Positions 1 to 64,000 of a stretch of 64,000 nucleotides of DNA are shown here, piece after piece. Below the pieces are notes generated by a model. That model saw only the letters and a program-made list of their open reading frames with translations. It made no database searches and was not told where the DNA came from. How positions within the stretch are numbered: the stretch's first letter is position 1; every line of letters begins with the position of its first letter. The stretch comes from Tautonia plasticadhaerens (GTDB lineage: Bacteria > Planctomycetota > Planctomycetia > Isosphaerales > Isosphaeraceae), in the NCBI RefSeq assembly GCF_007752535.1, contig NZ_CP036426.1, forward strand, positions 558,001 through 622,000, written 5' to 3'. Made by a program: the position numbers and the translations under genes.

Positions 1-405
1 CCCAGGTTCGAGGTCCGGGAGGCGGGACGGGGCCGGTGGGTGGCCTCGATCGTCCAGCTCACGGTCGCGAGTTTCGGCAGCTTCGAATCCCTCTATTACT
101 TCGGCGACCTGAATAACACCAATTCGATCGCGCTGAGGGACTCGGTCGACGTGGTCCTGCTCGATCGTTCCCGACGCCTCCAGGGGTCCTCCCCCGCCTC
201 GGAGTGGGAGGGGAGGATCGGCGAGGTCGCCTCGGGCCGGGCCAAGACCCGGATGCGGCAGCGGCTCCGCGACTACTGGGCCCAACTCAAGAAGATGCAG
301 CTCGGCGCCGGGGCCCAGCAGGCCCTCCAGCATGGGCTCATCCAGGGGCAGAGGAACCAGCAGGGATACGACAACCTGATCCAGCAGATGTTTGGCGGCC
401 GTTGA
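1..405 (+). CDS. C-terminal part of a hypothetical protein (cut by window edge)
   Basis: The reading frame is open from base 1 to the TGA at 403-405, so the gene begins left of the window; a GTG at 40 is only an internal candidate start. The visible residues begin with a short hydrophobic/aromatic stretch (VQLTVASFGSFESLYYFGDL). They continue into a charged, Gln-rich tail (GAGAQQALQHGLIQGQ, then NQQGYDNLIQQMFGGR) that looks helical. No domain is recognised. The next gene lies about 930 bases downstream, so nothing in the context suggests a function. Confidence 0.5.
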   Translation, partial: PRFEVREAGRGRWVASIVQLTVASFGSFESLYYFGDLNNTNSIALRDSVDVVLLDRSRRLQGSSPASEWEGRIGEVASGRAKTRMRQRLRDYWAQLKKMQLGAGAQQALQHGLIQGQRNQQGYDNLIQQMFGGR

Positions 406-1336
406 GCCCTCCGGCCACCTCTCCGCCGTGTCCGGGGTCGGTGCGCCTCCCGGTGCGCCGGGTTGGATTGGTCGATCTGCTTTTCAATTCAGGGGTTGCG
501 TCGGAGTTGGTGGTGTCGAAATGGGTTCGTTCCGCGCGACGCGCCGCCGGGGGTGATCGGCCCGACCCGGCAGGAGGTCGGGTTCGTTTCTGCGCCGGGC
601 TTGGGTTCGTTTCTGCGCATGTGCCCGTGGCCGGGAGAGGGTCCGGGACGGGCTCGGTGCGCCTCGGTGCGCCTCGGTTGATTCGCCTCAATTCGTTGAT
701 TCGCCATGGGTTCGGTGAATGGGATTGGCTTCGCTCCGCGCGGCGTTGCGGAGGCAGATGGGTTCGTTTCGCGTGAACTTCGCCGGGACGAGTTGGGTTC
801 GTTTTGCGGGAGGTTGGCGTGGCTCCGTTCGGGGAAGGTGGAGGCAGAACGAAGCGAGCGGCGGGAAGTCGATCGGGATCGGGAGGGCGGGCCGACCGGA
901 GGAGATCGGGGTCATCCATCGACGGGTTCGGGTTGCCAAGGAGCATGCCGGGGCGACGCGGGAGGCCCGGCTCCGGGGCCTGGTCGGGGCGACGATCGGC
1001 GGTCGGGTGGGTGAGGAGGGCCCACCCCTTGTCCTAATATCATCGAGAATTCGCCCTCCGGTAGTCACTCGGACGGTCGATCGAGGGAGATTTCCCGGAG
1101 GAGCACGACCCACGCAATCGGTCGGGAGGTGGCTCCCGGGCCTCGGGTTGGCCGCGGGTTGGCCGTCGGATCTGTCGTGCAGGGAGGCCGGTCCGGCGCA
1201 AGACCCCATCGCCGGCGACAGGCGGGGGGACTCGGGCCGGGGTCGGCGATCGCTCGGGCGGTTGCCCGGCCGACCGGCGAGGGGGTATGATTCGCAAGTG
1301 TCAAACAATTCCGGGATCCCCGGACGGAGGCCCGAG
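406..1336. other. Long spacer with dispersed TGGGTTCGTTT repeats
   Basis: This 930-base stretch lies between a hypothetical gene and the DUF1501 gene. I find no convincing gene in it: the open frames on both strands are long only because of the GC content, and their translations are low-complexity Arg/Pro/Gly. It holds a family of short direct repeats (522-808) and short duplications of a GTGCGCCTCG unit near 650-678. A slightly AT-richer patch at 1031-1055 could hold a promoter for the gene at 1337. Confidence 0.5.
522..808 (+). repeat. Five dispersed copies of a (T)GGGTTCGTTT element
   Basis: Copies start at about 522 (TGGGTTCGTTCCGCGC), 580 (GGGTTCGTTTCTGCGC), 602 (TGGGTTCGTTTCTGCGC), 759 (TGGGTTCGTTTCGCG) and 794 (TGGGTTCGTTTTGCGGG). 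The core is constant and the 3' side varies around TGCGC/GCG. Copies are on the same strand and unevenly spaced, from about 20 to 160 bases apart. They sit in a gene-free spacer, so they are intergenic repeats rather than a coding repeat. Confidence 0.6.
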
Positions 1337-2695
1337 ATGCCCGCACCGCCCTGCCCCGGCCCGATCCGGCGACGCGAATTCCTGAGGCTCGGCACGCTGG
1401 CCCTGGGGGGGCTGGGCCTGTCCGACCTGCTCGCCGCCCGGGCGGGATCGGGGGGGGGCGACCCGGACACTTCGGTCATCCTCTTCTGGATGTGGGGAGG
1501 CCCGAGCCAGTTCGAGACGTGGGACCCCAAGCCGGATGCCCCTCTGGAGATCCGGGGGCCGTTCCGGCCGATCCCGACCGACGTGCCGGGGATGGACCTC
1601 TGCGAGCTCTTCCCGAGGCAGGCGAGGCTGGGGGACAGGATCGCGCTGGTGCGGTCGCTGCACCATTCGATGTCGGCCCACAACGACGGCTCGATCGAGC
1701 TGCTCACCGGGAAAACCCCGACCCGGCCCGACCCGACCTCGACCGCCCTCTCGGAGCACCCCGACTTCGGCATGGTGGCCAGCCGGGTGCGTGGGCATCG
1801 GCCCGACGGCATGCCCCGATACGTGGGGATCCCCCGGCAGCCGTTCATGACCCGACCGACGTACCTCGGGGTGTCGCATGGGGCGTTCGGCACGGGGGAC
1901 CCGTCGGCCGAGGACTTCCGCCCCCCTGCCCTGACGCTGGCCGGGGGGCTGGACGGCAGCCGCCTGGAGGACCGAAAGTCCCTGAAGTCGCAGTTCGACC
2001 GGATGAGGAGGGGCCTGGAGGCCGGGGCCGACGAGGTCGCCTCCCCCTTCCACGACTCCGCGTTCCAGATGCTGACCAACCCGACGGTGGCCTCGGCCTT
2101 CGACCTCTCCCGGGAGGACGACCGCCTCCGAGACCGCTACGGGCGGCACCTCTGGGGGCAGGCCTGCCTGCTGGCCCGTCGGCTGGCCGAGTCGGGCTCG
2201 ACGGTCATCACCATCGACGCCCTGGCCCCGACGCTCTCCGACCGGTACTTCAGCTGGGACGACCACATCAACGTGCAGACACGGTGGGACCTGGCCGACG
2301 CGATGAGGTATCGCGCCCCGTTCATGGACCAGGCCCTCTCGGCGCTGATCGAGGACGTATACGCGCGGGGCCTGGACCGCAAGGTGATGATCGTGGCCGC
2401 GGGGGAGTTCGGCCGGACCCCCCGGCTGGTCCGGGCCGACGGGCTGATCGGCCGCGACCACTGGCCGGACGCCATGACGGCCCTGCTCAGCGGGGGGGGG
2501 CTGCGGACGGGCCAGGTGGTCGGGTCGACGAACCGGAGGGGGGAATACCCGGAGGATCGGCCGCTGACCCCCCAGGACCTGCTGGCGACGATCTACCGGC
2601 ACCTGGGGATCGACCCCCGCTCGGAGTTCGTGGACCGCACCGGGAGGCCGTTGCCGATCCTCCCCCACGGGGAGCCGATCCGGGAGCTTTGCTAG
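1337..2695 (+). CDS. DUF1501 domain protein, Tat-exported
   Basis: A 452-residue protein of the DUF1501 family, related to the alkaline phosphatase/sulfatase fold and abundant in planctomycetes. The N-terminus has a twin-arginine signal (RRREFLRLGTLALGGLG) ending near Ala-Arg-Ala. Family motifs follow: WMWGGPSQFETWDPK, the HHSMSAHNDGS region, and GEFGRTPRL near the C-terminus, where the metal-binding part of the fold lies. I chose the ATG at 1337 because it sits directly before the Tat motif and follows a GGAGG-like stretch; the frame is open far upstream without protein-like content. Such genes often pair with DUF1549/DUF1553 cytochromes, but none is adjacent here. The exact reaction is unknown. 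Confidence 0.85.
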   Translation: MPAPPCPGPIRRREFLRLGTLALGGLGLSDLLAARAGSGGGDPDTSVILFWMWGGPSQFETWDPKPDAPLEIRGPFRPIPTDVPGMDLCELFPRQARLGDRIALVRSLHHSMSAHNDGSIELLTGKTPTRPDPTSTALSEHPDFGMVASRVRGHRPDGMPRYVGIPRQPFMTRPTYLGVSHGAFGTGDPSAEDFRPPALTLAGGLDGSRLEDRKSLKSQFDRMRRGLEAGADEVASPFHDSAFQMLTNPTVASAFDLSREDDRLRDRYGRHLWGQACLLARRLAESGSTVITIDALAPTLSDRYFSWDDHINVQTRWDLADAMRYRAPFMDQALSALIEDVYARGLDRKVMIVAAGEFGRTPRLVRADGLIGRDHWPDAMTALLSGGGLRTGQVVGSTNRRGEYPEDRPLTPQDLLATIYRHLGIDPRSEFVDRTGRPLPILPHGEPIRELC

Positions 2696-2835
2696 CCGAG
2701 CCGGCAGGCGCGTGCAGAGCGGTCGTCTCCGACCCGCTCCCCTGCGAAGGGCGGAGAGGGCGGGCGAAGCCCTGGCGAGGGGGGCTCGGACGATTCACAG
2801 GGCTGGAGTCCGACCGCCGGGATCCCTCACCCCGG

Positions 2836-2861
2836 CCCTCTCCCCGCTCGCGGGGAGAGGG
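2836..2861. terminator. Perfect 11-bp hairpin, CTCG loop
   Basis: CCCTCTCCCCG, loop CTCG, CGGGGAGAGGG. It lies about 140 bases after the stop of the DUF1501 gene and is part of the repeat cluster. No T-tract follows, so a termination role is inferred from its position between convergent genes. Confidence 0.4.
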
Positions 2862-2976
2862 GGACGGGATTCAACCCTCGCCTCCGTCCTCGGGGGAGAG
2901 AGTGGGCGCAGCCCGGGTGAGGGGGGCCCCGACGACTCGCGAGGAGTGGCGAATCCACGGAGGCCCGTCACCCCGG

Positions 2977-3001
2977 CCCTCTCCCCGTCGCGGGGAGAGG
3001 G
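2977..3001. terminator. Second copy of the 11-bp hairpin, TCG loop
   Basis: Same arms as the hairpin at 2836-2861 with a 3-base loop. It lies about 40 bases beyond the stop codon of the minus-strand S9/DUF885 gene and may terminate that transcript. Confidence 0.4.
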
Positions 3002-3042
3002 GGACGGAGTCGATCCGTCAACCGACGAGGTGGATGGACCCG

Positions 3043-6000
3043 TTAGCGGTCGTCGTCCTCGGGCGGGCCGTCGTAGAACCGCCAGTCGGGCTCGAAGTCG
3101 GGCGAGAGGTCCTGGCCGGTGAGCCGGGCCCGGAGCAGCTCGATCGGGATGCTGTTCTGCCTCAGGACGGCGTCGTGGAAGGCGCGATCGGTCATGGTGC
3201 CGGACTCGACCAGCTCCCGGTGCAGGGCGCGGAGCTGGAGGCCGCCTAGGAGGTAGGCGGCCTGGTAGAGGGGGCCGTAGTTGGTGGCGACCGAGCGTCG
3301 GACCTCGGCCTCGGCGTTGGCCGGCTCGTGGCCGACGCGGTCGACGAGCAGGTCGATGCACTCCTGGGGGGTCAGCTCGCCGAGGTGGAACTTGAGCGAG
3401 AAGATGATCCGGGCGCAGCGGTGCATCCGCCAGAAGAGCATGCCGACGCGGTCCTCGGCCGACCGGGCGAAGCCGCGATCCCAGAGCAACAGCTCCCAGT
3501 AGAGGGCCCAGCCCTCCCCCCAGAACGGGGTGGAGAAGGGGCGGCGATGGGAGTTGTACCGGGCGGTCATGAACCCCTGGAGGTGGTGGCCGGGGATCAC
3601 CTCGTGGTGGACCGTGGCGCGGGCGAAGTGCTCATTATTGCCGCGCATGCTCATGAGCTTCGCGTCGTGCGCCATCGAATCCGTCGGATACGAGACGATG
3701 ATCGCCTCGCCGCCGAGGAAGAACGGGTTCACGAGCTGGCGCTCGGGGGACATCATCTCCATCCGCCAGGAGTCCCGGGCGAGCGGCGGGATGGTGACGA
3801 GGTCGTGCTCGTCGAGGTAGGCGATTGCCCCCAGGGCGAGGTCCCGGATGAGACGGGGCTGGTCCCCGGGGGGGACGTGGAGCCGCTTGACGTGCTCCAG
3901 GGCGGCCCGCCAGTCGTCCCCGAAGCCGAGGTCCGTTGCGGCGATTCCCATCTGCGCCTCGCACCAGGCCAGCTCCTCCTCGGCCAGGTCGATCAGCTCC
4001 TCGGGGGAATAGGAGATCATCTCGTGTTCAAGCTCGGCGAGCAGGGCGTCCCGGCCGATGGGCGTGCCGACGATCTCGCCGTCGGGGTCGCCCTCGTCGT
4101 CCTGCTCGGCCCGGCGTGATTGCCCTCCCCGGGCGTTGCGGTCCGGGGCCCCGAGCCGTGTCCGGATCTCCTCCTCGTATCGTTCGAGCGCCTCGTCGGC
4201 GACGCCGTAGGGTTGTCGCATCCACCAGGAGAAGACCGGGTCGTAGCCGTCGTAGAACTCGAACCAGCCGCGGAACGTGCGGCGGAGATCCTGGGCCGTC
4301 CCCGCGGCCCGCTCGGCGACGGGGGGCTCGACGAGGTCCTCCTCCGAGGATCGATCCTCCAGGGCCCGCAGCGCGTCGTCGACCTCCTCGGCGAGCCGGT
4401 CGACGCGACCGGCGACCTTGGCCCAGTCCATCGGTTCCAGCTCCCGGCGAGAGGCCTCCAGGTCGAGGATCGTCCGGCCGAAGGGGACGAGGGGCTCGGC
4501 CTGCTCGCGCTCCCGGGAGCGGCGTCCGAGATCCCGGAGCTGGTGGTCGAGGTGATTCCGGAACAGGAGGTAGTCGATCTGGCCGTCGGGGCCGAGGGCC
4601 TCGAAGTCGAGCGAGCCGAGGCGGGATCGCCAGCCTTCGTGGAAGCGTCGCAGGAGCGCGTCTCGTTCGGGAGACTCGTCGGGGGGGGCGGAGCGTCGGA
4701 GGCTTCCGAGGTCGTCGACGTAGCGCTCGATGGGGGCGCGGAGGGGGCTGGGGTCGTCGACCAGCTCGTCGAGGTCGACGGGCGCGGGGTCGGCGTCTGC
4801 GTCGGCCTCCAACGGCCGGGGCGAATCGACCGACGAGGCGCGTGCGACGGCGGAGTCGCCCGGGGGCTCGGCGTTGCGGTCGGGGGGCTCGACGCCGAGG
4901 AGGTGGCGGACGAAGAAGTCTTCGAGCCGGCGCTGGCCATAGCGGCCCCCCATGCCGTGCCCGGCGTTGGGGACGACGAGGTAGTCGAAGTCCTTGTCGG
5001 CCCGGATCAGGGCGTCGGCGAGGCGGAGGGTCGACTCGGGGGGGACGTTCGAGTCCAGCTCGCCGACGATCAGCAGCAGCTTGCCCCGGAGCCGGTGGGC
5101 GTGGTCGATGTTGGACGACTCGGCGTACTGGGAGCCGACCGGGTATCCCATCCACTGCTCATTCCACGAGGCCTTGTCCATCCGATTGTCGTGGCAGCCG
5201 CTCCCCGAGACGCCGACCTTGTAGAACTCCGGGTGGAAGAGCAGCGCGGCCGTCGCGTTCTGGCCGCCGGCCGAGCCGCCGTAGATGCCGACCCGGCCGA
5301 GGTCGTACCAGGGAAACTTCTCGGCGGCGGCCCGGTGCCAGGCGATCCGATCGGGGAAGCCGCCGTCCTTCAGGTCCTGCCAGCAGACGTCGTGGAAGGC
5401 CTTCGAGCGGTGCGCGGTCCCCATGCCGTCGATCTGGACGACGACGAAGCCGAGGTCCGTGAGCGGCGAGAATCGCCGGTGCTCGCTGAACGACTTCGGG
5501 ACGAAGGCCCCTTGCGGGCCCGCGTAGACGTGTTCGATGACTGGGTACGATCGATCGGGGTCGAAGACCTTCGGGCGGCAGATGATGCCCCAGATGTCCG
5601 TCTTGCCGTCGCGGCCCCTGGCGACGAAGACCTCCGGGGCCTCCCAGCCGGATTCCAGCAGGGCCGAGGCGTCGGCCTCTTCCAACCGGAGGACGAGCGA
5701 GCCGTCGCAGGTCCGGCGCAGCTCGTGGACCGGGGCCATGTCGACCCGGCTGTACGTGTCGATCAGGAACCGGCGGTCGGGCGAGAACTGGACCGAGTGG
5801 TTGCCGTCCCCCTCGGTGAGGGCGACGAGCCCGGTGCCGTCGAAGTTCACCCGGTAGTGGTGCAGGAAGTAGGGGTCCTGCCCCTCGTTCATTCCGCCCG
5901 CGTGGAACCAGACCTGGCGGGCGTCCTCGTCGACGTGGTCGATGCCGCGGACGACGAATTCCCCCGAGGTGATCGGGTTCCTGACCGCGCCGGTCTCGGC

Positions 6001-7242
6001 GTCGATCAGCTCCAGGTGCCGCCAGCCGCTGCGTTCGGTGGCGTAGATGAGTTCATTCGACTGGTCGAGATAGGTGACGGGCCTGAGGTCGAGGGCCTCG
6101 GCGTGGGCGGTCCAGATGAAGGTTTCGGCCCGCTCGTCGATGAGGGCGCGGGCCTCGCCCGACCGGGCGTCGACCTCGATGAGGCGGAATCGCTGGTGGC
6201 CCCGGTCCACCTTCTCATAGGAGAGGCGTCGGCCGTCCTCCGACCAGCGGAGGCGGGGCCAGCCGTAGTCGAGGCGTTCGACCTCGGGCTTGATCTGCTC
6301 ACACGCCTCGATGTCGAACAGGCTCAATTCGAAGGTCGTGAGTTTGTCGCCGGGCAGGTCGTAGGGCCGGGAGGTGAGCTGGGCCCGGCCGCCCTCGGGC
6401 GGGGAGGACTGGATCAGGTGGACCTCCTCGCGGTCTCCCGGCTCGATCCGGAACGCGGCCAGGGTCTTGGAGTCGGGCGACCAGGAGAGGCGGCCGTAGG
6501 AGTTCCCCTCCTCGCCGTCGGTGCTCAGTTGGATCGGCTCCCCGTCGCCCCCGAGGCGGACGAAGACGTTATGGTCTTCGACGAAGGCGACCCGGGTCTC
6601 GTCGGGCGACTCGGCCTCCTCGGGGAGGTCGCCCCCCCGGCGGCCCCCCCGTGATCGCCGCGGCTCGTGCTGGTCCCGATCCTCGCCGCGGCCTGGCCCG
6701 ACGGCGTCGTCGTCGACCTGGCTGCACTCGTAGGATTCGAGGTCGCAGGACCACCACTGCTCGTCGACCTGGAATCGGATTGCGTTCGATTCCCCGAGAA
6801 AATCGAGCGTTTCGAAGGGGAGTCGTTCGGCGAGGTGCGCCGACCCGCTGGCGTCGGAGAGGGCGTCGGCGAGCCGGTCGTGGTCGAAGGCGGGGCCCCG
6901 GGTGCCCGCCGTCGCATCGACGAGGATGAACTCCTTCGAGCCGCCAGGCAGGTCGTTGCGATACCAAACCCGGTCGCCGCCGTCGATCCAGTGCGGCTCG
7001 ATCCGGTCCTTGAACACCAGCCGATCGCGATCCTCCCGGCGTTGCGGCGGGACCGGGGACCAGGGATCTTCCGCCGGGAGGGCATACGTCGCGTCCCGGT
7101 CGGCGGCATCGGGAGCGAGCTGCCGGGGGGCCGAGGAGGATCCGAGGGGACCGTCGGCCCGGCTCGTCGGGGCGATTGCGGCGAGGAGGATCGCCAGCAT
7201 CGGACGCCGCCAGGCCTGGCGGACGGGGCTCGGCTTCGGCAT
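3043..7242 (-). CDS. Exported double peptidase: S9 prolyl oligopeptidase (DPP-IV type) fused to DUF885
   Basis: A 1399-residue fusion. The ATG at 7242 begins a signal peptide (PMLAILLAAIAPTSRADG); the upstream frame is open but low-complexity. Residues about 60-600 match the DPP-IV N-terminal beta-propeller. The alpha/beta-hydrolase domain follows, with nucleophile Ser657 in GGSAGGQ, the acid in GELDSNVPP and the His in NAGHGMGG. From about residue 880 to the end is a DUF885 domain, a putative zinc peptidase, with HEVIPGHH at 1213-1220 and downstream GEGWALYWE. An acidic, low-complexity linker (ADADADPAP) joins them. Each half is normal length, so this looks like two complete secreted enzymes in one chain, probably degrading peptides outside the cytoplasm. 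It is the last gene of the minus-strand block. Confidence 0.88.
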   Translation of the reverse strand: MPKPSPVRQAWRRPMLAILLAAIAPTSRADGPLGSSSAPRQLAPDAADRDATYALPAEDPWSPVPPQRREDRDRLVFKDRIEPHWIDGGDRVWYRNDLPGGSKEFILVDATAGTRGPAFDHDRLADALSDASGSAHLAERLPFETLDFLGESNAIRFQVDEQWWSCDLESYECSQVDDDAVGPGRGEDRDQHEPRRSRGGRRGGDLPEEAESPDETRVAFVEDHNVFVRLGGDGEPIQLSTDGEEGNSYGRLSWSPDSKTLAAFRIEPGDREEVHLIQSSPPEGGRAQLTSRPYDLPGDKLTTFELSLFDIEACEQIKPEVERLDYGWPRLRWSEDGRRLSYEKVDRGHQRFRLIEVDARSGEARALIDERAETFIWTAHAEALDLRPVTYLDQSNELIYATERSGWRHLELIDAETGAVRNPITSGEFVVRGIDHVDEDARQVWFHAGGMNEGQDPYFLHHYRVNFDGTGLVALTEGDGNHSVQFSPDRRFLIDTYSRVDMAPVHELRRTCDGSLVLRLEEADASALLESGWEAPEVFVARGRDGKTDIWGIICRPKVFDPDRSYPVIEHVYAGPQGAFVPKSFSEHRRFSPLTDLGFVVVQIDGMGTAHRSKAFHDVCWQDLKDGGFPDRIAWHRAAAEKFPWYDLGRVGIYGGSAGGQNATAALLFHPEFYKVGVSGSGCHDNRMDKASWNEQWMGYPVGSQYAESSNIDHAHRLRGKLLLIVGELDSNVPPESTLRLADALIRADKDFDYLVVPNAGHGMGGRYGQRRLEDFFVRHLLGVEPPDRNAEPPGDSAVARASSVDSPRPLEADADADPAPVDLDELVDDPSPLRAPIERYVDDLGSLRRSAPPDESPERDALLRRFHEGWRSRLGSLDFEALGPDGQIDYLLFRNHLDHQLRDLGRRSREREQAEPLVPFGRTILDLEASRRELEPMDWAKVAGRVDRLAEEVDDALRALEDRSSEEDLVEPPVAERAAGTAQDLRRTFRGWFEFYDGYDPVFSWWMRQPYGVADEALERYEEEIRTRLGAPDRNARGGQSRRAEQDDEGDPDGEIVGTPIGRDALLAELEHEMISYSPEELIDLAEEELAWCEAQMGIAATDLGFGDDWRAALEHVKRLHVPPGDQPRLIRDLALGAIAYLDEHDLVTIPPLARDSWRMEMMSPERQLVNPFFLGGEAIIVSYPTDSMAHDAKLMSMRGNNEHFARATVHHEVIPGHHLQGFMTARYNSHRRPFSTPFWGEGWALYWELLLWDRGFARSAEDRVGMLFWRMHRCARIIFSLKFHLGELTPQECIDLLVDRVGHEPANAEAEVRRSVATNYGPLYQAAYLLGGLQLRALHRELVESGTMTDRAFHDAVLRQNSIPIELLRARLTGQDLSPDFEPDWRFYDGPPEDDDR

Positions 7243-7352
7243 GGGGGGCTCCGGATTCGGATGCGGGGAGCGAGACCCCGGTCGACGTCGTCGCCGGCCG
7301 GGCGGGATCGGGCGGGATCGGGGCGGAGGTGGAGAGGGGGTGAGATGGTGGA

Positions 7353-7390
7353 GGCCCGGGGCGTGATCCGGCGGGATCACGCCCCGGGCC
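7353..7390 (-). terminator. Perfect 17-bp inverted repeat after the PVC dehydrogenase gene
   Basis: Arms 7353-7369 and 7374-7390 (GGCCCGGGGCGTGATCC and its exact complement) around a GGCG loop. It starts 20 bases past the stop codon of the gene ending at 7410 and lies before the start of the next minus-strand gene at 7242. Its position and stability fit a transcription terminator, although no U-tract is present. Confidence 0.65.
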
Positions 7391-7409
7391 GATGGGGTGG
7401 GAGGGCGAA

Positions 7410-10400
7410 TCACTCGGACGACTGGCCGACCTCGACGGTCAGGGCCATGACGAGCGGGGCCGTGTCATCCTCGCCCTTGAGCAGTTCGATCGTGTCGATC
7501 CGCGCGGTGGGGTTCCCCGGCTCGATGGCGAGGTAGCGGAGCTGCCTGCCCCGGGGCTCGAAGGCGAGGGCGGAGCCGGGGACGTCGGCTCGTCGGGCGT
7601 AGTCGGCGATGTGGACGCCGTTGCGCAGCGGGTGGTCCTCGGTCGACCCGTCGGCGTAGTGGAGGCGGACGATCATCGAGACCGACTCCTCCGCGCTGTA
7701 CGGGAAGGCCCACCCGCCGACGCCGCCGAGCAGGTGGATCCGGGAGGCCGGCGCGTTGACCGGCAACGAGACGGACCGGGGCATCTCCGGCGGGATCCGG
7801 CCCTGCGGGGCGTGCAGCAGGATCGCGTTCGGGACCTGACCGTCCCGGGGGTCGACGAGCTGGAAGGGGATGCCCTCGAAGGTCTTGGTCGACCAGTCGT
7901 CGAAGACGATCCGCTCGGCCCGGGAATCCTCGTCGTAGAACATGCCCCGGGTGGTGACGACGCTGGCGGCCTTGCGGAGGTCGAGCGGCAGGTACTTGCC
8001 CGGCCGGGTGAGGAAGGCCATCAGGTCGGCGAGCTGCTCGGGGGTCGCCTGGGCCTCGAAGCCCTCGGGCATGAGCGACTTCTGCGAGGCGATGAACTCG
8101 TCGACGTCGTCCCGGAGGATCGTCTGCGACTTGCCCTCGACGTCGATCAGCTCCAGCGAGGTCCTCGTCTCCGAGGCGAGCAGGCCGCTGAGGATCCGGC
8201 CGTCGATCGTGGCGACGGTGTACTGGACATAGTTGCCCTCGACGCTCCGGCTAGGGTCGAGGATGTGGATGAGCAGCTCCTCGGCGGGATGTGCGGCCAT
8301 GCCGGTGAGGTCGGGGCCGACCTTGCCCCCCTCCCCCGAGTGCACGTGGCACTTCGAGCAGAGCTGCTCGTACACCGCCTTGCCCGCGGCCGGGTCGCCG
8401 CCGGCGAGGATGACCGGGGCGAGCTGGTCGATGACGCGCTGGCGGTCGGGATTCGGCAGGCCGCCGCCGGCGGCCATCAGGGTCTTCGCCCGGTCGGCGA
8501 CGGCCGGGTCGGGATGGTCGGACAGGGACCGCTTCTGGTCGAGCGCGAGCTGGCCGATGGGGATGGCGCCGGTTTCGATGCCGTCGAGCAGGGCCGTCGC
8601 CCAGTCGGCGCGGCCGAGCAGGACGCGGCGGGCCTCGTCCTGGACGCCCGGGGTGAGGGTCGCATACGCGTCGACGATCACCGATCCGACCTCGGGGGCC
8701 TCGCTCCGGGAGAGGGCCGAGACGAGGCCGGCGGCGAGGGTCGGGGGCGTCTGTGGCGTGATCAGGGACAGGAGATCCTCGGCGGCCTCGGGGTCGTCCC
8801 CCTTGAAGATGACGAGCTGTCGAGCGGCGTCGAGGCGGGCCTCCTCGGGGCGGGCCGGGTCGGAGGCGGCGTCGAGCAGGGTGTCGGCGACCTGGGCCGT
8901 GTACTGCTCGAAGCCGGGGATGCCCCAGCGATTGACCAGGCCGACGAGCTGGCCCCTGGAGTCCGGCGGCAGGTCGGCGATCAGTGCGCCGAGGGACTCG
9001 ACGGCATCCCCGCCCAGCTCGGCGGGTCGGTCTTCCGGCCAGCCCCGGGCCAGGCCGGAGATGACGGCCCGGGCGACGTCCGGGGAGGCTCCGTCCAGCC
9101 TCGCCAGCAGGGTGCCGACCCGGTCGGCCGGGGCGCCCCGGGCGAAGTGCTCGGCGACGCGGTCGGTGACCTCGGCGACGATCGGGGCCGGGGGGCCGTC
9201 GAAGGCCCGGGAGGCGATCGCCTCCAGGAACGGGCCGGCGTGCCCGGCGGCGGCGGCGGTGGCCGCGTGGCCGAGCCAGCGGTCGCCGTCGAAGGAGCCG
9301 GAGGCCATCGCGTCGACGATCGCCCCGGCGGCCTCGGGCGACTCGGGCCGCCCCGAGAGGGCGAGCAAGGCCGAGAGGCGGACCTGGGGATCCTCGTCGG
9401 TCAGCAGGGAGGCCTCGAGGATCGCCCCGGTCGACTCGTCGGCGTCTTCCGGCAGGACCCTGGCGGCGTTCAGGCGGACCCCGGCCGACGGGTGCCCGAG
9501 CGCCGAGACGGCGGCGGCCGTCGCCTCGGGGACCGAGCCGTCGAGGGCCCCCAGGCCGTGGAGGGCCCAAAGGGCGTGGATCGCCCCCGGGTTCAGGCCG
9601 ATGGCGTCGACCGAGCGGTCGCCGGCCAGGCCGACGAGCGCGGGGACCACGTCACGATCGCCCCGCTCGACGAGGAGGCGCTGGGCGTGCAGGCGCCAGA
9701 ACATGTTGTCGTGGGCCAGCGCCGAGACGAGGCCCTCGGGGTCCTCCGGGTCGAGTTCCATCGGCTCGGCCGGCGGGGCGCCGTCGTAGACGACCCGGTA
9801 GATGCGGCCGTGGGTCTTGTCCCGGAGCGGGGTCTCGTAGGCATTCCCCCCGCCCGTCTCGAAGCCCTGGGGCGTGGGGTTGTGCTGGACGATGTAGTTG
9901 TACCAGTCGATGACCCAGACGTGCCCGTCGGGGCCGACCTCGGCCGTGATGGGGGCGGTCCACTCGTCGTCGCTGGCGAGCAGGTTCCAGCCGTAGTGCG
10001 AGGCGAAGTCGGTGCCCCTGGGCTCCAGGGTGAAGGTGGCGGCGAGGTGGCCGGTCGGCTCGGCGACGAAGGCGGTCGAGTTCCAGTAGTGGTCCGGATA
10101 GGTCCTGGCCGTGTAGAGGGCATGCCCGGCGGCGGCGGTGAAGCCGCCGTGCCAGTCGACCTGGCGGACCTGGTCGGTGACGGGGAAGAAGCGGTTGGAG
10201 TCGGCGATGTTCTCCAGGACGGTCGGCGACCAGCCCCGGACCGCCTCGTAGTAGCGGTTCGGGATCGGCAGGTACACGCTCGGGCAGCCGTTGGCGGTCG
10301 AGCCGAAGAGGAAGCCCTCCTCGCTGAAGCCGACGCCCCAGGAGTTGTTGTTCGTCGATCGGAGGAATTCCAGCTTCGACCCGTCGGGGCGGAAGCGGAA

Positions 10401-11759
10401 GAAGCCCTGGCCGAAGCGGTGCCGCTCGCCGCCGACCTCGCCCCGGAAGGCGGAGTAGCCGACGATCCCGTAGAGCCAGCCGTCCAGCCCGTTACGGAGG
10501 TTGCTCGGGCCGGCGTGCGTGTCGTCGGTGCCCCAGCCGGTGAAGAGGACCTCCCGGGTGTCGGCCCTGTCGTCGCCGTCGGTGTCCTTGAGGAAGAGGG
10601 TGTCGGGGGCCTGGAGGACGACCACGCCGCCGTTGGCGAAGGCGAGGCTCGTGGGGATGTTCAGTCCTTCGGCGAAGACGGTGAACTCGTCGGCGCGGCC
10701 GTCGCCGTCGGTGTCCTCGCAGATGGTGATGCGATCCCGGCCGGCGTTGTCGGCGTTCTTGACGTTGGGGTAGTCGACGCTCTCGGCGATCCAGAGGCGG
10801 CCCCGGTGGTCCCAGGCCATGCAGAGCGGCTTGGAGATCTCGGGCTCGGCGGCGACCAGCTCGGGGTGGAAGCCGCCGGGCACCACGAGGTGCCTGATCG
10901 ATTCCTCGGGCCCCAGCGGCTGTTGCATCCGGGAGATCGGCTCGCCCTGGGTGCCCCAGCGCTCGCCGGGCAGGTAGTTGGGGATGGGGTCGCCGGACTC
11001 GACGTAGGAGAGGGGGGCGAGCCCCTCGGCCACCCGGGGGCGGCTGTCGAACACCTCCCCCTCGCCGGAGGCCCATCGCAGCCCGCGCTCGATCAGGTCC
11101 TGGAAGCCGGGCTCGGTCCAGGTCCGGTGGTCGTGGCCGTAGGCGGTGTAGAAGACGCGGCCCTCGCCGTGGGAGCGGACCCAGGTCCAGGGCTCCCGGC
11201 CCTCGGCGTCGGGCCGGACCTGGAGCAGGTGCTTGTCGTCGTTGTGCTTGGCGTGGACGTAGGTCTCGTCCCAGGTCCGGAAGGGCTCGAAGCCCGTCAT
11301 GACGGGGTGGCTCGGGTCGACGATCTCCGTGTCGAACTCGCCGGTGCCGTGCCGGAGGAACTGGGCGCCCACCAGCTCGACGTACCTCGGCGAGTTCAGG
11401 AAGCAGAACGAGGCGCAGTGGATCGGCACGAAGCCGCCGCCCGAGGAGACGTAGTCGAGCAGCGCCTCCTCCTGCGCGGGCTCGATCGCCTCGATGTTCG
11501 CGTAGATGATGAGCGCGTCATAATTGCCGAGCGTGTCGGGGTCGAGGGCCGAGTCGAGGTCCTCGGTGTAGGTCACGTCGATCCCCCGGCCGGCCATGAC
11601 GGGGATGAGCTGGGCGGCGCGCTCGGCGGGGCGGTGGTGGCCCCGGTCGCCGAGGAAGAGGACCGTGAGCGGTCCACCGGGGGCCGCCCCCGCATCGGCC
11701 GCCGGGAGGGCCCGGGGCGGCAGGACGAGTGCCGAGGCGATCAGGAAATGGCGGAGCAT
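7410..11759 (-). CDS. ThuA + PVC-type membrane-bound dehydrogenase + HEAT + cytochrome c protein
   Basis: A 1449-residue exported multidomain protein. The signal peptide is MLRHFLIASALVLPPRALPA. Residues about 30-245 form a ThuA-like (trehalose-utilisation/glutamine-amidotransferase fold) domain. About 270-720 is the PVC-type dehydrogenase beta-propeller, with CEDTDGDGRADEFTVF and repeated DTDGDDRAD motifs. HEAT-like helical repeats follow (about 720-1100), then a cytochrome c domain with C1134-S-K-C-H1138, and a C-terminal beta domain. I chose the ATG at 11759 because GGAGGA lies about 12 bases upstream; the open frame beyond it overlaps the HEAT gene and is not protein-like. The family is associated with periplasmic sugar or polysaccharide oxidation in Planctomycetes/Verrucomicrobia; the substrate here is unknown. 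Confidence 0.88.
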   Translation of the reverse strand: MLRHFLIASALVLPPRALPAADAGAAPGGPLTVLFLGDRGHHRPAERAAQLIPVMAGRGIDVTYTEDLDSALDPDTLGNYDALIIYANIEAIEPAQEEALLDYVSSGGGFVPIHCASFCFLNSPRYVELVGAQFLRHGTGEFDTEIVDPSHPVMTGFEPFRTWDETYVHAKHNDDKHLLQVRPDAEGREPWTWVRSHGEGRVFYTAYGHDHRTWTEPGFQDLIERGLRWASGEGEVFDSRPRVAEGLAPLSYVESGDPIPNYLPGERWGTQGEPISRMQQPLGPEESIRHLVVPGGFHPELVAAEPEISKPLCMAWDHRGRLWIAESVDYPNVKNADNAGRDRITICEDTDGDGRADEFTVFAEGLNIPTSLAFANGGVVVLQAPDTLFLKDTDGDDRADTREVLFTGWGTDDTHAGPSNLRNGLDGWLYGIVGYSAFRGEVGGERHRFGQGFFRFRPDGSKLEFLRSTNNNSWGVGFSEEGFLFGSTANGCPSVYLPIPNRYYEAVRGWSPTVLENIADSNRFFPVTDQVRQVDWHGGFTAAAGHALYTARTYPDHYWNSTAFVAEPTGHLAATFTLEPRGTDFASHYGWNLLASDDEWTAPITAEVGPDGHVWVIDWYNYIVQHNPTPQGFETGGGNAYETPLRDKTHGRIYRVVYDGAPPAEPMELDPEDPEGLVSALAHDNMFWRLHAQRLLVERGDRDVVPALVGLAGDRSVDAIGLNPGAIHALWALHGLGALDGSVPEATAAAVSALGHPSAGVRLNAARVLPEDADESTGAILEASLLTDEDPQVRLSALLALSGRPESPEAAGAIVDAMASGSFDGDRWLGHAATAAAAGHAGPFLEAIASRAFDGPPAPIVAEVTDRVAEHFARGAPADRVGTLLARLDGASPDVARAVISGLARGWPEDRPAELGGDAVESLGALIADLPPDSRGQLVGLVNRWGIPGFEQYTAQVADTLLDAASDPARPEEARLDAARQLVIFKGDDPEAAEDLLSLITPQTPPTLAAGLVSALSRSEAPEVGSVIVDAYATLTPGVQDEARRVLLGRADWATALLDGIETGAIPIGQLALDQKRSLSDHPDPAVADRAKTLMAAGGGLPNPDRQRVIDQLAPVILAGGDPAAGKAVYEQLCSKCHVHSGEGGKVGPDLTGMAAHPAEELLIHILDPSRSVEGNYVQYTVATIDGRILSGLLASETRTSLELIDVEGKSQTILRDDVDEFIASQKSLMPEGFEAQATPEQLADLMAFLTRPGKYLPLDLRKAASVVTTRGMFYDEDSRAERIVFDDWSTKTFEGIPFQLVDPRDGQVPNAILLHAPQGRIPPEMPRSVSLPVNAPASRIHLLGGVGGWAFPYSAEESVSMIVRLHYADGSTEDHPLRNGVHIADYARRADVPGSALAFEPRGRQLRYLAIEPGNPTARIDTIELLKGEDDTAPLVMALTVEVGQSSE

Positions 11760-11827
11760 CTCGGATGGTTCCTCCGGAGTCGGAAGTCGAGAGGTGCGCG
11801 AGGTGGCTCGGGGCGGATCGACCCATT

Positions 11828-13996
11828 CTAATCGAGATCGCCCTCGATTTGCGCCAGGGCGGCCTCGGCCTGGGCGCGGACCTCCTCGCTCGGGTCGTCC
11901 CGGAGGCCATCCAGGGCGGGGATCGCATCCCGGGCCGACGGGCCGGCGAGGGGGATGAACCGGGCGGCCAGCAGCCGGACGGCCTCCTGCTCGTGCCCCA
12001 GCAGGTCGATCAGCTCGGGGACCGACCCGGGGTCCGGGCCGGTCCGCTCGAACCTGCGGAGCGATCGCTCGACCGATCGGCGGTCCTCCTCCCGGGACGC
12101 GGAGGCGATCAGGTCCGGGACGAAGATGGCCGCGTCGGGGCCGAGCCGCTGGATGGCGCGTCGGGCCGAGGAGCGGACCTCCTCGTCGTCGTCGCCGAGG
12201 GCCTTCGAGAGGGGAGGTCGGGCGGCGGAGGCGTCGGGGGCCGAGGCCCCGACGGCCAGGGCGGCGGCCTGGCGGACCCCGGGGTCCTCGTCGTCCAGGA
12301 GCGGGGAGAGGCGATCGAAGGCGGGCCGGGCGGCGCGGCCCAGCTCCGAGAGGGTCCGGGCGGCCGTGGCCCGGAGGCCCGGGGAAGGATCGGAGAGCAT
12401 CGAGGCGAGCGCGGGCACGGCCTCGGAGGCGGCGCCGCCGTGGCTGGAGATCAGCTCGGCGGCGGCGAGCCGGACCGACGGATCCGAAGCCTGCAAGGCC
12501 CCGATGGCGGCGGGTAGCGCGGACCTCCCGGCCGGCCCGAGGGCGCGAAGCGCATCGAGTGCGGGACGTTGGACGCGGGGGTCGTCGTCGTCGATCAGGG
12601 CGGAGAGGTCGGCCAGGAGGCGATCGTCCCGGGGGGCGGACCGGACGAGGAACTCGAGGGCCCAGAGGCGGATCCCGGCCGACTCGTCGCCGAGCGCCTC
12701 CCGGACGGCCGGGACGGCGGATCGGGCCCGGGGGCCGAGGTCGACGAGGGCGGCGAGCACGTCGACGCGGACGTCGGGATCCCCGTCCCGGAGCGACGAG
12801 AGCAGCAGGGGGACGGCCTCCGGCGAGGCGGGGCGCATCCGGCCGAGGGCGAGGGCTGCCCCTCGACGGACCCGGGGATCGGGGTCCTCGATCGCCCGGG
12901 CGAGCGTCCCGGGGGCCGACCGGCCGACCTCGGCAAGGGCGTCGGCGATCGGGCCGACGGGGCTGTCGGCGACCCGGAGGGCGTCGACCAGGACCGGGGT
13001 CGCCTCGGGCCCGAGGGAGGTGAGCAGGTACGAGGCGACCCGGGCCGCCTCCTCGTCCCCGGAACCCAGCATCGAGGTCAGCGTCGGGACCAGGTCCGGG
13101 ATCAGGCCCGGCCGGTCGGCGAGCACGCCCGCCGCCTCGAGTCGAATCCCCTCGCCGGGATCCCGGAGGAGCGTGTCGAGCAGGGCTCGGAGCTGTTCCT
13201 CCGGCAGGTCGAGCCGGCCGAGGGCGGCACCCGCTGCCGCCCGGACGCCGGGCGAGGGGTCGTCGAGGTGGTCGAGGATCGCCAATCGGACCCGGTCGTC
13301 CGGATCCTCGACCCGCCCCAGCGCCTCGACGGCCAGGGGGCGGGCGTCGTCGTTCCCCTCGGTCGCGGCCTCGATCAGCGGGCCGACGGCGTCGGGGCCG
13401 ATCCGGCCGAGGGCCGTCGCGGCCTCCCGGGCGATCCGGTCGCGCTCGTCGCCGAGCAGGGGGATCAGGTCCGGGACGGCCGGCGAGGCGTCGGGTCCGA
13501 TCCGGCCGAGGGCCATCGCGGCCTCGGCCCGGACGTTCTCCCGGTCCTCTCCCAGCAGCCCCCGGAGCGCCTCGACCGCGGGGGCGCCGATGGCGGCCAG
13601 CGCCAGGGCGGACCGGTAGTCCTGGTGCGTCTCCTCCCGGCGACGGCCGCCGTAGTCGGATTGCAGGGTGTGGACGAGGGCGGGGATGGCCGGCTCGGCG
13701 TTCGGGCCGAGGGCGGTGACGATGTCGAGCACGATGAGGCGGACTTGGCCGTCCTCCTCGTCCCTCAGCGATTCGATGAGGGCGGGCAGCGCGGCGACCT
13801 GGGTCTCCCGGTCGGAGGCGAAGAGGGCCTTCGCGGCGTCCCGGCGGAGGTCGACCGGGCCGTCCGGGCGTCGCAGATCCGCCATCAGCTCGGCCGCCCG
13901 GACTGTTTCCGGTGGCTCCTGGTCCGTGCCAGTCGAGGAGGGCAGCATCCAGTGGGAGAGCACGAGGAGCACCCGGAACAGTTCGGGGATTGGCAC
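11828..13996 (-). CDS. HEAT-repeat protein, probably exported
   Basis: About 722 residues, almost entirely PBS-lyase-type HEAT repeats. Helical pairs of about 31-37 residues recur with motifs such as AAMALGRIGPDASPAVP and AATALGRIGPDAVGPL, about 18 units. The GTG at 13996 is preferred: it has GGAG about 8 bases upstream and begins a hydrophobic segment (LFRVLLVLSHWMLPSS) that could be a signal peptide or anchor. An ATG further in gives a shorter form, and the longest frame would overlap the upstream gene. HEAT arrays are protein-binding scaffolds. Its place directly upstream of a protein that also contains HEAT repeats and a cytochrome suggests a structural partner, but this is inference. Confidence 0.8.
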   Translation of the reverse strand: MPIPELFRVLLVLSHWMLPSSTGTDQEPPETVRAAELMADLRRPDGPVDLRRDAAKALFASDRETQVAALPALIESLRDEEDGQVRLIVLDIVTALGPNAEPAIPALVHTLQSDYGGRRREETHQDYRSALALAAIGAPAVEALRGLLGEDRENVRAEAAMALGRIGPDASPAVPDLIPLLGDERDRIAREAATALGRIGPDAVGPLIEAATEGNDDARPLAVEALGRVEDPDDRVRLAILDHLDDPSPGVRAAAGAALGRLDLPEEQLRALLDTLLRDPGEGIRLEAAGVLADRPGLIPDLVPTLTSMLGSGDEEAARVASYLLTSLGPEATPVLVDALRVADSPVGPIADALAEVGRSAPGTLARAIEDPDPRVRRGAALALGRMRPASPEAVPLLLSSLRDGDPDVRVDVLAALVDLGPRARSAVPAVREALGDESAGIRLWALEFLVRSAPRDDRLLADLSALIDDDDPRVQRPALDALRALGPAGRSALPAAIGALQASDPSVRLAAAELISSHGGAASEAVPALASMLSDPSPGLRATAARTLSELGRAARPAFDRLSPLLDDEDPGVRQAAALAVGASAPDASAARPPLSKALGDDDEEVRSSARRAIQRLGPDAAIFVPDLIASASREEDRRSVERSLRRFERTGPDPGSVPELIDLLGHEQEAVRLLAARFIPLAGPSARDAIPALDGLRDDPSEEVRAQAEAALAQIEGDLD

Positions 13997-14055
13997 GGCC
14001 AGACTCCGCCAAGATGCGAATGCGAGGAAGACGCTCGGGTCGGATGTGAGTCGGT

Positions 14056-14346
14056 TCAGCGACCGGGTTGCTTGAAGATTGCCACGCCGGGCAGGTCGCC
14101 GCAAGATTCCCAGTCGTCCCGGCCCAGCTCGTCGAACCGTGATTCGAACGCGGTGGCCGTCTGGCCGCCTTCCTGCCGCAAGGCCTGCTGGGCGTCGACC
14201 ACGTCGGAGAGGATCAGGACGCGATATTCCCAGCTGGGCACGACCTCGTCCGAAGCCTGGGGGGCACCACCCTGGGCGAGGCCGGAGGAGAACCAGGCCG
14301 CGACCAGGGCCGCGGCGACGACCGCGAGGGGGATGGCTCGTCTCAT
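14056..14346 (-). CDS. Small exported hypothetical protein
   Basis: A 96-residue protein with a clear signal peptide (MRRAIPLAVVAAALVAAWF, then SSGLAQG). The mature part is about 70 residues with the core SWEYRVLILSDVVDAQQAL and a C-terminal DDWESCGDLPGVAIFKQPGR. It resembles the small DUF4177-like fold, in which a W-E-Y-x-V strand opens the domain and a W-E strand closes it, but I cannot assign it firmly. It lies between the DUF1552 gene and the HEAT gene on the same strand. Confidence 0.6.
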   Translation of the reverse strand: MRRAIPLAVVAAALVAAWFSSGLAQGGAPQASDEVVPSWEYRVLILSDVVDAQQALRQEGGQTATAFESRFDELGRDDWESCGDLPGVAIFKQPGR

Positions 14347-14551
14347 CGGGCTGGTCCGCGTGGAGGCGCCGCGTGCCGTGGGATGATCGCCTCGAATGGT
14401 GCGGACGCCCCGCCTGCTCCCGTTGGAGGGAAGCGGCGGGGCGAGGCTCGCGTCTCGGGGCGTGCGGGACATCCGGGAGGGCGGCTCTCGACTGGGGGCT
14501 GCTTCGCGGACCCCGGCCACCCGAAGGATCGGCGATCCCGGCGATTCGGGA

Positions 14552-15901
14552 TCAGACCGCCAGGCCGGGGAGCGGCTCGGTGCTGTCGCCGAAGCGGTCG
14601 ACGGGGACTCCGGCCTGCTGGAGCATGGTCAGCAGCAGGTTGGCCATGGGGGTCTCCTCGCGGTAGGCCAGGTGGCGGCCGGTCCGCAGCCTGCCGCCGG
14701 CGGAGCCGACAGTGACGACCGGGAGGTTGACGTGATCGTGGCGGTCGCCGTCGCTGATGCCGCTGCCGTAGAGGATCACCGCGTTATCCAGCAGGGTCGA
14801 ACCGTCGGCCTCCTCGACGGTCATCATCTTCTCGACCATGTAGGCAAGGATCGAGACATGGTAGCGGTCGATCTCGCGGAGCTTGCGGTGCTTCTCCTCC
14901 TCGCCGCCGTGGTGGGAGAGCTCGTGGTGGCCGTCGGTGAAGCCGAGCCAGGGGTAGTTGCGGTCGGTGGCCTCCTTGGTGACCATGAAGCTGGCGGCCC
15001 GGGTGCTGTCGGTCTGGAAGGCCAGGACCATGAGGTCGCACATCAGGCGGAGGTGCTGGTCGAAGTCCTCGGGGATCCCCTCGGGCCGGTCGAAGCCGGT
15101 GCCGGTCAGCTCGGGGGGCGGTGCGGCGTCCTGGATGCGGCGCTCGACCTCGCGGACGCCGGTGAGGTACTGGTCCAGCTTGAGGCGGTCGGCCGAGGAG
15201 ATGCGGTCGCGGACGCGGCGGGCGTCATCCAGGGCGTAGTCGAGGATGGAGCGGCGGTAGAAGTCGCGGTCGGCGACGGTGGAGCGGGCGAGGTCGGCCG
15301 CGCCGTCGGTGAAGAGGCGGTCGAAGACGAGCTTGGGGTTCATCTCGTAGGGGGCCGGCGAGGTGGCCGTCCGCCAGGAGATGTGCGTCTTGTAGGTGCC
15401 GCTGTAGCCGAAGGCGTTGCCGGAGCGGGCCGACTCGCAGCCGAGTTCCAGGCTGGGCAGGCGGGTCTCGCGGCCGACGTGCCGGGCGTAGAGCTGATCG
15501 GCCGAGACGCCGACGCGGACGTCGTCCTGGGAGCGGTAGGCCTGGGCTCCGGTCAGGAAGCTGGCGGCCCCCTGGCCGTGGCCGCAGCCCTCGTCGTCGC
15601 CGTTGACCAGCGCGGTGTTGTGGATCAGGCCGTGGTAGCAGTTCAGGTGGTCCCGGGCGAAGGAGAGCGGCCGGAGCGTCTCGGGCAGGTCGATGAGCGG
15701 TCCGTCGCGGTCGGGGAACCAGCTCGGCAGGTGGACACCGTTGGGGACGTACCAGTAGCACATCCGGACCGGGGGCCCGGCGGCGGAGGCCGAGGCGGCG
15801 TCGGCCGCCCGGGCGACCGGGGAGAGGCTCTCCATCCAGGGCAGCGCCAGGGCCGCCCCCATGCCCCGGAGCACGGCCCGCCGGTCGATCCGATTCCCCA
15901 T
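14552..15901 (-). CDS. DUF1552 domain protein, Tat-exported
   Basis: 449 residues of the DUF1552 family, found mainly in planctomycetes and myxobacteria and usually beside DUF1592/DUF1588 cytochromes, as here. The N-terminus MGNRIDRRAVLRGMGAALAL is Tat-like. Family motifs include CYWYVPNGVH, TGAQAYRSQDDVRVGVSADQ and GFTDGHHELSHHG. The start at 15901 is fixed by AAGGAG 6-8 bases upstream; a TTG six codons earlier would place that site inside the gene. It follows the DUF1592 gene by 76 bases on the same strand, so the two are probably co-transcribed. The catalytic role is undefined; a fold related to phosphatase/sulfatase proteins such as DUF1501 is possible. Confidence 0.87.
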   Translation of the reverse strand: MGNRIDRRAVLRGMGAALALPWMESLSPVARAADAASASAAGPPVRMCYWYVPNGVHLPSWFPDRDGPLIDLPETLRPLSFARDHLNCYHGLIHNTALVNGDDEGCGHGQGAASFLTGAQAYRSQDDVRVGVSADQLYARHVGRETRLPSLELGCESARSGNAFGYSGTYKTHISWRTATSPAPYEMNPKLVFDRLFTDGAADLARSTVADRDFYRRSILDYALDDARRVRDRISSADRLKLDQYLTGVREVERRIQDAAPPPELTGTGFDRPEGIPEDFDQHLRLMCDLMVLAFQTDSTRAASFMVTKEATDRNYPWLGFTDGHHELSHHGGEEEKHRKLREIDRYHVSILAYMVEKMMTVEEADGSTLLDNAVILYGSGISDGDRHDHVNLPVVTVGSAGGRLRTGRHLAYREETPMANLLLTMLQQAGVPVDRFGDSTEPLPGLAV

Positions 15902-15977
15902 GTCATTCTCCTTGATCAAATTCGGTTTGCGATTGATTGATTTAGAGGAATGGACCTCGATCGACCAGGGAGGGTGG

Positions 15978-18299
15978 TCAGGGGCCTTCGGCGGCGCCCC
16001 GGCGCTGGAATCGGTCGCTCTCGACGACCCCGTAGAGGATCGATCGGATCCGGTAGTCGTCCTCGACCAGGCGTCCCCGGATGGCCTCGACGGTCGGGTA
16101 GTCGTCGGGCACGAGCCCCCGGCCGAGGGCGTAGGTCATCAGGTGCTCGACCAGGGTCCGGGAGAACTTCTTGGCCGAGGACTCGACCAGGATCCGCCGG
16201 AGGCCCTCGGCGTCGTCGAAGGCGAGCCCGCCGGCCAGCTCGCCGGAGGCGTCGATCGGGGAGTCGCCGTCGACGTCTCGCCAGCGGCCGATCGCGTCGA
16301 AGTTCTCCAGGGCGAAGCCGAGCGGGTCCATCTGGCTGTGGCAGGAGGCGCACTCGGGGTTGGCCCGGTGCAGTTCGAGGCGTTCGCGGAGCGAGGAGGC
16401 CTCCGCGGTCCCGCCGCCCTCGTCCAGCTCGGGGACGTCGGGCGGGGGAGGAGGAGGAGGGGTGCCGAGGATCTGCTGGAGGATCCACTGGCCCCGCTTC
16501 ACGGGGGAGGTCCGGTTGGGGTTCGAGGTGAGGGTCAGGACGCTCGCCTGGGTGAGCACCCCCCCCCGGGGTCGGCCTTCGAGGGAGACGCGGCGGAACT
16601 CGCCCCCCGAGACGCCGTCGATGCCGTAGTGCCGGGCGAGGGCCTCGTTGACGAAAGTGTGGTCGGAGTCGAGCAGCTCCAGGACGCTCCGGTTGTCTCG
16701 GAGCAGGTCGGCGAAGAACAGCTCGGTTTCGCGACGCATGGCGTCGCGCAGCTCGTCGTCGAAGCCGGGGAAGAGGGACTCGTCCCGGGCGACGCCGTCG
16801 AGCTGTCGGAGCTGGAGCCACTGGCCGACGAAGTTGGAGACGAAGGCGTCGGCCCGGGGGTCGTCGAGCATCCGGTCGACCTGGCTTCGGAGGTCGGCGC
16901 GGAGGGTGCCGTCCCGGGCCAGGCGGGACAGCTCGTCGTCGGGCATGCTGCTCCAGAGGAAGTACGAGAGGCGGCTGGCCAGCTCGAAGTCGTCGAGGGG
17001 GCGGTCGCCCTCGGCCTCGTCGGGCTCCACCAGGTAGAGGAACCGGGGGGAGACGAGCACGCTGGAGAGGGCGACCTGGACGGAGCGCTCGAAGCTCTCG
17101 CCGCGGTCGTGGGCGAGCCGGAAGATGTCGAGGATGCCCTCGACTTCGTCGGGCCGGCACGGCCGGCGGAAGGCCCGGGTCGCGAAGCGTTCGATGACCT
17201 GTCGGGCGGCCTCGATGCGGCCCTCGTCGCCGGGCTCGGGGTCGAGGAACAGGATCCGGCGGTGGGACTCGGGCCGCCCCCCTGCTCCGTCGGGGGCGGG
17301 GCCCCGGACGACCATCGAGTCGACGTGGAGGCCTCGGTCGTCTCCGTAGCGCTGGTCGCCGCCGTCGAGGGCGGTGATGGCCTGGGTGCCGAACACCTGG
17401 GCCTCCGACTGGCCCGGGGCGACGGAGACGTGGACCGTGTCGTCAGCCTCGGCGACGTCGAGCCAGTAGCGGTAGACCACGGTCTCGTCCTGGACCTGGG
17501 CGGCTTCGACGGCCCTGCGGTCGGAGCCGAAGCCGATCACGAGCCGGGGGGGGGGCACCGACTCGGCGACCCGGACCCGGACCAGGCTGAAGTCGGCCAG
17601 GTACCGGCCGGGCTCGAGGGCGTGCTCGAACTCGACTGCGCCGTCGAGGGGCAGCGGGTAGGTCCGCAGGCCGATCAGCTCGGCGGGGGCGAGCCCCTCG
17701 ACGCTCGGGGCGACGATCGCCGCGTCGAGGGCCCGCTCGGCGGCGTCGAGGTACTTCTCGACGTGGATCGGCGAGACGTTCAGGGCCGAGCCGACGTTGT
17801 CGAAGCCGAAGCCGATCTCGTCCGGGGGGAAGGAGGCCGAGAGGCCGAGGTCGAGGCCGATCAGGTCCCGGATCGTGTTGTCGTATTCCTGGCGATTGAG
17901 CCTGCGGAGGACGACCGGCGGGGGCGCGGCCGACCCGAGCCGGGAGGCGATCACGTCCTGCTCGATCCAGGAGACGATGGCCTCCAGCTCTTCGACCATC
18001 GGCTGGGGCATGTCGGCCGGGGGCATGAGGCGGCCCTCGACGGCGTCGAGCACGCGGAGCCAGGTCTCGGCGTCCTCGACGGCGGCCTCCCGGTCGGCGT
18101 AGCGGTCGAGGACGACCTCGCCCTCGGCGTAGGCCTCGGCATGGCAGTCGATGCAGTATTGCTCCAGCATCGGGATGATGTCGGCCCGGAACGCGTCTTC
18201 CCCGCCCGCGCCGAGTGCGGGCGAGCCGGTGGCGGTGGCGAGCAGCAGGGCGATCGCCGCGAGCCGGGCGAGCCGTCGATTCCCGAGGCGGGAGTGCAT
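15978..18299 (-). CDS. Multi-haem DUF1592 planctomycete cytochrome
   Basis: 773 residues with signal peptide (RLARLAAIALLLATATGSPA) and the PSD-type domain order DUF1587, DUF1595, DUF1592, DUF1588, DUF1585. One CxxCH lies at the N-terminus (C49-I-D-C-H53) and another near residue 650 (C650-A-S-C-H654, followed by MDPLGFALENFDAIG). RRLNRQEYDNTIRDL is the usual DUF1587 opening. The ATG at 18299 is preceded by a GAGGACC site. A proline run (PPPPPPPDVPELDEGG) separates the DUF1592 and DUF1588 parts. It probably works with the DUF1552 protein downstream in extracytoplasmic redox chemistry; the substrate is unknown. Confidence 0.88.
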   Translation of the reverse strand: MHSRLGNRRLARLAAIALLLATATGSPALGAGGEDAFRADIIPMLEQYCIDCHAEAYAEGEVVLDRYADREAAVEDAETWLRVLDAVEGRLMPPADMPQPMVEELEAIVSWIEQDVIASRLGSAAPPPVVLRRLNRQEYDNTIRDLIGLDLGLSASFPPDEIGFGFDNVGSALNVSPIHVEKYLDAAERALDAAIVAPSVEGLAPAELIGLRTYPLPLDGAVEFEHALEPGRYLADFSLVRVRVAESVPPPRLVIGFGSDRRAVEAAQVQDETVVYRYWLDVAEADDTVHVSVAPGQSEAQVFGTQAITALDGGDQRYGDDRGLHVDSMVVRGPAPDGAGGRPESHRRILFLDPEPGDEGRIEAARQVIERFATRAFRRPCRPDEVEGILDIFRLAHDRGESFERSVQVALSSVLVSPRFLYLVEPDEAEGDRPLDDFELASRLSYFLWSSMPDDELSRLARDGTLRADLRSQVDRMLDDPRADAFVSNFVGQWLQLRQLDGVARDESLFPGFDDELRDAMRRETELFFADLLRDNRSVLELLDSDHTFVNEALARHYGIDGVSGGEFRRVSLEGRPRGGVLTQASVLTLTSNPNRTSPVKRGQWILQQILGTPPPPPPPDVPELDEGGGTAEASSLRERLELHRANPECASCHSQMDPLGFALENFDAIGRWRDVDGDSPIDASGELAGGLAFDDAEGLRRILVESSAKKFSRTLVEHLMTYALGRGLVPDDYPTVEAIRGRLVEDDYRIRSILYGVVESDRFQRRGAAEGP

Positions 18300-18624
18300 G
18301 GTCGGATGGTCCTCGAACCGGTGGATGGTCTGAGCCCGGGGCGGATCGTCACCCTTCCAATGTGTCATCCCGAGCGACGGGTGTCGAGCCCCGTCGGCGG
18401 GGAGGAGGGGGCGATGCGGGGGTCGTGGCGCGCCCCGGCCCTTCTTCACTCCTTTCGGCGACGTTTCGGGCGCCTCCGGCCCGTCATCTGCTACAATAGT
18501 CACAGTAATTGTCCCCTGCGGACCCGGACCCGATCTCGTCTCACACGGCCGTGCAGGCACGACTCCGATCGTCGATCCGCCCCGGAGGGAGCATCCGGCG
18601 GGAGGCGAAGGGCACCGAATCCTC
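18300..18624. other. Divergent intergenic region with an AT-rich patch
   Basis: It separates the minus-strand DUF1592 gene from the plus-strand hypothetical at 18625. No gene is seen. Most of it is GC-rich, but 18488-18515 is distinctly AT-rich (CTACAATAGTCACAGTAATTGTCC). The patch holds an ACAAT...ATTGT inverted repeat (18494-18513) and a TACAAT that resembles a -10 box; no matching -35 is visible. Divergent promoters and a regulator site are plausible here. Confidence 0.4.
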
Positions 18625-19515
18625 GTGTCGACCCCCCGCTCCCCGTCCCGGATGGTCCTCGGGTTCTCCCTGACGGCGGCCGTGCTGGCCGCGGCCTGCT
18701 GGGCCCTGGTGCCCCGTCCCGGGCCGGAGCCGGGGCCGGCCGGGGCAAACCCAGAGGGAGACGAGGTCGTTCAGGTCCGGAAGGCCTTCCGCCCCGTCCT
18801 GGGGGACGACGCCGGGGAGGAGACCGGGGCAGACCCGCGGGACGAGGTCCCCCCGGAGGTCCGGGAGTTCCTCGACCGGGTGCTGGATCACGCTCCCGAG
18901 GCCGGAACCGGCGTCGAGGGCTTCCGCTTCTCCCACTGGGGCCACCCGGGGCGGCCGACCCGGGCGGCGATGGGGGTCAAGTCGGTCCCGGGCCTCGACC
19001 CGGACGAGTTGATCGCCCGGGTGATGGACGTCGACGGCTACGAGGGGCGGATCGCCAACGTCCTCTCCAGCCGTTCCCGCCCGGATCCGGGGCGTCCCGA
19101 GGAGGACTCGGTCCGCTTCTCCCAGCGGATCCAGATCCCGGGGATCGCCCGGGTCCAGCAGGAAGCGGTGCTGATGGACCTGGGCACGATCGACGGCTAC
19201 CGGGTCGCCTGCTGGTACCTCTTGTCGGAGGAGACGGGGGCCTTGAATCCCCGGGACGGCGCCCGGAGCGCCTTCAACGTGGGCGCCTGGCTGGCCGCGC
19301 CGGGGGTGGTCGGCTACGCGCTCAATAGCTGGCCGAGGCGAGAGGACGTGAACGCCCTCCAGTGGCTCTCGCTGACGACCGGGTCCGACGCCCTGGCAAG
19401 CCCGATCGTCGAGCGGACCATCGACGGCATGGCCCGATGGTCGCGCCCTTCGGGCCTGGCGGGGGGAGACTCGACCCCGCCGGTCACCTCGACCGCCGGG
19501 GTCGCGGCCCAGTAG
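18625..19515 (+). CDS. Membrane-anchored or exported hypothetical protein
   Basis: 296 residues. The N-terminus has one hydrophobic segment (MVLGFSLTAAVLAAACWALV), a signal or anchor; the Cys in AAACW could fit a loose lipobox. A disordered acidic/Pro region follows. The folded part runs from about residue 80 (VREFLDRVLDHAPEAG) to VERTIDGMARWSRPSG, with a conserved-looking core MDLGTIDGYRVACWYLLSEE. No family is recognised. The start is GTG 18625 or ATG 18652; neither has a strong ribosome-binding site. Its 3' end overlaps the convergent small ORF at 19484-19690 by 32 bases if that ORF is real. Confidence 0.6.
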   Translation: MSTPRSPSRMVLGFSLTAAVLAAACWALVPRPGPEPGPAGANPEGDEVVQVRKAFRPVLGDDAGEETGADPRDEVPPEVREFLDRVLDHAPEAGTGVEGFRFSHWGHPGRPTRAAMGVKSVPGLDPDELIARVMDVDGYEGRIANVLSSRSRPDPGRPEEDSVRFSQRIQIPGIARVQQEAVLMDLGTIDGYRVACWYLLSEETGALNPRDGARSAFNVGAWLAAPGVVGYALNSWPRREDVNALQWLSLTTGSDALASPIVERTIDGMARWSRPSGLAGGDSTPPVTSTAGVAAQ

Positions 19516-19690
19516 CGGGCCGACGGCCCGGGATCGGTTCAATACCCCCCCGGTCGACCGACTCGCCCCCGGCGGGCGTGCCGAGGGCGCGGAGGACCTC
19601 CGGGTCGATGCGGTCCTCCGCCCGGGCGACCTCGGTCGCGTCGAGGAGGAGGACGCAGGCCAGCAGCAGGGTCGGGGCCCGGGACCTCAT
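19484..19690 (-). CDS. Possible small secreted protein overlapping the carbonic anhydrase-like frame
   Basis: A 68-residue frame from an ATG with AAGGTG about 7 bases upstream. Its first 25 residues form a convincing signal peptide (RAPTLLLACVLLLDATEVAR, cleavage near RAED). The mature part begins DRIDPEVLRALGTPAGGES. It conflicts with the same-strand frame of the gamma-carbonic anhydrase-like gene, which runs through this DNA in another frame to a stop at 19539. The signal peptide favours this ORF over that tail, but the assignment is uncertain. Confidence 0.4.
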   Translation of the reverse strand: MRSRAPTLLLACVLLLDATEVARAEDRIDPEVLRALGTPAGGESVDRGGIEPIPGRRPATGPRPRRSR

Positions 19691-20264
19691 CGAGTTCACC
19701 TTGGGGGCGGCTGCACCGAGTCGCGGTTGCGTTCGATCGGACGGATTCCCCCGCGTCAGGCGGGGGCGTGGGCGGGTGGGGCGGGACCTCGCCGGATCGG
19801 TGGCGGCGGGCCTCCTCGACGTAATGCCGCCAGGCGTGGTCGATCCGCGCCCGCATCGACTCGCCGACGGGCCGCACCACCTTCTCGGGCATCCCCAGGA
19901 CGAGCGACCCGGGCGGCACCTCCGTCCCCTCGGTCAGCAAGGCCCCGGCGCCGACGACCGAACCGGCCCCGATCGTGACGCCGTTGAGCAGGATCGCCCC
20001 CATGCCGATCAGGCAGTCGTCCTCGACGGTGCAGCCGTGGAGGATCGCCCGGTGGCCGACCGTCACCCGACGGCCGACGACGCAGGGCACGCCCGGGTCG
20101 GCGTGGAGCATCGAGAGGTCCTGGATGTTGCTCCCCTCGCCGATCTCGATCCGCTCGGCGTCTCCCCGGACCACGGAGTTGTACCAGACGCTCGCACCCG
20201 GCCCGAGCGCGACGTCTCCCAGCACGACGGCCCCGGGGGCGATGAAGGCGGAGGGGTCGATCAT
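19539..20264 (-). CDS. Gamma-carbonic anhydrase-like hexapeptide-repeat protein
   Basis: The open frame is 241 residues, of which about the first 170 form a left-handed beta-helix of the gamma-CA/PaaY/YrdA family. Hexapeptide turns are visible from IDPSAFIAPGAVVLGDVALG through GAILLNGVTIGAGSVVGAGA. The three His positions expected to bind zinc are present (SMLHADPGVP, then VGHRAILHGC), as is the RGDAERIEIG strand. It may hydrate CO2, or be an acyltransferase-like or inactive homologue. From about residue 180 the sequence turns to Pro/Arg/Gly-rich text unlike the family, so the true end may be earlier or a frameshift may exist. Confidence 0.75.
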   Translation of the reverse strand: MIDPSAFIAPGAVVLGDVALGPGASVWYNSVVRGDAERIEIGEGSNIQDLSMLHADPGVPCVVGRRVTVGHRAILHGCTVEDDCLIGMGAILLNGVTIGAGSVVGAGALLTEGTEVPPGSLVLGMPEKVVRPVGESMRARIDHAWRHYVEEARRHRSGEVPPHPPTPPPDAGESVRSNATATRCSRPQGELDEVPGPDPAAGLRPPPRRDRGRPGGGPHRPGGPPRPRHARRGRVGRPGGY

Positions 20265-20504
20265 GCTCTGGCTCCCGTTCGCCCCGGGCCGGGGCGGGTC
20301 GTGACCGGGAGGCCCGTCGGCCGTCGCGATCCGGCGGGTCCGATGATCGCGGATGTCGGACGCCCCCGGGAGTGGTAACCTGGCGAAATCGGAGCCCGAC
20401 GACCGGGGAGACGCCCCAGGCACGACGCACCCTCCCGACCCGGCGACCACCTCCCGAAGTCCGGGGGAGACTCGCCGGGCGGCCTCGAACCAGGGAGTCC
20501 GACG

Positions 20505-20768
20505 ATGGGAGACGAGACCGAGGGGACTCCCCGGCCGGATCGGGCCGACCGGCCGAGTCCGGGCCGGGAGCCGACGGGGAGTCCGGGGGGCGATCGTCGG
20601 GCCCCCTCCGGCTCCTGGAAGGTCGACCCGATCCACCGGCTGGGCTGGATGGCCTACGTCCTCGCCCTGCTCCTGCTGCTGGGGTTGCTGCTCGCGGTGG
20701 GCCGGGTGCTGACCGGATGGATGGCCGGCTACGCCGAGACGGCCGTGACGCTGCCGGAGGAACCCTGA
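20505..20768 (+). CDS. Small single-span membrane protein
   Basis: 87 residues. The first 37 are polar and Pro/Arg/Gly-rich. A short amphipathic stretch (WKVDPIHRLGWM) leads into one strong transmembrane helix (AYVLALLLLLGLLLAVGRVL), with a short tail. No family is recognised. The ATG at 20505 follows a purine-rich stretch. It lies about 180 bases upstream of the HPr gene on the same strand. Confidence 0.55.
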   Translation: MGDETEGTPRPDRADRPSPGREPTGSPGGDRRAPSGSWKVDPIHRLGWMAYVLALLLLLGLLLAVGRVLTGWMAGYAETAVTLPEEP

Positions 20769-20952
20769 GCCGACCGAGGGGGGGCCGGCGGGCTCCTTGA
20801 CTCGCAGTGCGGACCGGGTTTCCCGGCCCTTTGACCCGGGGGGCGGCCGGTGAGACCATTGGGGGGATTTCGCGGCGTCCGGGGCGACCCTCCCGGGCCC
20901 AGGGGCGAACGACGACCTCGCGGTTCGCCGGGCCCCACGAAACGGAGCGGGG

Positions 20953-21258
20953 ATGACGATGGACGAGGAACCGACCAGGACCAGGCGGGTCCGGATCGTG
21001 AACGCCTACGGGTTGCACATGCGCCCGGCCTCGAAGTTCGTGGCGATCGCGAAGGACTTCCGGTCGGACATCCGGGTCGAGCACCAGGGGGCCCGGGTCG
21101 ACGGCAAGAGCCTGCTGGAGATGACCTGCCTGGCCGCCGAGTGCGGCACCACGATCGGCCTGGAGGCCCGGGGGCCCGACGCCGACGAGGCCCTCGACGC
21201 CCTCGCCGGGCTGGTGGCGGCCGGGTTCCACATGACCGAGGAGGACTATGCCCCCTGA
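20953..21258 (+). CDS. HPr family phosphocarrier protein
   Basis: 101 residues. The phosphorylated His is His22 in NAYGLHMRPASKF, matching the GLHxRPA signature. The regulatory-serine region is also present as DGKSLLEMTCLAAECG (Ser53), the site of HPr kinase in other bacteria. HPr relays phosphate from enzyme I to sugar-specific PTS components or to regulators. No ptsI, EIIA or hprK lies in the window, so it may serve nitrogen/carbon regulation rather than sugar import. Starts at 20953 or 20959 are equivalent; a GGAG sits just upstream. Confidence 0.85.
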   Translation: MTMDEEPTRTRRVRIVNAYGLHMRPASKFVAIAKDFRSDIRVEHQGARVDGKSLLEMTCLAAECGTTIGLEARGPDADEALDALAGLVAAGFHMTEEDYAP

Positions 21259-21415
21259 CCGCTCGGGAGGCACGACTCCCCGGTCCCCGGGCGGACGAGC
21301 CCGATCGGGGGCTCGATCGAGGAGACGGCCGAGGCCGGGGTTGATGAACCGCTCCTCGGTCGTCGGGGGCGTTCTCCGGCGTCTCCTCGGCAAGCTGCCG
21401 ATCGACGTTGGTCGC

Positions 21416-21444
21416 TTGACGGCGAGGAGGGCCGTTCGTCCAAT
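21416..21444 (+). promoter_or_regulatory. Candidate sigma-70-type promoter for the serine hydrolase gene
   Basis: TTGACG (21416-21421), a 17-base spacer, then TCCAAT (21439-21444), about 46 bases before the ATG at 21491. The -35 matches consensus at 5 of 6 positions and the -10 is weak. Seen by eye only. Confidence 0.35.
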
Positions 21445-21490
21445 AGTCGGGCAAATCCCCGTCGATCCGACCCCGATCCGGATGTGACCC

Positions 21491-22975
<1,485 letters not shown>

Positions 22976-23061
22976 GGCGAGGCGGTTCGGCTAGCCATCC
23001 CGGGGCGAGGGAGTCAGACTAGTGGGTCGCGACCCCCGAAGGCCTGCCGGAAGAGTACCCC

Positions 23062-24231
23062 ATGACCGACGACTCGTCCCCGAACCCCCGAGGCGGCTCG
23101 CCGAGGAGGACGCCGCCGATCCCGTTCCTGGTCCTGGCCGGCGTGGTGGTGGCCGTCACGATCCTGTTCTACCAGGTGATCCGCCCGCTGGCCTTGCCGC
23201 TGTTCCTGGCGGCGGTCATCGCCCTGCTGGCCCACCCGCTCCACGCCCGGCTGACCGACCGCCTCGGGGGGCGGGCCTCGCTCTCGGCCGGGATCATCAC
23301 GCTGCTGATCCTGCTGGTCCTGGTCGGGCCCCTGGGGACCGCCGTGGGGATGGCGGTCTCGGAACTCCGATCCGTGGTGGAGCACTTCCGGGAGGGGCTG
23401 GCCGCGGGGGAGGACTGGCGGGTCCTGGTGGCCCAGGACCTCGACCCCAGGCTGGCCGATGCCATCGGGCGGGTCGAGCGGCTGATCCCCCTCGATGCCG
23501 ATGAACTGCGGGAGAAGGCCCTCACGATCGGGGCCGAGGGCGGCGAGGTGCTCTACCGACGCAGCCTGGGGCTGCTGGGCAGCCTGCCCGGCCTGGTGCT
23601 GGGCCTGGTGATGTTCCTCATCGCCCTGTTCTTCTTCCTGCGGGACGGCTCGCAGATGATCCTGGGCTGGGAGGAACTGACGCCGATGAATGCCGAGCAC
23701 GACCGGCTCATCCGGGGGGAATTCGCCCGGGTCTGTCGGGGGGTCGTGCTCGGTACGCTGGCGGCGGCCGTGGCGCAGGGGGTGCTGCTCGGGCTCGGGC
23801 TCTTCGCCATCGACCTGATCGCGGGGACCGGCATCGGGCGGTGGACGTTCCTCCTGTCGCTGCTGACGGTGGCCTTCTCGATGGTCCCGTTCCTCGGGGC
23901 GGCGGCGATCTGGGCGCCGACGGCCCTGCTGATGTTCTCCGAGGGGCACCCGGCGGCTGCGGTCGTCCTGGCGGTGTACGGGGCCGTGGTGGTCTCGCTG
24001 AGCGACAACCTCGTCAAGGTCCTTGTCATCGGCGAGACGGCGGGGATGCACCCGCTGCTCGTCTTCGTCAGCGTCTTCGGCGGGATCCAGCTGGTGGGAT
24101 TCCTCGGGATTTTCGTCGGGCCGATCGTCGCGGCGGTGCTGTTCACGCTGCTCCGGATCCTCCGCCGGGAGATCGTGTCGCTGAATCGGCCGGCCTCGGG
24201 CCGGGGCCTCGACCGGCCCGAAGCCGGCTGA
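23062..24231 (+). CDS. AI-2E family transporter (PerM/YhhT-like membrane protein)
   Basis: 389 residues with about eight hydrophobic segments. The N-terminal pair (PFLVLAGVVVAVTILFYQVI, then a second span rich in Leu/Ala), a central soluble loop (about 110-165) and a C-terminal bundle are typical of PF01594. The family motifs near SMVPFLGAAAIWAP and FGGIQLVGFLGIFVGPI are present. Members have been linked to autoinducer-2 export, Na+/H+ exchange and general efflux, so the cargo is not predictable. The ATG at 23062 lies shortly after GGAAGAGTACCCC. Confidence 0.85.
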   Translation: MTDDSSPNPRGGSPRRTPPIPFLVLAGVVVAVTILFYQVIRPLALPLFLAAVIALLAHPLHARLTDRLGGRASLSAGIITLLILLVLVGPLGTAVGMAVSELRSVVEHFREGLAAGEDWRVLVAQDLDPRLADAIGRVERLIPLDADELREKALTIGAEGGEVLYRRSLGLLGSLPGLVLGLVMFLIALFFFLRDGSQMILGWEELTPMNAEHDRLIRGEFARVCRGVVLGTLAAAVAQGVLLGLGLFAIDLIAGTGIGRWTFLLSLLTVAFSMVPFLGAAAIWAPTALLMFSEGHPAAAVVLAVYGAVVVSLSDNLVKVLVIGETAGMHPLLVFVSVFGGIQLVGFLGIFVGPIVAAVLFTLLRILRREIVSLNRPASGRGLDRPEAG

Positions 24232-24339
24232 ATGCCGGACCGGCCGGGGTGCGGACCTCCCGGGACGCGAGACGGACGCCGTCGGGTCCCCCCGGCACGG
24301 CCTCCCCTGCCGGGCCTTCGGTTCGATGCGAGAGTGAGA

Positions 24340-24368
24340 TTGCGAGATCCGGGGATGGCCATTATGAT
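24340..24368 (+). promoter_or_regulatory. Candidate promoter for the porin gene
   Basis: TTGCGA (24340-24345), exactly 17 bases, then TATGAT (24363-24368). The -10 matches consensus at 5 of 6 and the -35 at 4 of 6. It lies in the 304-base spacer before the porin gene, in a local AT-rich stretch. I see no gene in the rest of that spacer (24232-24535). Confidence 0.5.
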
Positions 24369-24535
24369 CCGCCCCTCTTGAGGCGGATCGAGGCCTCGCC
24401 GGTGCCCCCACCCCCTCCCGGGCTGATCCCCTCGCCCCGGACGAGGGACGCTCACGGGGGCCGTCGTCCGGAAGGATGGGTTGGCCGGGCCATCCCCTGG
24501 AGCCCCGCTGAGGGCCAGGCCCTCGAATCGAGGCG

Positions 24536-26269
24536 ATGGTGCGCGAACCCCGTCCGGGAGGACGCTCGGACGTGCGATCCCGCCCGACCCCCCGGAGGTC
24601 GCGGGGGGGGATGCCCGCCGCCTGGGTGGCGATCGCCCTCGCCTGCCCGGCCGCCCGGGCCCAAGGGCCCCCCGATCCGATCCCGCCGCCGGTCCCGGCG
24701 CACCCGGCCCCGACCGGGGCCGGGCCTCAGGTCTCGGTGGACCAGCTCGCCGAGCGGCTTCTCGCGATGGAGCGGCAGAACCGCGCGCTCGCCGAAGAGT
24801 TGCAGCGGACGCGGGCCGAGCACGAGGAGCAGATGCGGCTGATCCTCGACCGGCTCGACGAGGTCTCGGGTCGGTTCGTCACCGCCGAGGATCCGGCCCC
24901 GCCCCCCGACGGGGCCTCCCCACCGGGCGCAATGCCCTTCGACCCCCGGCAAGTCGAGAACCCCGTCCCCGACTACACCGAGGGCCAGTTCGCCCCCGAT
25001 ACCCCGGCCCCGGGCTACCCGCTGCCGAGCATCGTCGAGCCCGGTCGATCGCTCCTGAACGGCAGCTTCGGGCCCGGCTTCCGCTTCCGGACCCACGACG
25101 GCGAGTTCCGCCTCAAGGTCAACTACGAGTCCCAGGTCGAGGGCCGAGTCTGGGACCCGAGCGACCAGCAGCCGGCGAACAGCGGGATCTACCTGCCCCG
25201 CCAACGGATCTTCTTCAGCGGGAACATCACCAAGCCCATCGAGTACGAATTCGCCATCAACCGGGGGTTCGGCGGCCTCAACCTGCTGAACGCCTACCTC
25301 AACTTCCACGTCGACGACCGGTTCGAGCTGCGGATGGGCCGGTTCTTCACGCCGCTCTTCTACGACCAGTACGCGATCTCCAACTACTGGCTGATGCAGC
25401 CCGAGCGGTCGGTCTTCACCACGAACCTGTCGCTCAACCGCCAGTTCGGCGCGATGGCGTGGGGCTACCTGTTCGACAAGCGCCTCGACTACGCCGCCGG
25501 CGCCTTCAACGGCTCGAGGAACTCGTTCGAGCCGCTGACCAACGGCCTCGACTTCGTCGGCTACCTCAATGCCCGGCCGTTCCAGATGTCGGAGGCCCTG
25601 CCCGCGGCCCGGTTCCTGAACCTGGGGGCCTCGGTCGGGTTCGGCCACCAGGACCAGTCTCCCGTCCCGAGGTCCTTCCGGATCGCCGGGGGATCCCCCA
25701 GCGCCGACGTGCCCGGGCCGGCGACGGTCCCCTTCCTGATCCTCGACCCCGGCGTGGCCGAGCGGGGCGACCGGCTGATCGGCTCGGTGCACGCGGCGTA
25801 CTTCCACAAGGGGCTGTCGCTGATCGGCGAGTGGCAGTACGGGTACGGCGGCTACGCGGCCCCAGGCGCGGGGTCGTCGACCCGGGTGCCGTTCTCGGGC
25901 TTCTACGCCTCCGGCGGCTACTTCCTGACCGGGGAGGAGGTCGAGCGGCGCTCCCGCCTCTACCCGCTGCGGCCCCTCATCCCGACCCGGGAGGGCGACC
26001 GCCGGGGCATCGGCGCCTGGGAGCTCACCGGCCGTGTGAGCACGCTGGAGTTGGGCCGGCAGGTCTTCGAGGCGGGCCTGGCCAACCCGGAACTCTGGTC
26101 GAACCGGGCCGTCACGACCGAGCTGGGGGCAAACTGGTACTGGAACGAGTATATGAAGGTCTACATCTTCTGGCTGCACGGCGCCTTCGCCGACCCGGTC
26201 CTGTACGCCCCGGGGCGGCTCCAGGAGACGGCCGACATGTTCTGGCTCCGGTTCCAGCTCTACTTCTGA
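24536..26269 (+). CDS. OprP/OprO-type outer-membrane porin
   Basis: 577 residues from ATG 24536, or 552 from ATG 24611; the latter begins right at the signal peptide (MPAAWVAIALACPAARAQG). A coiled coil follows (LAERLLAMERQNRALAEELQ), as in planctomycete porins that bind the cell wall. The rest is a beta-barrel of the phosphate-selective porin family with alternating aromatic strands (FELRMGRFFTPLFYDQYAIS) and a terminal Phe. It lies upstream of carbonic anhydrase, urea channel and urease genes, so it may admit urea or anions; the substrate is inferred only. Confidence 0.82.
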   Translation: MVREPRPGGRSDVRSRPTPRRSRGGMPAAWVAIALACPAARAQGPPDPIPPPVPAHPAPTGAGPQVSVDQLAERLLAMERQNRALAEELQRTRAEHEEQMRLILDRLDEVSGRFVTAEDPAPPPDGASPPGAMPFDPRQVENPVPDYTEGQFAPDTPAPGYPLPSIVEPGRSLLNGSFGPGFRFRTHDGEFRLKVNYESQVEGRVWDPSDQQPANSGIYLPRQRIFFSGNITKPIEYEFAINRGFGGLNLLNAYLNFHVDDRFELRMGRFFTPLFYDQYAISNYWLMQPERSVFTTNLSLNRQFGAMAWGYLFDKRLDYAAGAFNGSRNSFEPLTNGLDFVGYLNARPFQMSEALPAARFLNLGASVGFGHQDQSPVPRSFRIAGGSPSADVPGPATVPFLILDPGVAERGDRLIGSVHAAYFHKGLSLIGEWQYGYGGYAAPGAGSSTRVPFSGFYASGGYFLTGEEVERRSRLYPLRPLIPTREGDRRGIGAWELTGRVSTLELGRQVFEAGLANPELWSNRAVTTELGANWYWNEYMKVYIFWLHGAFADPVLYAPGRLQETADMFWLRFQLYF

Positions 26270-27063
26270 GGCGGATCGGCCCGGACCCGCCGGGATGGGG
26301 AGTCCGGGCGCTCAGAGGCGTCCTCGCGCCCCGAGCCATCCCCCCGACCATCCCGTGTCGTGGGTCGACGGCCTCCCCGGTTGGCCAGGGATCGTCACGA
26401 CCGGCGGACGGCGTGGGGAGACGCGACGGCCGATGCCCGGTCGGGGTGATTCGAGGATGGCCTGGTAGTGGGGGCGGAGGCGGAGGATCTCGAATCCGGC
26501 CCCCTGCCGTGGCCATCGAGGCACCTTCAGCGGCAACAGCGGTCGAGCAATCGACCGTGCCGGGAGGGAACTCATGACGCGACTGCTCGGAGGACGAGTC
26601 GTCCCGGAGCCTGTCGATGCGGCCAAACGCGGCGGGAGGACTTTGATGTGTGCATCATTAATGAAACTTGTGCATTTATCAATGCCTTGAAGCGTGGGGC
26701 CCCGACTCGACCCCGAGGCCATCCGTCAAACGGCGGTCTGGAGGACCCGTCGAGTCGTCCCGGCCCGCGTCTGATCCGGAGACGCGGAGATCATTGCAAA
26801 TGACACATATCCTGATCCTGGAACGACATTTCACCCCCGCCATCGAACGTGACTCGGGGTCGCACGCCCATCCGATCGGGGCCCTACGCCCCGGTCAGTT
26901 CCAGATCCGACCGGGAAAGAGATGGAAATCGCCGGGTCGATGAGAGAGGATTGGCCGGCTCCGGGTCATTATTCCTTCCACGACCGGTCTCATCTACCAC
27001 TGCGGTGGGGTGACGCCTCCCCGCCCTCGATTGCCCTCGTCCCTCCTCCTTGGAGCGCCCTTC
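26270..27063. other. 794-base regulatory spacer with AT-rich islands
   Basis: No gene with protein-like content was found here. Two islands of low GC stand out in otherwise GC-rich DNA: 26640-26690, with a direct repeat, and 26788-26835 (around TTGCAAATGACACATATCC). Both lie upstream of the carbonic anhydrase-urea channel-urease genes, so this is the probable control region of that island. Confidence 0.5.
26649..26684. promoter_or_regulatory. Direct repeat TGTGCAT..AATG spaced 20 bp: candidate operator
   Basis: TGTGCATCATTAATG (26649-26663) and TGTGCATTTATCAATG (26669-26684) start 20 bases apart, about two helical turns. The first copy contains the self-complementary CATTAATG. This pattern fits binding of a transcription factor on one face of the DNA about 380 bases upstream of the carbonic anhydrase start. 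Confidence 0.4.
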
Positions 27064-27783
27064 ATGCAACCGCCGCATTGTCCTTCCCGCCGCGAGTTCG
27101 TCCGAGTCGCCGGCCTGGCGACCGGGGCGGCCGGCCTGGTCATCTCGGGGTCCGCTCGATCGGCCGTGCCGGCGACTCGGGCACCCGACCCGGACGTCGT
27201 CCTCGCCGAATTGCTGGAGGGGAACGGACGGTTCATGAACGGGCAGACCTCGCTACTGACCCGACGACGGCCGGAGGACTTCGCCTCACTCGCCGAGGGC
27301 CAGGCCCCGACGGCGATCATCGTCGCCTGCTCCGATTCGAGGGTCGCCCCGGAACTGGTCTTCGACCAGGGCGTCGGCGACCTGTTCGTCGTCCGGGTGG
27401 CCGGCAACCACGTCACCGGGGCCGGGCCCATCGTGCAGGGGAGCATTGAGTTCGCGGTCGCCGTGCTGGGGGCGAGGTTGATCCTCGTGCTCGGCCACGA
27501 CAAGTGCGGCGCGGTCGAGGGGGCCATCGCCCGCTCCGAGTCCGACGAGCCGCTGCCCGGCTCGATCGACGCTTTGGTGAAGATCATCAAGCCGGCGGTG
27601 GCCGACGCCGAGGGGAAGCCCGGCGACCGGCTCGACAATGTCATCCGGGCGAACGTCGAGCGGTGCGTCGGCAGCCTAAAGACGGCCGGGCCGATCCTGC
27701 CGGACCTGGTCGGGTCCGGGGAGTTGAAGGTCGTCGGCGGCGTCTACCGGCTGCGGTCGGGCAAGGTCGAGCTGTTCGACTGA
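27064..27783 (+). CDS. Beta-carbonic anhydrase with Tat signal
   Basis: 239 residues. A twin-arginine signal (SRREFVRVAGLATGAAGLV) precedes a full beta-CA domain. Zinc ligands and the catalytic dyad are visible: Cys89-Ser-Asp91-Ser-Arg93, then His145-Asp-Lys-Cys148-Gly-Ala. It interconverts CO2 and bicarbonate. The Tat signal predicts export as a folded metalloprotein, unlike most beta-CAs, which are cytoplasmic. The ATG at 27064 follows a GGAG; an alternative start 54 bases upstream would put extra residues before the Tat motif. It directly precedes the urea channel and urease genes, whose reaction yields CO2. Confidence 0.9.
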   Translation: MQPPHCPSRREFVRVAGLATGAAGLVISGSARSAVPATRAPDPDVVLAELLEGNGRFMNGQTSLLTRRRPEDFASLAEGQAPTAIIVACSDSRVAPELVFDQGVGDLFVVRVAGNHVTGAGPIVQGSIEFAVAVLGARLILVLGHDKCGAVEGAIARSESDEPLPGSIDALVKIIKPAVADAEGKPGDRLDNVIRANVERCVGSLKTAGPILPDLVGSGELKVVGGVYRLRSGKVELFD

Positions 27784-27919
27784 GGATCGCCGGCTCCCCG
27801 CCCTCGCCCCCAGCCCGGCGGCGATCGATCGGCGGCCTCACGCGGCCCCCTCCCGCCGCGGCGGGGGCCGCACGCGCCCGCCCGTCACGGCGGGGGGCGG
27901 CGTGCGGCCGGGGAGGGGA

Positions 27920-27948
27920 TTGACACGGAGATCTCGCCATGGCAGTCT
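27920..27948 (+). promoter_or_regulatory. Consensus -35 TTGACA upstream of the urea channel gene
   Basis: A perfect TTGACA (27920-27925) with a poor -10 candidate 17 bases later (CAGTCT). It lies about 50-75 bases before the GTG start at 27998, in a local AT-rich region. It could be an activator-dependent promoter. Confidence 0.3.
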
Positions 27949-27997
27949 CATCACGTGTCGCTGCTTGCAATTCAATGAATTCAGGGATTTTCGATCG

Positions 27998-28972
27998 GTG
28001 AGCACGCTTGATCGGCACGCCCTGTCGCGGTACTCGGCCGCGGTCCCGGCCCCCGTCCTGGAGGTGCTCCGCGGGATCGGCCAGGTGTTCTTCCAGGAGA
28101 ATGCCCTGACGGGGGCCTGCTTCGCGCTGGGGATCGCGCTGAGCTCGCCGCCGATGGCGGTCGGGGCGGTGATCGGCTCGGCCATCGGCTGGGCGACCGC
28201 ACGGGTGCTCAGGTTCGATCCCGCGGGGGTGTCCGCCGGGAGCTTCGGCTTCAATTCCGCACTGGTCGGGATCGCCACGCTGTTCTTCTTCCGTCCGGGG
28301 GCATTGAGCGTCGTCCTGCTGGCCGTCGGCTGCGTCGTTGCGGCGTGGGTCACCCGGGTCGTGCGGCGGTCCGTGCCGTTCCCGACCTACACCGGGCCGT
28401 TCATCGTCACGACCTGGGCCGTGTTTTTCCTGGGGAAGGCGATGGGGGTCGAACCGGCGGGTCCCGGCTACGGACCGCTCGTCCCGAACCTCGCGGTCGG
28501 CGCCGGCCTCGAGGCCATCTTCCACGGCATCGGCCAGGTCATGTTCCAGGCGAGCCTCTGGACGGGGATCCTCTTCCTCGTCGGGATTGCCCTCAACGAC
28601 CGGGGGCACGCGGGCTGGGTGCTGGTGGCCTCGATCCTCGGGATGCTCGTGGCAGGCTACCACGTCGATGCGGCCATGAGGGCCCTCGACCCCGAGCAAC
28701 TGGTCGAGCGCGACCAGTTCGAGACCATCCGGCTGGGGCTCTTCGGCTACAACGCCACCCTGGCGGCCGTCGCCTTGTCCCTCTGGCGGCGGTCGCTGAT
28801 CCCTCCCCTGCTGGGCCTCCTGCTCTCGGTGCCCCTCACGGAATTCATCCCGAGGCTGGGCCTGCCGGCGCTGACGGCGCCGTTCGTCCTGGCGACCTGG
28901 ATCGTCCTGGCCCTCGGCTGGCTCGACGCTCGGGTCCTGCGAGGGTCGGGCGGGCCCGCCACCGAGGCCTGA
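27998..28972 (+). CDS. Urea transporter (UT family channel)
   Basis: 324 residues, highly hydrophobic, with the internal two-fold repeat of UT proteins. Each half carries the family pattern: GIGQVFFQENALTGACFALG and later GIGQVMFQASLWTGILFLVG; GFNSALVGIATLF and later GYNATLAAVALSL; TYTGPFIVTTWAVF and later ALTAPFVLATWIVL. These paired elements line the urea pore. It allows passive urea entry to feed the urease just downstream. The GTG at 27998 opens the conserved part; the frame is open further up to a GTG at 27902, but those residues are not family-like. Confidence 0.88.
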   Translation: MSTLDRHALSRYSAAVPAPVLEVLRGIGQVFFQENALTGACFALGIALSSPPMAVGAVIGSAIGWATARVLRFDPAGVSAGSFGFNSALVGIATLFFFRPGALSVVLLAVGCVVAAWVTRVVRRSVPFPTYTGPFIVTTWAVFFLGKAMGVEPAGPGYGPLVPNLAVGAGLEAIFHGIGQVMFQASLWTGILFLVGIALNDRGHAGWVLVASILGMLVAGYHVDAAMRALDPEQLVERDQFETIRLGLFGYNATLAAVALSLWRRSLIPPLLGLLLSVPLTEFIPRLGLPALTAPFVLATWIVLALGWLDARVLRGSGGPATEA

Positions 28973-29049
28973 TCCCGCCAACACGAGATCGGTGCCCCCC
29001 GGAACACGAGTGAACCCCCTTCCCCTTGCTGTCGGGAGACGACCGACCG

Positions 29050-29352
29050 ATGAACCTCTCCCCCCAGGAACGCGACAAGCTGCTGATCTTCGTGGCCGCC
29101 CAGGTCGCCCGGCAACGCAAGGACCGCGGCCTGAAGCTGAACGTGCCCGAGGCGACCGCCCTGATCACGGCCGAGCTGATGGAGATGGCCCGGGACGGCA
29201 AGACCGTCGCCGAGATCATGGCCGCCGGCCGGGAGATCCTCACCCGATCCGACGTCATGGACGGCGTCCCCGAGATGGTTTCCATGATCCAGGTCGAGCC
29301 GACCTTCCCGGACGGCAGCAAGCTCGTCACCGTCCACGAGCCGATCCGCTGA
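29050..29352 (+). CDS. ureA: Urease subunit gamma
   Basis: 100 residues, the normal length. Family motifs are present: [34 protein letters not shown] and [20 protein letters not shown]. It forms the (UreABC)3 enzyme that hydrolyses urea to ammonia and carbamate/CO2 in the cytoplasm. The ATG at 29050 follows GGGAGA. First gene of the tight ureABC-FGD set, 77 bases after the urea channel. Confidence 0.95.
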
Positions 29353-29398
29353 TCGGTCGTCCCCCGCCCCCCCCGATGGACGATCCTGGGAGAGACGC

Positions 29399-29776
29399 AT
29401 GATCCCCGGCGAGTACCTCTTCGACGGCGACGACCTGGAGCTCAACGCGGGCCGCCCGGTCGTGACGCTGAAGGTCAATAACACCGGCGACCGGCCGGTG
29501 CAAATCGGCGCGCATTATCACTTCTTCGAGGTCAACAGGGCCCTGGTCTTCGATCGGGAGAAGGCCTACGGCATGCGGCCGGACCTGCCCAGCGGCACCT
29601 CGGTCCGGTTCGAGCCGGGCGAGGTCAAGGAGGTGAACCTCGTCCCCTACGGCGGCCGCCGGGTCGTCTACGGCTTCAACGCCCTGGTGTCGGGCCGGCT
29701 GGATGACCCGTACACCCGGACGATGAGCCTGAGGCGATGCCAGGACCAGGGCTTCGGCCATTCTGCCTCCGAGTGA
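29399..29776 (+). CDS. ureB: Urease subunit beta
   Basis: 125 residues beginning MIPGEYLF, with the typical [20 protein letters not shown] and [20 protein letters not shown] segments. It is the structural subunit that packs against UreC. It is separate from ureA (46-base gap) rather than fused to it as in some bacteria. A GGGAGAG site precedes the ATG. Confidence 0.95.
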
Positions 29777-29827
29777 CACGTCGGTCGCGATTCGGGCCGA
29801 TCGGCCCATCCCCGGAGACGACCTGAG

Positions 29828-31549
<1,722 letters not shown>

Positions 31550-31557
31550 TCCGATCC

Positions 31558-32238
31558 ATGAACCTCGGCCTGCTCCAGATCGCCGACTCGGCCCTGCCGA
31601 TCAGCGGCTACACCCACTCCTGGGGACTCGAGGCGGCCATCGCCCGGGGATCGGTCCGCGACGCGGAGTCCCTGGAGCGGTGGGCCGCCCTCTGGCTCCG
31701 CGCCGCGCTCGGGCCGCTGGAAGGGGTGCTCGTCGCCTCGTCCTGCCGCGCGACCCGGGCCGGCCGGGCGGCCGAACTCGTCCGCCTGAACGGCCTGGCC
31801 GAGGCGTCGATGGTCCCTCCCTCCCTCCGCCGGGCCAGCCGGGAGATGGGGGATCAGCTCGTGGCACTGGGGGGGACCTGGCACTGGTCCTCCCCGGGGC
31901 TGGCCTCAATCCTCGGGTCGCTCCCCGAGCGGCCCGGGGCGTGGCACCACGCCGTCGCCTTCGGCCTGCTCGGCGCCCTGGCCGGCGGCGAGGTCGACGA
32001 GGTGCTGACGGCGTATCTCCACCAGGCGGCCCTGGGGGTGATCGGGGCCGGGGTCCGGGCGATCCCCGTCGGCCACACGCACGGCCAGCAGATCCTGGCT
32101 TACCTGCACGACGAGATCCGGGGACTGGCGGGGGCGCTCCTCGACCGGGATCCCGAGACGGCCGGCGCCGGCTGCCCTTCCTACGAGATCCGATGCGATG
32201 AACAGACGCGACTCTACGCCCGCATGTTCCGGTCCTGA
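31558..32238 (+). CDS. ureF: Urease accessory protein UreF
   Basis: 226 residues, with the opening [21 protein letters not shown] (family pattern: L..DS..P.G.f.hS.GlE) and the C-terminal [13 protein letters not shown] segment. UreF works with UreD and UreG in the GTP-dependent assembly of the urease nickel centre, acting as a scaffold and GTPase regulator. It begins 8 bases after ureC. No ureE lies between, although ureE commonly occurs at this point. Confidence 0.9.
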
Positions 32239-32290
32239 TCCCTGGTCGGTCCTGCCCCCCCGGCCGAGCCGGAGGCGGCTGCGGCCGGGC

Positions 32291-32982
<692 letters not shown>

Positions 32983-32986
<4 letters not shown>

Positions 32987-33882
32987 CCCCCCCGGAGTTC
33001 CGGGGGATCGAGCCGGTCGGCCACCCCGCAGCCCGGGTCGGCGGCGCCCGGATCGAACTGATCGAGGACCGGGGGCGGACCCGCCTCGGGCGCTGCTATC
33101 AGCAGATCCCCGTGCGACTCATGCCGCCGTTCGACCTCGGGGGGGAGCCGGCGGCCCTGCTCTACCTGATCAACCTGACCGCCGGCCTCCTGGACGGGGA
33201 CGGCCACTTGATCGAGCTGGTGTCGAGGGCGGGCACGCGGGCGGTCGTCACCGGCCAGGCCGCCTCCCGGGTCCATCCCGCCGTCGGCAGCTTCAGCACC
33301 CAGCAGTGGGCCGTCGAGGTGGAGGACGACGCCGTGCTCGTCGTCCTGCCCGGCCCGACGATCCCCTACCGGGGCAGCCGATACTACCAGCGGGGCCGGG
33401 TCGACCTCTCGCCGACGGGCCGGATCCTCTGGGGGGACATCTGGCTTGCCGGCCGATACGAGCGGGGGGCGGCGTCGGAGCGATTCGTCTTCGACCGGAT
33501 CGTCCAGGACCTCGAATTCAGGCGATCGGGCCTCCTGCTCTACCGCGACCGATTCCGGTGGGACGGCCCATGGACCCCGGACGCGGTCGAATGGCACCTC
33601 GGCGATGCGTTGGCGACCGGCTCCCTCTATGCGTCCGGCCCGCCCCCGGCGTCGCTGCCGGAGCCGGCGCCGGGCCTGCGGAGGGCGGCCTTCCCCCTGG
33701 ACGACGCGGGGTTTTGCGTCCGGTGGTGCGGCCCCCCCGCCCTCGTCACCGAGGATCTGGTCCGGACCACGTTGAGCCTGGCCGCCGAGTGGACGAGCGG
33801 CCCCGGCTCGCCCCCCTGGCTGTTGCGGTCGAGCGGGCTCGCCCCGAACCACTGGTTCTCGGCCCCCCCCGCCCGCCCGTGA
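32983..33882 (+). CDS. ureD: Urease accessory protein UreD (non-ATG start)
   Basis: About 299 residues. Typical UreD content: [37 protein letters not shown] (family: PPGGLVGGD), [11 protein letters not shown] and [13 protein letters not shown]. UreD (UreH) binds apo-urease and recruits UreF/UreG. No ATG or GTG is in frame before the conserved N-terminus. The best choice is CTG 32983, which overlaps the ureG stop (CTGA), giving translational coupling; TTG 32782 would overlap ureG by 205 bases. This gene normally ends or begins ure operons; here it is last. Confidence 0.85.
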
Positions 33883-33888
33883 GCGGGC
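33871..33888. terminator. Short hairpin at the end of ureD
   Basis: GCCCGC, loop CCGTGA, GCGGGC, spanning the ureD stop codon. It lies between ureD and the convergent barrel-protein gene, so it may help end transcription. It is a weak 6-bp stem. Confidence 0.3.
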
Positions 33889-33928
33889 CACCCGACGGGG
33901 CCCGGAGGGCCGCCCGTACCTGCCGGGT

Positions 33929-35311
33929 TCAGTATTTCACGAGGAAGCTGATGCCGCCGGTCAGCTGGCTGAAATTGCCCCCGGGGGACCCGCCACCGCC
34001 GAAGGCCGGCTCGCCGGCGAAATCGCCCCGGATCTCCGGGCGGATCTCCAGGTATCGGTTCGGGTGCCAGTTGGCGCCGAGGGTAACCTCGGCGTAATCC
34101 GTGTCGAAGCCGGTCCGCGTCCCCTCGGGGTCGCTGAACCATTCGGCCCGGAAGATGGTGTCGAGGGTCGGGGCCGCGTGATAGATCAGGATCGAGTAGA
34201 GGCCGTAGAAGGTACCGGTCCCGAGGGGCGTGTCGGCGTCCCAGCCCATGTTGTTCTGCACGATCTGGGTCAGCCTCGGGGTCCAATTCTGCTGGAGCCG
34301 CAACTCGACCATCGTGACGAAGTCGCCGTTGAGGCCGGGGGCCGCGAAGATCGCGTCGGGGCCCGCGTAGACCGAGCCGGTCAGGCGGGTCCGCCGCTCG
34401 TCGGTCAACCAGTAATTGACCTGGCCGATGTAGCAATAGGAGTCGTCGCCCCTCCTCGTGAAGAAGGTGTTGGCGCCGAGCGTCATCCCGCTCCAGACGT
34501 CGAGCCGGTCGGTGAGGCGCATGTCGGCCAGGAAGCCGGTGAAGGCGCCGTCCTGGGCGTAGAAGAACTGGTAGTCGCTGGAATAAAGCGGTCGGTATGG
34601 GGCGAGGAAGCCGTTGTAGCCGATGATCGTGTTCATGCGGCCGATCTTGAAGTTGAGGCCCCGCTCGGTCAGGATCGGCAGGTGGAACGAGAGGTAGAGG
34701 TCGCGGAAGTCGTGGCTGAAGCGGGGGTCGGGGTTGTCGCCGCCGATGCCGCCCAGCGGTTGCCCGGTCGCCGCGTTGGCCCCGGCGAAGTAGCGGACGA
34801 AGAAGCCGACGTCGAACCGGTCCTGCCGCAGGGGGCGGTCGAAGACGAGGGCGAGTTCGTTCAGCAGGAACTCGTCGCCGAATCGGTTCAGGCGCGGCTG
34901 GACGCTCAGCAGCCCGGGGCGGGTCGATGCCCCCGTGTATCCGCCCTCGACCCAGCCGAAGACGTCGACCCCCAGGGAGTCGAGCAGGCCCCCCGAGTTC
35001 AGGAAGTCGCTCAGGAGGTTGACGCCGGAGACCGGGGCGGGCCCCAGCCGGAAGAACTCGGGGGCCCCGACGATGTCCTCGGCCTGCTCGGCCGGGAGCG
35101 ACTCGGACTCCAGCCCCCTCCCGGCGTCCGCCCCCGGCAGGTCGAGTTCGTCGAGCATCGGCCGCGGGATGCCCTCGTAATCGGGGAACCGCGACGCCGG
35201 ATCACCCCCGTACTCGGGGAGCCGGGGCGGCGGGATATCCTGGCCGATCGCCGAGCCCGAGAGGGACGCGATGGCTACCAGGGCGGTCCCGAACCGAAAA
35301 CGCCACGACAT
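33929..35311 (-). CDS. Outer-membrane beta-barrel protein (BBP2/OmpL-like porin)
   Basis: 460 residues with signal peptide (RFGTALVAIASLSGSAIGQD). A Pro/Asp-rich region precedes a barrel with alternating strands and the putative beta-barrel porin-2 hallmarks: FGWVEGGYTGAS near the start, RDLYLSFHLPILTERGLNFK, GRMNTIIGYNG, and terminal SQLTGGISFLVKY. The start at 35311 is set by GGAGGAGG 6 bases upstream; the ATG at 35317 abuts that site. It is convergent with ureD. Some BBP2 relatives lie beside amide/urea operons, so a role in urea permeation is possible but unproven. Confidence 0.8.
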   Translation of the reverse strand: MSWRFRFGTALVAIASLSGSAIGQDIPPPRLPEYGGDPASRFPDYEGIPRPMLDELDLPGADAGRGLESESLPAEQAEDIVGAPEFFRLGPAPVSGVNLLSDFLNSGGLLDSLGVDVFGWVEGGYTGASTRPGLLSVQPRLNRFGDEFLLNELALVFDRPLRQDRFDVGFFVRYFAGANAATGQPLGGIGGDNPDPRFSHDFRDLYLSFHLPILTERGLNFKIGRMNTIIGYNGFLAPYRPLYSSDYQFFYAQDGAFTGFLADMRLTDRLDVWSGMTLGANTFFTRRGDDSYCYIGQVNYWLTDERRTRLTGSVYAGPDAIFAAPGLNGDFVTMVELRLQQNWTPRLTQIVQNNMGWDADTPLGTGTFYGLYSILIYHAAPTLDTIFRAEWFSDPEGTRTGFDTDYAEVTLGANWHPNRYLEIRPEIRGDFAGEPAFGGGGSPGGNFSQLTGGISFLVKY

Positions 35312-35491
35312 CGGCATCCTCCTCCGATGTGGGATCGCCGGGGCTGATCTCCTGTCCCGGCCTCCGAGGCCCGACCGACGGCATGACCCGGGCATGTGTC
35401 TCGCGGGTAGTATCGGCCGTCCGGGTCCTCGGCAGTGATACTTGAAGATGGGAAGCCATCCCGGGACCGGTCGAATCCCATCACGTCGAGG

Positions 35492-37429
35492 TCAGGCAGA
35501 ATGCCGCGCTTCGAGGGCGTCCGCCGTCGGTCGGCCTGACGCGTCCTCGCCGGAGCCCGTCTCCATCGGATCCCCGGCCGTGAGCCACCAACGGGCGGCC
35601 TGGGCGGGCCCCCAATGGGCCGCGCAGCGGCATTGGCCCAGGGCACGCTCCAGGGCGTCGGCGTCCCGGAACCGGTCGTCGGGGTTCTTCTCGAGGCATT
35701 TTAGGACGAGGCGTTCCAGGTCCTCGGGGATCCCGGGGTGGATCAGAGACGGGGGGACCGCCGGGTCTCGGGCGAGCGCCACGAGGATCTCGATCATGCC
35801 GCCCTCATGGAACGGGGGCCGGCCTGTCAGGAGGTAGTAGGCCACTGCACCCAGCGAGTACAGGTCGCTGCACGCATCGAGCTCCTGGCGTACCGTCGCC
35901 TGCTCGGGCGACATGTAGAGCGGCGTCCCGAGGATCCGTCCCTCGTCGCTCAGGTCCGAGGCGCCGTTCGATGGGCCGGGAAGGACGAGGCCGAAGTCGA
36001 GGAGCTTCGCCACGTCGTCCTCGCCGCCCCGGCGCGCGACGATGATGTTCGACGGCTTGATGTCCCGGTGGACCAGGCCCACGCCGTGCGCCTCGCGCAG
36101 CGCCAGGCAGATCTGCCGGAGCAGGTAAATCGCCCTCCCCGGCGGCAGGGGGCCGTGCCGCTCGACGAGCTCTGCCAGGTTCATGCCCGGCAGGTACTCC
36201 ATGACGTAGTAGTAGACCCCGTCCTCGGTCCGCCCGTAGTCGTAGATCTCGACGGTATTGGGGTGGGAGAGGGTCGCGGTGAGCCGGACTTCGCGCTCGA
36301 ATCGCGCCAGGGCCTTCGCGCCGGACTCGATCCCCGGCTTGATCAGCTTCAGGGCGCAGGGCCGCTTGAGGAACTGGTGCTCGGCCAGGTAGACCTCCCC
36401 CATCCCCCCGACGCCGAGTTTCCGGAGCAGGCGATATTGCCCGACCTGCCGGGCCTCCCGGACCTCCCTCCGGAGCCGGGCGATGAGGTGGGAGCCGGAC
36501 GCGGAGCCGGCGGCGAGGATCAGTAGGAGCATCGCATCGAAGCCGACGAGCACCAGCGGGCTGGTCCCTCCCCTCGGGCCCATGCCCCCCAGCCAGGCCA
36601 TGGGCCCGGGGTTCCTCAGGTAAAGCGCGAGGAGCGTCGCGAACGGGAGCACGGCGATCAACCCGACGACCAGGCCGGATTTTCGCCAGTCCGACGGGGC
36701 GTAGAGCCCATGGCAGAGGACCAGGATCGCGGCGATCAGCACCCGATGATTCATCACGAACTGCGCCCGCAGCGGGTCGCCTCGCCGCGCGAAGTCGAGC
36801 ATGGTCTGATACTGGGAGACGGCGAAGACGCCCGCGACCAACCCGATCATCCCCAATTCGAGGAACCGGGCTCGGGATGGCGAGAGGGGGGCCGGTCGGA
36901 GGATCAGGAGTGCGACCCCGCAGCTCGCGACGATCAGGATCGAGTAGGGGATCGCCTGGGTCGGTGCGGGGTCGCGTGCGACGAGGTATTTCCACGAGAG
37001 CATCAGCAGGGCGAGGCCCAGGGAGAGACACACCAACCCGAGCAGTCGCTGCTTCGCCGGGACATGGCGGCCGGCGGAGGACCCTGGCCCCGAGCCGGGG
37101 TGGATCGCCGCGATGGGGGTGAAGCCGCCGTCCCGCCCTCCCGGCGCCGCCCCGTTCCGCCCGATCGACTCGAGACCCGCGGGATGTCGCCCCGCCGCGT
37201 GGGGGGGCCACGTGCCCGTCCGGTCTCCCGTCCGGTCAATGGCCTCGGGGGCCGGCAGGAACCGTTCGAGCTCCGCCCGCTCATCGTGAGAGAGCAGTCG
37301 GAGCACCTCGTCCCGCAGGACGTCGTCCCCGTCGCAGGCTTGTCGGAGCCAGCCCTCCCGCGTGTCGGGGTCGAGCCGGGAGGCCGCGTCGAAGAGCTCG
37401 TCGATCCGACGCCATCGATCCGGCGTCAT
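35492..37429 (-). CDS. Membrane serine/threonine protein kinase, transmembrane domain first
   Basis: 645 residues. Residues 1-60 form the helical module common in planctomycete/acidobacterial kinases (RWRRIDELFDAASRLDPDTR). About six transmembrane helices follow (about 125-320), then a complete Hanks-type kinase from about 330 to 600. It has the glycine loop GVGGMGEVYLAEH, catalytic HRDIKPSN (His454), DFGLV, GTPLYMSPEQ and the C-lobe. The helices precede the kinase, the reverse of the usual PknB layout. Its ATG overlaps the sigma factor stop (ATGA), so the two are translationally coupled. It may phosphorylate the sigma factor or a partner in response to an envelope signal. Confidence 0.9.
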   Translation of the reverse strand: MTPDRWRRIDELFDAASRLDPDTREGWLRQACDGDDVLRDEVLRLLSHDERAELERFLPAPEAIDRTGDRTGTWPPHAAGRHPAGLESIGRNGAAPGGRDGGFTPIAAIHPGSGPGSSAGRHVPAKQRLLGLVCLSLGLALLMLSWKYLVARDPAPTQAIPYSILIVASCGVALLILRPAPLSPSRARFLELGMIGLVAGVFAVSQYQTMLDFARRGDPLRAQFVMNHRVLIAAILVLCHGLYAPSDWRKSGLVVGLIAVLPFATLLALYLRNPGPMAWLGGMGPRGGTSPLVLVGFDAMLLLILAAGSASGSHLIARLRREVREARQVGQYRLLRKLGVGGMGEVYLAEHQFLKRPCALKLIKPGIESGAKALARFEREVRLTATLSHPNTVEIYDYGRTEDGVYYYVMEYLPGMNLAELVERHGPLPPGRAIYLLRQICLALREAHGVGLVHRDIKPSNIIVARRGGEDDVAKLLDFGLVLPGPSNGASDLSDEGRILGTPLYMSPEQATVRQELDACSDLYSLGAVAYYLLTGRPPFHEGGMIEILVALARDPAVPPSLIHPGIPEDLERLVLKCLEKNPDDRFRDADALERALGQCRCAAHWGPAQAARWWLTAGDPMETGSGEDASGRPTADALEARHSA

Positions 37430-38046
37430 TGCTCGCCCCCCCGGAGTTGGAGGCCGAGCCAGGCCCGGGCGAGCCGCCAGTCTCGTTCCACGGTGACGAC
37501 CGACACGCCGAGGGCGGCGGCGACCTCCGGGACAGTCAGGCCGCCGAAGTAGCGCAGGGTCATGACCTGGGCCTGGCGATCGTTCAGCTCGGCCAGCCTG
37601 CCGAGGGCTTCATGCACGGCGACCACGTCGAGCCCCTGCTCCTCGAAGTAATCCACCACGAGGTCGAGCGGCATCCGCCTCCAGTGCCCGCCGCGCCGTG
37701 CGGCCGACCTCCGCCGGGCGTGGTCGATGAGGACCTCGCGCATCGCCCTCGCGGCCGAGGCGAACAGGAAATTCCGATCCTCGGCCCGCTCGAAGACCTC
37801 CTCGCCGAGGAGCCGGATGACGGCCTCGTGCACGACGGCGGTCGGCGAGAGGGTGTGGTCGGCCCGCTCGCGACCCATCATCCGCGAGGCGACCCGCCGC
37901 AGCTCGTCATAAATCGAGTCGACGAGCTCCCCCCGGGCCCGCTCGTCCCCGCGGCGTGCCCTGTCCAGGATCGGTGTCAGCCCAATCCCCGATTCCACCT
38001 GCGTCGAGATCCGTCCGGTTGGCCCTGGCGTGGCGACCGGGTTCAT
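37426..38046 (-). CDS. ECF sigma factor linked to a Ser/Thr kinase
   Basis: 206 residues. Region 2 (RARGELVDSIYDELRRVASR through FLFASAARAMREVLIDHARR) and region 4 (LNDRQAQVMTLRYFGGLTVP, EVAAALGVSVVTVERDWRLA) are those of the planctomycete ECF group encoded next to Ser/Thr kinases. No anti-sigma gene is adjacent, so control probably comes from the kinase immediately downstream, which shares 4 bases (ATGA). The ATG at 38046 is preferred over an upstream extension that is not family-like. Confidence 0.88.
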   Translation of the reverse strand: MNPVATPGPTGRISTQVESGIGLTPILDRARRGDERARGELVDSIYDELRRVASRMMGRERADHTLSPTAVVHEAVIRLLGEEVFERAEDRNFLFASAARAMREVLIDHARRRSAARRGGHWRRMPLDLVVDYFEEQGLDVVAVHEALGRLAELNDRQAQVMTLRYFGGLTVPEVAAALGVSVVTVERDWRLARAWLGLQLRGGEQ

Positions 38047-38361
38047 TGTCCGGGGGTTCCGCCCCGGCTGCAAGCCGGAGCGTCCCCAGCCGGAGCCTCC
38101 CCTCCGGATCAAAGACCGTGGGCCGCAGAGTCGGCGTCGCTCCCGGCACCGCGCAGGTGAGCAGCCCGGGGGCGGACCTGGGGTCGGCGAAGCGATCCGC
38201 CGCGAGCAAATGCCGACCCCGACGGATCCGATGAAGGGTTACTCCCCGATTCCACGCGGGACTGTCCTGGGGCGGATGGTGGGCCGTCGGGACGGCAACG
38301 GGTTCCTGTCCGCTTCCCCGAGGCGAAGTCCCGTCCCATCCGGGTGATCGGAGGGCGCGTG

Positions 38362-38832
38362 ATGGACGCGACCTGGAACGACCTCGCCGAGTCGATTCGA
38401 GTCCGGGCGATCGAACTCCTGGACGATCGACTGGCCGACTGCATCTCAGGCCCACAGGAACGTGGGGGGGGCCGAACTTCTCCGGCTTGCACCACTTGTT
38501 CGACCAGGTCTGCGACGCCGTGGAGGGGGGCGTCGACGCCATCGCCGAGCGGGCCGTGCAGGTCGGGGCATCGCCGAAGGCACGCCCCAAAGCGTCTCGC
38601 GCCGCAGCACACTGGCCGCAGCACACTGGTGGAGTACCCCGAAGGCGCCCGAAGGGGCCTCGACCACCTTTCCTCGACCCTGGCCGCGTCCGGGTTCGCT
38701 GCGAGGGAGGCGATCGACCAGGCGGGCGAGTTCGGCGAGCCCGACACGGCCGACCTGTTCATCGAGGTCTCGATGGGCATCGAACCCTGGCCCTGGCTCG
38801 TCGAGGCACGTCTCCAGGAGCCGCCTCGTTGA
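38362..38832 (+). pseudogene. dps: Decayed dps (ferritin-like DNA-protecting protein)
   Basis: A Dps sequence is readable only by changing frame four times. ATG 38362 (GGAGGG upstream) gives NDLAESIRVRAIELLDDRL. About 20 bases appear lost near 38445, after which QAHRNVGG is in the second frame. After a G8 run (38464-38471), GPNFSGLHHLFDQVCDAVEG continues in the third frame. After a G4 run (38565-38568), GIAEGTPQSVSRRST is in the second frame again. After a 14-bp tandem duplication (38601-38628), LVEYPEGARRGLDHL through to DTADLFIEVSMGIEPWPWLV is in the first frame, ending at a normal stop. The ferritin-like His, Asp and Glu positions are still recognisable. Dps protects DNA and stores iron; this copy cannot make a whole protein. 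Confidence 0.85.
38601..38628 (+). repeat. Exact 14-bp tandem duplication inside the dps pseudogene
   Basis: GCCGCAGCACACTG occurs twice in a row (38601-38614, 38615-38628). Removing one copy joins RRST directly to LVEYPEGARRG in a single frame, as intact Dps proteins read, so this duplication is a defined frame-breaking event. Confidence 0.85.
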
Positions 38833-41253
<2,421 letters not shown>

Positions 41254-41757
41254 AGAGGTGGGCGGGCAAGGACGCCCTCCCGATCCCCACCGACGAACGG
41301 CCCACGTTCGTTCAATGCACTCGGCCACTGATTCGTCTCCCGAGGACTGTCGGCGGCGGGGTTCCCTTCGAGCAGAATCGGCTCGATCCGCTCTCACAAC
41401 TCGTCGAGGCCCCCCCAGATGGCCACCACTGGCTTGATCTCTCGACGCTTCCGTCCCACGGCAGCGTCTCCCGAGGGTGTAGACTCGTGACCTCGAGAGA
41501 ACATCCCGTCGGGCTACGGGCACTCCACCGGGAACAACGAGGCGATCGACCGGTCGCGGTGGATCGCCGTCGTCCCGGCCGACGTCCCGGCTGCGTACTC
41601 CGGCAGGCCGGCCTCCCTGTTCGAGGAGTTCCCCTGCGAGGACGTTCCATCGCCCCGGAGGGTGGCCCAGGCCCGGCCCGCTGAGGCGACGCTCCGGCGC
41701 CCCCCGTCCTCGCACCCCAATCCGCAGGCCACCACCCCATCACGAGGAGACTTCGCG
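41254..41757. other. 504-base spacer, no clear gene
   Basis: The OsmC frame stays open upstream of its ATG as far as about 41503 (reading GYGHSTGNNEAIDRSRWIAV), but it has no start codon and I know no homologous family; it may be debris or chance. A hairpin at 41257-41291 follows the esterase. No regulatory motif was recognised beyond the OsmC ribosome-binding site (GAGGAG near 41745). Confidence 0.35.
41257..41291 (+). terminator. Hairpin following the esterase gene
   Basis: GGTGGG (41257-41262) pairs with CCCACC (41286-41291); inside it, GGGCG pairs with CGCCC. It begins 3 bases after the stop codon. No T-tract follows. Confidence 0.4.
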
Positions 41758-42183
41758 ATGAAGACGCACGGCTCGGCCGCCTGGCAGGGCGGCATCAAGG
41801 ACGGTCGGGGCGCCATCTCGACCCGCAGCGGCGCACTCGCCGAGTACCCCTACGGCTTCTCGAGCCGCTTCGAGGGGAAGCCGGGCACGAATCCCGAGGA
41901 ACTGATCGGCGCGGCCCACGCCGGCTGCTTCACCATGGCCTTGTCGCTGATCCTCGGCGAGGCCGGATTGACGGCCGAGCGGATGGAGACGAGGGCCGAC
42001 GTCACCCTGGACAAGGTCGACGACGGGTATGCCATCACGGCCGTCCACCTGACCCTCAAGGCCCGGATCCCCGGCGCCGACCGGGCAAAGTTCGAGGAAC
42101 TGGCCGGCAAGGCGAAGGCCGGGTGCCCGGTCTCCAAGCTGCTGAAGGCCGAGATCACCCTGGAGGCGACGCTCGAGGAGTGA
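41758..42183 (+). CDS. OsmC family peroxiredoxin
   Basis: 141 residues. The two redox cysteines of OsmC/Ohr proteins are present in the usual settings: HAGCFTMALS (peroxidatic) and KAGCPVSKLL (resolving). GTNPEELIGAAHAG is the family signature of the OsmC subgroup. It reduces organic hydroperoxides in the cytoplasm. It is convergent with the ArsR gene and close to Old Yellow Enzyme and aldo/keto reductase genes, consistent with a small stress-detoxification cluster. Confidence 0.92.
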   Translation: MKTHGSAAWQGGIKDGRGAISTRSGALAEYPYGFSSRFEGKPGTNPEELIGAAHAGCFTMALSLILGEAGLTAERMETRADVTLDKVDDGYAITAVHLTLKARIPGADRAKFEELAGKAKAGCPVSKLLKAEITLEATLEE

Positions 42184-42189
42184 GGCCGG

Positions 42190-42222
42190 GCGACCGGGGC
42201 CGGGCGAGCACGCCCCGGTCGC
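42190..42222. terminator. Perfect 11-bp inverted repeat between convergent osmC-like and arsR-like genes
   Basis: GCGACCGGGGC (42190-42200), 11-base loop, GCCCCGGTCGC (42212-42222). It starts 7 bases after the OsmC stop and serves both convergent genes by position. Confidence 0.6.
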
Positions 42223-42280
42223 GGCCGGGCGGCCCGATCCGGCGGACCCAGCCCCGGGCCCCGCGTCGTCGAGTGCGTCA

Positions 42281-42619
42281 TCACCCCCGGCCCGGGGCCC
42301 TCGTGCCCCCGGGGCCGCCGTCCGCGAACCGGAGGATGCAGCCCAGCAGGCCCGGGAAGGTGTCCTCCAGCTCACGACGCAGGGAGACGAAGCATCTCGT
42401 CCCCTCCTTGCGGTGGACGATCACCCCCGCCAGCCGCAGGGCCTTCATGTGGTGGCTCAGGGTCGAGGCGCACACTTCGACGTCGAAGTCGCCCCAGGCC
42501 CGCTCCCCCTCCGTCCCGGCCAGGGTCGCGACGATCCGGAGACGGACCGGGTCGCTCAGCGCCCTTAGCACCCCCCCGAGGGTGAGCTCGCCGGCCTCGG
42601 GGTGCCGGAGTTGCCTCAT
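42281..42619 (-). CDS. ArsR-family winged-helix regulator
   Basis: 112 residues. N-terminal helix and wing elements match ArsR proteins: LGGVLRALSDPVRLRIVATL, recognition helix VCASTLSHHMKALRLAGVIV, and wing HRKEGTRCFVSLRREL. A Cys at the start of the recognition helix could sense thiol or electrophile stress, but no complete metal site is obvious. It diverges from the Old Yellow Enzyme gene across 157 bases and probably represses it, as YczG-like regulators beside oxidoreductases do. The ATG at 42619 follows GGGAGGCGAGG. Confidence 0.85.
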   Translation of the reverse strand: MRQLRHPEAGELTLGGVLRALSDPVRLRIVATLAGTEGERAWGDFDVEVCASTLSHHMKALRLAGVIVHRKEGTRCFVSLRRELEDTFPGLLGCILRFADGGPGGTRAPGRG

Positions 42620-42641
42620 GGGCCTCGCCTCCCTAGGATAA

Positions 42642-42661
42642 TCGATGTTCGTCGATCTTCG
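42642..42661. promoter_or_regulatory. Tandem repeat TCGATGTTCG/TCGATCTTCG: candidate ArsR operator
   Basis: Two adjacent 10-base units with one mismatch lie in the AT-richest part of the divergent arsR/oxidoreductase intergenic region, 23 bases upstream of the arsR start. Position and repetition suggest the regulator's binding site. Confidence 0.45.
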
Positions 42662-42776
42662 AACAATCCGGCCGATCCGCCTCGACGGCGGTCGGCGCCT
42701 CGCCAGCTTCATTTTACCCCGGCCGGCCGTCGGGGCGACCCGGACCGGCTCCCGACCCCGAGGAGTGAGACGACCG

Positions 42777-43847
42777 ATGCCCGGCCTACTCGATCCGATC
42801 GCCGTCGGCGACCTCCGACTGCCGAACCGCGTGTTTATGGCGCCGCTCACCCGATGCCGGGCGAGCGAAGGGCGGGTGCCCAACGCGCTGATGGCCGAAT
42901 ATTATGCCCAGCGGGCCTCGGCGGGGATGATCCTGACCGAGGCGACCGCGGTCGACCCGATGGGGGTCGGCTACCCCGACACGCCGGGGATCTGGAGCCC
43001 CGAGCAGGTCGAGGGCTGGCGGATCGTGACGGAGGCCGTCCACGCCCGGGGCGGTCGCATCCTACTCCAGCTCTGGCATGTCGGGCGGATCTCGCACCCC
43101 TCCTACCTCGGCGGCGAACTCCCGGTGGCCCCCAGTGCCATCCAGCCCGAGGGACACGTCAGCCTCCTTCGGCCGAAGCAACCGTTCCCGACGCCCCGGG
43201 CACTGGATGCGGAGGAGATCACGCGCATCGTCGAGGCCTACCGCCGGGGCGCCGAGAACGCCAGGGCCGCCGGCTTCGACGGCGTGGAGATCCACGGGGC
43301 CAACGGCTACCTGCCCGACCAGTTCCTCCAGGACGGCTCGAATCGGCGATCGGATCGTTACGGCGAGTCGGTCGAGGGCCGGGCGCGATTCCTGCTCGAG
43401 GTGACCGACGCGGCGATCTCCGAATGGGGGCCGGGGCGGGTCGGCGTCCACCTCGCCCCCCGGGGCGACATCCACTCGATGGGGGACTCCGACCCGGTCT
43501 CGACCTTCGTCCACGTCGCCCGGGAGCTGGGCCGCCGGGGGATCGCCTTCCTCTGCGCCCGGGAGGCCCTCGGCGGGGGTCGGATCGGGCCCCGATTGAA
43601 GCAGGAGTTCGGCGGCGTCTACATCGCCAACGAGCGCTTCACCCGGGAGACGGCCGGGCAGGTGCTCGCCGCCGGGGAGGCCGACGCCGTGGCCTTCGGC
43701 GTGCAGTTCATCGCCAACCCCGACCTCCCGCGCCGATTCGCCCTGGGCGCCGAATTGAACGCCCCCGACCCGTCCACCTTCTACGCGTCGGGACCGCACG
43801 GCTACACGGACTATCCCACGCTCGATGAGCGGGACGAGGCCGCTTGA
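42777..43847 (+). CDS. Old Yellow Enzyme family NADH:flavin oxidoreductase (alkene reductase)
   Basis: 356 residues forming an FMN TIM barrel. Hallmarks: RVFMAPLTRCRASEGRVPN, ILLQLWHVGRISHP (flavin contact), the substrate-binding His-x-x-Asn pair in VEIHGANGYLPDQFL, SDRYGESVEGRARFLLE, and FGVQFIANPDLPRR. It reduces activated C=C bonds or nitro groups with NAD(P)H in the cytoplasm. The ATG at 42777 follows GAGGAG. It is divergent from the ArsR gene and 61 bases upstream of the aldo/keto reductase, probably in one transcript. Confidence 0.93.
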   Translation: MPGLLDPIAVGDLRLPNRVFMAPLTRCRASEGRVPNALMAEYYAQRASAGMILTEATAVDPMGVGYPDTPGIWSPEQVEGWRIVTEAVHARGGRILLQLWHVGRISHPSYLGGELPVAPSAIQPEGHVSLLRPKQPFPTPRALDAEEITRIVEAYRRGAENARAAGFDGVEIHGANGYLPDQFLQDGSNRRSDRYGESVEGRARFLLEVTDAAISEWGPGRVGVHLAPRGDIHSMGDSDPVSTFVHVARELGRRGIAFLCAREALGGGRIGPRLKQEFGGVYIANERFTRETAGQVLAAGEADAVAFGVQFIANPDLPRRFALGAELNAPDPSTFYASGPHGYTDYPTLDERDEAA

Positions 43848-43908
43848 TCGCGACGGGCGGGCGTCACAATCCGGCCCTCCTGGGCATCAACGACGAGGAG
43901 CGTATCTG

Positions 43909-44940
43909 ATGGAATACCGGCAACTCGGGGCCTCGGGGCTGAAGGTCCCGGCCCTGGGCCTCGGCACCGGCACCTTCGGCGGCGGCGGCGAGCTGTTCAA
44001 GGCCTGGGGCGCGACCGACGTGGCGGAGGCGACCCGGCTGGTCGACGTCTGCCTCGAGGCCGGCCTCAACCTGTTCGACTCGGCCGACATCTACTCGCAG
44101 GGCATGGCCGAGGAGATCCTCGGGCAGGCGATCAAGGGCCGACGCGACCGGGTCCTCATCTCGACCAAGGGGACGTTCCGGGCGGGGGGCGGCCCGAACG
44201 ACGTCGGTTCCTCCCGGCACCACCTGATCCGGGCGGTCGAGGGGAGCCTGCGGCGGCTCGGCACCGACTTCATCGACCTCTACCAGCTCCACGGCTTCGA
44301 CGCCGTCACGCCGGTGGAGGAGGTGCTCTCGACGCTCGACGGCCTGGTCCGGGCCGGCAAGATCCGTTACATCGGCTGCTCGAACTTCTCGGGCTGGCAC
44401 CTGATGAAGTCGCTCGCCGTCTCGGAGAAGTACGGCTACCCACGCTACGTGGCCCACCAGGCGTATTATTCGCTGGTCGGCCGCGACTATGAATGGGAAT
44501 TGATGCCGCTGGCGCTCGACCAAGGCGTCGGCGCCGTCGTCTGGAGCCCGCTGGGCTGGGGCCGCCTCACCGGCAAGATCCGCCTAGGTCAGCCGCTCCC
44601 CGAGACGAGCCGGTTGCGGAGCAAGACGGCGGTCGACATCGGCCCCCAGGTCCCGGAGGAGTACCTCTACCGCGTCGTGGACGCGCTGGATGGTGTGGCC
44701 TCGGAGACCGGGAAGACCGTCCCCCAGGTCGCCTTGAACTGGCTCCTGCGGCGCCCCTCGGTCGCGACCGTCATCGTGGGCGCCCGCAACGAGGAGCAGC
44801 TCCGGCAGAACCTCGGGGCCGTCGGCTGGGACCTCTCCCCCGAGCAGGTGGCCCGGCTCGACGCCGCCAGCGCCACCCCGCTGGCCTATCCCTACTGGCA
44901 CCAGCGGGGCTTCGTCGAGCGGAACCCCGCCCCGGTGTGA
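43909..44940 (+). CDS. Aldo/keto reductase
   Basis: 343 residues. The AKR catalytic tetrad is present: Asp and Tyr in NLFDSADIYSQG, Lys in LISTKGTF, and His in LYQLHGFD. NADPH-binding elements GARNEEQLRQNL and WSPLGWGRLTGKI are at the C-terminus. It resembles the YakC/Tas-like subgroup that reduces aldehydes and quinones. It follows the Old Yellow Enzyme gene and probably belongs to the same detoxification operon. Confidence 0.93.
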   Translation: MEYRQLGASGLKVPALGLGTGTFGGGGELFKAWGATDVAEATRLVDVCLEAGLNLFDSADIYSQGMAEEILGQAIKGRRDRVLISTKGTFRAGGGPNDVGSSRHHLIRAVEGSLRRLGTDFIDLYQLHGFDAVTPVEEVLSTLDGLVRAGKIRYIGCSNFSGWHLMKSLAVSEKYGYPRYVAHQAYYSLVGRDYEWELMPLALDQGVGAVVWSPLGWGRLTGKIRLGQPLPETSRLRSKTAVDIGPQVPEEYLYRVVDALDGVASETGKTVPQVALNWLLRRPSVATVIVGARNEEQLRQNLGAVGWDLSPEQVARLDAASATPLAYPYWHQRGFVERNPAPV

Positions 44941-45236
44941 GCGAAGGACCGAGGCCCGGCGATCCGGTGCGGACACGAGGGGATATCCCGAGGAGATCCC
45001 GATCGCGGGCCTCGGCCGGCCGTGAGTGAGGGATCGCCGACGAGACCGGGCCGGGCGCCTCGGTCCGGTCATTTCGAGAACCTCAAGTTGGTCTCCTGCC
45101 CTCCCCGGTCGCCTCGGGACTCGGGGGCGAGGCGGTGAGCCGCCGCGTTCTCCCGCCGGGGGAGAACCCGGGGGCGGGCGCTTGTCGATCGAGCGGGGCG
45201 GATCTTAGAATGCGATCAGACGACGAAGGAGGTCCG

Positions 45237-45638
45237 ATGTATCGCGTCGCCCGGGAGATCGAATTCTGCTACGGACATCGACTGCTCAATTACGAGGGCA
45301 AGTGCAGGCACCTGCACGGCCACAACGGGAAGGCGGTGATCGTCCTGGGGGGTGATGCGCTCGACCATCGGGGTATGCTCATCGACTTCAGCGACATCAA
45401 GCGCCATCTCCAGGCCTGGATCGACGAGCACCTCGATCACAACATGCTGCTGCATCGGGACGACCCCATCCTCCCCGTGCTCCAGGAGCGTGGCGAGCGG
45501 GTCTTCGTGATGGACCAGAATCCGACGGCCGAGAACATCGCCCGGCTCATCTTCGAGCACGCGAAGGACGCGGGGCTGCCGATCCTCGAGGTGACCCTCT
45601 GGGAGACGCCCCGCTGTCATGCGACCTTCGGCGCGTGA
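45237..45638 (+). CDS. queD: 6-carboxytetrahydropterin synthase/PTPS family (QueD-like)
   Basis: 133 residues. Zinc ligands are His in CYGHRL and the His pair in HLHGHNGK; the catalytic Cys is in EGKCRHLHGH. The C-terminal LEVTLWETPRCHATF carries the family Glu that holds the pterin. QueD makes the queuosine/7-deazaguanine precursor; without neighbouring queC/E/F, a PTPS role in pterin synthesis cannot be excluded. A strong AAGGAGG lies before the ATG at 45237. Confidence 0.88.
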   Translation: MYRVAREIEFCYGHRLLNYEGKCRHLHGHNGKAVIVLGGDALDHRGMLIDFSDIKRHLQAWIDEHLDHNMLLHRDDPILPVLQERGERVFVMDQNPTAENIARLIFEHAKDAGLPILEVTLWETPRCHATFGA

Positions 45639-45652
45639 ACGTCGGAGGGGAG

Positions 45653-45693
45653 GCCGACCGACCCGGGCCATCGTCGAGGGGTGGTCGGTCGGC
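45653..45693. terminator. Perfect 11-bp inverted repeat between convergent genes
   Basis: GCCGACCGACC (45653-45663) and GGTCGGTCGGC (45683-45693) with a 19-base loop. It occupies the gap between the queD-like gene and the convergent membrane-protein gene, as a bidirectional terminator would. Confidence 0.55.
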
Positions 45694-45697
45694 AGGG

Positions 45698-46501
45698 TCA
45701 GTGGTCGTGACCGTGGGCGGATGCGACGACCTTCGCCCGGGAGCCGGCCTCGTAGGGGAACGTGATGTCCTGGACGTACCAGGAGCGTTGACCGTCGTAC
45801 TTCATCCCCTCGACCCGGAACAGGGCGAATTGCGCCTCGTCGGGGAATTGCTCGGTCCCGGGGCCGTCGAGCGTCATCAGGAGTAAGGCGAACGGGGTCA
45901 CCCCGTCGAAGCCCTTGGACTCGACCCCCTCGACGTGGATGTGCTGCTCGCCGGACGCACTCAGGCGGGTGGCGATGGCCCGCAGGGCATTGAGGCGGGG
46001 GTCGGCGCCGGCCATCGGGTCCTGCTGGGCCGAGGCCTCGATCTCGGCGAGTAACTTCTCGGGCGTTGTCTGGGCCCGAGCGGAGGGGGGCTGTGCCAGC
46101 CAGAACGCCCCGGAGAGGCCCTCCTGCTGGAGGGCCTCTGCGAGCTGTTCCCCGTAGGACCGGGCCTGGCGATCGATGATGGTGCGCTGGACGACGAAGA
46201 CGGTCGGGGAGGCCAGGCCGGTGATGAGGCCCAGGGCGATGCCGAGGTTGGCGGGGCCGGTGCCGGTGACGAGTTCAGGGTATCGACGGATCGAGCGGAG
46301 CGCGAGGGCACCGCTGGCGATCGCGCCGGCCGAGGCGATCAGGAAGGTCAGGCTGGCGAAGGCGACCAGGGAGATCACGCCCAGGACCAGGGCAGTCACG
46401 GACCACACGCTCAGGGCGCGATAGGTCGGCAGCTCGTTCTCGATCGGCGAGGCGGACCACGTCGGGGCCTGCGAGGGGGGGGCTTGAGGGTCGGTGGCCA
46501 C
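45698..46501 (-). CDS. DUF4190-like membrane protein with periplasmic domain
   Basis: 267 residues from a GTG start. Two transmembrane helices (VTALVLGVISLVAFASLTFL and a second at LGIALGLITGLASPTVFVV) flank the DUF4190-type GALALRSIRR loop. About 150 residues follow, with a helical Gln/Ala-rich part and a beta part (HIHVEGVESKGFDGVTPFAL) ending in a His-rich tail (SAHGHDH). The function is unknown; the terminal His/Asp cluster could bind metal. Confidence 0.65.
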   Translation of the reverse strand: MATDPQAPPSQAPTWSASPIENELPTYRALSVWSVTALVLGVISLVAFASLTFLIASAGAIASGALALRSIRRYPELVTGTGPANLGIALGLITGLASPTVFVVQRTIIDRQARSYGEQLAEALQQEGLSGAFWLAQPPSARAQTTPEKLLAEIEASAQQDPMAGADPRLNALRAIATRLSASGEQHIHVEGVESKGFDGVTPFALLLMTLDGPGTEQFPDEAQFALFRVEGMKYDGQRSWYVQDITFPYEAGSRAKVVASAHGHDH

Positions 46502-46661
46502 GTCGGGAGGCTCCTGATTGGGCGACGATCGGCCGTCAGAGCGGGAGGGCCGAGGCAGTCGTTCGAGCCATTTAGGCTAATCGGCGGGTCGTGGGGGCGT
46601 CAAGCGAGGGGGTGGTTTGAGGGCGGACCACCTCCGGACCGGGCCGTGGAGGCGGGTCGGG

Positions 46662-47198
46662 TCAGGAGAGCCCGGGGATCGACGAACGATCGGGCAGCAG
46701 CGCCAGGACCCCCATGCCGATCCAGATCAGGCCGAGCACCCAGCCGGTGACGCTCGTCCACGTCCAGCTCCAGGCGACCCGGCCGGTCCGCCAGCCGCCG
46801 ATCATCAGGGCGACCATGACCGGGCCGAGCACCTCGGGGCCGACCGGGGCGGCCCAGTCGAGTCCCCGGGTCCGGCCGAGGGCCAGGGCCGAGAGGTTGA
46901 ACGCCCAGAGGACCAGGCCGCCGACCATCCAGATCAGTTCCCCGAGCGTCCCCTCGGCGGCCCCCCGGCGCCAGAGCAGCAGCGGCCCGACCATGGCCAG
47001 GCAGCCGGCGAGCGTGGTCAGGCTGGCCAGCAACTCCCGAGGGGGCCAGGAAAGCTCCCGACGATCGACCAGGAGCGCCAGGCCATAGCCGAAGGCGACC
47101 AGCACCAGCGCGGCGTTGAGCATCGGCGAGGCGCCGGGATGGGGGCCCGAGGCCGACGCGGCGGCCTGGGCCCGGGACGGGGCACGTTTGGTCGGCAT
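46662..47198 (-). CDS. Integral membrane hypothetical protein
   Basis: 178 residues. A short Ala/Ser/Pro-rich N-terminus precedes about five hydrophobic helices (LNAALVLVAFGYGLALLV, LLASLTTLAGCLAMVGPLLL, LGELIWMVGGLVLWAFNLSA, LGPVMVALMIGGWRTG, VLGLIWIGMGVLALL). No family is recognised. It lies 140 bases downstream of the adaptor-protein gene on the same strand, so it might be co-expressed with it. Confidence 0.6.
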   Translation of the reverse strand: MPTKRAPSRAQAAASASGPHPGASPMLNAALVLVAFGYGLALLVDRRELSWPPRELLASLTTLAGCLAMVGPLLLWRRGAAEGTLGELIWMVGGLVLWAFNLSALALGRTRGLDWAAPVGPEVLGPVMVALMIGGWRTGRVAWSWTWTSVTGWVLGLIWIGMGVLALLPDRSSIPGLS

Positions 47199-47338
47199 GA
47201 TTCGGACCCGGGTGCGACGAGAGGACGGGAGGGCCACCGCCGGCCCGATCCGGCGCGCGTCCCGTCCGATCGTTGCTTCGGCCGGCGTCCCGGGCGGCCT
47301 TCAGGCGCCCGGGACGGCCCCCGGTCCGGTCGGGGGGA

Positions 47339-48844
47339 TCATTGCAGCAGGGCCGATCCGGCGGAGGCCTGGGCCTGCCCGGCGTCGCTCGGGACGGTGG
47401 TCGTGATCGGCCCGAGGGGCCGGTCGACGACCAGCCCCTCCAGGTCAACCCGGGTCGGGTCGAGGATGACCACGTCACCCTCGTCCAGCCCGTCGAGGAC
47501 CTGGAGCGTGTTGATCGTGCCGGGTCGGACGTCGACGGGCCGGCGTTCGAGCCCGTCGGCCCGGGTGACGTAGCAATAGGGGGTGCCCGCCTGCTCGTAG
47601 GCGATCGCCTGGGCGGGGACCACCAGGGCGTCGGGACGCTCCTCGGTCATGATCTCGACCTCGGCCTCCATCTTGGGCATCAGGCCGGGGTGGGACTCCA
47701 TCGAGATGATGGCCCGATATTCCTTCACGTCGTCCTTGATAAAGCTGTAGCGGGTCGTCCGGGGCAGCTGCTCGACCTTCTCGACGCGCCCCTGGAGCTG
47801 GACGTTGGGGAAGGCGACGACCCGGACCACGGCCGGCATCCCGGCCTGGACCCGCTCGACGATCGTCTCATTCAGGCCGACCTCGACCTGCATGTTCCCC
47901 AGGTCGGGCAGGTGGAAGAGGTCCATGTGCTCGTGGACCTCGACGCCGACGGCCAGCGGCGGGTCGTCGTCATCCGTGGCGTAGATGACGTAGCCGTCGT
48001 GCGGGGCCCGGACGGTGCAGTTGGCCAGCTGCTCCTGGTACTCCTTGAGCCGCTCGTCATTCCGCTCCGCCCGACGCCGCATGTAGGTGACGTTGGACAG
48101 CCGCTGGTCGATCTCGGTCTCCAGCGTCTGGGCCATCTTCGGGACGGTGTACTTCTCGTAGGTGGAGAGCGTCTCCCGGGCGCGGTCGAGCGCGATCTTG
48201 TCGCTCAGCAGCAGCTGCTTCTCCTGCTCGTAGCGCGCCTGGGAGATGTAGCCCAGCGGCAGCATCTCCTCCGACCAGGCCATGCGGTCGATCTGGCGCT
48301 GGTACTGCCCCTCGGCCAGCTTGATCTCGCCCTTGTACATCTGGAGCTGCTGGAGCCGGGTCCCCTCCAGGAACTCGGTCAGGGAGATCCGGGCGGTCTC
48401 CAGGTCGAGCTCGAACTGGCGCAGCTCGGACCGCTCCTGCTCGTTCTCGATGAGCTTCTGGCGGATCATCTCCTCGTACTCGGAGCCGTCCACCTTCATG
48501 AGGACGTCCCCCTTGGAGACGACCGAACCCTCGGGGATCAGCTCGATGATCATCGAACGGCCGCTGGTGCCGATCCGCTGGCCGCCGGCGCTGCGCTCCC
48601 GGATGTCCTCCAGCGCGCACTCGATCAAGGTGTTGGAGGCGCTGTTCAGCTCCCCGGTCGAGGTCACCGTCACGGAGAGGTCGGTTCGGACCACCGGGAT
48701 CCGGGAAATCCCCTCGGGGATCGCCCGGGCGTCGCTGGACCACGAGGAGGAGGGCAGCAGGAACGCCGCGGCGGCCACGGCGCCGCCCATCAGCAGGGCT
48801 CCCGCGAGCCAGGAGAGGCCTCGCTTCGTTGTCCGGGTATTCAT
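47339..48844 (-). CDS. RND/HlyD-type periplasmic adaptor protein
   Basis: 501 residues. The N-terminus has one membrane span (LSWLAGALLMGGAVAAAAFL). A split barrel-sandwich (lipoyl-like) domain follows (SRIPVVRTDLSVTVTSTGEL, later NCTVRAPHDGYVIYATD), interrupted by a long alpha-helical hairpin (about 130-290). Then come beta-barrel and membrane-proximal domains (AIISMESHPGLMPKMEAEVE). Such adaptors link an inner-membrane pump to an outer-membrane channel, but no ABC, MFS or RND pump gene is adjacent. Divergent from a cytochrome gene across a region with two palindromes. Confidence 0.85.
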   Translation of the reverse strand: MNTRTTKRGLSWLAGALLMGGAVAAAAFLLPSSSWSSDARAIPEGISRIPVVRTDLSVTVTSTGELNSASNTLIECALEDIRERSAGGQRIGTSGRSMIIELIPEGSVVSKGDVLMKVDGSEYEEMIRQKLIENEQERSELRQFELDLETARISLTEFLEGTRLQQLQMYKGEIKLAEGQYQRQIDRMAWSEEMLPLGYISQARYEQEKQLLLSDKIALDRARETLSTYEKYTVPKMAQTLETEIDQRLSNVTYMRRRAERNDERLKEYQEQLANCTVRAPHDGYVIYATDDDDPPLAVGVEVHEHMDLFHLPDLGNMQVEVGLNETIVERVQAGMPAVVRVVAFPNVQLQGRVEKVEQLPRTTRYSFIKDDVKEYRAIISMESHPGLMPKMEAEVEIMTEERPDALVVPAQAIAYEQAGTPYCYVTRADGLERRPVDVRPGTINTLQVLDGLDEGDVVILDPTRVDLEGLVVDRPLGPITTTVPSDAGQAQASAGSALLQ

Positions 48845-49118
48845 GAGACCGTTCCTCTTCTTCAGGCAAAGGGGGAGCAGGAGGGCGGGGCCGGCCGGGG
48901 CCGGCGAGGGGCAGTGGGGTGGGGGCTCGGGGCGGTTCCGGCCCCGAGCGGGGGCTCCTGGGTGTCGTCCGGTCGGTCGAGCGTCCCGAAGGCGGGAGTC
49001 ATGGCGGGTCGGGCCGCGTCTCGGCGGCCCGATCGGGGCAAGCGTCGCCCTATAAGGATATCGGACGATTGCCCGCCCGTCTTCCCCCCCCCACTTCCGG
49101 GGCGAGTCCGACCGGCCT

Positions 49119-49133
49119 GATTGTAGAACAATC
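49119..49133. promoter_or_regulatory. Palindrome GATTGT-AGA-ACAATC
   Basis: A perfect 6-bp inverted repeat with a 3-base centre, 116 bases upstream of the cytochrome ATG and in the divergent intergenic region. It may be a dimeric regulator site. Confidence 0.4.
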
Positions 49134-49198
49134 GCTGAATAAGGGCAACTTGCATACCCGGAACTCCTCGCCGGCCATTCCCGAGGGCCGGGCCCAGG

Positions 49199-49216
49199 TC
49201 TATAACGGGTTATAGA
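49199..49216. promoter_or_regulatory. Palindrome TCTATAAC-GG-GTTATAGA: probable operator
   Basis: A perfect 8-bp inverted repeat with a 2-base centre, 32 bases before the ATG at 49249. It contains TATAAC, which could itself serve as a -10 box, so a bound dimer would block RNA polymerase. Such an AT-rich perfect palindrome is striking in this GC-rich sequence. Confidence 0.55.
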
Positions 49217-49248
49217 GATTTGAAGACCGCTCGGCCAGGATTAATCGG

Positions 49249-50634
49249 ATGATCTCGTCGAATCCCGGGAAATACTCACCGCTGCTCGCGCTCCTCCTGC
49301 TGGCGCTGTCGCTGCTCCGGGCCGAGCCCGCCTCGGCCGGGGGGAGGACGGCGCCCGGCACGCCCGACGCCGACCGGGGGCGGCAGGCCCTGACCGCTCG
49401 GGGCTACCTGAGGCCCGAATGGGGGATGGACGTCTATCGGGCGGTCGCCGGGCTCTGGGGGGACCGGGCCCCCGACCCCGAGGCCGATCCCGGCACCTAT
49501 GCCGACGCCTTCGCCGATCGCTACGGCCTCCACCCGGCCCCCTACCCCAACGACGGCCTGCCGATGGGACTCCGCAGGGCGACCGACCCGAAGTCCGGCC
49601 GGGTCGGCTTCCAGGTCGACTGCCTGGCCTGTCACGGCGGCTCGATCGGCGGGACGAGCTACGTCGGGCTGGGCAACACCCGGCTCGACATGATCGGCCT
49701 GTACCGCGACTTCTACCGCGCCGACGGCCGACCGCTATACTTCACCGGCTTCACGGTGAACACCGCCCGGGGCACGGTCAATGCCGGCCAGATGGCCGCC
49801 ATCCTGATCGCCCTCCGCAGCCCCGACCTGTCCCCCCGCCTCTTCCCGGTCCTCCACGGCGCAAAGTTCGCCGAGACCGACGTCCCCGCCTGGTGGACGC
49901 TCAAGCACAAAGGCACGATGTATTACGACGGCCGGACCGACGCCCGATCGGTCCGGTCGATCATGCAGTTCATGCTCGGCGAGAAGTCGAGGGAGCAGTT
50001 CGAGGAGCTGGAGCCGACCTTCGGGGACATCCTCGCCTACCTCAAGAGCATCGAGGCCCCCGAATATCCCTTCCCGGTCGATCCCGACCTGGCCGAGCGT
50101 GGGAGGGGCGTCTTCGAGGTCAATTGCGCCCGATGCCACGGCACGTACGGCGAGGGGCGGACCTACCCGAACCGGGTGGTCGAGCTGGAGGTCATCGGCA
50201 CCGACCCCGCCCGGGCCCTGGCCCCGACCGATTCCCTGGTCTCCCACTACAATAAAACCTGGTTCGCCGAGCACCACCCGGTCGACGAGGTGATGACCGG
50301 CTACCAGGCCCCCCCGCTCGACGGCGTCTGGGCGACCGCACCTTATCTGCACAACGGCTCGGTGCCGACCCTGTCCCACCTGCTCGACTCGGACACCCGC
50401 CCGGGCCGATTCCGACGCCCGCCCTCCACCGACTTCGAGCACTACGACACCGGCCGCGTCGGCTGGCGGGTCGAGGTGCTCGACCCCGTCGAGCCCGAGA
50501 TCGCCCGCCGAGACCGGGATCGGTCGATCTTCGACGCCTCCCGATTCGGCCTGGGCAACCGGGGGCACACCTTCGGCGACCCGCTCACAGACGACGAGCG
50601 CCGGGCGGTCATCGAGTACCTCAAGACCCTCTGA
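49249..50634 (+). CDS. Exported di-haem c-type cytochrome
   Basis: 461 residues with signal peptide (LLALLLLALSLLRAEPASAG). Two haem motifs: C125-L-A-C-H129 and C293-A-R-C-H297. The C-terminal part (YQAPPLDGVWATAPYLHNGS) is shared with di-haem peroxidase (CcpA/MauG-like) and RoxA-type proteins, where it surrounds the second haem. It probably acts in periplasmic electron transfer or peroxide/oxygen chemistry; the partner is unknown. A palindrome just upstream suggests tight repression. Confidence 0.83.
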   Translation: MISSNPGKYSPLLALLLLALSLLRAEPASAGGRTAPGTPDADRGRQALTARGYLRPEWGMDVYRAVAGLWGDRAPDPEADPGTYADAFADRYGLHPAPYPNDGLPMGLRRATDPKSGRVGFQVDCLACHGGSIGGTSYVGLGNTRLDMIGLYRDFYRADGRPLYFTGFTVNTARGTVNAGQMAAILIALRSPDLSPRLFPVLHGAKFAETDVPAWWTLKHKGTMYYDGRTDARSVRSIMQFMLGEKSREQFEELEPTFGDILAYLKSIEAPEYPFPVDPDLAERGRGVFEVNCARCHGTYGEGRTYPNRVVELEVIGTDPARALAPTDSLVSHYNKTWFAEHHPVDEVMTGYQAPPLDGVWATAPYLHNGSVPTLSHLLDSDTRPGRFRRPPSTDFEHYDTGRVGWRVEVLDPVEPEIARRDRDRSIFDASRFGLGNRGHTFGDPLTDDERRAVIEYLKTL

Positions 50635-50669
50635 TCCCGCCCCAGGAGATCGGATGGACCGCCCGGCGG

Positions 50670-50721
50670 TGCCGGATGAGGCGGGCCGAATGCGGGGTCA
50701 CTCGACCGGCCTCATCCGGCA
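50670..50721. terminator. Perfect 13-bp inverted repeat between convergent genes
   Basis: TGCCGGATGAGGC (50670-50682) and GCCTCATCCGGCA (50709-50721) with a 26-base loop. It lies between the cytochrome stop (50634) and the dipeptidase stop (50727), positioned to end both transcripts. Confidence 0.55.
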
Positions 50722-50726
50722 TCGTC

Positions 50727-51977
50727 TCACTCGTCCTCCGCCCGAGGCTCCGGCTGCTGGACGTCCGGCGGCACTTGCGATCGAAGCCGGTCGGCCACCT
50801 CCTCCGCCTCCCGGAGGACCCGGAGGGCATTGCCTCCGAGCACCTTCCGCACGTCTTCGTCCGAGTACCCGCGACGCAGCAATTCCCCGGTCAGGTTCGG
50901 ATAGGTCGACACGTCCTCCAGCCCGACCGGCACGCTGCCGATGCCGTCGTAGTCGCCGCCGATGCCGACGTGGTCGATCCCGGCGATCTCCACGATGTGG
51001 TCGACGTGGTCGGCGACGACCGAGACTTCGCCTCGAAGCTCCTCGGCGTGCTCACCCATCCAGCCTCGCAGCGCCTCCCGGTAGGCCTCGTCGTCGTCCG
51101 GGTGCTCGGCCCGGAACCGTTCCCGGGCCTCGGCCATTTTGGCGGAGGCGTCCGGGACGATGAAGCTCGGGTAGAAGTTGACCATGACCACCCCGCCATT
51201 CTCCGGGAGGCGGCGGAGGATCGCGTCGGGGACGTTCCTCGGGTGCGGGGCGATCGCGTAGGCGCTCGAATGGCTGGCGATCACCGGCGCCTCCGAGACT
51301 CGGAGGCAGTCGTCCATCGTCTCCTCGGAGACGTGGGAGATGTCCACCAGCATCCCCAGCCGGTTCATCTCCTTCACCACCCGCTCGCCGAACGGCGAGA
51401 GCCCGCCGCTGATCGCATCGTCGGTGGCGGCGTCGGCCCAGGGGAGGCTGGAATTGTGCGTGAGCGTCATGTAGCGGACCCCCAGCCGGGCGAAGTTCCG
51501 CAGCAGCGCCAGATCCCCCTCGATCGCCACCCCGCCCTCGATCCCGATCAGCGAGGCGACCTTCCCCGAGGCGGCGATCCGCTCGACGTCTCCGGCCGTC
51601 CGGGCGATCTCGAAGGCGTCGGGATACCGCTCGGCCATCCGATAGACCAGGTCGATCTGCTGGAGGACGGTCTGAGCCGGGTCCGGGTGCTCGCTCGGGA
51701 TGTACACCGACCAGAATTGGGCATCGACCCCGCCGATCCTCAGTCGGGGGATGTCCGTGTGCCCCGAGTCGAGCCGATCGGCGAGGTCGATCGCCCCGAA
51801 GGCCACGTCCCCGTCCGACCGGAGCCGCCAGGGCAGGTCGTTGTGGCCGTCGATCAGCAGGGCCCCGGCGTGGACCTCGGCGGCCCGGGACTCGGGGGAG
51901 TCGTCCCCCGGGGCCGGGGCGAAGATCGGGGTCGAGAGGATCAGGGGGGCCCAGCAGGCCATCGGGAGCGGGGGCAT
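50727..51977 (-). CDS. Membrane dipeptidase (M19 family), exported
   Basis: 416 residues with a signal-like N-terminus (MACWAPLILSTPIFAPAPG). Zinc ligands of renal-dipeptidase-like M19 enzymes: His-x-Asp in LIDGHNDLPW, bridging Glu in LIGIEGG, and the two His in VDISHVSEE and ASHSSAYAIAPHPRN. DHVGIGGDYDG near the C-terminus completes the site. It hydrolyses dipeptides. I chose the ATG at 51977 because the frame upstream is not protein-like and GAGGAG lies about 10 bases before it. Confidence 0.92.
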   Translation of the reverse strand: MPPLPMACWAPLILSTPIFAPAPGDDSPESRAAEVHAGALLIDGHNDLPWRLRSDGDVAFGAIDLADRLDSGHTDIPRLRIGGVDAQFWSVYIPSEHPDPAQTVLQQIDLVYRMAERYPDAFEIARTAGDVERIAASGKVASLIGIEGGVAIEGDLALLRNFARLGVRYMTLTHNSSLPWADAATDDAISGGLSPFGERVVKEMNRLGMLVDISHVSEETMDDCLRVSEAPVIASHSSAYAIAPHPRNVPDAILRRLPENGGVVMVNFYPSFIVPDASAKMAEARERFRAEHPDDDEAYREALRGWMGEHAEELRGEVSVVADHVDHIVEIAGIDHVGIGGDYDGIGSVPVGLEDVSTYPNLTGELLRRGYSDEDVRKVLGGNALRVLREAEEVADRLRSQVPPDVQQPEPRAEDE

Positions 51978-52459
51978 CGTCGGGGCTCTCCTCGGTGAGC
52001 AAGTCGGGCGAGGCCGCCCTCGGGTCCGTCTCGGGAGCCCCATTGTGGGGGGCCCGACCGCCTCGGGGCAAGCCGCCCGGTCCCCGACGCCGCGCCGGGG
52101 AGCCCGGCCCGAAAAAACGGTGACCGGGAACCGTGAATTCCTGAAGATGTGGTTGACTCCACGGATCCGAGGCATCATCCTGGTATCGCTCGATTAGGCT
52201 GCCCAACTTAGAGAAGGATCCCCGGCCGCCCGTCCTGCGGGCGTTCGGATTCGCGATCACCGTCCAACGGCATCCCCGGGGGCCTCGCCTGCGCGGCCCT
52301 TACGCTCCGGGTGCGCCGGATCGGCGGCGGATCGAGGCCCGACGAGGGGCCGTCGAGGCGGGTGGTCGTGTCCTCATCCCCGTCCGAGTTGTCGTCCGAG
52401 TGCCGATCCTCGCCCCGTGGCGTCGAGCGTCCTTCGGGCCCCTGCCGGAGCGAATTCCG
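51978..52459. other. Divergent spacer, no gene seen
   Basis: 482 bases between the dipeptidase gene and the M36 protease gene. The centre (52110-52210) is AT-richer and includes TTGACT at 52153, but no -10 box lies at the right distance. The rest is GC-rich without protein-like frames. Confidence 0.4.
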
Positions 52460-55400
52460 ATGAGCAGCGATCGCCGAAGGCGGCACCGGGCCGCGCTGCG
52501 CGGCCGACTTGATCTCGATGTGCGGAGGAATCGCGTCCGGCCCTCGATCGAGGGGCTCGAGGATCGCGTGGTGCTCTCCCCCTCCCCCCTCCCCGGCGAA
52601 GTCGCGTTGAGCGGCCCCCGGCAGGGAGCGCCCGTGCAGATCGCGAGGGACTATCTGGCCGAGCATGGCGACTCCTTCGGCCTCGGGGCGGGCGACCTCG
52701 ACCGCCTAGTCGTCACCAACAACCACACGAGCACCCCCAGCGGCGTCACCTACCTGTACCTGAGGCAGGGCTTCAACGGCCTGCCGGTGGTCGACTCGGA
52801 CATCAACGTCGCCGTCGACCGCCAGGGGCGGATCCTGACCATCGGCGGCCGGTTCAGCCCGCTCATCGGCAGCCTCCCCGAGGAGGGTGTCCCCGCCCCC
52901 GGGCTGTCCCCCGCGGAGGCGCTGGGCCGGGCGGTCGACGCCCTCGGCCTGGGACTCGCCGGCGACATCACCGTCGTCCGCGACGCCGAGGGGCTCGATC
53001 TCCGGGGGACATTGCTGGCCCCCGGGGCCGCCCGGGGCGAGGTCCCGGCCCGGCTGCACTACGTCGCCGGGCCCGACGGCTCCCCCCGCCTCGCCTGGAA
53101 CTTCTCCGTCGACCTGCCCGACGGCAGCCACTGGTACGACGCCAGCGTCGACGCCCAGACCGGCGCGCTGCTCCGGGCCTCCGACTGGGTCGACAACCAC
53201 ACCTACAACGTCTTCCCCCCGCCCGCCCGCTCGCCGCAGGACGGGCCCCGCACCCTCGTCGTCGACCAGCACCTGGACGCCCCCGACGCCTCGCCCGACG
53301 GCTGGCACACCACCGACGGCCGGACCGACGGACCCGAGTTCACCGACACCCGAGGCAACAACGTCTTCGCCCAGGAAGACGCCGACAACAACAACACCGG
53401 CGGCACGCGCCCCGACGGCGGCGCCGGCCTCGTCTTCGACTTCCCCTTCGACGACACCCAGGCCCCGGCCAACTCCCAGAACGCCTCGATCGTCCAGACC
53501 TTCTTCGTCTCCAACGTCTTCCACGACGTGCTCCACCGGTACGGCTTCGACGAGGCATCCGGCAACTTCCAGCAGAACAACTTCGGCCGGGGAGGACAGG
53601 GCGGCGACGCCGTGCAGGCCGACGTCCAGGACGGATCGGGGACCGACAACGCCAATTTCGCGACCCCCCCGGACGGCACCGCCGGCCGCATGCAGATGTA
53701 CATCTTCACGGGCACCAACCCCAATCGGGACGCCGGCTTCGCCAACGAGATCGTCGTCCACGAGCTGGGCCACGGCATCTCCAACCGGCTGACCGGCGGC
53801 GCGGCCAACTCCGGCGCGCTCGACCGCTTCCAGTCCCGCAGCATGGGCGAGGGCTGGAGCGACTTCTACGCCCTGATGTTCACCCAGGACGCGAACGACG
53901 GGAAGCTCGACGCCTACCCGCAGGGCGTCTACGTCGGCTATCCCAACGGCGTCCGCCGCCAGCCCTACAGCTTCGACCAGAATATTTACAATTACTCCTA
54001 TTCCGACCTCGGGCTCGGCGCGGGCGAGTTCTTCCCGCACCCCAACGGCGAGATCTGGGCCGCCGCACTCTGGGACATGAACTGGCTGCTCGTCGACCGC
54101 CAGGGCTTCTCCCCCGACCTCTACGCCCCCGTCGACGTGGCCTCCCCCGAGGCCAGCTCCGGGAATCAGGTCGCCATGCTCCTGGTGACCGAGGCCCTCA
54201 AGCTCCAGCCGGCCAACCCCACCTACCTCCAGGGCCGAGACGCCATCCTCCGGGCCGACCAGGCCCTCTTCGGCGGCAGGTATGCCACCGAGATCTGGAC
54301 CGCCTTCGCTCGCCGGGGCATGGGCCTCAGCGCCGTCGACACCGACCTGGGCACCCGATACGACGACGCCAGGGACTTCGACGGCATCCGCGAGGCCTTC
54401 GACATCCCCCTCTTCGTCGACGTCGCCTTCAACTCCGCCGGGCTGGCCGGACTCTACGAGAATTCCCCGCTCAACGAGGTCGTGGTCGGCACCCTGACCG
54501 ACCGTTTCGGCATCTCCAACCCCGCCGATTACGGCGCCACCATCGACTGGGGCGACGGCTCCCCCGTGCGGGCGGCGACCCTCCGGCCCAACGGCGCCGG
54601 CGGGCTGGACATCATCGGCTCCCACACCTACCTCGAAGGCGGCCCTTACGAGGTCACGATCACGGCCGACCGCGACGGCTCCCTCCCCGAGGTGGCCACC
54701 TTCGACCTCCCCGTGCAGAGCTGGCCCCTGTTCGCCCAGGCCGGCAGCCCGATCGTCTCGCGGGAGGGGATTCCCCTGGAGGACGTCCCGGTCGGCTCGT
54801 TCACCGACTTCGACCCCCAGGCCAACCCGGGCTCCCACTACACCGTCACCATCGACTGGGGCGACGGCGTCCAGTCCCCCGGCGAGGTCGTCCGCCAGGC
54901 CGACGGCGGCTTCGACGTCTTCGGCAGCCACACCTACCGGGAGGGGGGCGACCGCACCTACCGCCTGATCGTCTCCGAGGCCGGCGGGCAGTCCAGCTTC
55001 GCCCTGGGGCAGGCCCGGATCGAGACCTTCCCCGTCCTCGCCACCGGCGGCTTCTCCTACACCATCCAGGAGGGGACCCCCTTCAGGGGGCCCGTCGCCC
55101 GGTTCGTCGACCTGAGCCCCCAGGTGAAGGAAGCCCGCTCCTACTCGGCGGTCATCGACTGGGGTGACGGGACCACCGGTCCTGGTACCGTGGTCTCCGA
55201 CGGCGGCGGCGCGTTCACCGTCCTGGGCGAGCACACCTTCAGCCTGCCCGGCGGCCGGTCCGAGCTGCCCATCCGGGTCACCGTCTTCGAGGGGGGGGGC
55301 AACTCCGACACCGCCACGAGCACCGCCGTCGTCTCCGACGCCCCCATCAACGCCGAGGGCCGCCGACTGACCCTGGCCGAGGGCCTCTTCTCCGGCGTCG

Positions 55401-56998
55401 TCGCCCGCTTCGACGACTTCAACCAGCTCGGCACGGCCGGCGAGTTCACCGCCACGATCGACTGGGGGGACGGCACCACCACCCCGGGCGTGATCGAGCC
55501 CGACCCCGAGGTCGGCTTCCTCGTCCTCGGGACCCGGGACGACCTGCGGGCCGGCACCTTCACCGCCCGGATCCGGGTGGTGAGCCGGGGTGGCAGCATC
55601 GCCGAGGCCACCTCCACCCTCGTCGTCTCCGACGCCGGGTTCCTCCCCCGAGCCCAGCCGATCGCCGCCCTCGCCGGCCCCTTCTCCGGCGTCGTCGCCA
55701 CCTTCGTCGACCTCAACCCCGGCGGCTCCCCCGGGGACTTCTCCGCCTCCATCTCCTGGGGGGACGGCGCCTCCTCCGCCGGCCGGATGGTCCAGCTCGA
55801 GGACGGCTCGTTCCAGGTCCTGGGGGACCACTCCTTCCCCGCCGGCACCTACGAGGTGGTCGTCACCGTGACCAGCCTGGCCACCGGCGTCCGGGCCGAC
55901 GCCGCCGCGACGGCGAGGATCGGCTCCAGTCCGCTCACCGGCCTCGCCGTGCCGATCCGCGGCCTGGAGCTGGAGGACGGGCTCCACTACCTCGGCGCCG
56001 TCTACACCGAGGACCCCTTCGCCGGGGCGGGCGACTTCACCGTCGTCATCGATTGGGGGGACGGCACCACCTCCGCCGGCGAGGTGGTCGTCCACCCCCT
56101 GGGCCGGGAGTCCGGCTTCCTGGTCCGGGGCCGGCACGCCTACACTCGCTCGGGAGGGTTCCCCGTCTCGGTCGCAATCACGGGCCCCGGCGGCGTGCAG
56201 ACCTCCCTCTCGACCTCCGCCGCGATGGACGTGGTCCGCATGCCCGTCATTGCGACCCTCGCGCCCGGCGGCCTGGTGAGCGGCTTCGCCGTGCCCGGAT
56301 CGACGGTCATCCTGCTCGCCCAGCGGGACGGCGGCGAGCCGTTCCTGATCGCCGAGGTGCCCACCAATCCCGCCGACGGCGGCTGGACCTACGAGGTGGA
56401 GGGCCTCGGCGACGGCTCCTACGCCCTCTCCGCCGCCGCCAAGAACCGCTCCGGCGTCCAGAACAGCCCGATCGTCCCGATCGGGGGCGGCCCCCTCGTG
56501 GTCGACCGCTCCGGGCCGACCGTCCGGGACGTCTTCCTCGACCCGAGGGCCGGTCAGGTGCTCGTCACCCTGGCCGACCCCCTCAGCGGGCTGGCCCCGG
56601 CCTCGCTGCTCAGCCCGGACAACTACGCCGTCACCGACGCCATGGGCCGCGCCCTGCGGATCGTCGGCGTCGAGCTCTCCCCGCCGGGGGCCGACGGCTC
56701 CCAGGTCGTCATCCTCCGGCTCGGCAGCCGGGGCCCCCTGTCCCGGGGCGGCTACACCGTGACGATCAACGGGGCCGCCATCACCGACCGGGCCGGGAAC
56801 ACGCTGACCGAGTCGTTCTTCACCCCCTTCCCGCAGTTCGTCGGGGCGAGCTCGACCACCTTCGTCGCCGACATCGGCACCGACGGCACCCGGTCCACCC
56901 CGCCGATCCAGGTCATCCCCGGCGACCAGGCCCGAGGGGTCGGTGCCTTCCGACGCTTCATCGCCGCGGGCTTCCGCCGCCGCCCGATCCAGCTCTGA
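52460..56998 (+). CDS. Giant secreted M36 (fungalysin-type) metalloprotease with PKD-like repeats
   Basis: 1512 residues. The N-terminus carries the planctomycete surface-protein motif (RPSIEGLEDRVVLS, of the LEPR/LEDR type) instead of a classical signal peptide. An FTP-type propeptide region (about 60-250) precedes the M36 catalytic domain, with zinc motif H434-E-L-G-H438 and downstream GEGWSDFYALM supplying the third ligand. From about residue 690 there are six PKD-like repeats, each with WGDG (DWGDGSPV, DWGDGVQS, DWGDGTTG, DWGDGTTT, SWGDGASS, DWGDGTTS). A Big-type Ig-like module (FAVPGSTVILLAQRDGGEPF) and a C-terminal beta domain follow. It is a cell-surface or released protease whose repeats may bind polymer. 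The ATG at 52460 has GGAG about 9 bases upstream. Confidence 0.9.
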   Translation: MSSDRRRRHRAALRGRLDLDVRRNRVRPSIEGLEDRVVLSPSPLPGEVALSGPRQGAPVQIARDYLAEHGDSFGLGAGDLDRLVVTNNHTSTPSGVTYLYLRQGFNGLPVVDSDINVAVDRQGRILTIGGRFSPLIGSLPEEGVPAPGLSPAEALGRAVDALGLGLAGDITVVRDAEGLDLRGTLLAPGAARGEVPARLHYVAGPDGSPRLAWNFSVDLPDGSHWYDASVDAQTGALLRASDWVDNHTYNVFPPPARSPQDGPRTLVVDQHLDAPDASPDGWHTTDGRTDGPEFTDTRGNNVFAQEDADNNNTGGTRPDGGAGLVFDFPFDDTQAPANSQNASIVQTFFVSNVFHDVLHRYGFDEASGNFQQNNFGRGGQGGDAVQADVQDGSGTDNANFATPPDGTAGRMQMYIFTGTNPNRDAGFANEIVVHELGHGISNRLTGGAANSGALDRFQSRSMGEGWSDFYALMFTQDANDGKLDAYPQGVYVGYPNGVRRQPYSFDQNIYNYSYSDLGLGAGEFFPHPNGEIWAAALWDMNWLLVDRQGFSPDLYAPVDVASPEASSGNQVAMLLVTEALKLQPANPTYLQGRDAILRADQALFGGRYATEIWTAFARRGMGLSAVDTDLGTRYDDARDFDGIREAFDIPLFVDVAFNSAGLAGLYENSPLNEVVVGTLTDRFGISNPADYGATIDWGDGSPVRAATLRPNGAGGLDIIGSHTYLEGGPYEVTITADRDGSLPEVATFDLPVQSWPLFAQAGSPIVSREGIPLEDVPVGSFTDFDPQANPGSHYTVTIDWGDGVQSPGEVVRQADGGFDVFGSHTYREGGDRTYRLIVSEAGGQSSFALGQARIETFPVLATGGFSYTIQEGTPFRGPVARFVDLSPQVKEARSYSAVIDWGDGTTGPGTVVSDGGGAFTVLGEHTFSLPGGRSELPIRVTVFEGGGNSDTATSTAVVSDAPINAEGRRLTLAEGLFSGVVARFDDFNQLGTAGEFTATIDWGDGTTTPGVIEPDPEVGFLVLGTRDDLRAGTFTARIRVVSRGGSIAEATSTLVVSDAGFLPRAQPIAALAGPFSGVVATFVDLNPGGSPGDFSASISWGDGASSAGRMVQLEDGSFQVLGDHSFPAGTYEVVVTVTSLATGVRADAAATARIGSSPLTGLAVPIRGLELEDGLHYLGAVYTEDPFAGAGDFTVVIDWGDGTTSAGEVVVHPLGRESGFLVRGRHAYTRSGGFPVSVAITGPGGVQTSLSTSAAMDVVRMPVIATLAPGGLVSGFAVPGSTVILLAQRDGGEPFLIAEVPTNPADGGWTYEVEGLGDGSYALSAAAKNRSGVQNSPIVPIGGGPLVVDRSGPTVRDVFLDPRAGQVLVTLADPLSGLAPASLLSPDNYAVTDAMGRALRIVGVELSPPGADGSQVVILRLGSRGPLSRGGYTVTINGAAITDRAGNTLTESFFTPFPQFVGASSTTFVADIGTDGTRSTPPIQVIPGDQARGVGAFRRFIAAGFRRRPIQL

Positions 56999-57016
56999 TC
57001 CGGGGTCGTCCGGATC
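56997..57016. terminator. 7-bp perfect hairpin overlapping the protease stop codon
   Basis: GATCCGG, loop GGTCGT, CCGGATC. It lies between the convergent protease and permease genes, 49 bases apart. Confidence 0.4.
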
Positions 57017-57047
57017 CGGAATCGCCCGTGGTCCATCCGCCGCGCCG

Positions 57048-58523
57048 TCAATCGACGGGGCGGCTGGACCCCTCACGAGGATCCGGGGCGGACGTCCCTT
57101 CCTCGGATCCCTCCGGGGGGATGGCCCGGCCGTGGGGATCGGCGTCGGGGCGGTCGAGCGCGGCGGCGAGTTCGGCGCGGAGGGCGGGCCCGATGAAATG
57201 CTCGATCCGCTCGGCGGGGTCGTGGAGGTGGTCGGCGGGCAGGTCGAAGTTCTCGTTGAGGTACGACTCCCAGAGCCGATGCGAGCGGACCAGCTCCCTC
57301 GCCTCGGCCCGGCCGGGCCCGGTGAGCCCGAGGGTGCCGGCGTCCGAGGTCCGGAGCTGCCCCCGGGCCCGCAATTGCCGGATCGCGAGCGCCCCGACCA
57401 GCCCGACGGCGGCCGTCGAGGGCCGGCGGCCGTCGAGGCCGGCGGGGTCGGCGGGGACCGGGAGGTCGGGATTCGCCTCCTCGGCGCGATAGAGCCGGGC
57501 CAGCACGTCCTCCCGGGCGATCCGCAGCGAGAGGCCCGCGCGATGGGCTGCCCGGCCGAGGAGCCCGTGACGGGGGGCGAAGGAGACGGCGAGGGCGAAC
57601 TGGGCCCCGGCGACCACCGCCATCATCCCGGCGACGCTCGAATTCAGGGCGACCGCGCCCCGGTAGCCGATCGCCGCCGAGAGCACGGCCACGCCCGAGG
57701 CGACCAGCATCATCCGGGGCAGGCGGTCGGTCAGCAGGTGGGCCGTCGTGGCCGGGACGATCAGCATGGCGACGACCAGGATCGAGCCGACCGCCTCGAA
57801 GGCCGCCACCGTCACCCCGGCGACCATCGCCATCAAGGCATAATGGACCGCGGTGGCGCTGATGCCGACGGCCGTCGCCAGGGCGGGGTCGAAGGAGACG
57901 AGCTTCAGCTCCTTCCAGAGCAGGGCGACGAACCCGACCGTCAGCGCGGTCGCCAGGCCGAGCGTGCCGAGCGACCGGGGGACCTCGACGCCGAGGATCG
58001 GCCGGGAGTCGATGGCGGCCAGCTCGATCAGGCCGTAGAGTACGCAGCCGGGGTCGAGGTCCACGTCCCTGGCGGCGTTGGTGATGATGAGCACGCCGAC
58101 CGCGAACAGCGAGGTGAAGACCACGCCCATGCTCGCGTCCTCCGGCACCCGGCCGAGGCTGCTGAGGAGCTGGGTGAGCAGCGCCGTGAGCATCCCGACG
58201 GCCATCGCCCCGAGCACGATCGCCGGGCCGATCAACGAACCGCTGAGGAGGAATCCGACGGCGATGCCCGGCAGGACGGCGTGGCTGATCGCGTCCCCCA
58301 GCAGGCTCAACTTGCGGAGGACGAGGTAGCAGCCGAGCACCGCGCAGGGCAGGCTCGCCAGGATGCCGAGGAGGATCGTCCAGCGGCCGATCTCGTCGCT
58401 GGCGACGAATGCCCAGGCCGTCGGCACCGCGACGGCAACGAGGCCAACGACCCAGGGGAGGATCGCCCTCGTCGCGGATTGTGCGGGAGCCGGTCGGGTC
58501 GAAACGGCGTCGATGGTGGTCAT
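57048..58523 (-). CDS. Metal ABC permease fused to an intact DtxR/MntR-like domain
   Basis: 491 residues. About 1-300 is an ABC-3 (ZnuB/MntB) permease with 8-9 helices and the motif SLLGDAISHAVLPGIAVGFL. About 310-491 is a DtxR-like module: a winged-helix part (ALAIRQLRARGQLRTSDAG, LTGPGRAEARELV) followed by a metal-binding/dimerisation part. Six residues match DtxR ligand spacing exactly: His415-x3-Glu419, His434, Glu438, Glu441, His442 (HRLWE ... HDPAERIEH). Glu at the third-last position resembles Mn-sensing MntR rather than Cys-bearing DtxR. It imports Zn2+ or Mn2+; the module may sense cytoplasmic metal. The start overlaps the upstream permease stop by 4 bases. Confidence 0.88.
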   Translation of the reverse strand: MTTIDAVSTRPAPAQSATRAILPWVVGLVAVAVPTAWAFVASDEIGRWTILLGILASLPCAVLGCYLVLRKLSLLGDAISHAVLPGIAVGFLLSGSLIGPAIVLGAMAVGMLTALLTQLLSSLGRVPEDASMGVVFTSLFAVGVLIITNAARDVDLDPGCVLYGLIELAAIDSRPILGVEVPRSLGTLGLATALTVGFVALLWKELKLVSFDPALATAVGISATAVHYALMAMVAGVTVAAFEAVGSILVVAMLIVPATTAHLLTDRLPRMMLVASGVAVLSAAIGYRGAVALNSSVAGMMAVVAGAQFALAVSFAPRHGLLGRAAHRAGLSLRIAREDVLARLYRAEEANPDLPVPADPAGLDGRRPSTAAVGLVGALAIRQLRARGQLRTSDAGTLGLTGPGRAEARELVRSHRLWESYLNENFDLPADHLHDPAERIEHFIGPALRAELAAALDRPDADPHGRAIPPEGSEEGTSAPDPREGSSRPVD

Positions 58524-59800
58524 CGCGGCCCCTCCTCCGGGCCCGGGTCGGGCAATTGGCCGGCGTCCCGGAGCGCCCGCCCCAGCTCGGCGACCACGTC
58601 GGGCGGCAACACGTCGTCGACCGACTCCCGGGACAGGTCGGCCATTGCCGAGGCCTGCTCGGGGTGGTCCTGGAGGAACTGCTCCCAGAGCCGATACCCC
58701 CGGACGACCGACCGGGCGCGTCGGAGTCCGGCCTCGGTCAGGAGCAACGTCTCCCCGGGGCCGGGGGTTAACCGGATCTCGCCCCGGCCGAGCAACCGGG
58801 CGACGGCCCCGTCGAACCGGCCCGGCCCGGAGCCCCTCCCATCCGGTTCGTCGAAGCGATCGAACGGGAGGACCGTCGGCAACGAGGCTTCCGAGAATTC
58901 GTAGAGCAACCGCAGCAGCTTCCGCTCCTGCAGCTCCCTCCGGAACCGCCAGGCCGCCAGGGCGCGGCCGAGGACCCCCCTCCTGGGGGCCAGCAGCACC
59001 GAGAGCAGGAACACCGCCGAGCCGACCAGGACGATGATCGGCCCGGCGGGCATCCCGGCGTATCGGGCGCTGATCGCCGTGCCGACCAGGCCGGTGACCA
59101 GCCCGAAGGCCGAGGCCAGCGCCAGCATCGGCCCCAGGCGATCCGTCCAGAACCGGGCCGCCGCCCCGGGCAGGATCAGCAGCGCCGCCATCAGGACCAC
59201 GCCCACCATCGGCAGGCCGAAGACGACGGCCAGCGCGATCAGGCCCATGAGCACGAGGTCGAGCCAGACGACCGGCCACCCCTGGACCCGGGCGAATCCG
59301 GGGTCGAAGACCGTCAATTTGAATTCCTTGTAGGCCAGGACGATGGCGGCGAGGCTGACCAGCGAGACGCCGCCGATGAGCAGGACGTCCTGCCGGATGA
59401 TCCCGGCCGTCTTGCCGAGGATGTAGGAGTCGAGCCCCGCCTTGTTCCCCACGCCCGCCGTGTTCTGGACCATCCGGCTCAGGACGATCCCGAGGCCGAA
59501 GAAGACGCTCAGGACGATGCCGATGGCGGCGTCCTCCTTCACCCGGGTCCCCCGCCTCAGGCCGGAGATGACCGCCACCCCCAGGACCCCGGACGCCAGG
59601 GCCCCCGCCAGCATCGCCGGCAGGCTCCGCTCGCCGACGAGCAGGAAGGCCAGGCAGAGGCCGGGCAGGGCGGCATGCGCCAGGGCGTCCCCGGTCAGGG
59701 ACCGCCCCCGGAGCACCGCGAAGCTGCCGACGAGCCCGGCGTTGGCGCCGAGCAGGCCGGTGCCCAGCAGGACGACGATCGTGTTGTAGGTGAGGCCCAT
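58520..59800 (-). CDS. Metal ABC permease fused to a degenerate DtxR-like domain
   Basis: 426 residues. The ABC-3 permease part (about 1-280) has GRSLTGDALAHAALPGLCLA and about eight helices. The C-terminal part is DtxR-like: RKLLRLLYEFSEA, LTEAGLRRARSVVRGYRLWE and onward. The ligand positions equivalent to the intact partner are changed: Tyr369 for His, Glu373 kept, Asp388 for His, Glu392 kept, Asp395 for Glu, Asp396 for His. It therefore probably lost or altered metal binding. It forms a heterodimeric channel with the overlapping permease gene. The gene is separated from the ATPase and binding-protein genes by a methyltransferase gene on the other strand. Confidence 0.87.
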   Translation of the reverse strand: MGLTYNTIVVLLGTGLLGANAGLVGSFAVLRGRSLTGDALAHAALPGLCLAFLLVGERSLPAMLAGALASGVLGVAVISGLRRGTRVKEDAAIGIVLSVFFGLGIVLSRMVQNTAGVGNKAGLDSYILGKTAGIIRQDVLLIGGVSLVSLAAIVLAYKEFKLTVFDPGFARVQGWPVVWLDLVLMGLIALAVVFGLPMVGVVLMAALLILPGAAARFWTDRLGPMLALASAFGLVTGLVGTAISARYAGMPAGPIIVLVGSAVFLLSVLLAPRRGVLGRALAAWRFRRELQERKLLRLLYEFSEASLPTVLPFDRFDEPDGRGSGPGRFDGAVARLLGRGEIRLTPGPGETLLLTEAGLRRARSVVRGYRLWEQFLQDHPEQASAMADLSRESVDDVLPPDVVAELGRALRDAGQLPDPGPEEGPR

Positions 59801-59931
59801 CAGCGCGTCCCCCCCGGGGCCCGGTTCGGATTGACCCGCGACGCCCCCCGTGATACCAACCGGGACGCCGATCGCATCGGGGGCGAGGACCGCCGCCCTG
59901 CGCCCGGCCCGAGCCAGGGAGGGCGGGTCTG

Positions 59932-60732
59932 ATGCTGCCGAGGATGACGTCGTACGCCGGGAACTTCGAGGACGTCCTGCTCCGCCGCGCCTTCCACGAC
60001 CAGGCCGACGGCTTCTACGTCGACGTCGGCGCCTATGACCCGGTCGACGGCTCGGTCACCAAGCACTTCTACGACCTCGGCTGGCGGGGGATCAACGTCG
60101 AGCCCGACCCGGCCCCCTTCGCCCGGCTGCTCGCCGACCGGCCCGGGGACATCAACCTGAACCTCGCGCTGTCGGACCGGGAGGGGACGCTCCGCCTCTT
60201 CTCGGCCGAGGGGGCGGCGCATCCGTCGGTGGATCCGAGGATGATCACCGGCTGGTTCGGCGCCCGGCCGGAGGACGTCCGCCCGGTGGATCTGCCGGCG
60301 ATCACCCTGGCCGCCCTGTGCGACCACCACGTCCCGGCCGGCCGGGCGATCGACTTCCTGAAGGTCGACGTCGAGGCCCACGAGTACGAGGTCCTCGTCG
60401 GCAACGACTGGACCCGATGGCGCCCGAGGGTGCTGGTCGTCGAGTCCTGGGAACACGAGCGCTGGGAGCCGATCCTCCGGGACGCCTCGTACCACTTCAC
60501 CCTCTTCGACGGCATCAACCGCGTCTACGTCCGGGGCGAGGACGCCCACCTGATCCCCCGCTTGAGCGTCCCGGTGAATCAGACCGACAACTTCGGGCTG
60601 CACCCGTATGCCCCGTTCGAGGGGATCGGGCCGCAGGCGCTGCGGCTGGCGCGGTGGATTCACCGGAGGGCCGAGCGGAACCCCCGGCTCGCCTCGATTG
60701 CCCGGGCCTGCATCGGCCGGCTGGCGGGCTGA
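59932..60732 (+). CDS. FkbM-family methyltransferase
   Basis: 266 residues. SAM-binding motif I reads FYVDVGAYDPVDGSVTKHFY; motif DFLKVDVEAHEYEVL is the FkbM post-II signature. The C-terminal DAHLIPRLSVPVNQTDNFGL is less typical. FkbM enzymes O-methylate sugars or natural-product hydroxyls. It lies on the plus strand between the two halves of a minus-strand ABC operon, with only 14 bases to the convergent ATPase gene, so it looks inserted there. ATG 59932 follows AGGGAGGG; an in-frame ATG lies 12 bases on. Confidence 0.87.
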   Translation: MLPRMTSYAGNFEDVLLRRAFHDQADGFYVDVGAYDPVDGSVTKHFYDLGWRGINVEPDPAPFARLLADRPGDINLNLALSDREGTLRLFSAEGAAHPSVDPRMITGWFGARPEDVRPVDLPAITLAALCDHHVPAGRAIDFLKVDVEAHEYEVLVGNDWTRWRPRVLVVESWEHERWEPILRDASYHFTLFDGINRVYVRGEDAHLIPRLSVPVNQTDNFGLHPYAPFEGIGPQALRLARWIHRRAERNPRLASIARACIGRLAG

Positions 60733-60746
60733 GTCGTCGGGAGTGG

Positions 60747-61586
60747 TCACTGGCTCCGCTCCAGCGCCTTCACCGCCTCCCCCGCCGCCTCCAGGATGGC
60801 CAGGCGTCCGCCGTAGGCCTTGCGGAGGTTCTCCGGGGTGAAGGTGGAGGCGGTCGGCCCCTGGGCGATGAGCCTCATGTTCAGCAGGATGACGTGGTCG
60901 AAGTACTCGGGCACGGTCCGAAGGTCGTGGTGGACGACGAAGACGGTCTTGCCGTCGGAGCGCAGGTCCCGGAGCAGCCGGAAGATGGCCGACTCGGTGG
61001 CGGCGTCGACGCCGGCCATCGGCTCGTCCATGAAGTAGACCTCGGCCCGCTGGGCGAGGGCCCGCGCGAGGAACGTCCGCTGCTGCTGCCCGCCGGAGAG
61101 CTGGCCGATCTGCCGGTCAGCCAGGTGGGCCATGCCCACCCGCTCCAGGCACTCCAGGGACCAGGCCCGCTCGGCCCTCCCCGGGCGTCGGAACCAGCCG
61201 AGCCGGCCATAGGAGCCCATCAGCACCACGTCGAGCACGGTAACGGGGAAGTCCCAGTCGACGCTCTCGCGCTGCGGGACGTAGCCGATCAGCCGTCGCT
61301 GCGATTTCGAGGGCTCGCCGAGGATCCGGACCGAACCGCTGGCCATCGGCACCAGGCCGAGGATCGCCTTGATCAGGGTGCTCTTGCCCGCGCCGTTGGG
61401 CCCCACGATCCCGGCCAGGCAGGGCCGGTCGATCGTCAGATCCACGTCCCAGAGCACCGGCTTGCGGTGGTAGGCGACGGTCACGTCGTGGACGTCGAGC
61501 ACGGGGGGGACGCCGGGGTCGGGGGCCGGTCGGCCGTCGAGGTCGACGGGGGCCGCGGGGTGCTCCAGGGTCGGGCTGGTCCTCAT
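60747..61586 (-). CDS. Metal ABC transporter ATPase
   Basis: 279 residues. Walker [17 protein letters not shown], signature [15 protein letters not shown], Walker [15 protein letters not shown], and switch His in FVVHHDL. The Q-loop region [19 protein letters not shown], with a Glu-Ser-Val-Asp-Trp-Asp-Phe-Pro run, is characteristic of Mn/Zn/Fe (MntA/SitB/ZnuC-type) ATPases. It powers the importer formed with the permeases at 57048-59800. The ATG overlaps the binding-protein stop by 4 bases (ATGA). Confidence 0.93.
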
Positions 61587-62599
61587 CGCAGCGCCTCGGC
61601 GATCGTGTCCACGTTGTGCCGGACCATGCCCGGGTAGGTCCCCTCGGGGGTGCCGGCCTCCCCCATCGCGTCGGAGTACAGCTGGCCGCCGATCCGGACC
61701 CGGTGGCCCCGGGCCTCGCAGCCCTCGACCAGCGCCCGGACGTTCCGGTCGCTGACGCTCGACTCGACGAAGACGGCCGGAATGCGCCGTGCCACGAGCA
61801 GGTCGACCAGGTCGTTGATCTCCCGGACCCCGGCCTCGCTCTCGGTGCTGATCCCCTGGATGCCCCGGACTTCCACGCCATAGGCGCGGCCGAAGTAGCC
61901 GAAGGCGTCGTGGGCGGTGACCAGCAGCCTGCGACCCTCGGGGATCTCGGCGATCCGGGAGCGGACCTCCGCGTCCAGCCCGGCCAGCTCGGCACGATAG
62001 GCCTCGGCGTTCCTGGCATAATCGGCGGCCGAGGCGGGGTCGAAGTCGGTCAGGGCGTCCCGGACCACCTCGATCACCCCGGACCAGAGTGCCACGTCGA
62101 ACCAGGCGTGGGGGTCGACCTGGCCGCCGACGAGGTCGATCAGCCGATCGGGCGGGATCCCCTCGGCCACGGGGACGGCCGGCTTGCTCCGGCCGAGGCG
62201 TTCGAGCACGTCCCCCATCTTCCCTTCGAGGTGCAGGCCGGAATAGAAGATTGCGTCGGCCCCGGAGAGCGCGGTGATGTCTCCGGGAGAGGGCTTGTAG
62301 AGGTGGGGATCCACCCCCGCCCCCATCAAGCTCGACACCGAGACCCGATCCCCCCCCACCCGCTCGACCACCTCGGCGACCATGCCGGTGGTGCAGACGA
62401 CCCCGATGGGCCCATCCCCTCCGTAGGTCGAGGGCGATCCCCCGGATTTCGGGCCCTCCCCGCAGCCGGACGCCGTCGCGACCAGCGCGACCAGCACGAC
62501 CCCGAACCGCCGGCCCCGATTGATCCCCCCCGGCCCGCACCGGCCCGATCCTCGTGCCACACTCAGAATGGCGAACGCCCCGCGCTGTTCGTGCCCCAC
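61583..62599 (-). CDS. Zn/Mn ABC transporter substrate-binding lipoprotein (TroA/ZnuA family)
   Basis: 338 residues from GTG 62599, or 325 from GTG 62560; neither has a clear ribosome-binding site. A lipobox ([10 protein letters not shown]) gives a lipoprotein. Metal-ligand segments of cluster A-I proteins are present: [38 protein letters not shown], and the C-terminal YSDAMGEAG. It lacks the long His-rich loop of many ZnuA proteins, so manganese, iron or zinc are all possible. It is the first gene of a minus-strand unit with the ATPase (ATGA overlap). Confidence 0.9.
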
Positions 62600-62677
62600 G
62601 GCGATTGGCCCCTTTCATGCCCGGACGATCCGTACGATTGCATCTTACGGCGCGACGTTGGAAGACGCAATCCCGTT

Positions 62678-62693
62678 TTTTGGGCAACCAAAA
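62678..62693. promoter_or_regulatory. TTTTGG-GCAA-CCAAAA inverted repeat in the divergent spacer
   Basis: A perfect 6-bp stem with a GNRA-type loop, inside an AT-rich stretch (62636-62700) between the metal-binding-protein gene and the secreted-protein gene. A metalloregulator operator or promoter element is possible. Confidence 0.35.
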
Positions 62694-62729
62694 TTCCCTG
62701 CTCGCCCCTCCGGCGAGGCGGAGACCCCG

Positions 62730-63047
62730 ATGCGCCGGCGAACCTTCGCGATCCTGATCCTGGGCCTGGCCCTTTCTCCCTCGGCGATCGGCTCGGGGGG
62801 CCCGGCGGGGTGGTTCCGGGCCGAGCGGGGCCGGGGCCTGTTCTCGGCGGGCAGGCCGATGCCGGGGCCAGCCGGGGCGTTGGTGTCGGATCGCGGTCGG
62901 CCCGGGGGCCTCGTGCGGGGCGGGCATCGGCCCTTCGGCTCGGTTCATGGCGGCCTGGAGACGGGGATCGGCTTCGGATACCCCGCCCCCTACCCGACCG
63001 GGGGCGGGACGGCGGTGAGCCTCCCTCGGCTGTTCCACGGGCGGTGA
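62730..63047 (+). CDS. Small secreted Gly-rich protein
   Basis: 105 residues. Signal peptide [18 protein letters not shown]; the mature chain is rich in Gly, Arg and Pro ([35 protein letters not shown]) and lacks Cys. It is of low complexity, and no family is recognised. It may be a structural envelope or matrix component. It diverges from the metal ABC operon and leads a run of three secreted proteins. Confidence 0.5.
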
Positions 63048-63109
63048 TCGGCGATCGAGCGGTCGGCCGTCCCCCTCACTCGACTCGGGACGATGTTCAG
63101 GAGCGAACG

Positions 63110-63574
63110 ATGATGCGATGCGACAGGATGGTCCTCGGATTGGCGGCCCTGCTGGCGGCGTCGGGTACGGCGGCGGCGCAGTCGTGGTCGGCGGGTGATG
63201 CGAGGCGCATGCACAACTTCGTGGAATACGGGGTTCCCGATCCCGGGTACGTCCCGAATGCGTATTTCGTCGACCCGCCGACCTCCCTGCCGCCGAACGC
63301 CTACGCCCGACGCGCCACCCCGGGGGGGTTGATCGAGACGGCGGCCCGACGCCTCAACCCCTTCTCGGCCCCCTCGAGGGCCTCGGACATCACCTTCGCC
63401 CCGGCCCCCTACCGCCAGGGCCCCCCCGCGGGGAGTTACCGGGTGATGCGCCCCCCTTACGGCCCCGCCGGATACCATTACTCGATGTCGGGCGCCGTCA
63501 CCCCGATGGCATCGCCGACGACGACCGGGGGGGCCCTCGTGCCGGGGGTGAACTGCCCGACCTGCCCCCGCTGA
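63110..63574 (+). CDS. Small secreted Pro/Tyr-rich protein
   Basis: 154 residues. Signal peptide [19 protein letters not shown]. The mature part is Pro/Tyr/Ala-rich ([35 protein letters not shown]) and ends in CPTCPR, a Cys-Pro-Thr-Cys pair. CAGGAG precedes the ATG at 63110. No family is recognised. Confidence 0.55.
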
Positions 63575-63677
63575 TCGTGCCGTCCCTCGACGGGCCTCGG
63601 CCCGGCGTCGGCCCCCTCCGACGTCGGGCCGAACGCCGGCCCGACCCGCCTCATTCACCACCGGGAGCGTGACTGCG

Positions 63678-64000
63678 ATGACTCGACGGTTCCCCCTCGC
63701 CCTGCTCGGGGCCGGCGTCCTGCTGACGATGATCGCGGGGCCCGCGTCGGCCCAGGTCGCCGGGGGCGTCGCACCTCCCGACCCGGCCTCGGCGCCGATC
63801 TACGACCCGCCGGGCTACTACGGCATGGCCTGGGGCGTACCGAGCTTCGGCGTGCCCCGGGCCTACTCCAACTTCGCCTCGCCGTTCGGGGGCGTCGGCT
63901 ATGGGTACGGCTACTCGCCCTACGCCCTGCTGCCCGGGCCGTACGGTGGTGCCCTCTGGCGTCCGGGGTTCATCGAGCCGGGCTATTTCTATGCCCAGGG
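63678..64000 (+). CDS. Secreted Gly/Tyr-rich protein, cut by the right window edge
   Basis: Open from ATG 63678 (GGGAG about 10 bases upstream) to the end of the window: 107 complete codons with no stop. The signal peptide (FPLALLGAGVLLTMIAGPAS, then AQ) is clear. The mature part is Gly/Tyr/Pro-rich (YDPPGYYGMAWGVPSFGVP, GVGYGYGYSPYALLPGPYGG), like the two secreted proteins before it. The three may be a tandem family of surface proteins. Confidence 0.6.
   Translation, partial: MTRRFPLALLGAGVLLTMIAGPASAQVAGGVAPPDPASAPIYDPPGYYGMAWGVPSFGVPRAYSNFASPFGGVGYGYGYSPYALLPGPYGGALWRPGFIEPGYFYAQ

Follow-up and report, generated by a model that had tools for sequence, protein, structure and literature searches.

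Both membrane subunits of the metal importer described here end in a module that resembles a metal-dependent repressor. Do such modules switch genes, or do they act as a brake on transport itself? The question is raised by one operon in the window, by which we mean the whole stretch of 64,000 nucleotides of Tautonia plasticadhaerens analysed (contig NZ_CP036426.1, positions 558,001 to 622,000). The host genome is 9.4 Mb in size and high in GC. The importer genes lie on the minus strand in the order substrate-binding lipoprotein, ATPase, permease D and permease C; D is upstream of C, and the two genes share a 4-base overlap (ATGA).

57048..58523, minus strand: C, the second permease gene, 491 aa; ABC-3 domain at residues 44-313 (PF00950, E 5.5e-47), then a DtxR/MntR module (PF02742, E 2.8e-19)
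58520..59800, minus strand: D, the first permease gene, 426 aa; ABC-3 domain at residues 9-270 (PF00950, E 1.5e-64), then a DtxR-like module
60747..61586, minus strand: ATP-binding subunit, Mn/Fe type (NF011630, E 1.7e-72, under the equivalog cut-off)
61583..62599, minus strand: substrate-binding lipoprotein of the TroA/PsaA class (PF01297, E 2.3e-81; nearest solved structure TroA, E 1.2e-86)

A substrate-binding protein, an ATPase and ABC-3 permeases, the set expected of a TroABCD or ABC-3 importer, were found at this one locus, and the importer is of the TroABCD type, probably for Mn/Fe. C and D were the sole ABC-3 matches in a profile search of the host genome. The nearest named relative of the C permease was found in Tautonia sociabilis (79% identical).

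The two modules and their metal ligands

The modules and their ligand places were located as follows.

57105..57563, minus strand: DtxR/MntR-fold module of C, residues about 321-473, as modelled by AlphaFold2 with mostly high confidence and a dip near residues 350-370
57198..57281, minus strand: ligands H415, E419, H434, E438, E441 and H442 of C, from translation and alignment; conserved across the C type
58565..58975, minus strand: DtxR-like module of D, residues about 276-412; ligand places K294, Y369, E373, D388, E392, D395 and D396

The original prediction, made by eye from the letters and their translations, had assigned both C-terminal regions to the DtxR family and had named six ligand residues in C. 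Translation of 57048-58523 (minus strand) gave exactly these six, and translation of 58520-59800 (minus strand) gave Y369, E373, D388, E392, D395 and D396 at the D counterparts, as had been read. The helix-1 residue D339 of C is a seventh candidate ligand beside the six, with K294 as its D counterpart. We take D339 to sit at the place of Met10 in DtxR and of Asp8 in MntR; D339 and E438 together presumably make C resemble MntR, by position.

The DtxR origin was also borne out by profile and fold. PF02742 matched C at residues 402-469 with 69.3 bits (E 2.8e-19), well over the 27-bit cut-off, and D with 20.6 bits, below it; chance likeness was dismissed on these scores. Each gene thus joins an ABC-3 permease to a PF02742-type domain, by a score over the cut-off in C and by a fold match in D, and C alone exceeds the cut-off that marks DtxR/MntR regulators. 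A FeoA match was absent from both window permeases in the profile search. The AlphaFold2 models reached a pLDDT of 86.6 for C and 87.8 for D. The C model (residues 335-473, winged helix included) superposed on MntR 5zr6 with Z 16.6 and rmsd 1.9 over 130 residues. This persistence of the winged-helix fold in C is one observation that counts against a brake. For the D model the best DtxR match, 1p92, had Z 9.4 (126 residues, rmsd 4.2), and a winged helix of the PadR type drew level at Z 9.5; families missing from the fold-search list are not thereby excluded. Because of this tie, the DtxR kinship of the D module leans more on homology to other D proteins, of which 43/47 reach E 0.01 or better with PF02742.

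Compared with T. sociabilis, the metal domain of C was identical at 50/56 positions and its permease part at 237/314, whereas D was identical at 39/56 and 241/271 positions, respectively. The seven site columns of D read K-Y-E-D-E-D-D in the window and K-Y-E-D-E-A-E in T. sociabilis. Judged from these residues, the window's D metal site is drifting.

Ligand sets across related importers

The comparison set drew on 57 genomes of the same phylum (60 loci) and on 80 named loci. Permeases and modules were located by HMM, and seven ligand columns were read per module. Three loci (L079, L123 and L135) with modules identical to those of L168, L067 and L072 were dropped before counting, which left 138 loci with permeases, counting the window; 102 of them hold both C and D genes. 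Alignment A1 excludes the L086 C row and alignment A2 the L059 D row, each being frameshifted or having a misplaced start, and alignments A4 and A5 take 39/47 and 41/45 of the listed rows. For the relatives, a fixed rule chose the start codons, at times wrongly: in A1, L071 C is truncated. Assignment of rows to C or D followed the score; the long-tailed L150 and L167 scored as D, yet sit in the C clade of the tree. A set was called complete when it held H79, E83, H or D98, E105 and H106, with any residue at 102.

Among the 96 C rows with a metal domain, the seven columns held Asp (89), His (92), Glu (92), His (91), a variable residue (Glu 57, His 18, Asp 12), Glu (96) and His (96). The commonest residues in the 90 D rows with a metal domain were His (47), His (77), Glu (80), Asp (69), Asp (58), Glu (84) and His (77); a complete set with D98 was found in 56, one with H98 in 19 and a broken one in 15. 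Most D-type modules thus have a conserved ligand set of their own, H-HE-D-D-EH, and not a decayed one. The idea that the module of the first gene is generally degenerate was therefore rejected: the contrast of one intact and one degenerate module is real in the window, where C is full and D reads Y-E-D-E-D-D, and is not general.

A module or its remnant was present in 89 of the 102 C and D pairs and absent from 13; no module was found in the Bacillota relatives. Nine pairs have the D98 set as their only module; the record names point to Verrucomicrobiota groups for eight, and the ninth is from another genome. Complete sets were found in both partners of 50 pairs, in C only in 13, in D only in 21 and in neither in 5, so that at least one complete set is kept in 84/89 pairs and exactly one in 34/89. 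The question whether one partner always keeps its ligands was thus answered in the negative: either may lose its site, and the five double losses match the 5.3 expected from independent loss (26 x 18 / 89). That partners do not avoid double loss is an observation counting against a brake. Both sets are broken in L064, L065, L066 and L090 and none is complete in L093; four of these five pairs fall in one clade. Since the broken sites (19 rows, C and D) require only 6 changes on the permease tree, they cluster in few lineages, the window's included. Given the tally and the frequency of double loss, the asymmetry of the window is one outcome among several. The suggestion that a single subunit senses cytoplasmic metal accordingly fits the window lineage and does not make a rule.

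The DNA-reading part and the joint to the channel

PF01325, the DNA-binding signature of the family, matched 0/57 C-type and 0/47 D-type fused proteins and 37/37 stand-alone relatives. C and D of the window gave no match up to E 0.1, and a genome-wide search up to E 1 found the stand-alone gene, not C or D. We suppose that the fused module of Chlamydia may also be without this signature. The recognition-helix motif was found in 34/37 stand-alone, 2/78 C, 0/90 D and 0/18 long-tailed proteins with an HMM trained on the stand-alone set itself, for which PF01325 is the independent check; L125 and L127 were left out of that set. The information per column of the DNA-reading core was 0.77 bits in C, 1.01 in D, 1.51 in the single long-tailed proteins and 2.09 in the stand-alone ones, and that of the metal domain 2.28, 2.60, 2.75 and 2.67 bits, respectively. 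These figures come from representatives sharing less than 70% identity and retaining H79 and E83 (65 C, 69 D, 18 long-tailed and 29 stand-alone), omitting seven short tails and two odd rows.

Near relatives, paired by hand, gave a similar picture with one exception. Between the window and T. sociabilis the fused cores were identical at 19/44 and 14/43 positions, and the core of the stand-alone regulator at 37/40, the regulator also showing a run of 45 identical residues; between L037 and L041 the values were 20/38 for C, 21/38 for D and 32/37 for the stand-alone protein. The contrary case is the Verrucomicrobiota pair L160/L142, in which the fused D core (37/45) was no less conserved than the stand-alone core (31/38). 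The core was less identical than the metal domain in 14/14 fused pairs (mean gap 30 points) and in 7/8 stand-alone pairs (mean gap 10 points). In these alignments the stand-alone regulators share the softer core, and what sets the fusions apart is how wide the gap is. Both the softer core of the stand-alone pairs and the L160/L142 case count against a brake. The mean net charge of the core was +2.7 and +3.5 in the fused proteins and +0.9 in the stand-alone ones, which also counts against a brake; a basic fused core could mean contact with nucleic acid. The C module still looks capable of binding metal, while its DNA-reading part has drifted, so that it more likely throttles the transporter than switches genes.

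The host genome holds one further PF02742 gene, about 6.5 Mb away from the operon. Its 238-residue product combines PF01325 and FeoA domains with a complete set of ligands, so the search proposed for a stand-alone DtxR/MntR gene found one with an intact DNA-binding domain. This gene and the unconserved DNA-recognition part make the suggested membrane-tethered regulator of transcription less likely. A stand-alone PF01325 gene was counted in 71/77 genomes (52/57 of the comparison set, or 44/45 of the good ones, 18/19 further ones and the window's own), taking as stand-alone any match outside the fused permease genes as compared by eye, with only some checked for PF02742. It lay inside the fetched stretch in 36 loci. 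Two candidate control elements precede the operon.

62678..62693, no strand assigned: palindrome TTTTGG-N4-CCAAAA, candidate operator upstream of the substrate-binding gene; same place in T. sociabilis
62642..62670, minus strand: promoter-like TTGCGT-17-TAAGAT beside the palindrome, read by eye, with its positions checked; T. sociabilis counterpart TTGCGT-17-TACAGT

The palindrome occurs at 3 sites in the 9.4-Mb genome, against 0 for a control pattern, and upstream in 1/140 related loci (T. sociabilis), with control sites at 0. The two other genomic sites lie near prepilin-like and methyltransferase-like genes, as judged by eye, and a metal regulon was not evident from the three sites in the host genome.

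The attachment of the module to the channel was uniform.

57507..57566, minus strand: linker G320 to D339 of C, which bridges the last membrane helix and the helix-1 ligand place at constant length

In 193/193 fused proteins (78 C, 90 D, 18 long-tailed and 7 short) a Gly precedes the helix-1 ligand column by exactly 19 residues, while the length from the helix-1 column to His79 ranged from 55 to 109 residues. In the C model a single long helix (model residues 320-349) starts five residues past the last membrane helix. From a joint of fixed length followed by a DNA-reading part of variable length we infer mechanical coupling with the channel.

A brake on transport and its alternatives

We propose that the modules form a cytoplasmic metal-sensing brake on transport, a reading based on sequence and models to which we give about even chances. 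Both transmembrane subunits end in modules derived from DtxR/MntR, which would lie side by side on the cytoplasmic face, each joined to the last membrane helix by a predicted rigid helix that itself would bear a metal ligand. Cytoplasmic metal would fill the site, and the module would close or reorient as in DtxR/MntR. The loaded module may then keep the importer from transporting, which would make it a post-translational brake of the trans-inhibition kind. In the window lineage only the C module appears to keep its ligands, and the D module would serve as structural partner. Control of transcription would fall to the stand-alone regulator of the DtxR family, encoded at another locus. Because of the predicted fold, the ligands, the fixed linker, the lost DNA-recognition signature and the stand-alone gene, a brake fits better than a released repressor.

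The latter, which we regard as rather unlikely, holds that the module is cut off the permease and that its metal-loaded form represses the operon, as published for Chlamydia YtgCR with the same domain order in the available text of PMC5599777, PMC6504234 and PMC7755916. The winged-helix fold of C, the basic fused core and the palindrome upstream of the operon would suit such a repressor. However, PF01325 is unmatched, the recognition motif is nearly gone, the core is the fastest-changing part of the module in the compared pairs, helix 2 is missing in the AlphaFold2 model of D (P0002), and a part that is cut off needs no fixed linker. Moreover, stand-alone PF01325 genes occur in 71/77 genomes, whereas YtgR is the only identified iron-dependent regulator of Chlamydia in the available text of PMC6504234.

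The conserved metal site, the lost DNA-reading signature and the attachment right after the last membrane helix would equally suit modules that accept metal leaving the pore and either hand it over or act as a buffer, with no control of transport. We consider such acceptors unlikely, since the DtxR fold and the rigid linker are kept and 34/89 pairs keep only one complete site. Some sugar transporters tie regulators to the state of the transporter, and in this manner the fused dimerisation domain could pair at the membrane with the stand-alone DtxR-family protein, tying transcription to the state of the importer. A metal/dimerisation domain conserved without the DNA-reading signature, and stand-alone genes in 71/77 genomes and within the fetched stretch of 36 loci, would agree with such pairing; it nevertheless seems very unlikely, as in the window genome the gene lies about 6.5 Mb from the operon. 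That the modules only stabilise the heterodimer and the ligands are relics is the least likely of these readings, despite the pairs with both sets broken (L064, L065, L066, L090) or none complete (L093) and the Bacillota relatives without a module, given that the window's C metal domain is identical to that of T. sociabilis at 50/56 positions against 237/314 in the permease and that, leaving aside position 102, each ligand column of the 96 C rows is filled in 89 to 96.

If the modules do brake, they would provide activity-level metal feedback on the membrane subunits of ABC importers, by a domain of well-known metal chemistry; in the available text of PMC10710835, control of importers once they are in the membrane is described as less understood than control of importer genes. 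It is possible, and we put it forward tentatively, that widespread ABC metal importers (Planctomycetota, Verrucomicrobiota, Bacteroidota and others) turned a repressor into a flow regulator of the membrane subunits. The two different conserved ligand sets of the partners, D-HE-H-E-EH and H-HE-D-D-EH, would then form an asymmetric sensor pair with two set-points or for two metals, and lineages like the window's would be reduced to one active site.

In comparison with known systems, the permease-DtxR fusion itself is already known, from Chlamydia; the original prediction had rightly called the permease and regulator families known and had left this closest precedent, YtgCR, unmentioned. Such fusions were reported in 11 phyla by Thompson 2012, as cited in the available text of PMC5599777. 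Like the window's C, Chlamydia trachomatis YtgCR (ytgABCD) is an ABC-3 permease with a C-terminal DtxR-like module and conserved ligands, in an operon with a binding protein, an ATPase and a second permease; the ligands of such a fusion are present in C and absent from the window's D. By its published description, YtgC carries a DNA-binding module that is released as a repressor, whereas in the window's importer each of the two permeases bears a module, neither shows the DNA-recognition signature, and the genome has a stand-alone gene. The 139-residue fused module of Chlamydia does repress genes, according to the available text of PMC6504234, which counts against a brake. The Chlamydia protein was sought by a phylum search around a Verrucomicrobiota genome, with no match in genomes under 1.7 Mb. 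In the literature searched, mostly outside subscription journals, neither tandem fusions nor a fused DtxR module controlling transport was reported; to that extent the present analysis adds a second conserved set of ligands, the loss of the DNA-reading signature and a joint of fixed length, some of which the original fusion report may touch on. If the modules brake, the way in which the permease-DtxR fusions of other phyla work would be reopened, and the released-repressor model of Chlamydia might not be the rule.

The window modules share fold and metal ligands with MntR, DtxR, IdeR and TroR, but are fused to a membrane protein and without PF01325 and FeoA matches. The importer resembles Treponema Tro and Streptococcus Psa, its substrate-binding protein being nearest to TroA and its permeases to the PsaBC structures 7kyo/7kyp; the Psa permease chains, however, stop at 282-290 residues without a module, and troABCDR of T. 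denticola is described as having a separate regulator gene. In the ABC importers MetNI and ModABC, transport is braked by cytoplasmic domains fused to the importer, as set out in the available text of PMC10710835. There, paired sensor domains locking the importer are published; here they are a proposal, with a sensor, presumably on the cytoplasmic side, fused to the importer. MetNI and ModABC carry the domain on their ATPase subunits, which counts against a brake on the window's importer, and that text reports no DtxR fold for it; in the window the modules are on the membrane subunits.

Ligand sets and tails in related loci

Among the related loci compared with the window, the arrangement was reversed relative to it in L068, L074, L075, L076, L077 and L168. 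The complete N-HE-H-E-EH set (helix-1 place, then 79, 83, 98, 102, 105 and 106 in DtxR numbering) was on the partner encoded by the first permease gene (D) in these six loci, and the tail of the second permease (C) was only 80-92 residues long. In L064, L065, L066 and L090 the ligands were gone from C and D alike, and a stand-alone DtxR-family gene immediately adjoined the importer operon.

One ABC-3 permease per locus was found in L081-L085, L087-L089, L126, L129, L134, L136 and others. The long tail of these single permeases (approximately 213-232 residues) comprised the DtxR module and an additional stretch. A FeoA match was found in 2 of the 57 aligned C-type fused permeases.

Genes within and beside the importer operon

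Noted alongside the importer genes in the window:

59932-60732, plus strand, FkbM-type methyltransferase gene (PF05050, E 2.4e-21)
52400-56998, plus strand, open frame of 1532 residues that encodes an M36 metallopeptidase domain (PF02128, E 2.2e-131) together with an Ig-like domain

The methyltransferase gene separates the ATPase gene from the permease genes, on the strand opposite to theirs, and the M36 frame neighbours the operon. In the T. sociabilis locus (L094), within which no counterpart of the methyltransferase was found, the permease genes directly adjoin the ATPase gene.

Palindrome copies in the genome

The exact palindrome TTTTGG-N4-CCAAAA occurred three times in the 9.4-Mb genome, compared with zero for the reversed control pattern:

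62678-62693 of the window
G000:C1:3728480-3728495
G000:C1:5889951-5889966

The genes near the two copies outside the window were, as judged by eye, prepilin-like and methyltransferase-like.
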